From contig NC_009634.1 in NCBI RefSeq assembly GCF_000017165.1, positions 1 through 64,000 on the forward strand: 64,000 nucleotides of DNA, written 5' to 3'. This DNA comes from Methanococcus vannielii SB (GTDB lineage Archaea; AGJL01; Methanococci; Methanococcales; Methanococcaceae). This document shows, piece after piece, positions 1 to 64,000 of the stretch. Within the stretch, counting starts at the first letter, position 1. Every line of letters begins with the position of its first letter. The notes below the pieces were generated by a model that saw only the letters and a program-made list of their open reading frames with translations, was not told the DNA's origin and did no database searches. The position numbers and the translations under genes are program-made.

Positions 1-37
1 AAAGTGATCGCCTGAACTAAATCACTCAGGTGTGATG

Positions 38-1669
<1,632 letters not shown>

Positions 1670-1684
1670 ATTTTTTTGCCCAGC

Positions 1685-1704
1685 TCGTAATTTTTAGATT
1701 ACGA
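1685..1704 (+). other. Hairpin in the 16S-23S spacer
   Basis: TCGTAAT at 1685-1691 and ATTACGA at 1698-1704 form a 7-bp stem with a 6-nt loop between the two processing stems. The 16S-23S spacer of about 140 nt holds this hairpin and the processing arms only. No tRNA-Ala, which is common in this position in archaea, is present. Confidence 0.5.
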
Positions 1705-1731
1705 TCTAGGGGCCGGATATTAATGATGGTC

Positions 1732-4775
<3,044 letters not shown>

Positions 4776-4796
4776 TTTTAATTTAACACTTTGACA

Positions 4797-4906
4797 TAAC
4801 GGTCAAAGCGGAGGTGTAACATCCGATCCCATCCCGATCTCGGAAATTAAGCCCTCCAGCGATTCTTTAAGTACTGCTATCTAGTGGGAACAAAGTGACG
4901 CCGTTA
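4797..4906 (+). rRNA. rrf: 5S ribosomal RNA
   Basis: 5S rRNA immediately downstream of 23S, in the usual archaeal 16S-23S-5S order. The ends TAACGG (4797-4802) and CCGTTA (4901-4906) pair to form helix I. The internal CCCATCCCGATCTCGGAAATTAAG-like segment (4828-4852) is the conserved loop B/C region of 5S rRNA. The length of about 110 nt is slightly short for 5S rRNA, so the exact ends are approximate. Confidence 0.9.
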
Positions 4907-4925
4907 GTCACTTTTTAATTTAACT
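4907..4925 (+). terminator. T-rich end of the rRNA operon
   Basis: A short T run (GTCACTTTTTAATTT) directly follows 5S rRNA. Archaeal RNA polymerase terminates at oligo-T without needing a hairpin, so this is the likely end of the rRNA transcript. It is followed by AT-rich sequence with a TATA-like segment (4925-4945) that may serve the next gene. Confidence 0.5.
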
Positions 4926-5035
4926 ATATATATTTGTATATATTGATTGATAGATTTTACTTTTTATTACTTTTTTATATTATGTAGAGTATAATTGGCT
5001 TGATCATTTTTAGTATTTTAAAGGGGGACTACACC

Positions 5036-5551
5036 ATGGATAAAAAAGCTTTAAAAAAAATTTCTTATGGATTATATGTTGTAAGCTCTGTAAAAAATAA
5101 TAAATATAATGGCCAGATTGCCAATTCGGTTTTTCAAGTTGCGTCTGACCCTGCGTTAATACTGGTAAGTATTAATAAAACGAATTTTACGCATGAATGT
5201 ATTATTGAATCAAAAAAATTTACTGTTTCAGTACTATCTAAAAACACAGACTTTATGTTTATCGGTCTTTTTGGATTTAAATCTGGAAAAGATATTGATA
5301 AGTTTGAAAATGTTAAGTTTAAGCTTTCAAAAAGTAATATTCCAATCCTACTTGAAAATTCGATAGCTTGGCTGGATTGTGAAGTTATAGATACTTTTGA
5401 TGCAAAAACACATTCCCTTTTTATTGGGAAGCTTACGGATAGTGATGTTTTAAATGACCAAGAACCTTTAACCTATGATTACTACCAAAACGTAATAAAG
5501 GGTAATACTCCTAAAACTGCAACGACATATATTAAAGACGATTTTAAGTAA
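5036..5551 (+). CDS. Flavin reductase-like (FMN-binding split-barrel) protein
   Basis: A 171-aa protein resembling the flavin reductase/FMN-binding split barrel found in ferric-reductase-like proteins and in the flavin part of high-molecular-weight rubredoxins. The N-terminal stretch LKKISYGLYVVSS and the following QIANSVFQVASDPALILVSI segment (about residues 27-50) match the family pattern, in which FMN binds near the N(S/T)xxQVSxxPP-type motif. The start at 5036 is chosen because it follows AAGGGGGACTACACC, a strong ribosome binding site. An upstream in-frame ATG at 5000 has none. It is monocistronic. The electron partner cannot be told from sequence. Confidence 0.75.
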   Translation: MDKKALKKISYGLYVVSSVKNNKYNGQIANSVFQVASDPALILVSINKTNFTHECIIESKKFTVSVLSKNTDFMFIGLFGFKSGKDIDKFENVKFKLSKSNIPILLENSIAWLDCEVIDTFDAKTHSLFIGKLTDSDVLNDQEPLTYDYYQNVIKGNTPKTATTYIKDDFK

Positions 5552-5607
5552 TTAATTAAAGATTAAATAGTAATTTTAAACATATTAAAAAATGTAAATG
5601 TGATAAC

Positions 5608-6180
5608 ATGAGAGCGTTTAAAGTAAAAAGGGATACCAACGAAACCAAAATCCACCTCGAATTAAATATAGATGGAACAGGGAAGTATTCTATTAATACG
5701 GGAATTCCTTTTTTTAATCACGTTTTATCATCTTTTGCAAAACACGGTGCATTTGATGTTATTTTAGATGTCTTGGGAGATTTAGAAATTGACGATCATC
5801 ACACGGTTGAAGACACAGGCATAGTTTTAGGAAAGGCTTTTGAATCTATTGAAAAAAATAATATTAAGCGATTTGGATTTGCAATTATTCCAATGGATGA
5901 AGCAAAAGCAACTGTTACGATAGACATTGGTGGAAGGCCATATCTAGTTGGAAAATATAATCCAAATACTGAAAAGATAGGTAATTTTTCAACTGAAAAT
6001 GTAGTTCATTTTTTTGAATCCTTTTCAAATAATGCAAAGGTTAATATGCACTTTGAAGTTACTGGTGAAAACGAACACCACAAAGTAGAAGCATTATTTA
6101 AGGCATTCGGGATTGCAATGGATATGGCAACTCAACCGGATGAACGAAAAGGAATTGTAAGTACAAAAGGAATAATTTAA
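5608..6180 (+). CDS. hisB: Imidazoleglycerol-phosphate dehydratase
   Basis: Catalyses dehydration of imidazole glycerol phosphate to imidazole acetol phosphate in histidine biosynthesis. The 190-aa protein is the usual length for the monofunctional archaeal enzyme, with no phosphatase domain fused. The metal-binding motifs are intact: FFNHVL at 35-40, DDHHTVED at 62-69 and EHHKVEAL at 156-163, which supply the histidines and glutamates for the Mn centres. A GTGATAAC ribosome binding site precedes the ATG. It stands alone and not in a his operon, which is typical for methanogens. Confidence 0.95.
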
Positions 6181-6283
6181 GAGAATGCCTTAAAAAACAA
6201 TTGGAATAAAAAACTTTTAAATAATTTTTATCTTTAAAAATTAAAATTTTTTAATATACTATATAAAATATTTAATAACTAAA

Positions 6284-6317
6284 ACACGTATCATTTGTTT
6301 CAAAACGATACTCGTGT
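6284..6317. promoter_or_regulatory. Inverted repeat before the EamA transporter gene
   Basis: ACACGTATC at 6284-6292 is complementary to GATAC..GTGT at 6307-6317 with a 2-nt bulge, leaving a loop of about 14 nt. It lies between a TATA-like segment (about 6258-6270) and the ATG at 6323, so it could be an operator or a leader hairpin. The pairing is visible; a function is inferred. Confidence 0.35.
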
Positions 6318-6322
6318 AGTTT

Positions 6323-7189
6323 ATGAGCAAAGTAAAAGGAATAATGTACACATTAATTTCATCGATTTTATTTGGAATAATGCCCTTTTTAACAAAATAT
6401 GCATATTTAGGCGGAGCAAATGCAGTTACTACTCTTTTACTTAGATTTTTAATTGCGGCAGTGGCCATATACTTCATATTAAATATAAAAAATATAAATT
6501 TAAGGATAGATCGCAATATTTTCCTCGAAATCTTGGTCTACGGGGCTTTTTTATATGCATTAAATACAATATGGCTTTATGAATCATATAACTACATTCC
6601 AACAGGAATTGCAACAACCCTCCACTTTACATATCCAGTATTTGTAATGCTTGCTATGATAACCGTATTTAAAGAAAAAATTGGTACAAATAAAGTAATT
6701 TCAATGGTTTTTTTGTTTTTTGGATTATATTCGCTTGTAGGGATGAATTGGACTAATTTAGATTTTTTGGGGATCATATTTTCAGCAGGGTCGGGCCTAA
6801 TTTATGCAGGATACATCGTTTCGGCTGAAAAGTGTAGTTTTTCTAAATTAGATCCTTATGTAACCATATTCTACCTATCACTTCTTTCCGCAATTTTTTT
6901 ATTTATTTACGGATTTTCTACAAATTCTTTGACATTTAAAATGGACACTTCAAGTTACCTTTTAATTATCATAATTTCATTATTTTGTACGGTCTTGGCA
7001 TTAGTTACATTTTTAAAAGGTATAAAATTAATAGGTCCATCAAACACGGCAATGCTCAGTACTTTAGAGCCAATTGTGAGCATTTTAATTGGAATAATTG
7101 TACTCCACGAGGTTTTAAGTCTTGAGATGGCGTTTGGAAGCATAATGATAATAATTTCCGTATTTTTAGTTGCAACAGAAAACTGCTAA
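6323..7189 (+). CDS. EamA/DMT-family membrane transporter
   Basis: A 288-aa integral membrane protein with about ten hydrophobic segments arranged as two EamA halves (about residues 5-135 and 150-285), characteristic of the drug/metabolite transporter superfamily. The signature-like GATTLLLRFLIA region (here ANAVTTLLLRFLIAAVAIYF, residues 32-51) and a second GPSNTAMLSTLEPI (residues 239-252), with the PEP-like proline before the last helices, support this. Substrates of this family range from amino acids to nucleotide sugars and cannot be assigned. The start lacks a clear Shine-Dalgarno sequence, so the transcript may have a very short leader. Confidence 0.85.
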   Translation: MSKVKGIMYTLISSILFGIMPFLTKYAYLGGANAVTTLLLRFLIAAVAIYFILNIKNINLRIDRNIFLEILVYGAFLYALNTIWLYESYNYIPTGIATTLHFTYPVFVMLAMITVFKEKIGTNKVISMVFLFFGLYSLVGMNWTNLDFLGIIFSAGSGLIYAGYIVSAEKCSFSKLDPYVTIFYLSLLSAIFLFIYGFSTNSLTFKMDTSSYLLIIIISLFCTVLALVTFLKGIKLIGPSNTAMLSTLEPIVSILIGIIVLHEVLSLEMAFGSIMIIISVFLVATENC

Positions 7190-7242
7190 TAATCATGCAA
7201 TTAATCATACAATTTATTAAAAAAGTAAATACTAAAACGGAT

Positions 7243-8121
7243 TTAAAGTTTAATTTTTCCTTCAAAAACTTTTGTTGCGGGACCCGTCATGTAAACGTGA
7301 TTATTTGATTCACTCCATTCGACTATCAAGTCTCCACCAAGTAATTTTACAGTAGCTTTTCTTTTTGAAAGGCCATTTAAAACACTTGAAACCAAAACAG
7401 CACACGCCCCGGTTCCACATGCAAGCGTTTCACCAGCTCCTCGTTCCCAGACTCTCATTTTTAACGTTTCATCATTTATTACATTTACGAATTCAACATT
7501 GGTCTTTTTTGGGAACTTTTCGTGAGCTTCAAAAAGAGGCCCTATTTTTTGAAGCTCAAAATTATCAACGTCTTCAATATATGTTACAGCATGCGGGTTT
7601 CCCATCGATACACAGGTAAATTTAAAGTTGTAACCGTTTGAATCGATAGTTTCATTAATTACTGGGTATTTATCGCTAATTACGGGAATTTTTAAAGCTT
7701 CCAATGTTGGTTCACCCATATCGACTTTTACTAAAACCACTTCTTCACCTTCAACAGTCATTTCAAGAACTTTTACTCCCGCAAGCGTTTCAATTGTTAT
7801 TATTTTTTTATCCGTTAATTTATTATCATAAACAAACTTACCAACACATCGAATTGCATTCCCACACATTTCTGCTTCTGAGCCGTCTGAATTAAACATT
7901 CGCATTTTAAAGTCTGCAATTTTAGAATCGAGAATTAAAACAAGACCATCTGAACCTATTCCAAAATGACGGTCGCTTACAAATTTTGAAAATTCATTTG
8001 GATTTTTTATATCTTCCAAAACTGCATTTATATAAATATAGTCATTACCAAGACCATGCATTTTAGTAAATTTAACGACTTTATCTGAATTTTTAGGTAA
8101 TATTGACGATTTAGGTTCCAT
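7243..8121 (-). CDS. dapF: Diaminopimelate epimerase
   Basis: Converts LL- to meso-diaminopimelate in lysine biosynthesis. Both catalytic cysteines are present, in [10 protein letters not shown] (Cys86) and ACGTGACA (near residue 235), and the pseudo-symmetric two-half fold typical of DapF is evident from KMHGLGNDY near the N terminus. I start at 8121 (292 aa) because GGTGG sits 5 nt upstream. A further in-frame ATG at 8160 would add 13 residues without support. The N terminus is still about 14 residues longer than the conserved KFTKMHG start, so an internal start is not excluded. Confidence 0.93.
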
Positions 8122-8345
8122 TAAACCACCGCAAAATAAATTGTTAATAATACTTTTCATCCTTGTATAATATAATGTTTAAATGTGCATTACATCTTAC
8201 TTATACTCGGATAAATGTTGCAGGTGTATTTAAATATATCGCTAAAAACTCTGAGTTATAACATAAAACATTATCTTTAAAATAATATACTAATGGAATA
8301 AAAATAAAATTAAATATAAAAAGATCCAAAATGGATTAAAGATTA

Positions 8346-8600
8346 TTAATTAGACTTAATGCTTCCTACTTTAGTTTCATCAATTACAACAACATCCCTA
8401 ATTGCTGTAACGGTTCTATACGGAACAAAAGTATAATTTTCAGATGACGGAGAAACTGGGCTTTGTTCTGAAGGCTCAATATTTAATGAAATTATTCTTC
8501 CTGTTTTTTCATCAATTACGACATCGTCTACGGTTCCGATAATGCTTCCAAGACTTCCGACAATGGATCTTCCAGCTAATGATTTGAAGGACACTCTCAT
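8346..8600 (-). CDS. PRC-barrel domain protein
   Basis: An 84-aa small beta-barrel protein with the PRC-barrel pattern: a first half VSFKSLAGRSIVGSLGSIIG followed by the conserved DVVIDEKTGRIISL. PRC-barrels act in RNA metabolism (RimM-like) and photosynthetic reaction centres. Stand-alone archaeal copies have no firmly known role. It abuts the upstream cobY gene with no gap, so the two are cotranscribed. Co-occurrence with cobY does not by itself suggest a cobalamin role. Confidence 0.8.
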   Translation of the reverse strand: MRVSFKSLAGRSIVGSLGSIIGTVDDVVIDEKTGRIISLNIEPSEQSPVSPSSENYTFVPYRTVTAIRDVVVIDETKVGSIKSN

Positions 8601-9206
8601 TTAATCACCTTTCTTGATTATATTCTCTACTAGGTTTTTATCTATTAACGTATTTACATTTACAATTTTTTCATCAATTAAATAAAGCATTTCAGTTTGT
8701 TCGCCATATTTTGGAGAGATTATATTGAGGCCTAGTGGAATGTACCCCTTAATATCTATAGTGGGGGTTCCAATATAATTTTCCTTTAAAGTGACTGCAC
8801 ATAGGGATTCTATAGGGTTATTACTATTATTTATAATTAGATACTCATTTATTATACTATTAATAGTTTTCGACTTAATCGTGGGGATATCGCTTGTTAA
8901 AATTAAAAATGGTTCTTTAAAATATTCTATACACTCATTTAGGTCGTTTATATAGCCTATTCCTGAAGTATGGATAATTTCCACTCTTTGATTATATTTT
9001 TTAGTATTGATATAATTATTTTCAATATATATTTTCGTATTTGGAGTATGTTTAGATACCGATATTCGTATTTTTTCAATATTTGAGTTTAATACTGCTT
9101 CCATAATATAATCTATCATTGGTTTACCAGATATTTTTAAAAGTGGCTTTTCAATATTTTTTTTTAGGCGAGTTCCCATTCCACCTGCCATTATAAGTAC
9201 ATCCAT
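8601..9206 (-). CDS. cobY: Adenosylcobinamide-phosphate guanylyltransferase-like nucleotidyltransferase
   Basis: A nucleotidyltransferase with the GT-A signature MAGGMGTRLKK-IEKPLLKISGKPMIDY at its N terminus. This pattern and the length of 201 aa match archaeal CobY, which transfers GMP to adenosylcobinamide phosphate during corrinoid biosynthesis, replacing bacterial CobU. The start at 9206 is chosen because GTGA lies 5 nt upstream; an ATG four codons earlier lacks this. MobA-type molybdenum-cofactor guanylyltransferase is the main alternative, but the length and the N-terminal motif favour CobY. It heads a two-gene unit with the PRC-barrel gene. Confidence 0.75.
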   Translation of the reverse strand: MDVLIMAGGMGTRLKKNIEKPLLKISGKPMIDYIMEAVLNSNIEKIRISVSKHTPNTKIYIENNYINTKKYNQRVEIIHTSGIGYINDLNECIEYFKEPFLILTSDIPTIKSKTINSIINEYLIINNSNNPIESLCAVTLKENYIGTPTIDIKGYIPLGLNIISPKYGEQTEMLYLIDEKIVNVNTLIDKNLVENIIKKGD

Positions 9207-9338
9207 ATTTTCACGCAAAAAATGTGTTAGTATGATTTATATAGCTCCAAAAACATATTTAAAACTGTTATTCTTACAAAATCTTTAATTTTGTAAACTT
9301 GCTAAACTTCATTTTGAAAGACGACAATTCGGGGGATA

Positions 9339-10049
9339 ATGATGGAATTCGTTTCTAAAAAAGAAATAAACTTTAAAGAACCCCTGGTGGTTGTAGGTTT
9401 TCCAGGAATCGGGCTTGTTGGAAGTATTGCTTCTTACCACCTTCTAAAAAATCTAAAACTCGAATATTTGGGACATTTTGAAGACCCAAAAATTCCCGGA
9501 ATAATGATTGTTGAAGAAGGCATTGCTTACCCTCCAGTTAGGGTTTATGGTCGTGATGATCTTTTAGTATTCTTTTCAGATGTAATGATACCTCCTGAAT
9601 TAGTTCACGAGATGTCAAAAAATACAGTTGATTTTTTAGAAAATCTAAATCCAAAAATGGTTATAACATTAGAAGGCTTTGCATCAATGAACCCTGAAAA
9701 TGTATACTGGGTTTCTTCGTCAAAAGATGTTTTAAAGCCGCTTTTAAGTGAAACAGTTGGTGCACTTGAACTAGGAATGCTTGGTGGAATTTCAGGAATA
9801 CTAATGAAAAAATGTAATGATAAAAATATCAACTCCGCGTGCTTGATTACTGAAACTATTGGTTTAAGGCCTGACCCAAGGGGCGCATCAAAAATTATTG
9901 AAATTCTGAACAATTACTATTCTATTAATGCAGATATTGGAGAACTGATAAAAGAAGCGGAAAATATCGAAGAAAAAATGAAAAATCTCGCAAAAGAACA
10001 TGCAAAGATGATGTCAAAGCCAAAAACTGAAAATCCGATGTATATGTAA
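9339..10049 (+). CDS. PAC2 (proteasome assembly chaperone 2)-like ATP-grasp-adjacent family protein
   Basis: A 236-aa protein of the archaeal PAC2/DUF75 family. Visible family features are the N-terminal PLVVVGFPGIGLVGSIAS (residues 13-30), the GISGILMKKC segment in the middle and the ET.GLRPDPRGASKIIEILN block towards the C terminus, ending in a charged helix. Members resemble eukaryotic proteasome assembly chaperones, but a chaperone role in archaea is not established. Two adjacent ATGs occur. The second (9342) is better spaced from GGGGGA at 9331-9336. The next gene starts 21 nt downstream and is probably cotranscribed. Confidence 0.75.
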   Translation: MMEFVSKKEINFKEPLVVVGFPGIGLVGSIASYHLLKNLKLEYLGHFEDPKIPGIMIVEEGIAYPPVRVYGRDDLLVFFSDVMIPPELVHEMSKNTVDFLENLNPKMVITLEGFASMNPENVYWVSSSKDVLKPLLSETVGALELGMLGGISGILMKKCNDKNINSACLITETIGLRPDPRGASKIIEILNNYYSINADIGELIKEAENIEEKMKNLAKEHAKMMSKPKTENPMYM

Positions 10050-10070
10050 AAGCAGGTTAAAAGTGATATC

Positions 10071-10448
10071 ATGAAAGTACTAGCTTTGACAGGAGTAGCA
10101 CCCTATGCAATTTCTGAAATCGTGAAAAATCATGTAAAAACATTAAATTTGAAAAATTTTTCAAATCTGGTTGTGGTAGAGTCCTCAACTGTCGGGGACA
10201 TATTATTTGTTACAAATACGTTAAAAGATGATGTTATTTCAAGTACTGAGGGCTTGATTGTCCAAATAAAAAAAATAGAGATTACTAATCAGATTAAAAA
10301 TTCCAAAGTAACCGAAGAATCAGAAATTATTGTATCAAAAGTTCAAGTGGAACTTTTAGGATATGCAAGTTGTTTAAAAGTTTTAAAAACTGAATTAATG
10401 GATCCTTTACTGGTAATTTTGAAAATAAAGTCATTATACGAATTATAA
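10071..10448 (+). CDS. DUF473-type archaeal protein
   Basis: A 125-aa soluble protein with no recognised catalytic motif. The pattern LTGVAPYAISEIVKNHVKTLNLKN, a central V..GDILFVTNTLKDDV and a terminal LLGYASCLKVLKTELMDPLLV resembles a conserved euryarchaeal family of unknown function (DUF473), recalled from memory and not checked. It follows the PAC2-like gene by 21 nt with a GTGATATC ribosome binding site, so the pair form an operon. Confidence 0.5.
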   Translation: MKVLALTGVAPYAISEIVKNHVKTLNLKNFSNLVVVESSTVGDILFVTNTLKDDVISSTEGLIVQIKKIEITNQIKNSKVTEESEIIVSKVQVELLGYASCLKVLKTELMDPLLVILKIKSLYEL

Positions 10449-10568
10449 CTTATGCCATATTACTCTACTACGTTAAGTGCCCATATAACTAACATACTTA
10501 CTTATTTAAATATATACTAAATAATTAAATAATTATTAAAAATTTAAAACAAATTCTGGAGTGTAAAA

Positions 10569-10760
10569 ATGCCCGTAATTACAATAGATGTAGGTTTAGT
10601 ATCAAACGAACAGAAAGAAGAATTAATTAAGGAATTTACAAAAAAAGCAAGCGAAATAATCGGACTTTCTGAGGAAAAATTTGTGGTATTTATACGAGAA
10701 CATGGTTATGAAAATATTGGTGTTGGAGGAGTTTCACTTTCTATAAGTTTGAAAAAATAA
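10569..10760 (+). CDS. 4-oxalocrotonate tautomerase family protein
   Basis: A 63-aa protein of the tautomerase superfamily. It begins Met-Pro-Val-Ile; after removal of Met the N-terminal proline would be the catalytic base, as in 4-oxalocrotonate tautomerase. The helix LVSNEQKEELIKEFTKKASE and the FVVFIREHGYENIGVGG segment match the beta-alpha-beta fold of these small subunits, which assemble as hexamers. The substrate is unknown, and archaeal copies are usually annotated only as tautomerases. A GGAGTG ribosome binding site is present. Confidence 0.85.
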   Translation: MPVITIDVGLVSNEQKEELIKEFTKKASEIIGLSEEKFVVFIREHGYENIGVGGVSLSISLKK

Positions 10761-10867
10761 GTAACCGATAAACATATAATCCATTTTCAAGTAATATTCT
10801 TTTGATTTTTTAGATTTAATTTCATGAAGATACTAATTGTAAATATAATTGTAACGAGGCGATTTTT

Positions 10868-11452
10868 TTGAAAATAGTGGGTATTAGCGGTTCACCGAGA
10901 AAAAACGGCAATACGAGCTATCTGGTAAAAGAAGCACTAAAGGCAGCTGAAGAAAAAGGCTTTAAAACAGAATTTATATCACTTTCAGGTCTTGAACTAA
11001 ATCCTTGCATTGCATGCGACATGTGTAAAAAGGAAGACAGTTGTATAATTGTTGACGATATAAACGAAATAATGGAAAAAATTGAAGCTGCAGATGGACT
11101 AATTTTGGGTTCTCCCGTATATTTTGGAGGAGTTTCTGCCCAAACAAAGACGATAATTGACCGTTCAAGGCCACTTAGGTCAGGATTTAAATTAAAATAC
11201 AAGGTTGCAGCAGCAATTTCATCAGGAGCTTCACGTAATGGCGGGCAGGAAACTACAATAAGGCAAATTCACGACTTTTTCTTAATCCAATCAATGATTG
11301 TTGTTGGCGATTCAGAACCTAGTGCACATTATGGTGGAACTGGCCAGGGTAAATCGCCTGAAGATACAAAAACAGATGCATTTGGAATTGAAACATCCCG
11401 AAATACTGGAAAAAGAGTTGCAGAAGTTCTAAATATGCTAAAAAGACAATAA
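10868..11452 (+). CDS. Iron-sulfur flavoprotein (NADPH-dependent FMN reductase fold)
   Basis: A 194-aa flavodoxin-like protein. GISGSPRKNGNTSYLV (residues 5-20) is the FMN phosphate-binding loop and GSPVYFGGVSAQTK is the second flavin loop. Cysteines 47, 50, 53 and 59 form CX2CX2CX5C, the compact 4Fe-4S motif of the methanogen iron-sulfur flavoprotein Isf, which passes electrons from ferredoxin to O2, H2O2 or other acceptors. The start codon is TTG, preceded by GAGGCGAT. It is monocistronic. The physiological acceptor is inferred only from the family. Confidence 0.85.
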   Translation: MKIVGISGSPRKNGNTSYLVKEALKAAEEKGFKTEFISLSGLELNPCIACDMCKKEDSCIIVDDINEIMEKIEAADGLILGSPVYFGGVSAQTKTIIDRSRPLRSGFKLKYKVAAAISSGASRNGGQETTIRQIHDFFLIQSMIVVGDSEPSAHYGGTGQGKSPEDTKTDAFGIETSRNTGKRVAEVLNMLKRQ

Positions 11453-11534
11453 AAAAAGTAATAAAATAATTAAAATATAACTATACTATTTTTTTAGATA
11501 ATTTATTTTTATATACTTTTAATGAGGGATTTTC

Positions 11535-11963
11535 ATGGAATTAACGGAGACAAATGACATAAAAAAGTACATTATTGAAAATAAGCTTTTAATATATCCA
11601 ACTCAAGACGTTCCAGAGGACTTTCCAAATATCTCATGGGGAAATGAAAACTGGAAGGACTTTATAAATGTTGCAGTTAAACAGGGTGCATCTATGATTT
11701 TTTTTAAAGAAGAAGTATTTAAAGAAACACACATTTCTTCAAATATAATTCCCACAAGTGATTCGGATGAAAGAATAATTGAATTTAACAATAAAATAAG
11801 AGCTTTTGATAATTACGTTGGAGAACTTGCAATATTTACAATGTACTGGATAAAAAATGATATAATTCACTCTTTTATAAAAACAGCATCTTGGGCTGAT
11901 GATTTTTTAAGTATATCAGTAATGCTTGAAAATACTGAAGATAGGGAAGTTCTTGGAATGTAG
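11535..11963 (+). CDS. Conserved-looking protein of unknown function
   Basis: A 142-aa acidic, soluble protein that I do not recognise. It has no signal peptide, no membrane segment and no cysteine motif. It contains several aromatic-rich stretches (ENWKDF, IFTMYWIKNDIIHSF) and an acidic C terminus. The start follows GAGGGATTTTC. It faces the DedA gene convergently, with 33 nt between stop codons. Codon use resembles the neighbours, so it is probably a real gene. Confidence 0.7.
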   Translation: MELTETNDIKKYIIENKLLIYPTQDVPEDFPNISWGNENWKDFINVAVKQGASMIFFKEEVFKETHISSNIIPTSDSDERIIEFNNKIRAFDNYVGELAIFTMYWIKNDIIHSFIKTASWADDFLSISVMLENTEDREVLGM

Positions 11964-11996
11964 ATATATATTCTATACCAAACGCTTTTAAATAAG

Positions 11997-12476
11997 CTAC
12001 CCTGTTATTCCAAATAATATTCCTACCCCATATCCAAAGTATGCAATGAGTAAAAATCTAGGGAGCCTCCCAATTAGTGTACCAATTGCAAAATGAATCG
12101 GATTCATATTAAATACTCCTGCAAGCCATGCAAAGACTTTGTATGGTAAGGGTGAAAATCCTGCAATTACGACTGCCCACACACCATATTTTTTAAAATA
12201 GTTAAAACCTCGATTATAATTTTTTTCTCCAAAGATTTTTATAAAGTACTCGTTTCCAAGCCTTTTACCAAGATAATAACCAGTAAGTCCTCCAAAAAGG
12301 GATCCAAAAGTTGCAATAAATGCACATATAACTGAACTTAATCCAAAGGCGGCCGCCCCAATAATAAATATATCCGGAGGCACTGGCTGAATAACTGATT
12401 CTAAATACGATACAATAAAAATTCCTGCGTATCCGTATGTATTTACAATATCTTCAAAATACCCGTAAATATCCAT
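11997..12476 (-). CDS. DedA/YqaA (SNARE-associated) family membrane protein
   Basis: A 159-aa membrane protein. The motif GSLFGGLTGYYLGKRLGNEYF (residues about 58-78) and the later FSPLPYKVFAWLAGVFNMN with a GRLPRFLLIAYFGYGVG tail match the DedA/VTT (SNARE-assoc) domain, whose bacterial and eukaryotic members move phospholipids such as polyprenyl phosphates between leaflets. The family role is established elsewhere; use here is inference. It lies 6 nt downstream of the CBS gene and is probably cotranscribed with it. Confidence 0.85.
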   Translation of the reverse strand: MDIYGYFEDIVNTYGYAGIFIVSYLESVIQPVPPDIFIIGAAAFGLSSVICAFIATFGSLFGGLTGYYLGKRLGNEYFIKIFGEKNYNRGFNYFKKYGVWAVVIAGFSPLPYKVFAWLAGVFNMNPIHFAIGTLIGRLPRFLLIAYFGYGVGILFGITG

Positions 12477-12482
12477 TTTATC

Positions 12483-12866
12483 CTATACTCCTTTAACAAG
12501 GGCTCTTAGTATATCAGTCTGTGAAACTACGCCTAAAGGATCGTTTTTAGAATCGAGTACTAAGAGTCCTGAAACATCGGCATGAAGCATGAGCTGTGCG
12601 GCATGTTCTACCTCTGCACTGTCGGAGATTGTTAAAATTTCTTTTGTAAATATGTCTTTTAACTGCATATCTATTAGTTCAAAAACTCCTTTATTAAATA
12701 AAACGTTTACAAGGTCCCTATAGCTTATAATTCCTTCGATACGTTCATTTACAGTTACAAAAACCCGCCTAATCCCCTTTTCATGCATTAATTTAAATGC
12801 TGCATATATACTTTTTTCCCCTTCAACTGTGAATATTACTGGATTCATTATCTCGCTTACTTTCAT
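12483..12866 (-). CDS. Tandem CBS-domain protein
   Basis: A 127-aa protein made of two CBS motifs: MKVSEIMNPVIFTVEGEKSIYAAFKLMHEKGIRRVFV, and LKDIFTKEILTISDSAEVEHAAQLMLHADVSGLLVLD with a final GVVSQTDIL. A CBS pair binds adenine nucleotides and usually senses energy state, but stand-alone CBS proteins rarely have a known target. The start at 12866 follows AAAGGGG. The longer reading frame up to 12938 has no ribosome binding site before its first codon. It is cotranscribed with the DedA-like gene and divergent from the HTH regulator. Confidence 0.9.
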   Translation of the reverse strand: MKVSEIMNPVIFTVEGEKSIYAAFKLMHEKGIRRVFVTVNERIEGIISYRDLVNVLFNKGVFELIDMQLKDIFTKEILTISDSAEVEHAAQLMLHADVSGLLVLDSKNDPLGVVSQTDILRALVKGV

Positions 12867-13033
12867 AAATAAACCCCTTTTTAGTTTTAACAAGATATTT
12901 ATATTTTGAAAACAAAGTAATGTATTATTATGACACACTTTTTCAATAGTATTAGTTATCTACATAAAATATAAGTTTTATTTTGAGTTATTAGTATATA
13001 ATAATCCTCATAGGATATATCTTTGGTGGTTAA

Positions 13034-13426
13034 ATGAGTAAATTAGTACTTAATATGCCGTGCAGTACATTTACCCTTGAAAGTATTATGTGTTGCGTAT
13101 TTGGATTAAAGGCGTTTGACGTTGCAGTATATTTTGAAATTTTAAAAAATAACCCGTCAAAAATAAATGAAGTAGCCGACTCTTTAAACCGTGATAGGAG
13201 TACTATTCAACGTTCTGCTCAAAATTTAATAAATGCCGGACTTTTAGTTCGAAAACAAATTAACATTAAGGAAGGTGGCTATTTTTATAAATACGAAGCT
13301 ATTTCATTTTTAGAAGTTAAAGAGCTAGTTAAAAAGTCTATGGAACAGTGGTGTATTGAAGTTAGGAATTGGATAGATGAAATAGATGAAAACGATGCAA
13401 AAGAAGTATTTATGGATTTAATTTAA
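13034..13426 (+). CDS. Winged-helix transcriptional regulator
   Basis: A 130-aa predicted DNA-binding protein. Residues about 30-80 give a winged helix: KINEVADSLNRDRSTIQRSAQNLINAGLLVRKQI is a helix-turn-helix followed by the wing. This resembles TrmB- or ArsR-type archaeal regulators. Cysteines 10, 20 and 21 near the N terminus (MPCSTFTLESIMCC) could be metal- or redox-responsive, which is inference. It is divergent from the CBS/DedA genes, which makes that pair or itself the likely target. GGTGG precedes the start. Confidence 0.8.
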   Translation: MSKLVLNMPCSTFTLESIMCCVFGLKAFDVAVYFEILKNNPSKINEVADSLNRDRSTIQRSAQNLINAGLLVRKQINIKEGGYFYKYEAISFLEVKELVKKSMEQWCIEVRNWIDEIDENDAKEVFMDLI

Positions 13427-13458
13427 TTACCTAAAATAAATAATCAATTTGTGAAAAA

Positions 13459-14406
13459 ATGAAGCTTACATTTCTTGGAACTGGTGCTGCGGTACCAACA
13501 AAATACCGTTCACACCCTTCAGTAGCACTCAAGTTTGACGGCGAAATATTCTTATTTGACTGTGGGGAAAATACTCAACGGCAGATTATATTTACAGATG
13601 TTTCGCCAATGAAAATTAACAATATATTCATATCGCACCTTCACGGAGATCATATTCTTGGTATTCCGGGGTTATTACAGTCAATTGCATTTCAAGGTAG
13701 GAAAAAACCATTAAATATTTATGGCCCTCCTGAAACTAAAGAAATGATAAAAAATATGTTAAAAATTGGCTATCATTCAATAGATTATCCAATAAATATT
13801 CACGAAGCATCTATCGAATCGCCAGAAATGATAATAGCAAGTAGCAATAATAGCAATGGAAACAACTATGAAGTTTACACTTTTCCAGTAAAACATTCTG
13901 TTCCATCCATTTCATACCTATTTAAGCAAATAAAAAAACCACAAATGGATATTAAAAAGGCAGAAACTCTTGGAATTGAAATCGGCCCAGACCTTAAAAA
14001 ATTAAAAGATGGGTTTTCAATTCAATTAAAAAATGGAAAAGTCATAACTCCAAAAGACGTTACAATTCCTCCGAAAAAAGGATATTGCATAGGTTACAGC
14101 GGGGATACGATTCCAATTGATGAATTTGGAAAGTTTTTAAAATATCACGGCTGCAATGTTTTAATTCACGAAGCTACTTTTGATAGCTCAATGCAGAAAA
14201 ATGCTGTTGATACAATGCATTCAACGATTTTAGACGCACTAGATATTTTAGAAAAATCTGGTGCAAGAACACTGATAGCCACCCACATTTCCGCACGTTA
14301 TGATGACATAATGTCCTTTGAGCGAGATATAGTTAAATTTAAAGAAAAAAACCCAGAAATTGAAATTTTAATTGCAGAAGATTTTTTAGAATATGTTTTA
14401 AAATGA
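13459..14406 (+). CDS. rnz: Ribonuclease Z (tRNA 3'-endonuclease)
   Basis: A short-form tRNase Z of 315 aa that cleaves precursor tRNAs after the discriminator base. The metallo-beta-lactamase motif HxHxDH is intact (SHLHGDH, His60, His62, Asp64, His65). Downstream ligands are visible in [14 protein letters not shown] and ATHISARY. The N-terminal [17 protein letters not shown] is typical of the family. Archaeal tRNA 3' ends are made this way where CCA is not encoded. It follows the HTH gene by 32 nt and may share its transcript. Confidence 0.96.
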
Positions 14407-14518
14407 AAATGATTAAGTTACAATTAAAAATAAACTAAACTAAACTAAGTCGTAAAATATGTACTAAATAATGATTAATTAAAAATTTACCGGTAATAGA
14501 TAAAATTGTGGTGGTATT

Positions 14519-15088
14519 TTGACAGAATATTTTGAAAATTTTGGTATTGAAAATACTGAAAAAACCCTAAGGCTCGCAGTTTCTAAGGCTAAAGAAGGAA
14601 TTACAGATATTGTTTTAGCATCTTCTTATGGAGATACTGCAAAAAAACTCGTTGAAATACTTGAAGAGGAAAATTTATCCGTTAATTTAGTAGTTATAAC
14701 TTATCATCAGGGGTTTTCAGGGCCCGATGTAAAATCAATGCCTGAGGATATAAAAGAAATGCTTTTAAAAAAAGGTGTTAAAGTATACTCTGGAACTCAT
14801 GCATTAAGTGGGGTTGAAAGAGGTATTTCAAAAAAATTTGGAGGATATGGCCCAGTAGAGGTAATTGCACAAACCCTAAAAACGCTTGGTCAAGGCATCA
14901 AAGTATGCTATGAGATAACTGTAATGGCGGCAGATTCTGGCAATATTTCAACTAAAAAAGATGTAATTGCAATTGGCGGAAGTGGAAAAGGTGCAGATTC
15001 CGCAGTAGTTATAAGGCCGGCTAATATGAACACTTTTTTTGATATAGAACTTAAAGAAATAATATGTATGCCAAAAAACAAAAAATAG
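14519..15088 (+). CDS. Stand-alone pyruvate kinase alpha/beta (PK_C)-like domain protein
   Basis: A 189-aa protein resembling the C-terminal alpha/beta domain of pyruvate kinase: residues 10-60 (TEKTLRLAVSKAKEGITDIVLASSYGDTAKKLVEIL) give the Rossmann-like core, and IAIGGSGKGADSAVVIRPANMNTFFD resembles the end of the domain. There is no catalytic TIM barrel, so it cannot be a pyruvate kinase. Such isolated domains occur in methanogens with no assigned role; a small-molecule sensing function is only a guess. The start codon is TTG after GTGGTGG. It lies 50 nt upstream of selD on the same strand. Confidence 0.6.
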   Translation: MTEYFENFGIENTEKTLRLAVSKAKEGITDIVLASSYGDTAKKLVEILEEENLSVNLVVITYHQGFSGPDVKSMPEDIKEMLLKKGVKVYSGTHALSGVERGISKKFGGYGPVEVIAQTLKTLGQGIKVCYEITVMAADSGNISTKKDVIAIGGSGKGADSAVVIRPANMNTFFDIELKEIICMPKNKK

Positions 15089-15138
15089 AATGGTTAAAAC
15101 TTAATAGGAGTATTGCAAAAATATAATACGTAATTAGG

Positions 15139-16179
15139 GTGATAATCATAGAAAAAATAAAACTTACTGAAATGGTTACGCTACACGGATGAGCGTGCAA
15201 ACTTCCAAACACCGAATTAGAACAATTAGTAAATGGCATAATCTTAGAAGGCGACCTAAAGCATGCAAAAGTAGGTCTTGGCGATGATTCTGCAGTAATT
15301 ATTAAAAATAATCTTGCAATTGTAAAAACCGTTGATGTATTTACTCCAATTGTCGATGACCCCTATATTCAGGGAAAAATTGCAGCATGTAATTCAACTA
15401 GCGATGTTTATGCAATGGGTGTTTCAGAAATTATTGGAGCACTTGTAATTTTAGGAATTCCCCCTGAACTTCCAATAAACACTGCAAAAGAAATACTGCG
15501 TGGATTTCAAGATTTTTGTAGGGAAAATGATACTACAATTATTGGCGGGCACACAATATTAAACCCTTGGCCATTAATTGGTGGTGCAATTACTGGAGTT
15601 GGAAATCCAGAAGATATACTTGCAAAAGCAGGCGCAGAAAAAGGTGACATTTTAATTTTAACAAAACCGCTTGGAAATCAGACTGCAATGGCATTATCTA
15701 GAGTTACCGAAGATTTTAACGACCTAATTGGGATGACATTTGAAGAAAAAAATAATGTCATTAAAAACGCAATAAAATTAATGACAACATCAAACAGAAA
15801 TGCCCTTTTAGTATTAAGGGAGTTGGAAGAAGAAATTGGGGAAAAAATCGCAAATTCAATGACTGATATTACGGGATTTGGAATTTTGGGCCATGCAAAT
15901 GAAATGGCTGAACAAAGTAACGTTGAAATTGAAATTTCGACTCTTCCAGTAATTAAGGGGACAAAAGATTTGGCTTCATTATTTGGTCATGCATTATGCA
16001 AGGGTTACGGTGCAGAAACTTCTGGTGGACTTTTAATTTCAGTTAAAGAAGAATATTCAAAAAAATTAATTGAAAAACTAACTAAAAACGGCATTTACGC
16101 ATTTAATGTTGGAAAAGTACTAAAAAACGGTGTTGGAATAGCTAAGTTATCTGAAAATGTAGAAATATTGGAGATATAA
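15139..16179 (+). CDS. selD: Selenophosphate synthase containing selenocysteine
   Basis: Makes selenophosphate from selenide and ATP, the selenium donor for Sec-tRNA and for tRNA 2-selenouridine. The frame reads through a TGA at 15190-15192, giving LHG-Sec-ACKLP with selenocysteine at residue 18, exactly where the catalytic Sec/Cys of SelD lies. The frame then runs uninterrupted for 328 codons with GDDSAVIIKN and DVFTPIVDD, the PurM-type ATP-binding motifs. An archaeal SECIS follows the stop. The GTG at 15139 gives 346 aa, but GGGTGAT there is also a Shine-Dalgarno sequence, so initiation a few codons later (ATA at 15148) is possible. Confidence 0.95.
15190..15192 (+). other. In-frame UGA selenocysteine codon of selD
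   Basis: TGA in frame with the whole downstream coding sequence, placed in the catalytic HG-Sec-ACK context. Decoding as Sec is supported by the SECIS hairpin found 16 nt after the stop codon. A plain stop codon would truncate an otherwise intact gene. Confidence 0.95.
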
Positions 16180-16184
16180 TTATT

Positions 16185-16216
16185 GATATTTCCGAACCTA
16201 AATAGGAGGACTTATC
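16185..16216 (+). promoter_or_regulatory. Archaeal SECIS element of selD
   Basis: A hairpin in the 3' untranslated region, as is usual for archaeal selenoprotein genes. GATA/TATC (16185-16188 with 16213-16216) closes the base, a small mismatched loop follows, and TCC/GGA (16191-16193 with 16208-16210) continues the stem. The hallmark asymmetric GAA/A internal loop (16194-16196 and 16207) is present. It is capped by CCT/AGG (16197-16199 with 16204-16206) and an AAAT loop. These elements match the archaeal SECIS consensus; the base stem is weaker than in some family members. Confidence 0.85.
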
Positions 16217-16230
16217 AAAATATTAAAAAG

Positions 16231-16383
16231 CTAAGGTTTGAATATAAATTTACATTTTGGACATATTATTTTTTTTCCAACGTATTTGAATATAAATTTA
16301 CATTTTGGACATATAACTTCGTTAGTTTTTAATTTTTCCAAGTTTATTAAAGTATGTTCACTTATTTCGCTTTCAAAGTCCAT
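16231..16383 (-). CDS. Small zinc-ribbon protein with internal repeat
   Basis: A 50-aa protein encoded on the minus strand. After a short acidic N terminus it carries ICPKCKFIFK twice, at residues 24-33 and 40-49, so cysteines 25, 28, 41 and 44 form CX2C-X12-CX2C, a compact zinc ribbon. The underlying DNA is an almost exact 30-bp repeat. The start at 16383 follows GAGGAAT at good spacing, and a TATA-like AT stretch lies upstream. It is convergent with selD and its stop is 14 nt from the SECIS. Function unknown; zinc ribbons of this type often bind nucleic acid. Confidence 0.75.
   Translation of the reverse strand: MDFESEISEHTLINLEKLKTNEVICPKCKFIFKYVGKKIICPKCKFIFKP
16237..16314. repeat. 30-bp direct repeat inside the zinc-ribbon gene
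   Basis: TTTGAATATAAATTTACATT and the following 10 bases occur at 16237-16266 and again at 16285-16314, a period of 48 nt or 16 codons. It encodes the duplicated CPKCKFIFK unit on the minus strand, so the protein likely arose by in-frame tandem duplication of one zinc knuckle. Confidence 0.85.
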
Positions 16384-16479
16384 TTTATTCCTCGAGCTAA
16401 TAATATTTATATTTAAAATTATAATGTTTTATATATTGTTATCCTAATTTTTATACATTACAAAATATCGTGGGAAAAA

Positions 16480-16716
16480 ATGGGCTTAAAATTTTTGAAA
16501 TCATTAATTTTTAATTATCGAGGACAAATATCTCTTGAAACGGGGATTTTAATAGCCGCAGTTTTAGCAGTTACCATTTTTTCCGCATACATATATGTTA
16601 AAAGTATTGTTAATGCAACAGTTACGGTAAATGAATCCACAACTGGTACTGTTGGAGCATATAATGCGGAAATTGGTCGATTTACAGAATCAGTTTATAA
16701 TCTTACTAATAAATAA
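16480..16716 (+). CDS. Type IV pilin-like protein with class III signal peptide
   Basis: A 78-aa precursor. The N terminus carries lysines, then RGQISLETG, in which cleavage after Gly15 leaves Gln16 as the first mature residue and Glu20 at mature position 5, followed by a hydrophobic helix ILIAAVLAVTIFSAYIYV. This Q-x-S-x-E class III signal (DUF361) is the hallmark of Methanococcus pilins, processed by the EppA prepilin peptidase and glycosylated. Possible N-glycosylation sequons (NAT, NES, NLT) occur in the short mature part. It is separate from the main pilus locus and may be a minor pilin or adhesin. Confidence 0.9.
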   Translation: MGLKFLKSLIFNYRGQISLETGILIAAVLAVTIFSAYIYVKSIVNATVTVNESTTGTVGAYNAEIGRFTESVYNLTNK

Positions 16717-16773
16717 CTTTAAAATAAAAATAATTTAAAATATAACTTTAAAATAAATTTCGCCGGTGGAACC

Positions 16774-17169
16774 TTGAAGGAGCTAAAAGGAAGGATTATT
16801 TCAAAAGGAATTGTAGAAGGAGAAGCAATTATTTCAAAATCACCTGTTTCATTTCTTGGAGGGATAAATGAGGAAGGAATAGTTACTGATAAAGAGAATG
16901 AGCTTTTTGGAAAAAGTATTGTTGGAAAAATATTTGTGTTTCCAACGGGAAAAGGTAGCACTGTTGGCTCATATGTAATATATGCACTTTCAAAACAAGG
17001 TATTTTAAAAGGAATGATAAATTCTGAGTCAGAACCAATTGTGGCAACAGGTGCAATTTTGGGGAAAATTCCACTCGTGGATAAAGTTAATATAGATGAA
17101 ATTAAAGATGGCGATATAGTAGTAGTTGATGGAAACACCGGAACTGTTAAAATAAAACAGTCAAACTAG
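16774..17169 (+). CDS. DUF126 protein, aconitase X/phosphomevalonate dehydratase small subunit
   Basis: A 131-aa swivelling-domain protein of the DUF126 family. The conserved core PTGKGSTVGSYVIYALSKQG (about residues 69-88) and EPIVATGAILGKIPLVD match the small subunit of aconitase X. In archaea this pairs with the large AcnX subunit to dehydrate 5-phosphomevalonate in the archaeal mevalonate pathway, feeding isoprenoid lipid synthesis. The large subunit gene is not in this window. The start is TTG after GGTGGAACC. The enzyme role is established for the family, and its application here is inference. Confidence 0.85.
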   Translation: MKELKGRIISKGIVEGEAIISKSPVSFLGGINEEGIVTDKENELFGKSIVGKIFVFPTGKGSTVGSYVIYALSKQGILKGMINSESEPIVATGAILGKIPLVDKVNIDEIKDGDIVVVDGNTGTVKIKQSN

Positions 17170-17232
17170 AAATACATTTTTTCTACTATTTTTAAAATTT
17201 AATTTCAATTTAAACTTTTGTGAGATGATATT

Positions 17233-18276
17233 ATGAGAAAATCGAGAGACGCAAACCCGTTTAAAAAAATGCCTAATATTTTATATCCTGACGAAATAAT
17301 GGATAAAGCATATAATCGGGCAGAAAAAATTGCAGGAGACCTTAGGACTACTGAACGGGGATTAAGCCTTCCAAAATCAAGAATAATTGAAGATAATAAA
17401 ATAAGAACAACTTCATCGGTTATTTCGGATAATCTATTACAGATTGTAGAGAAAACGCCGTCAATTGATCATTTAGACCCATTTTATCGTGAAATACTGG
17501 AAATTATGGTTGGAAGCGATGAATTTAAAAAGTCCCTTGCTGCGATTAACTGGGCAGCAGACCTTGTAAAAAAACTAGGGATGCAATATTCAAGAAAGGT
17601 TAAAAAAGCACCAACACCACAGGCAACCTCAATCGTTAGAAAAGAGTTCATTGGGAGAGTTGCATCTATTTTAAAACAGATTTACCCTAACATGGCATTT
17701 TTAGGAGTTGCAAGAAACAAGTTAAAAAATATGCCAACAGTAAAAGATTTACCTTCCGTAGTTATTGCAGGATACCCGAATGTTGGAAAATCAACACTTT
17801 TGAAAACCTTAACAAATGCTGAACCCGAAGTAAATTCTTACCCATTTACAACAAAAGGATTAAATATAGGCTATACTGAGGAAGGAATTCAAATTATTGA
17901 TACACCTGGCGTTTTAGATAGGCCAATTTACGAAAGAAATGATATTGAACTTCACGCAGTAGTTGCAATAAACTATCTTTCAGACATGATTTTATTTGTA
18001 ATTGACCCGACAGAATTTTGTGGATTTACCATTGAAGAACAAGTGAATCTTTTAAATGAAGTAAAACGAACATTTAAAGTTCCAATTTTGGTTGCCATGA
18101 CTAAAATGGACGTTGATGAAATTGAAGGCCTTGAGACACTTGAAAATGAATTAAAAGGATTTGATAAGATAAAAATTTCTTCACTTAAAAAAGAAGGAAT
18201 AACTGACTTAAAAGTTAGAATAACCGAAATACTAGATGAACAAGGACTTCTAAGTCTTTTAAATGACATCGAATAA
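17233..18276 (+). CDS. Nog1-type GTP-binding protein
   Basis: A 347-aa GTPase of the Obg/Nog1 family. The N-terminal helical bundle (residues 1-170) precedes the G domain. The P loop GYPNVGKST is at about 180-188, followed by YPFTTKGLNIGY (switch region), DTPGVLDRP (G3), and MTKMD (G4). Eukaryotic Nog1 acts in 60S ribosome assembly, and archaeal members are thought to act in large-subunit maturation. It lacks the long C-terminal extension of eukaryotic Nog1, as is normal for archaea. GAGATGATATT precedes the ATG. Confidence 0.92.
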   Translation: MRKSRDANPFKKMPNILYPDEIMDKAYNRAEKIAGDLRTTERGLSLPKSRIIEDNKIRTTSSVISDNLLQIVEKTPSIDHLDPFYREILEIMVGSDEFKKSLAAINWAADLVKKLGMQYSRKVKKAPTPQATSIVRKEFIGRVASILKQIYPNMAFLGVARNKLKNMPTVKDLPSVVIAGYPNVGKSTLLKTLTNAEPEVNSYPFTTKGLNIGYTEEGIQIIDTPGVLDRPIYERNDIELHAVVAINYLSDMILFVIDPTEFCGFTIEEQVNLLNEVKRTFKVPILVAMTKMDVDEIEGLETLENELKGFDKIKISSLKKEGITDLKVRITEILDEQGLLSLLNDIE

Positions 18277-18340
18277 CATTAGGCGCATTTTAAAATATAT
18301 TTAGATATATATTTAGATATATATTTAAACTATTTTTAAA

Positions 18341-19012
18341 TTAATTATGATTTTGTTCATGTTTTTTTGATAGATTATAGCTTTTAAAACCACCAATAAG
18401 ACGCTTTACTTTAAATCCTAGAAGTTTTAATATTGTTGAAACAGATTGGCTTCTCATTCCACCCCTTGCACAAAATACAATTATTTCTTTATTGCTATCT
18501 AATTTTAAAGATTCAAAAACTATTCTTTTTATCCCTTCCTGAATTATTTGGGCCGCCATATTCATTGCAATTTCTTTCCCTTCATTTTTATAGGTTTTAC
18601 CTATTTTTTCATGTTCTTCAGTTAAAAAAAGTGGAATATTCACTGCACCAGGTACTGTCTTTTCAAAATACTCTTTTGGCGACCTTGCATCGACTACTTG
18701 AATTTCATCGATATTCATCGTTTCAAAATTTTTTAGCGTTATTAATTCATCAGAAAGCTCTTTACCTATCGAATCAAGGTATTTTTTGATATTTATTGGT
18801 TCAAAATATATCATTTCACCATTAAAATCAATAACTTCAGGTTTTTCAATCTTCTTAGAGTTTTCCAATATAAATGATGCAATTTTTCCGCTTAATTTTC
18901 CTGAAAGCACAATATTATTTCCAAGTATCATTTTTTGTCCAGTACTAAGCCTTATTGCCAAAACAACATCATTTTTAAATGTAAGCAACCGTGATAGTGT
19001 CTCTTCATCCAT
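18341..19012 (-). CDS. selU-N: Archaeal tRNA 2-selenouridine synthase, rhodanese subunit
   Basis: The rhodanese half of SelU (YbbB). The C-terminal part has DARSPKEYFEKTVPGAVNIP and the active-site loop FCARGGMRS with Cys181, which in bacterial SelU carries selenium from selenophosphate to the tRNA wobble uridine. In bacteria this domain is fused N-terminal to a P-loop domain. Here that partner is the separate gene 15 nt upstream. The first 90 or so residues precede the rhodanese domain and I do not assign them. The start at 19012 follows GTGATTAAT. The bipartite form is known in Methanococcales. Confidence 0.88.
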   Translation of the reverse strand: MDEETLSRLLTFKNDVVLAIRLSTGQKMILGNNIVLSGKLSGKIASFILENSKKIEKPEVIDFNGEMIYFEPINIKKYLDSIGKELSDELITLKNFETMNIDEIQVVDARSPKEYFEKTVPGAVNIPLFLTEEHEKIGKTYKNEGKEIAMNMAAQIIQEGIKRIVFESLKLDSNKEIIVFCARGGMRSQSVSTILKLLGFKVKRLIGGFKSYNLSKKHEQNHN

Positions 19013-19027
19013 ATTAATCACATTAAA

Positions 19028-19687
19028 TTACGGGTTTATTTCATGTTTTTTCAGAATTTTATCAACATACTTTGATATAATTTCGGCAGATTCTAAAATA
19101 TTATTATTTTCAACCAATAAATCATGTTTTACCTTACGAATATGCCTTAAATAATGTTCACTATATAATTCTTTTTCAATCATCCTTGAAGCTTCCAAAT
19201 AGCGGTCATTTTGGACTAAAAAAATAATTTCATCTAAAATTTTAAGTTTATCTGGCTTTGAAAACGCTTTTTTTAAATCTAGAAATTTATTAATTGCAAT
19301 TTCCTTTTCAAAGTCGTTTTTTGGAATGTATAATCTTAAAAGTCGTTCAATTTGAGAATCATACGAGCACTCTATTAATATATTATATGAATATTTCTCA
19401 AGGCTTGAATACGGTTCTGGAATATCGATTTTTTCTGCCCCACCAATCTTTCTACCTTCAAATTCAACGATGCAGTACCCCTTATTTTTTGCAAATTCGT
19501 GCTGTTTTTTTAAACAATTATCAAATTCACTTTGAGTTTTTTGTTTTAAGTCATAAAGATCGCCTAAAACACTCCCTCTTGTATTTGCACAACATTCAAT
19601 ATCAACTACGGAGTAATTTTTCTTTAGTTCTTCAAGAATTTCAGTTTTTCCCGAACCCGTTTTTCCAAATAGTCCTATGATTATCAT
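19028..19687 (-). CDS. selU-C: Archaeal tRNA 2-selenouridine synthase, P-loop subunit
   Basis: The P-loop half of SelU, 219 aa. GKTGSGKT (8-15) is the Walker A motif. ANTRGSVLGDL (34-44) and VEFEGRKIGG correspond to the ANHRGS-type and ESRKIG motifs of bacterial YbbB, where this domain binds the geranylated or thiolated tRNA. Two cysteines (32, 33) stand just before the ANTRGS motif. It is transcribed first, with the rhodanese gene directly after it, the reverse of the domain order in the fused bacterial protein. selD lies about 3 kb away. A GGTGAAC ribosome binding site is visible. Confidence 0.87.
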   Translation of the reverse strand: MIIIGLFGKTGSGKTEILEELKKNYSVVDIECCANTRGSVLGDLYDLKQKTQSEFDNCLKKQHEFAKNKGYCIVEFEGRKIGGAEKIDIPEPYSSLEKYSYNILIECSYDSQIERLLRLYIPKNDFEKEIAINKFLDLKKAFSKPDKLKILDEIIFLVQNDRYLEASRMIEKELYSEHYLRHIRKVKHDLLVENNNILESAEIISKYVDKILKKHEINP

Positions 19688-19822
19688 ATGTTCACCACGA
19701 ACATGATAGTTGTTACATATTAAAAAACTTAATGGATAATGTATTTAAATATATAAATAAATTCTTAAAAAAATATATAATTAACAATAAATCTTAAAAA
19801 ATTAAACATTTTAAAATTGAAA

Positions 19823-21049
19823 TTATGTAGTATATTCTGAATTTATTCTAACGTATTCATAACCTAAATCGCATCCAAATGAAGTATTTTTAAATTCGCC
19901 CTTTTTTAAATCAACAGTTATTCTAATTTTACTATCTTTCATAATTTCTTGGGCCATTTTTAATTCAGCAGTTCCTTCGTCAGCAAGCTGTTCTCCACAC
20001 TTTACAAGGTATGTTTCTTTTCCAGAAGTTATACTGCTTATTATAATATCAAAATTATTCATGTCCATTTCAGCACCACTATAGCCAACGGCAGCAGCAA
20101 TCCGCCCCCAGTTTGGATCAGCACCATGTATTGCAGTTTTTAAAAGAAGCGATCTTACAATTGACATTGAAGCTTTTTTTGCATCTTCTTTTGTGGCAGC
20201 CCCTTTTAAAACCGCTTCAATAAGTTTTTTAGCACCTTCTCCATCCGAAACTATCATTTTTGCAAGTTCTGTTGAAATATATAAAAGTGCTTTATCAAAT
20301 TCTTCAATGCATTCTCTATAATTTACATTACTTTTTCCATTTGCTAAAACAAAGACGGTATCATTTGTACTCATATCGCCGTCAACAACTGCATTATTAA
20401 AACTTTCATCAGCCGCATTTTGAAGGGAATTTTTAAGTTCTTCTTTTGATATTTCAATGTCTGTGGTAATAAATCCAAGCATAGTCGCATGTAACATGTT
20501 TGGTGCAATCATACCGGCTCCTTTTGCAATTCCTCCAATTTTAACAACTTTTTCTCCAACGTTAAATTCAACTGCAACTGTTTTTTTAAATGCATCAGTG
20601 GTCATTATTGCTTTTGCAGCATTTTCATTGTTACTTTCCAATTTAAGGCTTTCATATGCCTTTTCAACTTCCCTATTTAGTATGTCCATTGCCATTTTTC
20701 TACCAATTACGCCTGTTGACGCAGATAAAATCTGACTTTCTGGAATATTCAATAAACTTGAAGCTTTTTTTACAAAAGCCCTTGCATCGTCCATTCCGCC
20801 CTTAGTAAAGCAGTTTGCATTACCGCTATTTGCAATAATTGCACGAAAAGTATCGCTATTTTTTAACGTCTCTTTTGAAAGTGAAACTGGATGTGCAAAC
20901 ACTTTATTTGTTGTAAATACACCTGCACAAACCGCATCAACTTCTGAAGCTATTATTGTTACCCCGTATTTTCGGTCTTTATGACCGTTTGCAATAAAAC
21001 CTTTTGGAGCAGTAACTCCACCGTCAATAATTCTAAAATTTTCGGCCAT
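19823..21049 (-). CDS. argJ: Bifunctional ornithine acetyltransferase/N-acetylglutamate synthase
   Basis: Moves acetyl groups from N-acetylornithine to glutamate, closing the cyclic arginine pathway. The 408-aa precursor self-cleaves at Ala188-Thr189 in MLHATMLGF; the new N-terminal threonine is the nucleophile. GGVTAPKGF near the N terminus and GDMSTNDTV in the second half are family hallmarks. It is monocistronic. Whether it also makes N-acetylglutamate from acetyl-CoA (bifunctional) cannot be read from sequence; many methanogen enzymes are monofunctional. Confidence 0.95.
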   Translation of the reverse strand: MAENFRIIDGGVTAPKGFIANGHKDRKYGVTIIASEVDAVCAGVFTTNKVFAHPVSLSKETLKNSDTFRAIIANSGNANCFTKGGMDDARAFVKKASSLLNIPESQILSASTGVIGRKMAMDILNREVEKAYESLKLESNNENAAKAIMTTDAFKKTVAVEFNVGEKVVKIGGIAKGAGMIAPNMLHATMLGFITTDIEISKEELKNSLQNAADESFNNAVVDGDMSTNDTVFVLANGKSNVNYRECIEEFDKALLYISTELAKMIVSDGEGAKKLIEAVLKGAATKEDAKKASMSIVRSLLLKTAIHGADPNWGRIAAAVGYSGAEMDMNNFDIIISSITSGKETYLVKCGEQLADEGTAELKMAQEIMKDSKIRITVDLKKGEFKNTSFGCDLGYEYVRINSEYTT

Positions 21050-21152
21050 ATTTTCTAATCTCCATAATTATTTGAATAATTAACTATTCACTTTAAGTAT
21101 ATATCTTTAAGTAAACTCTGTAATTTTGATTTGATTATTAAATAAACTTTTA

Positions 21153-22442
21153 CTAAGAATATTTAACTTTTTTTAACTTTTTTAACTTTCTAAATGTAAT
21201 TATGGAGATTATTAAAAATACAGAAAATGAAGACGTTAAAGTTGCAATAGCACCGCCCGTAATTCCAAGATTAGATATTAAAATATAATTTAATATTGCA
21301 TTTAGGATTATTCCAAATGTTAATATATAGACTGGAATTTTAGCATATCCTAAACCTTGAAGTGAGGATGCACATATTGTATACATGCTCATTAAAAGTG
21401 CTGAAATTGAGAGTATTTTAAGGCTTAAGTTTGCACCATGATCAGATATTCCAAAAAAGAACATTAAAAGATTTTCTGAAAATAAAATCATAATTACTAC
21501 TGCTGGAAGCACAATTATGCAATTTAAAAATATTGCTTTTTTAAATTCTCCAATATCTTTAGATTTTGAAATTCTGGGAATTAAAACAACAGCTATTGCT
21601 GATGAAAATAAGAATAAAAACCTTGAAAGTAGTGATGCATATCCATAAGTCCCATTTTCAAAAGCCCCTAAAATTGAAAGAATAAATATACCGTCAAGAT
21701 CATTTAAAAGCCTGTAAGATGCAGTAGTTAGTGCAATTGGAATTGAATAATAGATTACGTCTTTTACTGAGATTTCACTATTTTCATTTAAATTATTTTT
21801 TGAGGTTTTATTTTTTAAAATTTTTAAAATTGAATAGTCTTTTAAATTCTTAGAGATTAAATATAATCCAAAAATTCCCCCAATTAAAAATGCAACAGAA
21901 ATTGAAAGAATACTTCCAAAAATTCCAAAAAAATATGTTAAAATTATTAAAAAAACGATTTTTGAAGTATTTTCAATAATCCATGTTTTTGAAAGATTTT
22001 TTATTTCTAAAGACCCTTGTAAAATCCCTCTACTCCATGAGATAATAACTGAACATGGTAATGCAATTGAAATTGCATAAAAATAAGATATTGGAAGGTC
22101 AATATAATTTCCACGAAGAATATACTTTAAAAATACCGTAAAAATTCCTCCAATAATCGATAATATAAACATGGTTTTTAAAATATCAAAAACCCATGGA
22201 TTAAATTTTTTGCCACTTTCTGAAATAAATTTTGCCATTGCAGGAGGAATTCCAGAACAAAAAACTATAACTAAAGTGTCTAAAATTGGCAGTAACCCTT
22301 TAACAATTCCAAAACCTTCTGTTCCAAGGATAAACGGGATGATAAAATAAAATAGATACGCTATAAATTTTGAATAAATATTTGAAAAAATCATATATGT
22401 ACTATCCCTTAAAAGCCCGTCTTTTTTAAAAGTTTTAAGCAT
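21153..22442 (-). CDS. Polysaccharide-type lipid flippase (MATE/MOP superfamily)
   Basis: A 429-aa integral membrane protein with about 12-14 hydrophobic segments, opening with DSTYMIFSNIYSKFIAYLFYF and containing the PPAMAKFISE and SWSRGILQGSLEIKN segments typical of the PST/MurJ-like branch. These proteins flip lipid-linked sugars across the membrane, for example for S-layer N-glycosylation or surface polysaccharide. No glycosyltransferases are adjacent, so the substrate is unassigned. The last residues form a lysine-rich cytoplasmic tail (FRKLKKLKKVKYS). Confidence 0.85.
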   Translation of the reverse strand: MLKTFKKDGLLRDSTYMIFSNIYSKFIAYLFYFIIPFILGTEGFGIVKGLLPILDTLVIVFCSGIPPAMAKFISESGKKFNPWVFDILKTMFILSIIGGIFTVFLKYILRGNYIDLPISYFYAISIALPCSVIISWSRGILQGSLEIKNLSKTWIIENTSKIVFLIILTYFFGIFGSILSISVAFLIGGIFGLYLISKNLKDYSILKILKNKTSKNNLNENSEISVKDVIYYSIPIALTTASYRLLNDLDGIFILSILGAFENGTYGYASLLSRFLFLFSSAIAVVLIPRISKSKDIGEFKKAIFLNCIIVLPAVVIMILFSENLLMFFFGISDHGANLSLKILSISALLMSMYTICASSLQGLGYAKIPVYILTFGIILNAILNYILISNLGITGGAIATLTSSFSVFLIISIITFRKLKKLKKVKYS

Positions 22443-22510
22443 AAACTCACAATTACTTAAATAATTTACTATTAATATAATTTGAAAACTAAACTTTGAA
22501 CAATTTTTAA

Positions 22511-23104
22511 CTATTTATTAATTAAATTTTCAACCATTTTTTTATTTTTCAGCGCAGATTTTAAATTAGGTTCTAAAATAACTGCTTTTTTAAAACATTC
22601 AAGTGCTTTTTCGTACTGACCTTTACGATAGTACTCTACGCCTTTATTATTCCATTTTACTGGAATTAACTGTTTTAACTTTTCACGGGTTTTTTCTAAA
22701 TTTTTTATCAATGCATTTGAATAAGGGTCGATAAAAAAAGCATTTTCAAAGTAATTCAATGCTTTTTCGTACTCCCCTAATGAATAACATTCAATTCCAA
22801 GTTTAAAAAATCTCTTAAAATTTTCTTTTTCAATTTCTTTCTTTTTCTCTTCAATTATTTTTTTATTTTTTATTGCGGGCGTGTACTCTGGATTCATATT
22901 CAAAACACTATTAAAACAACCCAGTGCTAAATCATATTCTTTAAGTTTTAAAAATACTACTCCTTTTCCAAAAACTGCTAAAAAGTCTTTTGGATAATTT
23001 GAAAGGATTTTATCATAGTACGTTAGTGCTTCGGTATATTTTTTAGAATTAATGAGGAGTACTGCATGACTGTGCCATTTTTGAATTCCTGAATTGTTAT
23101 TCAT
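22511..23104 (-). CDS. Tetratricopeptide repeat protein
   Basis: A 197-aa protein of TPR repeats with a basic linker. Repeats are seen at about 5-38 (WHSHAVLLINSKKYTEALTYYDKIL), 39-72, 85-125 and 152-185 (WNNKGVEYYRKGQYEKALECFKKAV). TPRs mediate protein-protein contacts, and no enzyme domain is attached. It is the second of two TPR genes 30 nt apart, so the two are probably cotranscribed. The partner is unknown. Confidence 0.88.
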   Translation of the reverse strand: MNNNSGIQKWHSHAVLLINSKKYTEALTYYDKILSNYPKDFLAVFGKGVVFLKLKEYDLALGCFNSVLNMNPEYTPAIKNKKIIEEKKKEIEKENFKRFFKLGIECYSLGEYEKALNYFENAFFIDPYSNALIKNLEKTREKLKQLIPVKWNNKGVEYYRKGQYEKALECFKKAVILEPNLKSALKNKKMVENLINK

Positions 23105-23134
23105 TTTTTCACTGGATAAATTATGGTTTTTTAA

Positions 23135-23494
23135 CTATTTAAAAGCATTTATTATTTTATTTAGTTTGTTTGAAGTATGATCTAGTTCAAGTGCTTTTTC
23201 AAAGCATTTTGAAGCTTCTTTTAGATTTTTATTTGCAAGAATGGTCCCTTTATCTATCCATATATTGTGGTTATTTGAATCAATTTCTAATGCTTTTTCT
23301 AAACATTGAAGGGCCATTTCATCATTTTTTAATCGATAATACGATTTTCCAAGCAGATTCCAAGTTTCAGAATTTTTAGAATTTTTTTTCAATGCTTTTT
23401 TAAAACAGTAAACGGCTTTTTCAAAATCAGGGTCTTCTGATTCAAATATTAATATCCCAGTTTCTATCCAGTCCTTTTCAGTCATTTTACCCAC
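23135..23494 (-). CDS. Tetratricopeptide repeat protein
   Basis: A 119-aa protein with three TPR units: IETGILIFESEDPDFEKAVYCFKKALKKN, TWNLLGKSYYRLKNDEMALQCLEKALEID and IWIDKGTILANKNLKEASKCFEKALELD. It is the leading gene of a two-gene TPR operon. There is no signal peptide or membrane segment. Function beyond protein binding cannot be assigned. Confidence 0.87.
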   Translation of the reverse strand: MGKMTEKDWIETGILIFESEDPDFEKAVYCFKKALKKNSKNSETWNLLGKSYYRLKNDEMALQCLEKALEIDSNNHNIWIDKGTILANKNLKEASKCFEKALELDHTSNKLNKIINAFK

Positions 23495-23700
23495 ATTTCG
23501 ACGTATTTTTATTCTGAATATATTTAATTTATTTTAATTCATATATTATATTTTCAAAATAAATAATTATTGTGTAGGTAAAAAATTTTGATAATTTATT
23601 GCTATATTTAAAATAATTCTAAAACGCAAAAAATAAATTAAAAAGCAAAATATTTGATTTTAAATAATTATTATTTAAAAATTATTTGAGTTATTCAAAT

Positions 23701-24633
23701 TTATTCAAATTCAATTGTTGCGGGAGGTTTATCCGTTACATCTAAAACAACACGTGTAACGTTTGGAATTTCAGATGTTATTCTTTTACTGATTCTTTTT
23801 ATAAGGTCAAAAGGGATTTCTGGTGTGTGGGCAGTCATTGCATCAAGTGATTTTACGAACCTCAATGCAACAACCCAGTTGTAGTCCCTAATATCTCCTT
23901 TAACGCCAGTGGCCTTTGTATCGAGTACCGCTGCAAAATACTGCCACAACTCTTTTTGAAGTCCTGTTTTTTCAATTTCTTCTGAAACAATAAAGTTTGC
24001 TTCCTTACATATTTCTAATTTTTCTTCAGTAATTTCCCCAAGTATTCTAACAGCAAGCCCTGGTCCTGGGAACGGCTGCCTATGTGCGATTTTTTCAGGT
24101 AATCCAAGTTCAGTTGCTAACTTCCTTACTTCATCTTTATATAGGTCTCTTAGTGGTTCAACAACTTCTAAAACCATTCCACTAGGAAGTGCAATATTAT
24201 GGTGAGTTTTAATCTGGCCTTCACTCTCTATCCAGTCTGGTGCAATTGTGCCTTGTACAAGAATTTCCTCACCTTGCTCTTTAGCAACTTTTTCAAATAC
24301 TTCAATAAATATTCTGCCAATTATTTTCCTTTTTTGTTCGGGGTCATCTATTCCTGCTAATTCGCTTAAAAATAAGTCTTTTGCTTCGACTATTTTTAGA
24401 TTAAGTCCCATCTGTTCCTTAAAAATATTCCATATTTCATTGGATTCATTTTTTCGCATTAGCCCCGTATCGACGTAAACTGCAAGCAACTGGTCTCCAA
24501 TAGCTTTTCCCGTAAGAACTGCTGCAACGGAACTATCTACTCCGCCACTTAATGCGATTATTGTTTTTCTACCATTGATCTGTTTTTTAATATCTTCAAC
24601 TGACTCTTCAATAAATGATTTAGCATCAAACAT
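23701..24633 (-). CDS. guaAb: GMP synthase ATP pyrophosphatase subunit
   Basis: The ATP-PPase subunit of the two-subunit archaeal GMP synthetase, converting XMP to GMP with ammonia from the separate glutaminase subunit GuaAa (not in this window). The PP-loop SGGVDSS lies at 29-35, [18 protein letters not shown] is the XMP-binding segment, and the C terminus [12 protein letters not shown] is the conserved GMPS dimerisation end. The length of 310 aa is normal. It precedes no partner gene but lies 41 nt downstream of pyrG on the same strand, grouping two amidotransferase steps of nucleotide synthesis. Confidence 0.95.
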
Positions 24634-24674
24634 GGAATTACCTCCAAAATTATATAGTATGCTTATTTGTACGT

Positions 24675-26577
<1,903 letters not shown>

Positions 26578-27147
26578 TTATTTAATATGTCTTAGTTCAA
26601 CTCCTTTTTTGTAGCAAAGATACATTACTCCAGTATCAAATCTTGCATCGTGAAAACCAACATCACTGCAACCATATGTATTTTTTGTAAATTTCAAGCC
26701 TTCTTTAGGGCATTGTTTTAAATAATCCATTAATTCAATTAGTTTTGGACGTTTATACTGCCTAACTCCCGGAATTTTGCAGATTTTTGTAAAGTGGCAC
26801 ATTGTACAAAATTTTTCTTTTGGAACATATTCTTCACCCAAACGCTCAATTTCAGCTTTTAAAAAGCGAATATCGAAAGAAATATTATGTCCAATTATCA
26901 CGGAATATTTTAGGTCGCTTAATACTTCTTTAATAGTATCTTCAAATACCAATCCTGATGAAAGTTCTTCTAAAATATCCTGCGTAAGCCCGTGAATTCT
27001 TGCAGCGCTCCTTGACATATGTTCTACCGAGTAATACTGATTAAATGCCTTTTTTATGTTCAATTCTTCATCGGTAACAAGGTATGAAAGCTGAGCAATT
27101 TGGCCAGGGTGGAGTCCTGTTGTTTCAGTATCCAAAAATACATACAT
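26578..27147 (-). CDS. DEDDh 3'-5' exonuclease (DnaQ-like)
   Basis: A 189-aa RNase T/DnaQ-type exonuclease. Asp6 and Glu8 in FLDTETTG, an Asp in GHNISFDIRF, and the HDARFD motif (His166, Asp171) supply all five DEDDh positions. A central cysteine/histidine cluster (CTMCHFTKIC) is present and could bind metal. Such proteins trim single-stranded DNA or RNA 3' ends. Its nucleic-acid substrate is not evident. It is separated from the helicase gene by the C/D sRNA gene on the other strand. Confidence 0.9.
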   Translation of the reverse strand: MYVFLDTETTGLHPGQIAQLSYLVTDEELNIKKAFNQYYSVEHMSRSAARIHGLTQDILEELSSGLVFEDTIKEVLSDLKYSVIIGHNISFDIRFLKAEIERLGEEYVPKEKFCTMCHFTKICKIPGVRQYKRPKLIELMDYLKQCPKEGLKFTKNTYGCSDVGFHDARFDTGVMYLCYKKGVELRHIK

Positions 27148-27256
27148 TTTTTACACATCTTAAACATCTTTAAATTCTATAACTTATTTTTAGAATAACT
27201 CAAGTTTATATATAAGGTTATTTAAGATTTAATAGAAATTATTATTCCGACTTTAA

Positions 27257-27326
27257 ATATGCAATGATGAGTGCCGACTTCACTGAGAATTCGTTCGATG
27301 AAGACAACGGGGACAGCTGAGCATAT
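27257..27326 (+). ncRNA. C/D box sRNA guiding 23S rRNA 2'-O-methylation
   Basis: All four boxes occur in order: C box ATGATGA (27264-27270), D' CTGA (27283-27286), C' ATGAAGA (27298-27304, one change from consensus) and D CTGA (27317-27320). An ATATGC/GCATAT terminal stem (27257-27262 with 27321-27326) closes a K-turn. The D' guide (12 nt) has a 10-bp match to 23S at 3536-3545, and the D guide a 9-bp match at 3833-3841. By the N+5 rule the methylated bases would be G3539 and C3837. Each guide is 12 nt, the length typical of archaeal sRNAs. It is GC-richer than its surroundings and ends in a T run. Confidence 0.85.
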
Positions 27327-27336
27327 CTTTTTTAAT
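27327..27336 (+). terminator. T run after the C/D sRNA
   Basis: CTTTTTTAAT directly follows the closing stem of the sRNA and fits intrinsic archaeal termination at oligo-T. Confidence 0.5.
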
Positions 27337-27366
27337 ATTAAACAGCATTTTCTTCAATAATTGCTT

Positions 27367-29622
27367 CTAAAAGCCGGATAATTTTTGTTGACCGTATTTT
27401 AACCCAAATTCGTCTAGTATTTTTTTACCGACTTTATCTCCAAAAGTAGAAATAATTTTTTCAGGATTTTTTAAAATATCCATTTTTGATTTTATTCCAA
27501 TGTTAAAAAGTCGTCTAGCTCTTACTCGACCAATATTTTTAATTTTTAAAAGTTCAATCAACTCTTCTTTTGCACCATATTCAATCCTAAATTCCATTTC
27601 TAAAAGTGCCTTGTAAATTTTATCATTATTTAACTTTACAAGTTTTGCAATTTCTTTTGAAGAATAAGTCATCCATCTAGCTTGGTCTACCTTGTATCTT
27701 AAAATTCCCGGCTCAATTCCATATTTTTCAAGAATTACTTCTTCAGGAGTTTCATTTATCCAGTCAAGAAACATTTTTGAATTTTTAAATGCTTCAATGT
27801 TTTCAATTGAATAGTCGGATATTTTTAACTTATCCATTTCTTGTATTAACTCAAGTTCTTCATCCATTTTAACCCTTAAAAGGGGCCTCATTTCAGTAGC
27901 CTTTGAAATTATGTAAAATATATACTGGTCTATGTTTGACCTATCCATATCGTTAATTTTTTCTTTTAGTTCATTTAACCCTTCAATTATTATTTCAGAA
28001 CTTAATGGGTCAATATATAATTCGGAAACACGTTTTCCAAGATTTGTAGGTTTGAATGATAAATTTGTTAATGTATCCATCCTTCTTTTTGAATCTAAAA
28101 CTAAATTATTTGAATTATCAAGCGTTAATTCTAAAACACGGTTTTTTTTTGGAGTAAAATCATCATCTAATGTTTCTATAAATTTGTTTTTTTCTAAAAA
28201 TTCCACAACCTTTGAAACATTCGTTAAAACTCCATGCAAATTTCCATATTGGTGTGCATAAAATGTATTTTTTATAAAATTAATTAATTCAGAAGTACTT
28301 TTTATTTCCAACGTAGCGATAAGTCCCAATATATGAACACGGAGTACTTTTTGGTTTGATAATTTTGAATAAATATTTTCCAAAGGTCCAGTTAAAGCTA
28401 AAAATGCTTTTTCAACGTCTTTTTCATTTTTTGCAAGGATTATTCCTTCACCATACGGGTCAAGGCCCGGCCTTCCAGCTCGCCCGATACACTGATGAAT
28501 TTCTAATTTTGGAATATCTATAAGACCGTTTTGACTGTAACGCCTGATATCTCGAATAATTGCCCTTCTACAAGGTAAATTTAATCCTGCTGAAAGTGTA
28601 GGAGTACAACAGATTACTTTTATAACTTTATTCCTAAATCCTTCTTCTACAGCTTTTCTATGCTGGTACGTAAGCCCTGCATGGTGAAATGCGACTCCTT
28701 TTTTTATACATTCTGAAAGTGATTTACATGTTTCAGTTGGGGTTTCTAAAATAGATAATATTTCTTCAGAAATGGAATTTAGATCGTTTAACTCTGCTTT
28801 TGAGAGATATTTTGTTAAATTATGTTTTTTAGATTCCCCAACTGCATTTCTTTTTGAATTACAAAATATTAAACAAGAACCCTTCTCATTTACTGAATCC
28901 ACTATTAAATCAGTTAAGTTATTTCTAGAAATCGATTTAACGGCCTTAAATGATTTTTTTTGAGAATCTTGATTATTTATATAATTTATTTCATTTTCAA
29001 GGTAAATTCCTTTTTTTAATTCGACAGGTCGCCATTCATCCGTTACTAATTTTGCATTTAACCAATTTGCAATTTCTTCTGGGTTTCCAACAGTTGCTGA
29101 AAGGCCAACTATTTGTGCATTAATGTTTTTTAATTTTGTTAAAATTACTTCTAAAGTTCCGCCACGTTCATTATCGCCTATTAAATGAATTTCATCGATT
29201 ACTGCAAGTGATAAGTCTTTTATCCATTCAATATTGTGCCTCATTAATGAATCCAATTTTTCAGACGTTGTAATAATTATATTATATTTTGAAAGGTCTT
29301 CCTTTGTATCATAGTCCCCAATAGACATTCCAACTTTTATCCCATACGTTTCATACTTTTTTTGAAATTCATCAAATTTTTCACTTGCTAATGCTTTTAG
29401 AGGCACTATAAAAAGTCCTTTTTTTCCAGTTAAATTATAATTTTCGTCCAAAACATGATTTAATAGTGCCATTTCGCCAATTAGTGTTTTACCACTTGCT
29501 GTTGGTATACATATTAAAAAATTTTTGGATTTATCAAGTAAGCCTTCTTCAATTACCTTTTTTTGAGGCGGCCTTAGTTCTTCAATTCCAATTTCATTAA
29601 GTAAGTTTAGTACATTTGTCAT
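27367..29622 (-). CDS. hel308: Hel308-type superfamily 2 DNA helicase
   Basis: A 751-aa Ski2-like ATPase that unwinds lagging-strand arms of stalled forks. Walker A PTASGKT (40-46), a DEIHLIGD Walker B and the QCIGRAGRPG motif VI are intact. The winged-helix and ratchet regions follow, and the C terminus has a helix-hairpin-helix (IKNIGRVRARRLFNIG). The ATG at 29622 is preferred because GGAA precedes it; an in-frame TTG at 29631 would add three residues. The length is slightly above the usual 680-720 aa. Hel308 and Hjm are the same family in archaea. Confidence 0.92.
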   Translation of the reverse strand: MTNVLNLLNEIGIEELRPPQKKVIEEGLLDKSKNFLICIPTASGKTLIGEMALLNHVLDENYNLTGKKGLFIVPLKALASEKFDEFQKKYETYGIKVGMSIGDYDTKEDLSKYNIIITTSEKLDSLMRHNIEWIKDLSLAVIDEIHLIGDNERGGTLEVILTKLKNINAQIVGLSATVGNPEEIANWLNAKLVTDEWRPVELKKGIYLENEINYINNQDSQKKSFKAVKSISRNNLTDLIVDSVNEKGSCLIFCNSKRNAVGESKKHNLTKYLSKAELNDLNSISEEILSILETPTETCKSLSECIKKGVAFHHAGLTYQHRKAVEEGFRNKVIKVICCTPTLSAGLNLPCRRAIIRDIRRYSQNGLIDIPKLEIHQCIGRAGRPGLDPYGEGIILAKNEKDVEKAFLALTGPLENIYSKLSNQKVLRVHILGLIATLEIKSTSELINFIKNTFYAHQYGNLHGVLTNVSKVVEFLEKNKFIETLDDDFTPKKNRVLELTLDNSNNLVLDSKRRMDTLTNLSFKPTNLGKRVSELYIDPLSSEIIIEGLNELKEKINDMDRSNIDQYIFYIISKATEMRPLLRVKMDEELELIQEMDKLKISDYSIENIEAFKNSKMFLDWINETPEEVILEKYGIEPGILRYKVDQARWMTYSSKEIAKLVKLNNDKIYKALLEMEFRIEYGAKEELIELLKIKNIGRVRARRLFNIGIKSKMDILKNPEKIISTFGDKVGKKILDEFGLKYGQQKLSGF

Positions 29623-29867
29623 GTTTTCCAACGTTTTAATTACTCTTATAATTTACTAGTTATCTAGTTTAAAAAATACCCCTATAATTTTATATAACTC
29701 TTAATATTCAAAAGTGAACTTCCGCTATATTTTAAACCATGGAATATTATTTAAGTCTTAAAACAAAGTTATTTTATTTAAACATTAGGTTCTGTAGCAT
29801 TTAACTTAATAAACTCTATAATTTAATAGATATAATAAGATATATATACATATTAATTAAAATATTA

Positions 29868-29888
29868 TTTGTAATACTTAATTACAAA
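29868..29888. promoter_or_regulatory. Palindrome 1 before cbiM
   Basis: TTTGTAAT-N5-ATTACAAA: perfect 8-bp arms (29868-29875 and 29881-29888), about 20 bp after a TATA-like element, where transcription would start. Form and place suggest an operator for a dimeric regulator of cobalt uptake. Confidence 0.45.
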
Positions 29889-29896
29889 AAAATACT

Positions 29897-29921
29897 AATC
29901 ATTATAATGACTATAATGATT
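29897..29921. promoter_or_regulatory. Palindrome 2 before cbiM
   Basis: AATCATTAT-N7-ATAATGATT: perfect 9-bp arms (29897-29905 and 29913-29921), 39 bp upstream of the cbiM start codon and 9 bp after palindrome 1. It could be a second operator or a leader hairpin. Confidence 0.45.
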
Positions 29922-29959
29922 AAAAAATACTTTATAATTTAAAAAATCAGGGTGTTATA

Positions 29960-30598
29960 ATGCATATACCGGACGGATTTCTCCCATTATGGTTAAGCGC
30001 AGTATTTTGGGTAATTTCCATTATATTTGTAAGTTTTTCCTTAAAATGGGCTTCAAAAGAGATGAATGAAAAAACAGTCCCGATGTTTTCTGCACTTGCG
30101 GCAGGTATTTTTGCAATTCAGGCCATGAACATGCCAATTCCATGGGGTACAAGTGGCCACATGATTGGCGCTGCACTAACTGCAATTGTTTTTAACAGTC
30201 CATGGGCTGGAGTATTAATGCTTGCACTTGTTTTAATTGTTCAAGGACTGTTTTTTGCAGATGGGGGCTTAATAGTAATGGGTGCAAATATATTTAACAT
30301 GGGTGTTATCGGCGGATTTTTAGGATACTATGTATTTAAAGCGTTAAAAAAAGTAAATTTTCATTTAAGCGTATTTCTTTCTGGATGGGCAGCAACATTT
30401 TTTGCAGCGGTTTTTTGTACAATTCAACTTGCAATTTCTGGAACATTTCCAATTGACTTAGGATTACAGTTTATGGGGATTTACCATGCCGTTATAGGTA
30501 TTATTGAAGGCATTATTACATTAGTTGTTATAAGTTACGTCTCATCTGTAAGGCCTGACCTTTTAAAGGTTTCTAAAAAGGTGATTACTCATGAATAA
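29960..30598 (+). CDS. cbiM: Cobalt ECF transporter S component CbiM
   Basis: The substrate-capture subunit of a cobalt (or nickel) ECF-type uptake system, 212 aa. The N terminus MHIPDGFLP places His2 in the metal-binding amine/His motif diagnostic of CbiM/NikM. Several transmembrane helices follow, with the conserved [17 protein letters not shown] loop. A GGGTGTTATA ribosome binding site is present. It overlaps cbiN by 8 nt. Co versus Ni selectivity cannot be fixed by sequence alone, though linked CbiN favours cobalt. Confidence 0.93.
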
Positions 30599-30917
30599 AA
30601 ACAATAAAGTAATTGTTTTTGGGCTAACAATTGCATTAGTAATCGGCCTTTTAGCACCTTTTTTAGCATCTGGAAATCCAGATGGACTAGAAAGTGCGGC
30701 TGAAAAAATTATGAACGAACACATTCTTTCAAAAAATTTAGAAGAAATCGGTCTTGAAGAAGAAGGAACAATCATACCTTCCCCAATGCCCGACTATTCA
30801 ATTTCTGGGATGGAAAAGCTTGGCGAGGTCATTGCAATGATTATAGGGATTTTCGTAATGACAGCTTTTGCATTTTTGGTAGGATCCATCTTTAAAAATT
30901 CAAGTTCAAAAAATTAA
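30591..30917 (+). CDS. cbiN: Cobalt transport protein CbiN
   Basis: A small 108-aa auxiliary subunit with two membrane helices (about 7-26 and 83-101) and an extracytoplasmic loop that includes [20 protein letters not shown], the CbiN family signature. CbiN works with CbiM to move Co2+. The start overlaps the end of cbiM, so translation is coupled. Confidence 0.93.
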
Positions 30918-31060
30918 TTTTATTACTTAAATACAATAATGTTTAATATATAAATATTGAAATATTTATATATTAATATTTCAATAGTTAATATCTAATT
31001 TTTATCCTTTTATTTTAATATTTTTAATTAAATGTATTTTTAAAAGTTGTTGGTGATTTC

Positions 31061-31363
31061 ATGATAAAACACGTTGTAATGTGGAAATTAAAAGACGAAA
31101 AATCTAAAAAAACAAAGTTTGAAAACGCTAAACTTATAAAATCACGTCTTGAAAACTTGCAAAATATAATTTCCGAAATAAAGTATATTGAAGTTGGAAT
31201 AAACCTTGAAAATTTTGAAAATAACCATGATGTCGTTTTGATATCTGAATTTGAAAGTTTAACTGCTCTTGAAATTTATCAAAAACATGAGTCCCATTTG
31301 GAAGTTTCAAAATTTGTAAAATCAATTACAGAATTAAGAACAGCAGTGGATTTTGAATTTTAA
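31061..31363 (+). CDS. Dabb (stress-responsive dimeric A/B barrel) protein
   Basis: A 100-aa protein with the dimeric alpha/beta-barrel pattern: MIKHVVMWKLKDE at the start, ENLQNIISEIKYIEVGINL in the middle, the NHDVVLISEFESLTALEIYQKHESHLEV core, and an HxxxHxxV-type end. Dabb proteins are known in plants and bacteria with varied and mostly unknown roles. It is inserted between cbiN and cbiQ on the same strand, with 143 and 130 nt on each side, so it may have its own promoter. Confidence 0.85.
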   Translation: MIKHVVMWKLKDEKSKKTKFENAKLIKSRLENLQNIISEIKYIEVGINLENFENNHDVVLISEFESLTALEIYQKHESHLEVSKFVKSITELRTAVDFEF

Positions 31364-31493
31364 ACATTTTTTAGTATTTTATTATTTATTTTAGTTATTA
31401 CCTATTTCAAATTATTAATACTATTTAAAATACTAGAAAAAGCAGATAACAATTTAAAAACTTTAGAATTTTTAAACTAAAAATGGTGATTTT

Positions 31494-32258
31494 TTGCATA
31501 ATTATCTATATGAACTGGAAAAAAATACTCTTATAAAAAGTCCAATTCATGACCTAGATGCAAGAGTTAAGCTAATATTTGTTATATTGGTGGTTTTAAT
31601 CGCCACGATTTTTAATCACATTTACATAATGGTTTTACTTGAAACTTATTTAATTATTTTACTGTTTTTTTCAAAAATACCTTTTTTAAACATTGTTAAA
31701 AGGATTTTAATGATTCTTCCATTTGGGATATTTATCGCCCTATTCCAGCCGTTTATCCGTGGAGAATTGGTAGTTTTTAATTTAGCAGGATTTAACGTAT
31801 ATGGTGAAGGACTTTATTTTGGAACTTACTTATTTTTGAAATTTTTAGTTTCAATTACGGCAATTGTTTTTTTATCCTCAACAACACCAATGTACGAAGT
31901 AATAAATGCAGGACGGAAACTTGGGGCTCCAAATATCATTTCGACACTTCTTGGAATGATGATAAGATATCTTTTTTTAATGTACTCTTTAATAGAATCT
32001 ACAAAAATTGCACAGACTTCAAGGGCATTAAATCGGAAAATTTTAAGTTATTCAAATATTTTAAATGTTTTTGGTTCTTTAATAGGGCTTACTTTCTTAA
32101 AGTCCTACGAACAAGGTGAAAGAACATATATTGCAATGCTTTCAAGAGGATACTCAATGGATACAAAATTAACGACTTTCAATGAAAAAATACGTTTAAA
32201 TGATGTTATTTTTTTAATACCTTGTCTTTTAATCGTAATTTTAAACTATGCTTTTTAA
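31494..32258 (+). CDS. cbiQ: Cobalt ECF transporter T component CbiQ
   Basis: The energy-coupling membrane subunit, 254 aa. Helices begin at about residue 22. LDARVKLIFVILVVLI near the N terminus and the coupling motifs at the C-terminal half (LIESTKIAQTSRALNRKI and YEQGERTYIAMLSRGY, containing the Ala-Arg-Gly-type signatures) are typical of EcfT/CbiQ. The start is TTG after GGTGAT. The ATPase CbiO that should complete the module is not downstream. Confidence 0.92.
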   Translation: MHNYLYELEKNTLIKSPIHDLDARVKLIFVILVVLIATIFNHIYIMVLLETYLIILLFFSKIPFLNIVKRILMILPFGIFIALFQPFIRGELVVFNLAGFNVYGEGLYFGTYLFLKFLVSITAIVFLSSTTPMYEVINAGRKLGAPNIISTLLGMMIRYLFLMYSLIESTKIAQTSRALNRKILSYSNILNVFGSLIGLTFLKSYEQGERTYIAMLSRGYSMDTKLTTFNEKIRLNDVIFLIPCLLIVILNYAF

Positions 32259-32446
32259 ATTATTTTTAGTCGGTATTTTCATGAGTTTATTGTTTAAATT
32301 TGTTCAAGGTACGTTATTATATAAACAAAGTTAAATAATTAAGTAAGTACATAATGCGGAAATTTAAAATTTAAAAATTAAAATTTAAAATAACAATCCG
32401 TTTACAAAATTTAACATATTTTTTAAAAAAACGTAGTTGGTAACTT

Positions 32447-33655
32447 ATGGGAATTTTATCAATTTTTGAGACTAAAAACCCGGAAAAAATACTTGAAATG
32501 GGAAATAAACTATATAAATTGGGTAAATATGAAAAAGCAATTGAAAAAGCAAATAAGGTTTTGAATATAGGTAGTGAAAACTCAAATGCATACTATCTAA
32601 AAGGAAGTTCATGTTGGAGGCTTGGAAAAACGAAACTTGCAAAGGAGTTTTTTGAAAAAGCTTTAACTTATGAACCTGAAAATATTAAATTTATTCAAAA
32701 ATATTCGAGTCTTTTAAATTATCTTGGAAATTTTAGGGAAACTATTAATTTTTTAACAAATTTAAGTAATTTAACCGATAAAGAAGAAATTTTAGAAATT
32801 TTAGGGGATGCATACGAAAATTTAGGAAATTTTGAAAAAGCAGTTGATTGTTACGAAAAAATACTTGAAATATTTCCTAAAAATAATGAAATCCTTGTAA
32901 AAAAAGGAAGTGCACTTGTATGTTTAAAAAAATTTCAAGAAGCAATTGAAATTTACGAGGAAGTTTTAAAAACAGGTTTTTATGATGTTAGAATATGGAA
33001 AAATATGGGGCATGCACTTTATACTGCTGGAAAGTATGAAAAAGCAATAGAGTTTTTTGACATATTTCTTTTAGAAAATAAAAATGATTTTCAGGCCCTA
33101 CTTTCAAAAGGAGATGCCCTTCGAAAATTAGGTAGGATGAATGAAGCACTTGATTTATACACAAAAGTCCTTGAATTGGATACTAATAACTTTGACCCAT
33201 GGTGCAGAGTTGGTACTTTATATTATGATATTAACGACTTTGAAAAGTCATTATACTACTTTGAAATTGCACATGAAAAAAACCCATTTAATCCATTAGT
33301 ACTTTTAAAAATGGGTAAAAATTACTTAAAGTTGAAAAGATATGAAAAAGCAATTGAATTTTTAGAAAAAGCAATTGAAAAAAGTGAAAATTACGAAAGT
33401 GCATGGTACTATAAAGGCTTAGCTCTTTTTCTTGAGGGCCGATATTATGATGCAATTACTTGTTATGAAAAAGCAATTTTGATAAATGACAAACATCCAA
33501 AATATCATTTAAGGATTGCAGATGCATATAATAAACTTGGAAAAACTGATTCAGCAATTTCTTATTACACTATTGCTTTATCGATTGATTCTTCATTACT
33601 TGAAGCTAAGGAAAAATTAAATGGCTTTAACCTGCCAAACCTTGATAATACATAA
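32447..33655 (+). CDS. Tetratricopeptide repeat protein
   Basis: A 402-aa protein made almost entirely of TPR units, about eleven in tandem, for example LGNFEKAVDCYEKILEIFPKN and LKRYEKAIEFLEKAIEKSE. There is no attached enzymatic domain, no signal peptide and no membrane helix. It is expected to be a superhelical scaffold. A TATA-like TTATATAAAC lies at 32314-32323. The partner is unknown; it precedes two further genes of unknown role on the same strand. Confidence 0.92.
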   Translation: MGILSIFETKNPEKILEMGNKLYKLGKYEKAIEKANKVLNIGSENSNAYYLKGSSCWRLGKTKLAKEFFEKALTYEPENIKFIQKYSSLLNYLGNFRETINFLTNLSNLTDKEEILEILGDAYENLGNFEKAVDCYEKILEIFPKNNEILVKKGSALVCLKKFQEAIEIYEEVLKTGFYDVRIWKNMGHALYTAGKYEKAIEFFDIFLLENKNDFQALLSKGDALRKLGRMNEALDLYTKVLELDTNNFDPWCRVGTLYYDINDFEKSLYYFEIAHEKNPFNPLVLLKMGKNYLKLKRYEKAIEFLEKAIEKSENYESAWYYKGLALFLEGRYYDAITCYEKAILINDKHPKYHLRIADAYNKLGKTDSAISYYTIALSIDSSLLEAKEKLNGFNLPNLDNT

Positions 33656-33761
33656 AATAATGTCTAATTACAATTCAAAAGCAATTCAAAACATGAATCA
33701 TTACATATAAATAGAATACCTAATATAATAATAAAAAACTTGTTTTTATTCGGGTGAAATA

Positions 33762-34259
33762 ATGGAAGAAGAAAAGTTCTACGTAACCCAAGGGTTATGC
33801 GAAGCAGAAGTTTTTGGAAAGTTAAGGATGTTAATTGCTGAAAATGTTTCGGGGATATATAACTTAAAAGTTACGAACTCTCTAAACCACAAGTTTTATT
33901 TTTTAAAGTTTGTAATAAAATCAAAAAGTGAAAATTTCGCAAAACTATGCGAGTTACTTCAAAAAAACGAAGTGATACTTTTAAGTTGCTACGAGATGCT
34001 TTTTCCATCGTATAAAATACGAATTTTAGGTGATGCTGAAAAATGTCTTATTTTACAAAAAGAACTCCTTGAAGTGTTGATGTCTTATGGTTCAGTGCCC
34101 ATAAAATCTGCAATGTTATCGGAGGAATTTACCAATGCAACATTAGAATTAACTGTTACAAATAAAGACCCTTCAAACAGCATAAAATTCTTAGAATTAA
34201 TGCGTAAAAACACGAATCTTGAATATAAGATTACACCCGTAGATGAAAGTGACATTTAA
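33762..34259 (+). CDS. Protein of unknown function (with downstream HEAT-like gene)
   Basis: A 165-aa soluble protein that I cannot place in a family. Its beta-alpha pattern (KFYFLKFVIKSKSENFAKLCELLQKNEVILLSCYEML, then YKIRILGDAEKCLILQKELLEVLMSYG) suggests a ferredoxin-like or ACT-type fold, which is inference only. It has no signal peptide or membrane helix. The gene is preceded by GGGTGAAATA and lies 35 nt before the HEAT-like gene, so the two are probably one operon. Confidence 0.7.
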   Translation: MEEEKFYVTQGLCEAEVFGKLRMLIAENVSGIYNLKVTNSLNHKFYFLKFVIKSKSENFAKLCELLQKNEVILLSCYEMLFPSYKIRILGDAEKCLILQKELLEVLMSYGSVPIKSAMLSEEFTNATLELTVTNKDPSNSIKFLELMRKNTNLEYKITPVDESDI

Positions 34260-34294
34260 TTAAAATTAAGATAATCGGGGAAATGGGTGAAATA

Positions 34295-35260
34295 ATGGTC
34301 CTTGGATTTTTGCGGTCGAAATCTGCAAAGCTTAAAAACTTACTTGAAGAAGATAAATTATCAGATATTCAAAAAATTCTTGACGAAGATAGTTCGGTAG
34401 CTGACGAGCTAAAAAAATTTTTAAAGTCTGATAATATTACTTTAAAATCAAATTCTATTTATATACTTACAAAATACTATTTAAAGCATAACAAGGACAT
34501 TTCAGAATTATTTCCCTCTTTAAAATCATATTTAACTAGTAAAAATGAAAACCTTGTTTTGAATTCCATAATGTCGGTTAAATTAATTACTGATATATTT
34601 CCAGATACATATTCAATTTTTGAATCTGAAATTACCCTAATAAATCGGAATTTTATCAACTTAGATATTCGGGAGTATTCTGGAACACTGATTAAAAAAT
34701 ACGGAACTTTTAAAACATACAATCTTCAAGAAAATCAAAGAGTTCTACAAAAACACGTGAAAAAATTAATGAATTCATCAAAACAAGAATCACTATTTGG
34801 AAAATTAATGGAAATTGGGTCTTCACTATTCTTTGTAATGCCAGAAAAACTTGAAATAACTGAAAAAATGTTGGAAGACTGCTTATCAAAGCAAGATTTG
34901 AAATTTAATTTGTTTGCATTAGATAATATTAAAAATGGCACTATAAAAGAAATGGATCCACTAAATATTGTTTACCAGCTCTCAAAAATTCCTACACTTG
35001 GTGAAAATGAAGTTGATGAAGTACTTGACCAAACTCTTGACCTTATGGTTTCATCAAAAAACATGGTTGTAAGAAACATGGTTTTAAATACCATTTATGA
35101 AATTTCAGAAACGTATCCTCAATTATTATTTAAACATATTTCCGGCCTTGAAAAGTATGCGGAACAGTATGGTGGAAATGACCCTATTTTCAAGGCAATA
35201 ATTTTAGAAATTGGGCGTAAATATGATATTAAACATACTAAACTTTCAAGATTCATTTAA
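34295..35260 (+). CDS. HEAT/armadillo-like helical repeat protein
   Basis: A 321-aa, almost fully helical protein. Recurrent blocks of two amphipathic helices (for example SNSIYILTKYYLKHNKDISELFPSLKSYL and MVVRNMVLNTIYEISETYPQLLFKHISGL) fit HEAT/ARM-like repeats, which form protein-binding superhelices. No catalytic motif is present. The start at 34295 is chosen for GGGTGAAATA directly before it; an in-frame ATG four codons earlier lacks this. It is the second gene of a likely operon with the unknown protein at 33762. Confidence 0.7.
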   Translation: MVLGFLRSKSAKLKNLLEEDKLSDIQKILDEDSSVADELKKFLKSDNITLKSNSIYILTKYYLKHNKDISELFPSLKSYLTSKNENLVLNSIMSVKLITDIFPDTYSIFESEITLINRNFINLDIREYSGTLIKKYGTFKTYNLQENQRVLQKHVKKLMNSSKQESLFGKLMEIGSSLFFVMPEKLEITEKMLEDCLSKQDLKFNLFALDNIKNGTIKEMDPLNIVYQLSKIPTLGENEVDEVLDQTLDLMVSSKNMVVRNMVLNTIYEISETYPQLLFKHISGLEKYAEQYGGNDPIFKAIILEIGRKYDIKHTKLSRFI

Positions 35261-35282
35261 ATAAAATAAAACAAAATTTTTA

Positions 35283-36164
35283 CTAATATTTATACGGGAA
35301 GTTTTTTATAAGCTCATTCATTCTTTCTTTAGTAATATACTCTTTATTCCCTATTTTAAGTATTTTTTCAGATGTAACTACTCCAAAAGGCATTACTGGA
35401 CATCTTTTTTTCATTGCAATTTCCAAGACATTTGGTAACTCATATTCAGGAATGCTTACTAAATACGTTCCAAGATATCGTGTAGCTCTCGGATAAGGCA
35501 TTGAATTTATTAAAACTCCTTTTTCAGCTTTTAATAACATTTCTAAAATATTGCAAAGCCAGCCGCCTCTTGAAGCATCTTTACAGGCATGAACTTCAAT
35601 ACCTGACGATACAAGTTCTAAAAACGTTTCATACTTATTTTTCGCCTTTTGAACTCTTTCACCAATATCTCCTTCAACGGGGTGTCCAAGCATTATCATT
35701 ATGTCATTATCTTTTGAACCGGAATCTTTTATTATTTTTTCAGTTATTAATTCTCCAAAAACAACAACGCTTAAGCAGGATTTTAAGGATTCAACAGTCT
35801 GGGTATTTCCGCCAATTATGGGGATATCTAATCCAATAGATTGTTTTTTTAGTCCGTCAATTGCAATTTTAATTTCTTCTTCGTTTGAAGCTTGGATTGC
35901 ATCCATTGCGTAAAGAGGTCTTGCACCCATTGCAACAACGTCGCATGAAGTATGGATTAAAGCAGTTTTTGAACCTAATATTAATGGATAGGGCCCTTCC
36001 ATATTGTATACAGATTTTCCTAAAACTACTGCATCATCCCCTGCCCTAATTCCACTTAAAAGCCCCGGAACCTTTGAATCCATATTCCATAATTCTTTTC
36101 TTGGGTAATTATTTTCCATCATATGTTCTATAGCATACTTTATTTCATATTCGATATTTTCCAT
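35283..36164 (-). CDS. AIR synthase (PurM)-related protein
   Basis: A 293-aa member of the PurM/AIR synthase superfamily, whose members (SelD, HypE, ThiL, PurM) bind ATP. The motifs RAGDDAVVLGK, SCDVVAMGARPLYAMDAI (residues 73-90) and GGNTQTVE correspond to the PurM nucleotide-binding elements, and CKDASRGGWLCNILEMLLKAEKG to the C-terminal half. It is distant from true AIR synthase. It resembles the uncharacterised methanogen AIRS-related group; the reaction is unknown. It is convergent with the HEAT-like gene, with 22 nt between stop codons. Confidence 0.75.
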   Translation of the reverse strand: MENIEYEIKYAIEHMMENNYPRKELWNMDSKVPGLLSGIRAGDDAVVLGKSVYNMEGPYPLILGSKTALIHTSCDVVAMGARPLYAMDAIQASNEEEIKIAIDGLKKQSIGLDIPIIGGNTQTVESLKSCLSVVVFGELITEKIIKDSGSKDNDIMIMLGHPVEGDIGERVQKAKNKYETFLELVSSGIEVHACKDASRGGWLCNILEMLLKAEKGVLINSMPYPRATRYLGTYLVSIPEYELPNVLEIAMKKRCPVMPFGVVTSEKILKIGNKEYITKERMNELIKNFPYKY

Positions 36165-36413
36165 GTTTTCACGTTTAAATTATAAATTTACCTATTTTTC
36201 ATGTTTTTTATGATATTAATGTTTCCCTATAAATAATATGTTAAATAATTATTATAATACGTATAGTAATTATAAAAATAATTATAAAAAAGCTAACTTA
36301 AAACTACTTTAAATCCAATTTTTTACAATAATTTTTTATCCTTGGTTTTACTTAATACTACTAAATTTGTTATTCATGTTTAAATTTATATTAAACTATT
36401 ATATGGGTGAACA

Positions 36414-36800
36414 ATGTCAAATTTATCTAAAAAAGATATCGAGTATATAACTTCAATGCTAAAAAAAGCAGAGGAAATTTCAAGAAACGCTTCAGCGGAA
36501 TCATTTTTATATTCTGACGATATGTATATTGGAAGAAATGATTCATGTAAAGTAGCACTTCATGCCCTTAAAAATAAAGATTATTATGATGATTTGGGTG
36601 AAGAACAGTTTCACGAAATAATTTTTGATGAACTTGAACTTTTAAAATATTATTTATCAAACGAAGAATTTGAAATAAAAAACAGGTTAAATGAAGATAA
36701 AAATTCAAAAGATAGTATAGGTATCTCTAGGCTCAATGAAATAAACAATGAAATTTTATATATTAAGCAACTTTTAAAGAAAATATGGGTTCAAGACTAA
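36414..36800 (+). CDS. Helical protein of unknown function
   Basis: A 128-aa, mostly helical acidic protein that I do not recognise. It shows long helices (KDIEYITSMLKKAEEISRNASAESFL and RLNEINNEILYIKQLLKKIW) that could form a coiled coil. There are no cysteine motifs, signal or membrane segments. GGGTGAACA is its ribosome binding site. It stands 93 nt before the aksF-like gene. Confidence 0.65.
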   Translation: MSNLSKKDIEYITSMLKKAEEISRNASAESFLYSDDMYIGRNDSCKVALHALKNKDYYDDLGEEQFHEIIFDELELLKYYLSNEEFEIKNRLNEDKNSKDSIGISRLNEINNEILYIKQLLKKIWVQD

Positions 36801-36892
36801 TTATTATTAAATTTAGTAAGTCATATTTTTATACTTTTAAGCGCAATATCTTCTGCGTATTTTAAAACTAATTTAGAATTTTTGGTGGTTTT

Positions 36893-37906
36893 ATGGGCTA
36901 TATGCCAAAAATCTGTGTCATAACTGGTGATGGAATTGGAAAAGAAGTCGTGCCTGAAACATTAAGAGTTTTAAACGAAGTTCACGACTTTGAATATATT
37001 GAAGCCCATGCTGGGTACGAGTGTTTTAAGAGATGCGGAGAATCAATACCTGAAAGCACGATTCAAACAGCTAAAAATTCTGATTCAATTCTTTTTGGTT
37101 CAGTAACTACTCCAAAACCAACTGAATTAAAAAATAAGCCATATCGTAGTCCAATACTTACGTTAAGGCAGGAATTAGACCTTTATGCAAACATACGGCC
37201 CACTTATAATTTTAAAGACTTGGATTTTGTCATAATACGGGAAAATACTGAGTGTCTTTACGTAAAAAGGGAGTATTATGACGAAATAAACGAAGTAGCA
37301 ATTGCCGAAAGAATAATTTCAAAAAAGGGAAGCGAAAGAATAATAAAATTTGCATTTGAATATGCAAGGTTAAATAATCGAAAAAAAGTGTCTTGCATAC
37401 ACAAAGCGAATGTATTAAGAGTAACTGACGGATTATTTTTGGAAATTTTCGAAAAAATAGCTAAACTTTATGAAAACTTTGGTATATCGAGCAATGATTA
37501 CTTAATAGATGCAACAGCAATGTACCTTATTAAAAATCCATATATGTTTGATGTAATGGTTACAACAAACCTTTTTGGAGATATTTTATCTGATGAGGCC
37601 GCAGGACTTATTGGGGGTCTTGGAATGTCGCCTTCTGCAAATATTGGGGATAATTTAGGATTATTTGAGCCTGTTCATGGTTCAGCCCCAGATATTGCTG
37701 GAAAAGGAATATCTAATCCGATTGCGACAATTTTAAGTGCTTCAATGATGCTTGACCATTTAAAAATGAATAAAAAGGCGGAAATTATAAGAAATGCAGT
37801 TAAAAAAACGATAAATAATGGTTATTTGACACCCGATCTTGGTGGAAGCCTGAAAACTTCCGAAGTTGTAAATAAAGTTATAGAATTTATTCGGGATGAA
37901 ATCTAA
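36893..37906 (+). CDS. aksF: Isocitrate/isopropylmalate-type dehydrogenase, likely homoisocitrate dehydrogenase
   Basis: A beta-decarboxylating dehydrogenase, 337 aa. The substrate loop YRSPILTLRQELDLYANIRP, the tyrosine/lysine catalytic region IHKANVLRVTDGLF, the metal-binding FGDILSDEAAGLIGGLG and the NAD-binding GSAPDIAGKGISNP are all present. The match to remembered methanogen AksF sequences, especially KKVSCIHKANVLRVTDGLFLEIF, is stronger than to LeuB. AksF oxidises homoisocitrate homologues in 2-oxosuberate synthesis for coenzyme B. Isopropylmalate dehydrogenase (LeuB) is the alternative. GGTGG precedes the ATG. Confidence 0.82.
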   Translation: MGYMPKICVITGDGIGKEVVPETLRVLNEVHDFEYIEAHAGYECFKRCGESIPESTIQTAKNSDSILFGSVTTPKPTELKNKPYRSPILTLRQELDLYANIRPTYNFKDLDFVIIRENTECLYVKREYYDEINEVAIAERIISKKGSERIIKFAFEYARLNNRKKVSCIHKANVLRVTDGLFLEIFEKIAKLYENFGISSNDYLIDATAMYLIKNPYMFDVMVTTNLFGDILSDEAAGLIGGLGMSPSANIGDNLGLFEPVHGSAPDIAGKGISNPIATILSASMMLDHLKMNKKAEIIRNAVKKTINNGYLTPDLGGSLKTSEVVNKVIEFIRDEI

Positions 37907-38063
37907 AATGGCCGTATGAATAACGTAATTTATTAATAACTTAATATTAATTATGAATAATTTAATATTAAAATACTAAAATTTAAAAACAAGTTATGGT
38001 AAATGAATAGTATTAATATATTATAACCATTATTTTCTTTTTAAATTAATTTTGGTGAATATC

Positions 38064-39608
38064 ATGAGATTTGAACTTGATGGAAGAATTATTTTCAGTA
38101 AGGATGTTACAAAAGAAGCCCAGATTGAAATTTTAGAGGTTTTAGAAAATAGGGATATATTTTTAAAGGGGGTTCCCGAAGGAAAAGAAGGTGACGCATC
38201 AAAAATTGAAAGTTATAAGTTTGAAGGAAAGGATTTAGTTCTGAAAATGACTTCAGGAACTTATACGAGAGCACATGAAGGGATAGTGCGACTTAAAAAG
38301 CCAATAATGGAAAAAATTGGAAGGAATCACCAGATAGGAATTAGGGATGTTACAATTGATAAATACGTAATTACAATAGATTCAGAAATTTCAAAAGTTG
38401 AACAGTTAAAAGGATTAAAAGTTCCAGAATGTGAATTGAAACTTGAAGGGGAAAAAATAAATATTATATTTAAAAACGTTGGAGACGGGGAATTAAAGAG
38501 AAATATCATTGATAGGGCAATAAAGTTTGTTAAAAATGAACTTGATAAGCAGGATCAAGATTTAACCTATGAAGTATGTAAAATTGCACCGGGAACTATT
38601 GTAAGTGAGTATCAAGCTCAAAGAAAAACTGGATTTTTCAGTGATCCAACAGACCTTGCAGAAAGCCTAGGATGGGTTAAAAAATTCCCAGGAAGAGGTC
38701 AGTGGTTTTATACTCCTCCCATGGCAAAACTTTTCAGAGCATTTGAAAATTTAATAATTGAAGAATGTATTCAAAAAATTGAATTTGATGAATGTTTATT
38801 CCCTAAATTGATACCTTTAGATGTAATGTATAAAATGAGGTATTTAGAAGGGCTTCCAGAAGGAATGTATTATGTATGCCCTCCAAAAAGAGAGCCTGAA
38901 ATGTTTCAGGATTTTGTAAATGAAATGATGATTAAAAAAGAAATACCTATTGATAAATTAAAAGAATTACTAAGGGATCCTGCATACGTTTTAGCCCCTG
39001 CACAATGTGAACCATTTTACACGCTTTTTGACCATGAACTTGTAGATATTGATAGCCCAGTTAAATTTTTTGATAAAAGTGGTTGGACATACCGGTGGGA
39101 AGGAGGCGGTGCAAAAGGTCTTGACCGTGTAAACGAATTTTTAAGAAGTGAATGTGTTTGGATGGGTAGCCCAAAGTTCGTTGAAGAAGTACGTGATGAT
39201 ACATTAAAATACGCCGAAGATTTGGCAAAGAAACTTGATTTAGAGTATTGGACTGAAGTTGGGGACGATCCATTTTATTTGGAAGGTAGGAAAAAAGACG
39301 ATAGGAGCATTGAATTTCCAGACGTTCCAAAGTATGAAATGAGACTTTGGCTGCCACACATAAAAGAGGAAAGAAAAGGAGTTGCTGTAACTTCTGCAAA
39401 TATTCACGGAACTCACTTTGTAGAAGGTTTTGGAATTAAGGATTATAAGGATAGAAAAGTATGGACAGGATGTACTGGTTTTGGCCTTACAAGATGGATA
39501 ATCGGGTTTTTGGCACAGTATGGGTTTGAATATAGTGATTGGCCAGATATGATAAAAGATAAAGTTTTAGAAATGCCCAAAATACCAAAAATGATTACAT
39601 GGCCTTAA
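38064..39608 (+). CDS. serS: Methanogen-type seryl-tRNA synthetase
   Basis: The rare SerRS form found in methanogens, 514 aa, which serylates tRNA-Ser and also tRNA-Sec as the first step towards Sec. The N-terminal tRNA-binding domain (1-165) differs from the bacterial coiled coil, and the catalytic core has the atypical zinc ligands within [20 protein letters not shown] and SECVWMG. Motif 3 appears as [17 protein letters not shown]. The start at 38064 follows GGTGAATATC; a TTG four codons upstream is unlikely. Its role in Sec synthesis ties it to selD. Confidence 0.95.
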
Positions 39609-39752
39609 AATAGTTAATTTTTAAACCTTTTTATTATTTTTGACACCATTTAATTGATTTTTTATTTAAATTCCAAAAAAATATCGTTTTGAGGATAAAA
39701 GTTATATAGTAATATTTAAAAAAATATTAATGTCACTGTGGGGGTGGAGTTC

Positions 39753-39878
39753 ATGGATGGAATATATGTAATTCAAAATTTAGGTAATTGTTACGATAAC
39801 CTATTTATCTCGTTAGCAGTTATTGGAATTACCGCATGGAGCACGTTTTGGTTTTATGTATCCGAATATGAGGTATAG
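39753..39878 (+). CDS. Small single-pass membrane protein
   Basis: A 41-aa protein in the gap between serS and rnp2. An excellent ribosome binding site (GGGGGTGGAGTTC) directly precedes ATG 39753. Residues about 17-36 (LFISLAVIGITAWSTFWFYV) form one transmembrane helix flanked by acidic ends. A TATA-like stretch (39700-39730) precedes it. Function unknown. Support is start signal, hydrophobic pattern and in-frame stop only, and no homologue has been checked. Confidence 0.6.
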   Translation: MDGIYVIQNLGNCYDNLFISLAVIGITAWSTFWFYVSEYEV

Positions 39879-39883
39879 TTATA

Positions 39884-40276
39884 TTACTTAACAAGATTTC
39901 TCTTTTTTAGTTTTTGTATAACTTTATAGTATGGCTCGTGGGAAACGTGTAAAAATTTCTCACGAATATGTTTTACTGAATTTGAAACGCCTATAATTCT
40001 GATATTTATTGGGTTTCTTTTATATTCGTCAAATAGCATTAAAGAGCTTCTTAATAAGTCTAAATATTCTCTTGAAACACGTAATATTCCAGAAGGGTGC
40101 CTATAATCTATAAGCCACGGATTTACCTTTGAACACCCGTGTATACCGCAGTAAATAAGTACTGCACTTCGAATAATCCCTACAACTTCTTTTTGTGGAA
40201 ATTCAGATTCAGAAATAATTTCAAAAGCGACATATCTCTTTTTTTCCCTTAATGTTGGAGGCAGTGTTTTTAACAT
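39884..40276 (-). CDS. rnp2: Ribonuclease P protein component 2 (Pop5)
   Basis: A 130-aa archaeal RNase P subunit homologous to eukaryotic Pop5, which with Rpp30 activates the catalytic RNA that removes tRNA 5' leaders. The N terminus LPPTLREKKRYVAFEI is the family signature, and the core has an RRM-like fold with IRSAVLIYCGIHGCSKVNPWLIDYRHPSGILRV. It is convergent with the 41-aa protein with only 5 nt between stops, and divergent from nadC. Confidence 0.93.
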   Translation of the reverse strand: MLKTLPPTLREKKRYVAFEIISESEFPQKEVVGIIRSAVLIYCGIHGCSKVNPWLIDYRHPSGILRVSREYLDLLRSSLMLFDEYKRNPINIRIIGVSNSVKHIREKFLHVSHEPYYKVIQKLKKRNLVK

Positions 40277-40367
40277 GATGTATTTCCTCGGCTAATGCAT
40301 TAAAATAAAAGTAATGAACTTAAATATTTATAATAATTTTACAAGTTATAAAAACTTGGTGATTAAA

Positions 40368-41207
40368 TTGTTAAAAAATCAAGCTTTAAAGATACTCGAA
40401 GAATCACTTGACTACGATACTGGTTTTGGAGATATTACGACAGAACTCGTGATTTCAAAAGAACACGAATCAAATGCAGTTTTTATTGCAAAGGAAAAAT
40501 TGTTAATATGCGGACTTGATTTTGCAGTAGAATTCATGGAAAGACACGGTATTTCATGTAAATGTACTGCAAAAGATGGAGATTTAGTATATGGGCCATT
40601 TTTAGAAATTAATGGACGTACAAAAACAATATTAACTCTTGAAAGAACTGTTTTAAACTTTTTAATGCATCTTTCAGGAATATCTACAAAAACATTCAAT
40701 GTAATTGATATGGTTAAAAAAGTCAATGAAAGCGTGAAAATTGCAGGAACTAGAAAAACACTTCCCGGTCTTTCAATGGTTGAAAAATATGCCGTCTTTG
40801 TAGGTGGTGGAGATACACATAGGTTTAGGCTCGATGACATGGTAATGATTAAAGATAACCATATCAAGGCTTTAGGAATTTTTGAATGCTTTAAAAAAAT
40901 AAAAAAACTGAGTTTTTCTAAAAAAGTAGAAATTGAAGTAGATACACTTGAACAACTAAAAGAAGTATTGAATTATAAACCAGACATTGTTCTTTTAGAT
41001 AATTTTTCTACTGAAAAAATCGAATATGCACTTAAAATAATTCTCGATTTTGAAAAAAATAATAATTTTAGGCCAATTATTGAAGTAAGTGGCGGAATAA
41101 CTGAAAAAAACGTTTTAGAATATGCAAAGTTTAATGTAGATGTAATTTCAATGGGTTCATTAATCCATTCTGCAAGGGCTGTTGATATATCACTAGATTT
41201 AGAGTAA
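40368..41207 (+). CDS. nadC: Nicotinate-nucleotide pyrophosphorylase (quinolinate phosphoribosyltransferase)
   Basis: Makes nicotinate mononucleotide from quinolinate and PRPP in NAD biosynthesis. Motifs: DYDTGFGDITTELV near the N terminus, the substrate-binding GTRKTLPGLSMVEKYAVFVGGGDTHRFRLDD, IEVDTLEQL, and VLLDNFSTEKI. The start used is TTG at 40368 (279 aa), because GGTGAT lies just before it. Upstream in-frame ATGs would add 18 residues not seen in the family. cofG follows 42 nt downstream on the same strand. Confidence 0.93.
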   Translation: MLKNQALKILEESLDYDTGFGDITTELVISKEHESNAVFIAKEKLLICGLDFAVEFMERHGISCKCTAKDGDLVYGPFLEINGRTKTILTLERTVLNFLMHLSGISTKTFNVIDMVKKVNESVKIAGTRKTLPGLSMVEKYAVFVGGGDTHRFRLDDMVMIKDNHIKALGIFECFKKIKKLSFSKKVEIEVDTLEQLKEVLNYKPDIVLLDNFSTEKIEYALKIILDFEKNNNFRPIIEVSGGITEKNVLEYAKFNVDVISMGSLIHSARAVDISLDLE

Positions 41208-41249
41208 AAAATGATAATAAACTCCAAACATGTTATTTTTGGTGAATCC

Positions 41250-42305
41250 ATGTTAACACGGGAAAAAGCAATTGAATTTTTAAATTCAAACGATACTGGT
41301 CCAATTTTAGAAATGTTAAATCTGATTAATGGTACAAACAACGGAAAAAATATAACATATTCAAAAAACGCATTTATTCCAGTCTGTAACTGGTGTCGAA
41401 ACATTTGCGGTTACTGTACATTTAGGGCCGAAAACTTTAAAATAATGACCAAAAATGAGGTAAAAGAAATCCTTTTAAAGGCGGATTCGCTTGGATGTAG
41501 GGAGGCACTTTTTACATTCGGTGAGAATGTAGATGAAAATGAGTTAGTTAGGGAAAAATTAATAAAAATGGGTTATAAAAATATTTTAGAATACCTTTAT
41601 GATTTATGCGACTGGTGTTTGTCAAATACAAACATTCTACCCCACACTAATTGCGGGATACTTAATTATGATGAGTTAAAATATTTGCGCAAAGTAAATG
41701 TTTCAATGGGGCTCATGCTTGAAAATTCGAGTGAAAGACTTTGTAAAACAGTTGCACATGAAAAAAGCCCTGGAAAAAATCCTAAATTAAGAATTGAAAT
41801 GATTGAAAATGCTGGAAAATTAAAAATACCTTTTACAACCGGTATTTTAATTGGAATTGGGGAAACTTTTGAAGAAAGAATTAATTCCATATTTGAAATT
41901 AAACGAATGCATGAAAAATACGGGCACATTCAAGAAGTTATAATTCAAAATTTTAGGGTAAAAAAAGGCATTCCAATGGAAAATTTCATTGAACCAAGCC
42001 CGATTGAAATGTTTAAAATGGTTATGATTTCAAAATTAATTTTAGAAGATATTTCAATCCAAGTTCCACCAAATTTAAACCGTGAAACGGGACAGTTATT
42101 TTTAATGGGGGGAATTGACGACTTTGGAGGCGTTTCTCCATTAACAAAAGATTATGTAAATCCTGAAGCTCCATGGCCCGACATTTTGGAATTAGAACGT
42201 TTTTCCAACGAATTAGGATTTAAATTAAAAGAAAGACTCCCAATATATGAAAAATACATAAATGAGAACTGGATTGATAGTGAAATTTTAAAAAAGTTAA
42301 TTTAA
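41250..42305 (+). CDS. cofG: 7,8-didemethyl-8-hydroxy-5-deazariboflavin synthase subunit CofG
   Basis: A radical SAM enzyme that with CofH builds the deazaflavin F0, the redox core of coenzyme F420, from tyrosine and a ribityl uracil. The cluster motif CRNICGYC provides Cys49, Cys53 and Cys56 (CX3CX2C). [22 protein letters not shown] and the C-terminal [21 protein letters not shown] are CofG features. The start at 41250 follows GGTGAATCC (351 aa). CofH is not in the window. It probably shares a transcript with nadC. Confidence 0.93.
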
Positions 42306-42321
42306 ATAAAAATTTAAATTA

Positions 42322-43920
42322 TTACATCATTTCAATTAATGCATTTGCAGCTTCACTTGTTTTATCCCTATTTCCGCCTGCAACGATTAAAACATCTTTT
42401 CCATTTGCAGCGTCTTTTAACGATACAAGTGTTGCGGGTGACTTTTCATCGATAACAACTAAACCTTTTTTAACCAGTTCATCTGTTAGTGAATTTACAA
42501 CTGGCCCCCCAACAAGTATTAGATTTTTATCCGTATTTTTAAGCGATGTTTCAGTATCTAAAAGTGCAACTGGGGCATTTAATTGAACATTTTGTTTAGC
42601 TGATGCTTTAAGTTCATTTAGTATTATTTCAGTATTAAGAACTCTTGCCTTTTGATTTTTTGAAATGCTAACATCTTTTTCAAGATCCATTTTAAAGAAC
42701 ATATTTAATTTAGTATTACTATTTTCATCGTCAAATGCTAGTTTAGCATAGTCTGCAATTTTAATTTCTTTTCCGTCCTTTAATCCTTTTAAATCATCTC
42801 CAACGTATTTTAATGCAAATCCTGCTCGTTTCTGCCCTTTTACAAAGTCGTCAGTATATTCTAATTTACCGCCGTTATGCAATACTGCATAAAGTTCATA
42901 ATTTGGAATTACTTCCGAACCTAAATCCATTCCTTTTACATTGTTTACAATTACTACATCAGCATACCCGGAATTTTGAGATATGTCTTCATATACCTTT
43001 TGAAATCTTATTCCAACACCGCTAGACATTAAATTTACCGGAGTAGTATCTGAAACTTCCCTTACAACTTTTCCATCTTTTAATATTTTTGCAGTTACCC
43101 TATACTCATTTCCTCTTTTAATAACTGACTCAAGTTTTATTTCAAACCCGTTTAAAAAATAGGATTCCCCTTCTTTTAATGTTCCCCGGTAAACTTCTTT
43201 TCCAAGAGTTAATCTGTCTGCATCTGCACTCATTCCCATTACGACCCATTCTTCTCCTAAAAATGCAATATTTCTTCCCGGTGCAGTTCCTTTTAAACCT
43301 CCTGGAACCCCAGTATTTTCATCAAATAATAGTGTCATGTAGGCCATTTCATCAGAATTTACTCTCCAATTTGCACCATCTGGTTTAATTCTTGCAAACA
43401 AAAATTCAGCTGAAACATCATCATCAGAATTTGCAAACCAGTTTGATGGGTCAGTATCAGTTACTTCAAGTAATGTAGATACTTCTTCAAGGGAAGTATA
43501 TTGAGTAGCATCTAGGTCTGTTGAACTATCAAAAAGTGCAGTAGTTATTAAACTTACATAATCATCGTTAACACTTGCCGCAAAAAGAGAATCCGTAACG
43601 CCTGAACCAAAAAGGTTAAAACTGTCAGATTCAGAATACGCTTTAACAGAAAATTTTGCATTCCCTAATTCTCCAGAACCTTCCTTAAACATTAGTGAAC
43701 CAACCTTTGCAGCAATATTTGCAGCAGCTACAACGTCTTTTGAAGCGGCATTTGAACCAACAACAATATTAATATTAGGATTTCCATTGGAAACCACATT
43801 TGAAGTAAAAGAATCAACATCTCCAACTTTTTCAACTGCAAAAACCCCTGTTAATGCCATTGAACCAAAAAAAAGTCCTGAAGACAACAATGCACCAATT
43901 TTTCCCATACTATATGCCAT
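42322..43920 (-). CDS. Methanococcal S-layer protein (paralogue type)
   Basis: A 532-aa secreted cell-surface protein. MAYSMGKIGALLSSGLFFGSMALTGVFA is a signal peptide, followed by the conserved VGDVDSFTSNVVSNGNPNINIVVGSNAASKDVVAAANIAAKVG, the S_layer_N start. The C terminus has VGGPVVNSLTDELVKKGLVV and VLIVAGGNRDKTSEAANALIEMM, the S_layer_C domain. Methanococci cover the cell with one major S-layer glycoprotein. Whether this is the main one or a paralogue cannot be told here. The start at 43920 follows GGGTGAATAT. Confidence 0.92.
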   Translation of the reverse strand: MAYSMGKIGALLSSGLFFGSMALTGVFAVEKVGDVDSFTSNVVSNGNPNINIVVGSNAASKDVVAAANIAAKVGSLMFKEGSGELGNAKFSVKAYSESDSFNLFGSGVTDSLFAASVNDDYVSLITTALFDSSTDLDATQYTSLEEVSTLLEVTDTDPSNWFANSDDDVSAEFLFARIKPDGANWRVNSDEMAYMTLLFDENTGVPGGLKGTAPGRNIAFLGEEWVVMGMSADADRLTLGKEVYRGTLKEGESYFLNGFEIKLESVIKRGNEYRVTAKILKDGKVVREVSDTTPVNLMSSGVGIRFQKVYEDISQNSGYADVVIVNNVKGMDLGSEVIPNYELYAVLHNGGKLEYTDDFVKGQKRAGFALKYVGDDLKGLKDGKEIKIADYAKLAFDDENSNTKLNMFFKMDLEKDVSISKNQKARVLNTEIILNELKASAKQNVQLNAPVALLDTETSLKNTDKNLILVGGPVVNSLTDELVKKGLVVIDEKSPATLVSLKDAANGKDVLIVAGGNRDKTSEAANALIEMM

Positions 43921-44103
43921 ATATTCACCCATTTTTTACTACATTTTTTAAAAAAGTTTTATATTGTATTAAAAAAATTCTATAATATAATATTTATGAA
44001 TAATATTTAAATGTTATTATTTATTACTAAAATTTTTAAAATAAATCGTATAATATATATATCATTTGGAAATAACTTAAGATAATAAACAGAGGTGGTT
44101 TAA

Positions 44104-44955
44104 ATGGAAATTGATTGGGCTGAACACTTTAGAAAAAATTATGCTAAAACCCAGTTTAAGTCGGAAACTGAATCTAAAAATTTTTGGGATTCATTTTCAA
44201 AAAATTATGCTAAAAACGTTCTGAAAAATGAAAGAATCGAAAAAAACATGAATTATTTTAAGAATAACTTTGAATTGGATGAAAACACTTCAATTCTTGA
44301 AATCGGGCCCGGACCAGGAACTTATACTATTCCGTTAGCAAAAGAAGTAAAGGAAGTTACCGTTATTGAACAATCGACAGGAATGATAGACATTTTAAAA
44401 AATAGAATGGAAGAAGAAGGCCTTACAAATATTAATATTATTAACAAGCGATGGGATGATGTACAGCTTGGAAATGACTTTTTAAACCACGATATCGTAT
44501 TTTCATCGTATTCTTTAGGCGTTGATGACATGGAAGACTCTTTAAAAAAAATGAATGACGCCGCAAAAAAATATTGCTGTATATTAACTTTTGGAACCCG
44601 CCAAGCTTGGAAAGAAATATATAATAAAATTGGGGAAGTTTTGATTGAAAATGATGAAAATAGAAAAGAATTTGGCCTTACTTATATTTTAATTTATAAT
44701 ATACTTCACCAAATTGGAATTTATGCAGACGTTAAAATTACTGAAAAGCCCTTTTCACAAGTATTTTGCGACCTAGATGAAGCGGTATCTCATTATCTAG
44801 AACGATTTAAGGCAAGAGGGAAAATTTACCCAACAAAAGAGCAGATTTCAAAAGTAAAAGATATTTTGTCAACAGAATTAACAAAAACAGAAGATTCTTT
44901 TAAATTTGAAAAGTTTTCAAAAGAGGCAATGATTTACTGGAAAAAGGAAATTTAA
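44104..44955 (+). CDS. SAM-dependent methyltransferase
   Basis: A 283-aa class I methyltransferase. Motif I ILEIGPGPGTYTIPLAKEV (60-79 region) binds SAM. Post-I VTVIEQSTGMIDILK and motif IV NHDIVFSSYSLG follow. The N-terminal region repeats FRKNYAKTQFKS and FSKNYAKNVLKN, hinting at an internal duplication before the catalytic fold. Substrate unknown. GAGGTGG precedes the ATG. It is divergent from the S-layer gene. Confidence 0.85.
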   Translation: MEIDWAEHFRKNYAKTQFKSETESKNFWDSFSKNYAKNVLKNERIEKNMNYFKNNFELDENTSILEIGPGPGTYTIPLAKEVKEVTVIEQSTGMIDILKNRMEEEGLTNINIINKRWDDVQLGNDFLNHDIVFSSYSLGVDDMEDSLKKMNDAAKKYCCILTFGTRQAWKEIYNKIGEVLIENDENRKEFGLTYILIYNILHQIGIYADVKITEKPFSQVFCDLDEAVSHYLERFKARGKIYPTKEQISKVKDILSTELTKTEDSFKFEKFSKEAMIYWKKEI

Positions 44956-44992
44956 CTTAATTTTATTTAACTTAAATTCTATCACTTTAAAA

Positions 44993-46513
44993 CTACTTAT
45001 TATAGTTTTGAATTTTAAGTTTTTTAAGATGCTTTACAAGCTTTTTTAATTCTAAAACGAATTTAATATTTCCTTCTGACCTAAATATCTTTATAATTGA
45101 CTTAACTTGAATAATTGCTTCATCATATCGTTTTATTGTGGCATACATTGCCCCTAAGTTATAAATTGCTTCCCAGTAACACGGGTTAATCTCAATTGCT
45201 TTTTTGTAGTGCTCTTCTGCTTTAGCATAATTATCAAGTCTTGCAAAAAGCGTTGCAATATTATTTTGTGCTTTTGAATTATTTTTATCGAGTAATATTG
45301 CCTTTTTAAATTCGTTTTCCGCTTCTTCAAATCTTTCAAACTGTTCTAAAAGACATCCGTAATTATTATGTAATTCTGAATTTTCAAAATCATTTTGAAT
45401 TGCATTTATGTATTCTTCTTCTGCTTTTTCAAATTCCCCTGATTCATAATAACTATTTGCAGACTCAAAAAATTTTAAACCTTTATTATTGTTTTCTTCA
45501 TAGTCTTTTAAGTTTTTTAAGGTTACATCGCTAATTAAGGATACATTTTCAATTATCTCTTTATTAATTGTTGGATTTTCTTCTTTTGTATTATTTTTAG
45601 GTAAATATTCAAAAGATTCTACATCGTTTTTTATTTCTTCAGTAACCTTTTTTTCTAAATCCAAATCTACTTGAAATTTTTCTAAATTGCTAACTTCTAT
45701 TGATTCAATAGGGACGTAAGAATCATTCTCTATTTTTGATAAATTATTTTCAAGATTATTATATTTATTATCTGAACTTTCTACGTTATTAAATAGGTCG
45801 TCCGATATCAAAATGCTGTTTTCTTCAATTTTAATCCCATCAAAACTTTCAAAATTTTCATCTACACTTTCAAAAATATCCGGAATAAGTTCTTCAATTT
45901 TAGTTTCTCGATAATTAATAATTTTGAATTCTTCTTTAACGTTATTTTCCCCTATTTTAGAAAGTTTTATATTGGAAAGGATATTCACATTATTTATCGC
46001 ATCTAAAAAGTCAGGCATGATTTTAACGGCCTTTTTGTAATTTTTAAGGGCTTCGTCATACTTTTTAAAATTAAAAAAGATGCTACCAATATGGAAATGA
46101 CTGTTTGCTTCAATGTAGTCAGCACTTCTTTTTTCAAAATCATTTATTTTTTCAAGTTCTAACTCGATATTTTTTGAAAGAGTATAATTATCGTTAAATT
46201 CTAACTGGAATACGTTAAATTCGTTATCTATACTTTTATCGGCTAAATTCATCGAAATTACACATTTTTCCATTTCAAAAGATACTTTAGATTCTGAAAT
46301 AATTTTTTCATTTGGAAACATTGAATTAAACAAAAATATAACGTATTTACTTGTTTTTAACGCATATGTAGGATTTAGATTTGAATTTGGATTATCAAAA
46401 TTTATTAAAAAACAATCCCGCTGAAATCCCTTTTCAAGAGTTTTTTTAAGCTGAATGGCATATTCAATTCCATTATTATCATGATAAACCACTGCATTGT
46501 TATAATCGGCCAT
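44993..46513 (-). CDS. TIR-like N-terminal domain fused to TPR repeats
   Basis: A 506-aa protein. TPR blocks occur at about 136-170 and 345-490 (for example SAN-SYYESGEFEKAEEEYINAI, LDNYAKAEEHYKKAIEINPC). Residues 1-125 have an alternating pattern: strand NAVVYHDNN, helix GIEYAIQLKKTLEKG, strand DCFLINFDN, helix, strand SKYVIFLFNS, then ESKVSFEMEKCVISMN, resembling a TIR or TIR-like fold. A long acidic low-complexity linker (about 175-330) joins them. TPRs bind proteins. The TIR reading is a fold guess; a catalytic glutamate is not certain. Confidence 0.65.
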   Translation of the reverse strand: MADYNNAVVYHDNNGIEYAIQLKKTLEKGFQRDCFLINFDNPNSNLNPTYALKTSKYVIFLFNSMFPNEKIISESKVSFEMEKCVISMNLADKSIDNEFNVFQLEFNDNYTLSKNIELELEKINDFEKRSADYIEANSHFHIGSIFFNFKKYDEALKNYKKAVKIMPDFLDAINNVNILSNIKLSKIGENNVKEEFKIINYRETKIEELIPDIFESVDENFESFDGIKIEENSILISDDLFNNVESSDNKYNNLENNLSKIENDSYVPIESIEVSNLEKFQVDLDLEKKVTEEIKNDVESFEYLPKNNTKEENPTINKEIIENVSLISDVTLKNLKDYEENNNKGLKFFESANSYYESGEFEKAEEEYINAIQNDFENSELHNNYGCLLEQFERFEEAENEFKKAILLDKNNSKAQNNIATLFARLDNYAKAEEHYKKAIEINPCYWEAIYNLGAMYATIKRYDEAIIQVKSIIKIFRSEGNIKFVLELKKLVKHLKKLKIQNYNK

Positions 46514-46590
46514 ATATGACTCCCTCAGTATACCTAATGGATAAAAAATATAATTGTTAAAATCATTTATAGTTATTTAAAAATTTTATG

Positions 46591-47505
46591 TTATATCTCA
46601 AAAATATCTGATTCTTTAAATGATAGTCCAACTCTTTTTCCGAGGTCTTTTGAAAGTTCAACATCATTTACATTACAGTAAACAAATCCTTCTTTTGAAA
46701 TTGAGATTTTTTTTCCATGAATCTCTTTTACAAGGTCGCATTTAAGTGTAAGTATCCCTTCATCAAAATCATAAAAGGCAAAAGCTCCAAATGGGGCTTG
46801 ACATCCGCCACCATATTCTTTTAAAGACCACCGTTCTGCAACTGCTTCAAGGTAAGTTTTTTTATCATTTATCTTTTCTAGGATTTCGTTTATTTCATAA
46901 TCTTTTTTTCTTGAAGCAACGCCTATTACGCCTTGAGCAGGTGCTGGAAGTATTTCAAGTTTTTCATAGTTAAAATCTGATAAATCAATACCTTGTCGAA
47001 TAAGCCCTGCTTTTGCCATGATTATTCCATCATATTCATTGTTTCGAAGTTTATCAATTCTTGTTGCAACATTTCCACGTAATAGCTTTACTTTTAAATT
47101 GGGGTTTGAAAGCTCTAAAAATGCAGTTCTTCGAATGCTTGACGTTCCAACGATTAATTCATCATATTCGATATTAAAATTACTATTTTTATTCCATAAA
47201 ATTAAGTCATCAGGACTTTCACGTTTTGGAGTTGCAGTAATTTGTAATTCATCACTCCATAGTGTTGGAACGTCTTTTAAACTATGAACTGCAATATCAA
47301 TTTCATTTTCAAGCATTTTATTGTCGAGTTCTTTTGTAAAGACGCCTATTCCAAGATCAGCAAGTTTTTTATTCTGGTCTTTATCCCCCGTCGTTTTTAT
47401 AATAATTATCTCCGTTTCTACGCCGAGTTCATTTAAAAGACTCGCAATATATTTAGTCTGAATCATTGCAAGCTTACTTCCCCTTGTTCCAATTCTTAAT
47501 TTCAA
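46591..47505 (-). CDS. hemC: Porphobilinogen deaminase
   Basis: Polymerises porphobilinogen to hydroxymethylbilane, on the way to corrinoids, F430 and siroheme. The 304-aa protein opens RIGTRGSKLAMIQTKYIAS, has HSLKDVPT, GTSSIRRTAFL and LRGNVATRIDKL motifs, and carries the dipyrromethane-cofactor cysteine at Cys235 in GGGCQAPFG. All are intact. It is monocistronic, with a spacer of about 200 bp towards the permease gene in which I see only a weak AAAGGTAAA inverted repeat (47588-47628). Confidence 0.96.
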   Translation of the reverse strand: MKLRIGTRGSKLAMIQTKYIASLLNELGVETEIIIIKTTGDKDQNKKLADLGIGVFTKELDNKMLENEIDIAVHSLKDVPTLWSDELQITATPKRESPDDLILWNKNSNFNIEYDELIVGTSSIRRTAFLELSNPNLKVKLLRGNVATRIDKLRNNEYDGIIMAKAGLIRQGIDLSDFNYEKLEILPAPAQGVIGVASRKKDYEINEILEKINDKKTYLEAVAERWSLKEYGGGCQAPFGAFAFYDFDEGILTLKCDLVKEIHGKKISISKEGFVYCNVNDVELSKDLGKRVGLSFKESDIFEI

Positions 47506-47711
47506 AATTTCACCGCTAAAATAATTAAAAACATTATATTATATAAAAACACTGAAATTTAAACTAGGTTACTATGGCATCATTTTAAAGGTAAAATGTG
47601 CTACAAAATTATAAATTTACCTTTACTTTTAAATTTTTTACTTAATATTACTTTTGTTTAAATTTAAGAGTTTAAAATTTTATTTTAAAAATTCTATATT
47701 CAATGAAAAAA

Positions 47712-48905
47712 TTATTCACCCCTTAAAGTATCAACTGGATTTAATTTAGCTCCACTTCTTGCAGGGAAGTATCCACTTAATATTCCTACAACAAATGAGA
47801 ATATTAATACACCAAATATTAATTCTGGAGAAATCCATGCTCTAATAAGCCCATATCCTGCAATCTTTGCAAAATATTCTATTGCTTTTGCAATTAAAAT
47901 TCCAAAAACCGTTCCTATAATTCCACCAAATAATCCTAAAAATCCAGCTTCTATAACAAATATTGAAAGAATTGTATTATTTTCAGCACCAAGAGCTTTT
48001 AAAATTCCAATATCTTTTCTTCGTTCTAAAATACTCATATGCATGGTATTTGATATTCCAACTGCACCAACTAATAATGAAATTCCAGCAACACCTACTA
48101 AAAATAGTGTTAAAACTGAGAATATACTGTTAATTGATTCTGCAAGCTGTTCTGAAGTTAACACTGAAAAGTTTTCATCTCCTCGTGACTTTTCAATTTC
48201 TTTTTTAATATCTTCTGAAATTTTTACTACATCTTCTCCGGGACGAACGGAAACGGTTATGATATTATATTCGTCTTTTATTTTGAAAAGATCGTTTGAA
48301 GATTCATAAGGTAGCGTAATTGCGTTGTCATTTCTTGGGTTTCCTGTTTCTTTTAAAATGCCTACAACTTTATACCTATTATCGCCTATTGTTACCCGAT
48401 CTCCAACACGAACTTCCCTGTTAAACGTGTTTTTTGCAACATTATATCCTAAAATACATGAATTTTTGTCATTATCGTTTAACCACCTTCCACTATCTAA
48501 TGAATATCCAAAGGAATTTATAAATATGTCTGAATAGATTGAAGGAGTTATAAGGTATGTATTTGCATAACTTTTCTGATCACGATATTCTATAATTTGA
48601 CCTCCAAACCACCCGGGGAGTACATTTGAAATGCCTTTAACATTTTTAATTGCATTTACATCTTTATCCTTGAAATTTTTACCGGATACGGGCCCTCCAA
48701 ACTCTTGTGAAGGGAGTATTGAAATAATATCCGCCCCAACAGTCGTAATTTCTCCACGTATATAGTTTTGAACGCCGTAGCCAAGAGAGATTAAACTTAC
48801 AATTGCTAAAATCCCTATAACAATTCCAATTATTGTAAGACTGCTTTGGGTTTTTTTTCGAGTTATGTTTTTTCCAGCAAACGAAATAATATCTTTTGTT
48901 TTCAT
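47712..48905 (-). CDS. MacB/FtsX-type ABC transporter permease
   Basis: A 397-aa permease with the MacB layout: one N-terminal helix (NITRKKTQSSLTIIGIVIGI), a periplasm-side domain with ILPSQEFGG and the conserved GYNVAKNTFNREVRVGDRV fold, and three C-terminal helices (VGAVGISNTMHMSILERRKDIGILKALGA, VIEAGFLGLFGGIIGTVFGI). Such permeases move lipids, lipoproteins or peptides with an ATPase partner. None is adjacent here. The start at 48905 follows GGGGTTAAAT. The upstream pseudogene overlaps its leader. Confidence 0.88.
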   Translation of the reverse strand: MKTKDIISFAGKNITRKKTQSSLTIIGIVIGILAIVSLISLGYGVQNYIRGEITTVGADIISILPSQEFGGPVSGKNFKDKDVNAIKNVKGISNVLPGWFGGQIIEYRDQKSYANTYLITPSIYSDIFINSFGYSLDSGRWLNDNDKNSCILGYNVAKNTFNREVRVGDRVTIGDNRYKVVGILKETGNPRNDNAITLPYESSNDLFKIKDEYNIITVSVRPGEDVVKISEDIKKEIEKSRGDENFSVLTSEQLAESINSIFSVLTLFLVGVAGISLLVGAVGISNTMHMSILERRKDIGILKALGAENNTILSIFVIEAGFLGLFGGIIGTVFGILIAKAIEYFAKIAGYGLIRAWISPELIFGVLIFSFVVGILSGYFPARSGAKLNPVDTLRGE

Positions 48906-48931
48906 ATTTAACCCCATAACTCTTTTTATAT

Positions 48932-49563
48932 TATTAAATATCATTAAATAACTCTAATTTAACAGTTAATAATTTATTTACAACAGTTATTGGTTTATTT
49001 TGAAAATATGCTTTTAAATTTGATATAATAGTATTAATTAACCGGATTTTATCTTCTTTTGATATCCAAGCTATATTGGATTTATCAGAATATTTTTAGC
49101 ATTTAAAAGCGGATTATCTTTTTTTCGAGGTTTTGTTGAAAGGAACTCTAACCTGTACCAGAAAATCCTTTGAATTAACCCATTCGACCAATTCTACACT
49201 TTTTGAATATTTGGAAAAATTTTGACATTATTCAAGAAAATTAAAAATACTAGCTATGAAACGGAATCTGTCGAATATGCTGGAACGTTTGTTACAATTA
49301 CCCCAAATTCCACAGCTGAAGTAACATCTACTATATTATACCCTGTTGCAGTAACCCATATATATTTTAAATTCGGGCATTTTTCAAAAACGTTTCTATC
49401 AATCACTACTTTATTTGTAAGTACTATGTCTACATCAAAAATTCTTTCAACCATTTTTTAAGACGGCGTTCGTTCATAAACAATAATTTCCCTAAATTTT
49501 TCCAATTTATTCCAAGATAATTCCTAGAAGTTATGCATATCCCTCAAGAATTATTATTTTCAT
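48932..49563 (-). pseudogene. Decayed D-2-hydroxyacid dehydrogenase
   Basis: A remnant reading on the minus strand. MKIIILEGYA at the start, then in other frames ELSWNKLEKFREIIVYERTPS, MVERIFDVDIVLTNK, NIVDVTSAVEFGVIVTNVP and EWVNSKDF recall the substrate-binding N-terminal domain. DNPLLNAKNI and IAWISKED-KIRLINTIISNL recall the end of the family. Damage includes frameshifts after codon 10 and near the histidine motif (HIAW), stop codons after NF, PS, DSVS and elsewhere, and loss of about 125 codons covering the NAD-binding core, GxGxxG included. About 210 codon equivalents remain of about 317. No activity is possible. Confidence 0.85.
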
Positions 49564-49600
49564 AAAAAACCACGATTCCTTATTTTTATTTTTTATTTTT

Positions 49601-50041
49601 TTATTCTTTACCAATATCTTCATTCCATAGTTCTTCATTACTTTTTATAAATTCTTCCATCATATCTATGCAGTTTTTATCATTTAAAACTTCCAGTTTA
49701 ACACCATTTTTTTCTAAAAGTTCTTCTGCACCTTTAAACGTCTTATTTTCCCCAATAATCACTTTTTTTATATTATATAATAAAATTGCACCGCTACACA
49801 TAATGCACGGTGAAAGAGTAGTATAAAGCTCGCAGTCTTTATAAATACTAGAATTAATGCGTCCTGCATTTTCAAGTGCATCCATTTCTGCATGAAATAC
49901 TACACTATTTTTTTGAATTCTTTTGTTATGCCCTCTTCCGATAACTTTATTTTTATAGACTAAAACTGCCCCAATTGGAATTCCACCTTCAATAGCCCCT
50001 AATTTTGCTTCTTTTATAGCTTCTTCCATGAATTTTGTCAT
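49601..50041 (-). CDS. Cytosine deaminase (Fcy1-like)
   Basis: A 146-aa zinc-dependent deaminase. HAEMDALE (His50, catalytic Glu52) and SPCIMCSGA (Cys79, Cys82) coordinate zinc. Beyond the shared CDA fold, EGGIPIGAVL, GRGHNKRIQKNS, LENAGRI, YKDCELYTTLSPC and the very C-terminal EDIGKE closely follow the yeast cytosine deaminase Fcy1, suggesting cytosine to uracil salvage. tRNA adenosine deaminase (TadA) and CMP deaminase are less likely, as archaea do not usually use TadA. A GGTGGTATA ribosome binding site is present. Confidence 0.85.
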   Translation of the reverse strand: MTKFMEEAIKEAKLGAIEGGIPIGAVLVYKNKVIGRGHNKRIQKNSVVFHAEMDALENAGRINSSIYKDCELYTTLSPCIMCSGAILLYNIKKVIIGENKTFKGAEELLEKNGVKLEVLNDKNCIDMMEEFIKSNEELWNEDIGKE

Positions 50042-50482
50042 TATACCACCATTTTTTAAGCCTAAATTATTTCTTTTAAAAAACGTATTTATATGTTCTT
50101 AATTTTAAAGGGGTATTATACTGTCAACTTATAAATTCTAAAAAAACAGTCCTATTAAATAAAATAGTCCATTTTAGAGTAAAACAAAAAATCTAATATA
50201 TAAACCTAATCCAATAATTATTTATGCAATGATTAAAAAGTTAGTATATGGAGCATTTTAGACGATTTAGGTATTTTTCAAATATTTTACTAAAAGATTT
50301 ATTAAAATTTATTAAAATTTATTAAAATTTATTAAAATTTATTAAAATTTATTAAAATTTATTAAAATTTATTAAAATTTATTAAAATTTATTAAAATTT
50401 ATTAAAATTTATTAAAAAAAATGCTTTTTTAAATCATTTTACTTGAAAAAATTTGAATTTAAAATTTTAAAATGGTGATAAC
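50042..50482. other. 440-bp intergenic region before the betaine operon
   Basis: Divergent spacer between the deaminase and the betaine ABC operon. Apart from the tandem array (listed separately) it contains a TATA-like AATATATAAA at 50194-50203, which could place a promoter about 280 bp before the ATPase gene and put the array in the leader. No ORF or structured RNA is seen. Confidence 0.5.
50291..50420. repeat. 10-bp A-tract tandem array
   Basis: ATTAAAATTT is repeated eleven times without error from 50301 to 50410, with one altered copy on each side (TAAAAGATTT at 50291, ATTAAAAAAA at 50411). The AAAATTT tracts recur every 10 bp, close to the helical repeat, a phasing known to bend DNA. 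It lies about 70 bp before the start codon of the betaine ATPase gene. Confidence 0.95.
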
Positions 50483-51652
50483 ATGGGAGAATCAATACTT
50501 CATGTTAGTGAGCTTTATAAAATATTTGGAAAAAAACCTGAAAAAACCTATCCTTTGATTAAAGAAGGATTATCTCGACAGGAAATAAAGGAAAAAACAA
50601 AACAAGTTGTTGGCCTAAGAAATATTAATTTTGATGTTAAAAAAGGAGAAATATTTGTAATAATGGGACTTTCAGGAAGTGGGAAATCCACCCTACTCCG
50701 TTGTATAAATCGGCTGATAAAACCTACTTCTGGAAAAATAATTCTAAATAACAATATTGAAATTTCGAATATGGATGAAAAAAAATTACTTGATATTAGG
50801 CGAGAATACTTTGGAATGGTATTCCAAAAATTTGGATTACTCCCTACCCGAACTGTTTTGGAAAATGTCTCTTTAGGGCTTGAAATTCAAGGAATGGGGC
50901 TTGAAGAGCGAATTAACATGTCTGAAAAAGCAATTTCTTTAGTTGGACTAAAAGGCTGGGAAAAAAGTAAAATTTCAGAATTAAGTGGGGGTATGCAGCA
51001 GCGTGTTGGACTTTCAAGAGCACTTGCAATAGATCCAAAAATACTACTGATGGACGAACCTTTTAGTGCATTAGATCCATTAATTCGGCTTGAAATGCAA
51101 GAACTACTTTTAAAAATCCAGAAAAAAATGAAAAAGACTATCATATTTATCACCCACGATTTAAATGAGGCCGTAAAGCTTGGGGATAGAATAATGATAT
51201 TAAATGAACAGGGAAGTATAGTCCAGCTTTCAAGACCCGAAGATATTTTATTAAACCCGAAAAATGAATTTGTAGAATCTTTTGTAAAAGACATCGATAA
51301 AACAACAGTAATAAGGGCAGAATCCCTTGCTAAAAAACCTGAATTTACACTAAATTCTCAAATGGATGCAAAAAATGCAGTTAAAATTTTAAATGATTTA
51401 GAGTACGATTTTGCGTATGTGTTGGATGAAAGCGGAAAATATCTTGGAATTTCAACTAAAGATGGCCTTGAAAAATCGGATTTAGTATGTAACGCCATTC
51501 ATAAAATTAAGCCGTTAAAAGATATTAAGACAATAAATCAAGGGTTACCCCAATTTATATCTTCAGAATATCCCCTTCCCGTTGTTGACGAGGAAAATAT
51601 GTTTTTAGGATATATTAAATTTAAAGAAGTAATCGACCTTGTAAAAAATTAA
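50483..51652 (+). CDS. Glycine betaine ABC transporter ATP-binding protein
   Basis: The ATPase of an OpuA/ProV-type osmoprotectant importer, 389 aa. Walker A GLSGSGKST (62-70), the LSGGMQQRVGLSRAL signature and LLMDEPFSALDP are intact. The N-terminal extension (1-40) and C-terminal tandem CBS part (from about 275), which in OpuA senses ionic strength, fit ProV and not generic ABC ATPases. It is the first gene of a three-gene operon, with 15 nt to the permease. Confidence 0.94.
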   Translation: MGESILHVSELYKIFGKKPEKTYPLIKEGLSRQEIKEKTKQVVGLRNINFDVKKGEIFVIMGLSGSGKSTLLRCINRLIKPTSGKIILNNNIEISNMDEKKLLDIRREYFGMVFQKFGLLPTRTVLENVSLGLEIQGMGLEERINMSEKAISLVGLKGWEKSKISELSGGMQQRVGLSRALAIDPKILLMDEPFSALDPLIRLEMQELLLKIQKKMKKTIIFITHDLNEAVKLGDRIMILNEQGSIVQLSRPEDILLNPKNEFVESFVKDIDKTTVIRAESLAKKPEFTLNSQMDAKNAVKILNDLEYDFAYVLDESGKYLGISTKDGLEKSDLVCNAIHKIKPLKDIKTINQGLPQFISSEYPLPVVDEENMFLGYIKFKEVIDLVKN

Positions 51653-51667
51653 TAGGGGTGAATCAAT

Positions 51668-52501
51668 ATGATCGAGTCAATTAATCTTGAAATTGGAAAA
51701 TCTTTAGTAAATTTGATTGAATTTTTAATTAAGAACTATTCGTGGTTTTTTGACATAATTTCACAGGTAATAAAGACTATTGCAAATTTTTTCAGTACTT
51801 TACTTTTTTCAATTAATCCATATTTACTGATTTTAATAATCGGGATTATAACTTGGAAAACGGTAAATTTAAAAACTGTTCCATTTGCAGTTATTTTTTT
51901 ATCAATAATACTGATGATGGGATTATGGAATATGTCAATTGCAACAATATCTTTGATTTTAACTTCAACGATAATAGCGCTTTTAATTGGGATCCCTCTT
52001 GGAATATTAAAAGCACGTTCTAAAACTATCAATTTAATCATTAGCCCCATTCTCGACATTATGCAAACCCTTCCATCGTTAGCATACTTAATTCCTGCAG
52101 TACTTTTCTTTGGAATTGGTGAAGTTCCAGGGATTATTGCAACAGTTATATTTGCAATGCCTCCAGCAATAAAACTAACCGCACTTGGAATTGAGCAGGT
52201 ATCGGATGAACTTGTGGAGGTGGGGCGTGCATTTGGGAGCACTTCTTGGCAGATACTAACGAAAATAGAACTGCCAACAGCGCTTCCTTCAATAATGATG
52301 GGGGTAAATCAGGCAATAATGTTATCATTTTCAATGGTCGTTATTGCAGGGTTTATTGGTTCGGGCGGGTTAGGTGAGGTTATAATATCGGGTATTCAAA
52401 GATACAGTTTAGCACCGGCTCTTGAAGCAGGAATTGCTGTTACATTCCTTGCAATGATCTTTGATAGAATTACTCGTAACCTTGTGGGTTCTAAAAATTA
52501 A
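51668..52501 (+). CDS. Glycine betaine ABC transporter permease
   Basis: The membrane subunit of the betaine importer, 277 aa, with about six to seven transmembrane segments and the coupling EAA-type loop ALGIEQVSDELVEVGRAFGSTSWQILTKIELPTALPSIMMGVNQ. That sequence is typical of ProW/OpuAB. It lies between the ATPase and the lipoprotein gene in the same transcript. Confidence 0.94.
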   Translation: MIESINLEIGKSLVNLIEFLIKNYSWFFDIISQVIKTIANFFSTLLFSINPYLLILIIGIITWKTVNLKTVPFAVIFLSIILMMGLWNMSIATISLILTSTIIALLIGIPLGILKARSKTINLIISPILDIMQTLPSLAYLIPAVLFFGIGEVPGIIATVIFAMPPAIKLTALGIEQVSDELVEVGRAFGSTSWQILTKIELPTALPSIMMGVNQAIMLSFSMVVIAGFIGSGGLGEVIISGIQRYSLAPALEAGIAVTFLAMIFDRITRNLVGSKN

Positions 52502-52555
52502 CTTTTAAAATATCATTTAAAAATGAATATATTGAAAATTAGTATGGTGAATATT

Positions 52556-53440
52556 ATGAACTATAAAGCATTACTTATGATTCCAATCTTAAGTTTGGCT
52601 TTACTTTTTTCAGGCTGTCTTAATGCTTCTGAAAATAATGATTCCGAACAAAAATCACTGAATTTAGGACTTCCCCCATGGCCGGGAGTTACCGTTAAAT
52701 CAAACGTTGTAAAAGTTATTCTTGAAGAAAAAGGCTATGCTGTAAAATTAAATTCACTTGATGCAGGACTTGTTTACGCAAAACTTGCAGAAGGGGAACT
52801 TGATGTACTTCTTGCAGGATGGCTACCTGCAACCCATGAAAATTACTGGAACCAGTACGGTGACCAGTTAGATAAAGTAAATGTAAACGTTGAAAAAACT
52901 GCACTCGGACTTGCGGTTCCAAGGCATACATATGAATCAGGTATTCAATCGATTACTGATTTGAAAGGTAATGGAAAAATATTTAATAGTAGAATCGTAG
53001 GGATTGAACCTGGTGCAGGTATCATGTCAAATACTGAAAATGCAATTGAAATTTATGGATTAGAAAATTATGAATTAAAGTCAAGTAGTACGCCCGCTAT
53101 GATGGCAGAACTAGAACGGGCATTTAATAGAAATGAAAATATTATCGTAACAGTCTGGGAACCTCACTCCGTTTTCTTCAGGTTTGATATAGTAATGCTA
53201 GACGACCCTGAAAGAGTATATGGGGATGGGGATAAAGTATATACCATTGCAAGAAAAGGTCTTGAAAGTGACGATCCAGTTCTCTATGAATTTTTTAAAA
53301 AATTCAAAATTACGCCAGAAATTCAAAGTGGATGGATATACGAATATAGTGATGAAGGAAGAAATCCTGAAGATGTTGCAAGAGAATGGGTTAGGAATAA
53401 TTCTGAAATAGTATCTGAGTGGACTTCCCATATGAATTAA
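52556..53440 (+). CDS. Glycine betaine-binding lipoprotein
   Basis: The extracytoplasmic substrate-binding protein of the betaine importer, 294 aa. MNYKALLMIPILSLALLFSGCLNAS ends in a lipobox-like SGC, so it is probably lipid-anchored. GLPPWPGVTVKSNVVKVILEEKGY and VWEPHSVFFRFDIVMLDDPER resemble ProX/OpuAC, whose tryptophan-rich pocket holds quaternary amines (Trp residues at PPWPG, GWLPATHENYW and TVWEPH are visible). The start at 52556 follows GGTGAATATT. It ends the operon. Confidence 0.93.
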   Translation: MNYKALLMIPILSLALLFSGCLNASENNDSEQKSLNLGLPPWPGVTVKSNVVKVILEEKGYAVKLNSLDAGLVYAKLAEGELDVLLAGWLPATHENYWNQYGDQLDKVNVNVEKTALGLAVPRHTYESGIQSITDLKGNGKIFNSRIVGIEPGAGIMSNTENAIEIYGLENYELKSSSTPAMMAELERAFNRNENIIVTVWEPHSVFFRFDIVMLDDPERVYGDGDKVYTIARKGLESDDPVLYEFFKKFKITPEIQSGWIYEYSDEGRNPEDVAREWVRNNSEIVSEWTSHMN

Positions 53441-53554
53441 TTATTTAAAAATACTCTTTTAATTTTTTGTAGTTTTAAATATTATAATGTTTAGAATACC
53501 TCTAAGTTTAGAAAATTTACAAATATAAAAATTATGTAGTTTAAAGGTGTTAAA

Positions 53555-54958
53555 ATGGAAAATAGAAACTATTCAAATGAAGAACTTAAAAAATTTGATA
53601 AAGAATATGTTTGGCACCCATTTACACAAATGAAAGAATATCAAGAAGGAAATCCACTTTTGATTGAAAAAGGAGAGGGAATTTATTTAATTGATGTTGA
53701 CGGCAAAAAATACATGGATGCAGTTTCTTCAATTTGGTGCAATTTTTTTGGGCATTCTGAAAAGAGAATAATTGACGCAATTTATAATCAAGCTTTAAAA
53801 ATTGGCCATTCAACACAATTAGGATGTGGAAATGTTCCTTCAGCAATTTTGGCAAAAAGGTATGTTGATTTTTCACCAAAACAGTTTACAAAAGTATTTT
53901 TTTCTGAAGATGGTGCAGAAGCTGTTGAAATTGCTGTAAAAATGGCCTTTGAATACTGTAAATTAAAAGGATTTTCAAATAAAACAAAGTTTGTATCTGT
54001 AAAAGAAGGTTATCATGGAGATACAATTGGAACAATGAGTGTTGGAGGTAGTGAACTGTTTCATGGGTGTTTTAAGCCGTTATTATTTGATGGATACCAT
54101 GCAAGTACTCCTTATTGTTACAGGTGTAAATACTATGACTTTAAAGATACTGATGAAAGAAATAAACTAGGATGCGAGATGAAATGTCTTTTAGAAATGA
54201 AAGAATTAATAAAAACCCATAAAAATGAAATATTTTGCGTAATTTTAGAAGCGGGCGTCATGGGTTCTGCAGGAATGATTCCTTATCCAAAAGGATACAT
54301 CGAAGGAGTTGCAGAACTCTGCAAAGAACTCGATATTATATTAATACTCGATGAAATCGCAACTTTTGGAAGACTTGGGCGAGTATTTTATTCTGATTTA
54401 GATGAACTAAAAGAGCTTGAAAAACCCGATATTCTATGCCTTGGAAAAGGAATTACTGGCGGATACTTACCACTTGCATTAACTCTTGCAACTGATAAAA
54501 TATACAAAGAATTTTTAGGAACTTTTGATGAGTGTAAACAGCTTTTCCACGGCCACACGTATTCTGGAAACCAGATAACATGTGCATCAGCAATTGAAAC
54601 TTTAAATATTTTAGAAGAAACTAATATCTGCAAAGAAATACGGCCGAACATTGAATTTTTACATGAACGTTTGGATAAATTAAAAGAACTAGCTCCAGTT
54701 GGAGATATTCGAAAATCAGGATATATGATTGGAATTGAACTTGTAAAATATAAAGAAACAAAAGAACCTTATGATTATGGTTACAAAGCAGGATATAAAG
54801 TTGCTGAACGGCTCCTTGAAAAAGGAATTTATATCCGGCCAATTGGAAATACATTAATTTTTGTGCTTCCACTGGTTATCAAATTAAGCGAAATCGAGTT
54901 TTTATGTAAAAAAATTTATGAGTCAATTTCAGAACTTTTAGCTGAAAAAATACTATAA
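53555..54958 (+). CDS. bioA: Adenosylmethionine-8-amino-7-oxononanoate aminotransferase
   Basis: A PLP-dependent transaminase of biotin synthesis that makes 7,8-diaminopelargonate. KFDKEYVWHPFTQMKEY at the N terminus is the BioA signature, DEIATFGRLGRVF binds PLP, and CLGKGITGGYLPLAL carries the Schiff-base lysine. The 467 aa length is normal, with the cysteine-rich insert YCYRCKYYDF that some archaeal forms carry. No other biotin gene is adjacent. Confidence 0.93.
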   Translation: MENRNYSNEELKKFDKEYVWHPFTQMKEYQEGNPLLIEKGEGIYLIDVDGKKYMDAVSSIWCNFFGHSEKRIIDAIYNQALKIGHSTQLGCGNVPSAILAKRYVDFSPKQFTKVFFSEDGAEAVEIAVKMAFEYCKLKGFSNKTKFVSVKEGYHGDTIGTMSVGGSELFHGCFKPLLFDGYHASTPYCYRCKYYDFKDTDERNKLGCEMKCLLEMKELIKTHKNEIFCVILEAGVMGSAGMIPYPKGYIEGVAELCKELDIILILDEIATFGRLGRVFYSDLDELKELEKPDILCLGKGITGGYLPLALTLATDKIYKEFLGTFDECKQLFHGHTYSGNQITCASAIETLNILEETNICKEIRPNIEFLHERLDKLKELAPVGDIRKSGYMIGIELVKYKETKEPYDYGYKAGYKVAERLLEKGIYIRPIGNTLIFVLPLVIKLSEIEFLCKKIYESISELLAEKIL

Positions 54959-55009
54959 TATTTAGTAATTATAATTATTTTTTAAATATAAATTACTCGA
55001 TTTTATTAC

Positions 55010-56176
55010 TTATCTAAATACTTTTTTAAATAAAAATGGTGTTAAAATTATTGTAAACATTATAAATATCAATGTTGCAGCAATAAATGTTGATATATTT
55101 TTTTCCAAAATTATTCCGGCAGTAACTGCAATCATTAAGTTAATTAGCGCAATTTCTGCCCTTGGAACTGATGTTGAAGCAAGTTGTAATGCTTCTTTAA
55201 GATTCCATTTTCCAAATACTTTTGCTCCAATTCCCCAGCCTAAAAATTTACTGAATACTCCAACAATAATAAATATTGCTGAAAGAAAGAGGGCATCAAA
55301 ATTTAAAAATGCGTATAAATTAAGTTTTGCTCCAGTATATATAAAAAATAAAGGGATTAAAAACGAATTTCCAATAGATTTCAATTCTTTTGAAAGCATT
55401 TTTCCTTCTGAAGTTTTCGATAATATTAAACCAGCCATAAACGCACCTTCAATTGCAACGTCAAACCAGTTTTGGGATAAAAAAGAAAATAAAAACATTA
55501 ATCCGAGTGTAAATGATAAAACACTTTTTTCAATGTGCAATTTTTCAGCTAAATTTATATATTTTTTAATTAATTTAAAGCCTAAATACCCGGTTAATAT
55601 AAAAAATAATATAATTTTTCCAGCAATTTCAAATAAATTTCCAGAACCAATCACTACAATTAAAAGAATAATCCCTAAAAAATCATCAATAATGCTTGCA
55701 CTAATGGCTACAGCACCTACATCGGTTTTTAAAACATTTAAATCCATTAAAAGTCGTGTAGTTATGCCTATACTAGTTGCAGTAAGAATTACTCCGCCAA
55801 TAACTGATTCTTTACTGGTATATCCAAAATTTGAAAGAATAATATATCCTAAAATTAATGGAAAAACCACGCCAAGAAGTGCGGTTATAATAGATATCCC
55901 TTCTGTTTTTTTAATTTTATGTATGTCTATTTCAAGCCCACTTAAAAACAAAAGAAACATTATTCCAAGAGTTGATAAAAAACTAAAAACTTCATTTTCA
56001 TGAATAGTTATGTATTTTGGATCAATTATTCCAAAAAATAAAAGATTTCCAAAGATTATACCAACAAGTAATTCCCCAAAAACACTTGGAAGCCCGATTC
56101 GCCACATTATTTCGTTTCCAATTTTTCCAAGAATCAGAAATATTCCAATAGTAAAAAGCACCCAAGAAAGTTCCAA
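55010..56176 (-). CDS. CPA2-family Na+/H+ (or K+/H+) antiporter
   Basis: A 388-aa polytopic membrane protein of the monovalent cation:proton antiporter-2 family, with about 12 helices. FGELLVGIIFGNLLFFGI, LGIMFLLFLSGLEID and SASIIDDFLGIILLIVV are the hallmark segments; the two adjacent aspartates of the last would be the cation site. It lacks the cytoplasmic TrkA-type domain of KefB. The start is TTG after AAGGTG. It is 9 nt downstream of the CBS gene and cotranscribed with it. Confidence 0.9.
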   Translation of the reverse strand: MELSWVLFTIGIFLILGKIGNEIMWRIGLPSVFGELLVGIIFGNLLFFGIIDPKYITIHENEVFSFLSTLGIMFLLFLSGLEIDIHKIKKTEGISIITALLGVVFPLILGYIILSNFGYTSKESVIGGVILTATSIGITTRLLMDLNVLKTDVGAVAISASIIDDFLGIILLIVVIGSGNLFEIAGKIILFFILTGYLGFKLIKKYINLAEKLHIEKSVLSFTLGLMFLFSFLSQNWFDVAIEGAFMAGLILSKTSEGKMLSKELKSIGNSFLIPLFFIYTGAKLNLYAFLNFDALFLSAIFIIVGVFSKFLGWGIGAKVFGKWNLKEALQLASTSVPRAEIALINLMIAVTAGIILEKNISTFIAATLIFIMFTIILTPFLFKKVFR

Positions 56177-56185
56177 AAAAACACC

Positions 56186-56662
56186 TTAAAAACATAGTTC
56201 TAAAAACTTATTTATTAAAATCCTAAGACTTATTTCTCCTATAAGCCTATTTTCATCATTTACTACTGCAAGTAACTGTAAATTATAATTTTTCATTTTT
56301 TCTAAGGATTCCAAAACCGTTTTTTCATGATTTATCGTAACTGCACTTTTTTCCATCACATCACCTGCTGTTTCGGCCCCACTAAACGCAGACACAAATG
56401 CCTTTTTGGAATTTCCAATAAACATTGAATGTTTTTCTGGAGGCATTAAAAAATTAATAACATCAAGGTACCTAATAACTCCTATAAGTTTTCCATCTTC
56501 TTTACAATCAATTACCCAAACATGGTGCCGGGTTTTTAATATTTCTAAAACCTCCATGATTTTTGAATCAAAACATAATACAGGCATTGTTTTTGGAGGC
56601 GGAAGAATATGCTTTATTTTTATTGAATGGTATTTGGAAATTGCACTTTCAAGGTTTTTCAT
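56186..56662 (-). CDS. CBS-domain protein, possible antiporter regulator
   Basis: A 158-aa protein with two CBS motifs: PPPKTMPVLCFDSKIMEVLEILKTRHHVWVID with GVIRYLDVINF, and VMEKSAVTINHEKTVLESLEKMKNYNLQLLAVV with GEISLRILI. The order in front of the antiporter, 9 nt apart, suggests nucleotide-dependent control of the antiporter, as CBS pairs do for other transporters. That role is inference. It follows the nif operon after about 195 bp with T runs, so it probably has its own promoter. Confidence 0.85.
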   Translation of the reverse strand: MKNLESAISKYHSIKIKHILPPPKTMPVLCFDSKIMEVLEILKTRHHVWVIDCKEDGKLIGVIRYLDVINFLMPPEKHSMFIGNSKKAFVSAFSGAETAGDVMEKSAVTINHEKTVLESLEKMKNYNLQLLAVVNDENRLIGEISLRILINKFLELCF

Positions 56663-56699
56663 ACTAACTCCTTTAAAATAGCTTTATTCTATATATTTA

Positions 56700-56857
56700 T
56701 TTGATAATTAATTAAACCTTTCTTTTTCTTTTTAATATTGATTTATAAAATAAACTAAAATAAAAAAATATTTAACGATATCCTCAAACTTTTGGATTTT
56801 TAAAAAATGTCATTATATTACCATATTTTACCATCTATTTTAATAACTAGTAAATAC
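56700..56857 (-). terminator. Probable end of the nif transcript
   Basis: Reading on the minus strand after nifX, ATTTTTTAAAAATCC (around 56800) and AAATATTTTTTTATTT (around 56765) give two runs of six to seven T, sufficient for archaeal intrinsic termination. Nothing else is seen in this gap of about 195 bp. Confidence 0.45.
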
Positions 56858-57178
56858 TCATGAAAACATATATTCTTTTAACGCTTCTTTTAATGTATTC
56901 TTAGATATTACTACCTTAATACCATTTTTTTCCAGTATTGACTTTGGAATGTCCCCAATTTTACTACAAAATATTATTTGACAGTCTTTTAATAGTTCAA
57001 GTGCACCATTCCACCGGTCTTTATGTTCATTTATATGCTTTGTAGGGTTTTCCCTTAACTCTAGGAATTCTGCTATTTTATCGTTTATTTCAAAAATAAG
57101 AAAATGAGTAGACGATCCAAAATGCATGTTAATGTTTACGCCATCAGTTGAGGAAACAGCTATTTTTAAGGTTTTCAT
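56858..57178 (-). CDS. nifX: NifX-like nitrogenase cofactor carrier
   Basis: A 106-aa protein of the NifX/NifB-C (dinitrogenase iron-molybdenum cofactor-binding) fold: KIAVSSTDGVNINMHFGSSTHFLIFEI at the start, then KDRWNGALELLKDCQIIFCSKIGDIPKSILEKNGIKVVI. NifX carries FeMo-co precursors from NifB to NifEN. It overlaps the end of nifN by 35 nt, and the start at 57178 follows GGAGGTACAAA. It is the last gene of the nif operon. T-rich sequence follows within 60 nt. Confidence 0.88.
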   Translation of the reverse strand: MKTLKIAVSSTDGVNINMHFGSSTHFLIFEINDKIAEFLELRENPTKHINEHKDRWNGALELLKDCQIIFCSKIGDIPKSILEKNGIKVVISKNTLKEALKEYMFS

Positions 57179-58520
57179 TTTGTACCTCCTTATCTTCATC
57201 TAATGCCCATCCAAACTCATCAAAGTACCTGTCGAGAATTGTATTTGTTATTGTATCCACAAGTTTAATTCCTGCTGAATAGCCTAAACAGGTTATTCTT
57301 TGAGCTCCAACCCTATCGTAAATTGGGAACCCCATTCTAATCAAGGGTATATTTTCAGCACCTGCAATTCTTGATCCATATGAATTTCCAATCAATAAAT
57401 CCACTTTTGATTTTTTTATTTCCTGATGAAGGTCATATAAATCCCCTCCAGAAAGAATTACTGGCTTATCCTTACTGTTTTTTGTTATTTCATTTATATC
57501 ATTTATAAACGCTTCACTTTCGTTACCAGTACAGACAATTGAAGGAATCATTCCAAGTTCCATTACAAATCTTGTAAATCCAACTACAATGTCAGGGTCG
57601 CCATAGATTGCAACTTTTCGTCCAAAATTATGCTGGTGGGCGTCAATCATTGCATCAATCAACTTTCCACGTTCTTTTTGAATCTTATTGGGGATTTCGA
57701 CATTTGAAATTTTAGTAATTTCATTTAAAAATTCATCAGTATTTTGTAGCCCAATTGGAAGGTATGTCGAAATTGATTTTATTTTATAAGTTTCTTCAAG
57801 GAATTTTGCAGCAGAACTCGCATGTTTACACAGTGAAACTGTTGCATAAGAATTTGCAGTATCTTTAATTTCGTTTACCGTTGTTCCGGCATTTGGCATG
57901 AATGAAACGTCTCCATCAAATGGGGCGTCCAATGACTCCGATGTATCAGTTAAAATTATGTAATCAATACCAATTTCCTGTAATATCCGTTTAATTTCTG
58001 CAGTATCGCTTGGTGAGACCATTCCAGTAATTAAATTTAATTTGGAGTTTGATTTTGATGGAGTTGCTAAATTCGAAACAAGTGCCTTAACTGTTGAATC
58101 GTATCCTTCTACATGGGTATTTTTGTAACTTGGGGTTGATATTGGTACTAAATACGGCAAATCTTCATTTTTTGTTTTAAAAAGCCGGATTATTCCTTCA
58201 ACGTCGTCCCCAATAGTTTCACTAAGACAGCTTGTAGTTATGCCTATTATTTCGGGTTTATAAATTTTGCAGACGTTTTTAATTGCATTCTTTAAGTTTT
58301 CTTCACCTCCGAGTACGGCGTTTGCTTCACTCATTGATGTTGACGACACGCTTACAGGTTCTTTGAAGTGACGGCCGAGTTGAAATCTCATGTACGTGCT
58401 GCATCCGTGAGAACCGTGTATCAACGGCATTGCATTTTTCACACCAAGTAATGCGAGTATTGCCCCCATTGGCTGGCATATTTTACAGGGATTTATTACA
58501 GCAAATTTTTTATCATTCAT
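57144..58520 (-). CDS. nifN: Nitrogenase cofactor scaffold protein NifN
   Basis: The beta-like subunit of the NifEN scaffold on which FeMo-co is finished, 458 aa. NPCKICQPMGAILALLGVKNAMPLIHGSHGCSTYMRFQLGRHF resembles NifK around its P-cluster cysteines, and GITTSCLSETIGDD carries the third. [37 protein letters not shown] is the shared core. It follows nifE by 9 nt. Its position after nifE and the lesser conservation distinguish it from NifK. Confidence 0.95.
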   Translation of the reverse strand: MNDKKFAVINPCKICQPMGAILALLGVKNAMPLIHGSHGCSTYMRFQLGRHFKEPVSVSSTSMSEANAVLGGEENLKNAIKNVCKIYKPEIIGITTSCLSETIGDDVEGIIRLFKTKNEDLPYLVPISTPSYKNTHVEGYDSTVKALVSNLATPSKSNSKLNLITGMVSPSDTAEIKRILQEIGIDYIILTDTSESLDAPFDGDVSFMPNAGTTVNEIKDTANSYATVSLCKHASSAAKFLEETYKIKSISTYLPIGLQNTDEFLNEITKISNVEIPNKIQKERGKLIDAMIDAHQHNFGRKVAIYGDPDIVVGFTRFVMELGMIPSIVCTGNESEAFINDINEITKNSKDKPVILSGGDLYDLHQEIKKSKVDLLIGNSYGSRIAGAENIPLIRMGFPIYDRVGAQRITCLGYSAGIKLVDTITNTILDRYFDEFGWALDEDKEVQNENLKNSCFLN

Positions 58521-58529
58521 AATATTCCT

Positions 58530-59960
58530 CTACGTCATTTTCTTCGAAAGTCTCCAAACCGGCGTCATAACTGCCGTATGCACAACTCTTGCAAAATTTA
58601 TAAATCCGTTATATCCTGAAAACGCAGTTATCCGATCGTGATTGAAATCACAGTGCGGAACCCCGCATTTTAGGGAAATATATTTTTCTTTAGCCCCAGA
58701 AATTAATATATCCGGCTTATATTCTTTTAAAAGCTTTGCAAGTTCCATTGAATTTGCATCGTCTACAATTAATGTGCCTTCGCAGACGTGTTCCCTGATT
58801 TTTTGGTAGTCTTCGGGCTTTCCGTTTTGAGTACCGCTCATGATAATTTCCATGTCGAGTTCTGAAAATGCGCTTACAAGTGCCCAGGACTTATGGGCTC
58901 CAGAATATATTGCAACAGTCTTTCCGGAAAGGTCTTTTTTGTATTTTGCAATTTCATCCCTAAGATTTTTAATTTCTGAGTTTATGAGTTCTTCTGTTCT
59001 TTTAATCATTTCTTCATCGCCGAAAAACTCTGAAACAGCCCTCAAAGACTTCGTAGTTTCTTCCACTCCAAAGAAATTTACCTTGATAGTTGGTATTTGG
59101 TATTTCTCTTCCATTTTACTTGCAAGATAATTGGAAGATTTCTGGCACTGCACTATGTTTAACTTAGCATGGTGGCATTTTGCAATTTTTTCTACAGTTG
59201 AATCCCCAGTAATTGCAGTCTGTACCTTTACACCCATTTTTTCATATAATGGTATAATTCCAAAGAGGTCTCCTGCAACGTTGAATTCCCCAATTATATT
59301 AATACTGTACGGGTGAACTTCTTCTGGTTCTTTTGTACCTATTAAATAATCAATCATTGCGTCACATGCAAGTTTGTGACCTGCTGACTTGTTAAAGCTT
59401 TTAAACCCTTCTGACTGTACCGGAATAACCCTACATCCTGTTATTTCTTGTGCTTTCTTGCATACTGCTTTTATATCATCCCCGATTAGGCCAACTACGC
59501 AAGTAGAATAAACAAATATTGCAGAAGGAGTGTACAGTCTATTTAATTCAAGTATTGATTCGTATAATTTATTTTCTCCCCCAAATACCACGTCTTTCTC
59601 CCGTAAATCAGTGGAAAATCCGGTTTTATAAAGTTTGTCCCCTGAAGACGTACTTCCCCGAATATCCCATGTACATGCTGCACAGCCTATTGGCCCGTGT
59701 ACGAGGTGTATTGCATCAGTTATCGGCATTAAAACGACTCTAGCTCCACCGTATACGCAGGATCTTTGTGTAATCATGCCCGGAGCTGAATTTTTGTCGC
59801 AGTCTGGAATTGAGTCGCTTTTACCGGAAACACACATGTGTGATTCACGGGATTTTAAAGTATCAATAATGTAGTTTGGGATTTTGACCTCTATGTCAAA
59901 ATCACCGTCTTTACTTGAAATTTCAGTTTTCCGGTTTTCTGTAGCCAGGTTTAAAACCAT
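58530..59960 (-). CDS. nifE: Nitrogenase cofactor scaffold protein NifE
   Basis: The alpha-like subunit of NifEN, 476 aa. Cysteines occur in RSCVYGGARVVLMPITDAIHLVHGPIGCAACTWD and VYSTCVVGLIGDD, as in NifE, and the NifD FeMo-co histidine region is changed to PHCDFNHDRITAFSGYNGFINFAR. The start at 59960 follows GAGGAATACT; the open frame extends a further 31 codons into the end of nifK, but the family begins here. It lies 25 nt after nifK. Confidence 0.95.
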   Translation of the reverse strand: MVLNLATENRKTEISSKDGDFDIEVKIPNYIIDTLKSRESHMCVSGKSDSIPDCDKNSAPGMITQRSCVYGGARVVLMPITDAIHLVHGPIGCAACTWDIRGSTSSGDKLYKTGFSTDLREKDVVFGGENKLYESILELNRLYTPSAIFVYSTCVVGLIGDDIKAVCKKAQEITGCRVIPVQSEGFKSFNKSAGHKLACDAMIDYLIGTKEPEEVHPYSINIIGEFNVAGDLFGIIPLYEKMGVKVQTAITGDSTVEKIAKCHHAKLNIVQCQKSSNYLASKMEEKYQIPTIKVNFFGVEETTKSLRAVSEFFGDEEMIKRTEELINSEIKNLRDEIAKYKKDLSGKTVAIYSGAHKSWALVSAFSELDMEIIMSGTQNGKPEDYQKIREHVCEGTLIVDDANSMELAKLLKEYKPDILISGAKEKYISLKCGVPHCDFNHDRITAFSGYNGFINFARVVHTAVMTPVWRLSKKMT

Positions 59961-59985
59961 AGTATTCCTCGGTTCAATCGATTCC

Positions 59986-61374
59986 TTATTGTTGGAGTTT
60001 CCAGTCTTGAACTTCGTAGTATTTGTCAAGAATCGTGTTCGTGATTCCGTCAATCAAGTTAAGGCCACCGTTGTATCCAACAATAGGCCTTCTTGCAGTT
60101 CCCACTCTATCGTAAACTGGGTATCCAACCCTATAAAGCGGTATTTTATGGTCTTTTGCCATTAATCTACCGTCTGAGTTACCTATCATGATGTCTACCG
60201 GGTTTTCTTTTATGTAAACATCCAATGCTCTTAAATCCTGTCCTAAGAGAACATCTACATCGTCTTCTGATTCTTTAGCTACTTTTTCCATTTCTTTAAC
60301 GAATTCCGGGTTTTTAACACCGACACAAACTACTGAAGGAATCATTCCAAGCTCCGTTACAAATCTTGCAAGTCCTGCGGTTAATGCAGGATCCCCGTAG
60401 ATTGCCACTTTTCTCCCAAACAAGTATCTTGATGAAAGGTCGGCCATTGCGTCAATTAATAATCCTCTTTCGTCGAGAAGGTCGTCTGAAACTTCATTTC
60501 CAGTGAATTTTTTAACTGTTCTTACGAATTCATCAGTATTTTGAACGCCAATTGGAGTTCCACCCACTTTTGAAGGAATTTTGTATTTTCTTTCAAGCGA
60601 CTGAGCACCAGTATTTGCATAACTACAGAGTGATATTGTACCAAGCGAATTTGCTGAATCTTTTATTTCTTCGAGTGGAGTTCCACCTTTTTGGTAGTAG
60701 GGATTTTTTTCAGCTTTTGAAGGCCTGAGTGGTGAGTCAAATGGGTCTGATGTATCGGTAAGCATGATTCCTTCTGTTTTCATGAGTGAAAGAAGGTGTT
60801 TAATTTCCCTAATGTCACCAGGGTTTACGATTCCAGGAACGATGTTTATTTTTTCGTTCTGTTCATCTTTTGGTTCAGCGAGCGTGTCTACAATTGCCTT
60901 TATTGCATTGTCGTATCCCTTGTAGTGCTGTTCAACAAAACTTGGGGTATTTATCTGGACAATTTTTATTTTTTCAGCGGCAGTTACGCCCATTTTCTTT
61001 ACAATTTCGTCTTTGGCCATTTTAATGAAACCACCGACATCATCCCCAATAATTTCACTTGAACATGTTGTTACTACGCCCATGACGTCAGGTTTGAATC
61101 TTGCTGCCAAATTTCCGATACCCGAAATCAAATTTTTTCTTCCACCAAATACTGCGGCATCTTCGTGAAGTGAAGTTACTGCGATATCAGCTGGTTCCCT
61201 AAAATGTCTTGCAAATCCGTATCTTACAAATGTTGAACATCCTTGTGATCCGTGAACTAATGGAAGTCCCCGTTTAATTCCTGATACTGCAAACATTGCA
61301 CCTAATGGTTGGCATGTTACGAGCGGGTTGATTACAGCGGTCCTGTTTTTGTTGATTACGTTTAGATTACTCAT
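59986..61374 (-). CDS. nifK: Nitrogenase molybdenum-iron protein beta chain
   Basis: The beta subunit of dinitrogenase, 462 aa, shorter than the proteobacterial form of about 520, as in other archaea. Cys21 ([14 protein letters not shown]), Cys46 ([12 protein letters not shown]) and Cys104 ([13 protein letters not shown]) are the P-cluster ligands. It overlaps the end of nifD by 4 nt (ATGA), so translation is coupled. Downstream of it come nifE and nifN. Confidence 0.96.
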
Positions 61375-62798
61375 TTTGCATCACCTGGCTCTTCTTCTTG
61401 GAATTCCATCAATTTCCAGGCTGGGTTATATATTGCTGAATATATGTCTTTTGCCATATTCACAAATCCTTCAAATCCGATGTATGGGCCGTTTTCGTAT
61501 GAGTGGATCATTACTGAAGGTACACCCAATTTGTGGAACAGATATTTCTCTTTAATGCCGCCAAGAACAATTTCAGGTTTGTATTTTTCCACAATTTCTT
61601 CCATTTCGAGGGTGTTTGGGTCATCAATGATAATTGTACCATCTTTTGCCCTGTCTTTCATTTTTTCATAGCCATCTTCATGTTCGAAAAGACCCGAAAG
61701 TGCTACAATTTCCATTCCTAAGAATTCATTAATTGGTTCTGCAAAGTGCCAGCTTTTTGGGCCCCCTGCTGAAATCCAGATTTTTTTGCCTTGTAATTTT
61801 GATTTATAAAAGTCGAGTTCAGGCTGGATTTTGTCCATTCTGTCTTTGATAACTGCGTTTGCTTCTTCCTCTTTTCCAAAGTATTTACCAACTGCAATTA
61901 AGTTTTCTGCACAGTATCTTGGGCCGAAAAAGTCTACTTTGATATATGGAACACCGTATTTTTCTTCGATTAATTTTGCAACGTAGGTAGCAGATCTTTG
62001 GCACCTTACAAGACTTAATTTTGCTTTGTGCATCCAACAGAGCTCGTCGTGGCATGCATCTCCAGTAAATTTACTGAGAACGTTAATACCCATTTCTTTA
62101 AAATATTTTTCAAGTACCCAGTAGTCACCATCAATGTTATATTCCCCAATCAGGTTGATGTCGTAGTCCGTTGTTTTTGGTGGCTCTTTTGTACCGACTA
62201 ATTTTGAAAATATTGTGTAATTTCCAACGTGGTGTCCTTTTGATTGGGTAGGCCCTGCAAAACCGGGGGCATTGAATGCTACAACGTCTTTTCCAAGTTC
62301 TTCGGACATTTCTTTACATACTGCATCTAAATCATCCCCGATAAGGCCGGTTGTACATGTTGCGTAGGTATAAATTGCATTTGCTTCAGGATATTCTTTT
62401 GCAGCTTCCCTAATTACTTTTTTAAGCTTGTTCATTCCACCAAACACGACATCGGATTCGTTTAAGTCAGTTCCAATAATGTGCTTGAGGTTGAAGTTTT
62501 CAATTGGAAATACGGTTCCATCAGGCATTAATGGGTTTGTTGGGTATCTTTTTGTTGTACCATTTCCGTATGCAGTGCATCCAACAGGCGAGTGGACTAC
62601 GTGTGCTACGTCTTTTAAAGCACCGGTTATTACGCCCTTAACTCCTGCAAATGCACAACCTCTCTCAGTCATACTTCCGGGGATTGTACTTTTGTTACAG
62701 TGTGGCTGGCAATGTCTTGGTTCGTTTGAGTTTTTGATGTAAACGTGCTTCTCTCTTTCGGGGATGTCTTTATCTACATCTAGTAAGCAGTGTGGCAT
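61371..62798 (-). CDS. nifD: Nitrogenase molybdenum-iron protein alpha chain
   Basis: The catalytic alpha subunit, 475 aa. Cys48, Cys74 and Cys148 are the P-cluster ligands, and FeMo-co is held by Cys266 (LVRCQRS) and His432 (IHSYENGP). Gln185 and His189 in TQSKGHH match alpha-Gln191/His195, needed for N2 reduction. The segment after His432 reads GPYIGFEGF, with Ile440 where Azotobacter NifD has His451, and with [13 protein letters not shown] and TKRYPT it is closer to the alternative nitrogenase alpha subunits. No delta (anfG/vnfG) gene is present. Mo versus other metal use is not decided by sequence. Confidence 0.95.
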
Positions 62799-62897
62799 TT
62801 TAGCACTCCTAAAAAATTTTTAAATGTAATATATTCTGTATATTTTATTTTAAGTTTATTTTGGACATGAATTTTCTTTTTTAGTCTTGATCATACT

Positions 62898-63263
62898 TTA
62901 AATTGCTAAATCTCCTTTTTCAAAAGTTCTTAACCTTACAACTTCCTCAATTGGGCATACGAAGATTTTTCCATCTCCGTATTGACCAGACTTATTTACT
63001 TTCATTATTGCTTCAACAACAAGGTTTACGTCTTCGTCTAAAACTACCAAACTTAACATTGTTTTTGGAACATATCTCATTCCACCCTGCTGGCTTAGAA
63101 GTTCTTTATTTTGAATTTCAAAGGAAATTTCTTGAATGATTGCCTTTTGTTTTCCCCGCCCAAAAACTCTAGATGCAGTCATTGAGGGAAATCCTAGGCC
63201 TTCAAGGATATTTTTAGTGGTTGCCATTTTATTTGGTCGGATTATTGCAATTATTTCCTTCAT
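62898..63263 (-). CDS. nifI2: Nitrogenase regulator NifI2 (GlnB family)
   Basis: A 121-aa PII-like protein. MKEIIAIIRPNKMATTKNILEGLGFPSMTA, GRGKQKAIIQEI and the C-terminal VDEDVNLVVEAIMKVNKSGQYGDGKIFVCPIEEVVRLRT are PII hallmarks, with the T-loop insert NKELLSQQGGMRYVPKTM that marks NifI2. With NifI1 it binds dinitrogenase and turns off N2 fixation when ammonia is high, relieved by 2-oxoglutarate and ATP. The mechanism is established in M. maripaludis. It lies 8 nt after nifI1. Confidence 0.95.
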   Translation of the reverse strand: MKEIIAIIRPNKMATTKNILEGLGFPSMTASRVFGRGKQKAIIQEISFEIQNKELLSQQGGMRYVPKTMLSLVVLDEDVNLVVEAIMKVNKSGQYGDGKIFVCPIEEVVRLRTFEKGDLAI

Positions 63264-63271
63264 ATACTCAC

Positions 63272-63589
63272 CTATAATCCGTTTGATCTAGTTCTTACAG
63301 TATATACTTCATCTACGGGACTTACAAAGATTTTTCCGTCACCGAAATTTCCAGTATACGAATTTTTTGTAACAATTTCAATTACATTTTCCACATTGGA
63401 ATCGTCTACAACAAGCATGAGCATTGTTTTTGGGAGTTCATCGTAGTATATTTGGTCGATTTTAATTCCTTTCTGTTTTCCCCTACCTATAACGTCCATT
63501 TTTGTTAAAGCGACGTATCCAGAGTCTGCAAGTTTGTCAACTACTTCTTCTGCTTTACTTGGCCTAACAATTGCTCTAATCATTTTCAT
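63272..63589 (-). CDS. nifI1: Nitrogenase regulator NifI1 (GlnB family)
   Basis: A 105-aa PII-like protein. MKMIRAIVRPSKAEEVVDKLADSGYVALTKMDVIGRGKQKGIKIDQIYYDELPKTMLMLVV contains the short T-loop typical of NifI1. It forms a complex with NifI2 for ammonia switch-off. It lies 41 nt after nifH. PII uridylylation at a T-loop tyrosine is not needed in this system. Confidence 0.95.
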   Translation of the reverse strand: MKMIRAIVRPSKAEEVVDKLADSGYVALTKMDVIGRGKQKGIKIDQIYYDELPKTMLMLVVDDSNVENVIEIVTKNSYTGNFGDGKIFVSPVDEVYTVRTRSNGL

Positions 63590-63630
63590 TTTTTGCCCTC
63601 TTTAAATTTAAAGTAAGTAATTTATTTTAA

Positions 63631-64000
<370 letters not shown>

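Follow-up and report, generated by a model that had tools for sequence, protein, structure and literature searches.

What occupies the gap between the exonuclease and helicase genes in the window, the whole 64,000-nucleotide stretch of Methanococcus vannielii SB DNA analysed here? A preliminary description had reported an otherwise empty gap of about 220 bp between an exonuclease gene and hel308, both on the other strand, and had assigned to it a box C/D sRNA gene. The gap measures 219 bp, and the two flanking open reading frames both lie on the minus strand (Table 1). Box C/D sRNAs are a long-established class of RNA in archaea. With a probability of roughly 0.93, we read positions 27257-27326 as a dual-guide box C/D sRNA with 23S rRNA nucleotides G1771 and C2069 as its targets; the gene very probably directs an RNA-methylating enzyme to two large-rRNA sites, and the gap, until now unannotated, gains a gene with two predicted methylation sites.

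The element carries the features that define the class. Boxes C, D', C' and D occur in this order with two 12-nt guides, all where they had first been described, and the 6-bp terminal stem beside boxes C and D, capable of forming a K-turn, is likewise present. The C'/D' motif, with a D'-C' spacer of 11 nt, contains the tandem GA letters of a K-turn or K-loop, and both guides fall within the 10-12 nt typical of rRNA- or tRNA-complementary guides, with the N+5 nucleotide paired. Box C' of the Methanococcus copies is one letter off the consensus RUGAUGA.

Table 1 Features of the sRNA locus, its neighbours and its predicted targets (window coordinates).
Feature	Position	Strand	Basis
16S-23S-5S rRNA operon	153-4909		
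23S target of D' guide (23S 1768-1777; G1771 = window 3539)	3536-3545	+	pairing
23S target of D guide (23S 2065-2073; C2069 = window 3837)	3833-3841	+	pairing
DnaQ-type exonuclease ORF (RNase_T domain)	26578-27147	-	ORF, domain
TATA-like stretch about 45 nt upstream of sRNA, possible promoter	27206-27215	+	sequence
Box C/D sRNA core with terminal stem	27257-27326	+	boxes, simulation, orthologs
Terminal stem, 5' strand ATATGC	27257-27262	+	sequence; covariation
Box C ATGATGA	27264-27270	+	sequence
D' guide GTGCCGACTTCA, 12 nt	27271-27282	+	10 Watson-Crick pairs with 23S nt 1768-1777; predicted site G1771
Box D' CTGA	27283-27286	+	sequence
Internal hairpin GAA-UUCG-UUC (stem I, internal K-turn at C'/D')	27287-27296	+	orthologs, covariation
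GAU bulge 3' of internal hairpin	27297-27299	+	orthologs, covariation
Box C' ATGAAGA	27298-27304	+	sequence
D guide CAACGGGGACAG, 12 nt	27305-27316	+	9 Watson-Crick pairs with 23S nt 2065-2073; predicted site C2069
Box D CTGA	27317-27320	+	sequence
Terminal stem, 3' strand GCATAT	27321-27326	+	sequence; covariation
T-run directly after stem, likely terminator	27328-27333	+	present in most orthologs
Archaeal DEAD-box helicase ORF, Hel308-like architecture	27367-29631	-	ORF, domain

Transcription of the sRNA from a promoter of its own is plausible, given neighbours on the opposite strand, TATA-like stretches upstream and a T-run downstream. TATA-like stretches precede the copies within the genus at varying distances, and most orthologs have a T-run after the terminal stem, although the stretch at 27206 could equally belong to the divergent exonuclease gene. 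ARAGORN found no tRNA in the window.

The preliminary description had proposed a search with an archaeal C/D covariance model and a look at this gap in other members of Methanococcus. Comparison across Methanococcales revealed nearly invariant boxes, with 35 of 36 genomes carrying an ortholog. BLAST recovered the sRNA throughout the family (22 genomes of 22) and, partial matches included, in 34 of the 36 of the order. A covariance model built from 22 orthologs and searched in the 36 genomes scored above 72 bits in 32. The score in G019 was lower (43.5) because a 58-nt insert splits box D' from box C', and the orthologs of G024 (L139) and G030 (L085) scored 38-39, having kept the D half while the D' guide was replaced; both lie directly upstream of an ORF starting MRLLTLEEG, as in G022. 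No convincing ortholog was found in G032, an 81%-complete assembly. The terminal stem is 91.7% paired, with changes on both sides in four of six pairs, and its variants are compensatory (ATATGC/GCATAT, TGTGC/GCACA, ACTGC/GCAGT and TAACGC/GCGTTA). Across both helices the covariation score was 0.392; shuffles gave 0.145 and slid controls no more than 0.095. Orthologs in G004-G006 (L006, L007 and L008) have CGGA rather than CTGA as box D', together with a strong internal stem; the genes flanking L007 are unlike those in the window, so the sRNA gene or its neighbours have moved.

Target sites were assigned by the N+5 rule, placing the predicted 2'-O-methylation at 23S G1771 (E. coli 1670) for the D' guide and at C2069 (E. 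coli 1994) for the D guide; the host genome has four 23S copies. Shuffled guides matched as well in 5 of 400 cases for the D' guide (10 bp) and 15 of 400 for the D guide (9 bp). Taken alone, either guide match is only modestly improbable. The two predicted sites are about 300 nt apart in 23S rRNA. When the two stretches were cofolded, their CTAGTCG/CGACTAG flanks and the neighbouring GGG/CCC paired with each other, and each guide therefore addresses a different strand of the domain IV base. We take the helix closing this domain to be helix 61. That helix is described as a hotspot of predicted archaeal C/D methylation in Dennis et al. 2015 (PMC4644070). A literature search found no yeast equivalent of the C1994 site.

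On the sequences compared, the two guides track changes in their rRNA targets across relatives unusually clearly. The D target reads CTGTCCCCG in family f1, where D guides end in CGGGGACAG or near variants, and CTGTCCCGGGCC in family f2, where they end in CCTGGGACAG or CTCGGGACA; D guides form 8-10 bp with the target of their own family and 6-7 bp with that of the other. The D' target, GAAGTCGGCA, is constant in the genomes read except G024, in which both rRNA operons carry a G-to-C change exactly at the predicted D' methylation site and the syntenic sRNA has the same D guide but a different D' guide. No target above 6 bp was found for this replaced guide in the rRNA compared. The replaced D' guide of G030 forms 10 bp with another 23S site; the 23S rRNA of G030 itself was not found. 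Guide turnover in L085 and L139 is confined to one half of a dual-guide sRNA. The sRNA offers a clear natural record of co-evolution: families that differ in the rRNA target differ correspondingly in the guide, and mutation of a target coincides with a replaced guide.

The D' guide has a second possible partner in 16S rRNA, where nt 1421 (aligned to E. coli G1494, in the decoding region) would be the N+5 position of an 8-bp Watson-Crick match. Methylation at E. coli G1494 is predicted for M. maripaludis in Dennis et al. 2015 (PMC4644070), and a box C/D sRNA whose D' guide acts mainly on this 16S site, and not on 23S G1771, is an unlikely reading though the best of the alternatives. Against it, the invariant guide letters 10-11 from D' (T18 and G19) extend the match to 23S only, whereas the letter next to D', which pairs only with 16S, varies among A, G and T. 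The G024 genome, where 23S G1771 is C, favours the 23S site as well, because the guide was lost where that site had changed; being a single event, this case supports rather than proves the assignment. We accordingly ranked 16S G1494 below 23S G1771 as the main D' target. Points counted against the reading as a dual guide for 23S G1771 and C2069 were the modest improbability of each guide match alone, the off-consensus C' box, the CGGA box D' of G004-G006, this second 16S target and the single occurrence of the G024 event.

For the dual-guide sRNA, a mechanism can be proposed in which L7Ae would occupy both K-turns, the one at C/D and the internal one at C'/D', and recruit Nop5 and fibrillarin, whose genes are adjacent in the host genome (1491849-1493612 of 1,720,048 bp). 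The D' guide would then pair with 23S 1768-1777 and the D guide with 2065-2073, leading to 2'-O-methylation of G1771 and C2069. With one site on each strand of the helix that closes domain IV, the ribonucleoprotein may also keep these strands together or apart while the ribosome assembles. Boxes, stems, orthology, pairing and guide-target co-variation are established by sequence; expression of the sRNA, assembly of the ribonucleoprotein, methylation and the chaperone role are inferred. An orphan or chaperone-only sRNA, which would form the particle and pair with 23S rRNA but leave it unmethylated, is improbable, even more so than a mainly 16S target. It would fit the location of the sites on the two strands of a single helix, an arrangement shared with the chaperone examples in Table 3 of Dennis et al. 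2015 (PMC4644070), but with either guide the N+5 position is Watson-Crick paired in those genomes that were checked, save where the D' guide was replaced.

Long-distance dual guides have been proposed as rRNA chaperones in PMC4644070. The examples given there, N. equitans sR15 and sR17 and, for 23S rRNA, I. hospitalis sR114 and T. tenax sR51, likewise direct one guide to each strand of a helix that closes a domain, and by a rough conversion of alignment numbers sR114 and sR51 fall in or near the same helix region. They differ from the window sRNA in species and in the exact nucleotides addressed, and the window sRNA is unlike them in having a target pair kept over nearly the whole order and in its guide-target co-variation. 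The same source describes archaeal C/D sRNAs of the same box order, guide length, terminal stem, size and N+5 rRNA targets, and seven RNA-seq-supported C/D sRNAs in M. maripaludis C5. M. maripaludis belongs to the genus of our host, within which copies of the sRNA differ little, and the seven probably include its ortholog. The 16S G1494 prediction for M. maripaludis in PMC4644070 fits the second-best D' target, which suggests, without proving, that the ortholog is listed; Table 3 on long-distance dual guides names no M. maripaludis RNA. Since this kind of RNA is already known, what is added is the gene, its target pair and the record of co-evolution. With its few C/D sRNAs and its genetic tractability, the genus would lend itself to examining whether dual-guide sRNAs help rRNA to fold.

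At 27257-27326 no Rfam family matched at or above its gathering threshold. All sub-threshold matches were to C/D-box families (best E 0.004-0.012), the closest resemblances being snoPyro_CD (RF00095, 24.6 bits against a threshold of 45), SNORD103 (RF00188, 24.5 against 45), sR17, sR1 and sR44; RF01144 scored 22.9 against 36. These are other families whose likeness to the window sRNA lies mainly in the boxes, and membership of RF00095, RF00188, RF01144 and the others was rejected on the scores. Shuffled sequences fold about as well as the element (minimum-free-energy z = -0.18), which is unsurprising in a guide RNA that stays mostly single-stranded, and the case for the sRNA rests on conservation and covariation instead. 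With generous spacing, the box pattern occurred once in the window, stem included, and in none of 300 windows simulated with a first-order Markov model. That box-like words fell together by chance in an intergenic region, a reading to which the short boxes, the ordinary fold energy and the low Rfam scores could be credited, is ruled out by these simulations and by the compensatory stem changes among orthologs conserved in 35 of 36 genomes. The identification of a C/D sRNA draws support from its orthologs, stem compensation, guide-target co-variation and the fibrillarin and Nop5 genes.

The internal motif differs between Methanococcus and its relatives. Each of the seven Methanococcus genomes has a D'-C' spacer with a covarying stem of 3-4 bp and, after it, a 3-nt GAU bulge, the full geometry of a K-turn (GAA-UUCG-UUC, GGA...UCC, GGAA-CCUU-UUCC, GAGC-UAA-GCUC and GAGU-AAU-ACUC), although this covariation rests on few sequences (6 to 9). 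Most relatives instead have a short K-loop at C'/D', with a weak 2-bp version of the stem in G008 and a 4-bp stem under the insert in G019, so the form has changed within one orthologous RNA. Both K-turn and K-loop are known at archaeal C'/D' motifs (PMC8413462), which makes the Methanococcus form, with the same stem I as the internal K-turn described there, a variation within the known range. We tentatively suggest, as a possibility less likely than not, that with its two guides a Methanococcales-wide sRNA clamps both strands of the helix that closes 23S domain IV, serving assembly as a chaperone besides guiding methylation, and that in Methanococcus the internal K-loop became a stem-closed K-turn, perhaps in connection with mesophilic growth. 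In the G019 ortholog (L021, G019:C1:1455244-1455355) the insert folds as a pair of hairpins (-14.5 kcal/mol), and a possible closure by GATT/AATC would extend the internal stem.

Three further C/D sRNA candidates were seen elsewhere in the host genome. The second (L072; 372569-372603, plus strand) has a K-loop and a D' guide, TGTTATCCCCGG, with a 12-nt pairing to 23S rRNA around nt 2510. A third (L073 and L093; 500125-500192, minus strand) is closed by the stem TTGGTG/CACCAA and matches the covariance model of the window sRNA weakly. The fourth (L078; 1483591-1483638, minus strand) has CCGA as box D' and a 6-bp internal stem, ATTGAA/TTCAAT, with an AAT bulge; the window sRNA is therefore not alone in having an internal K-turn.
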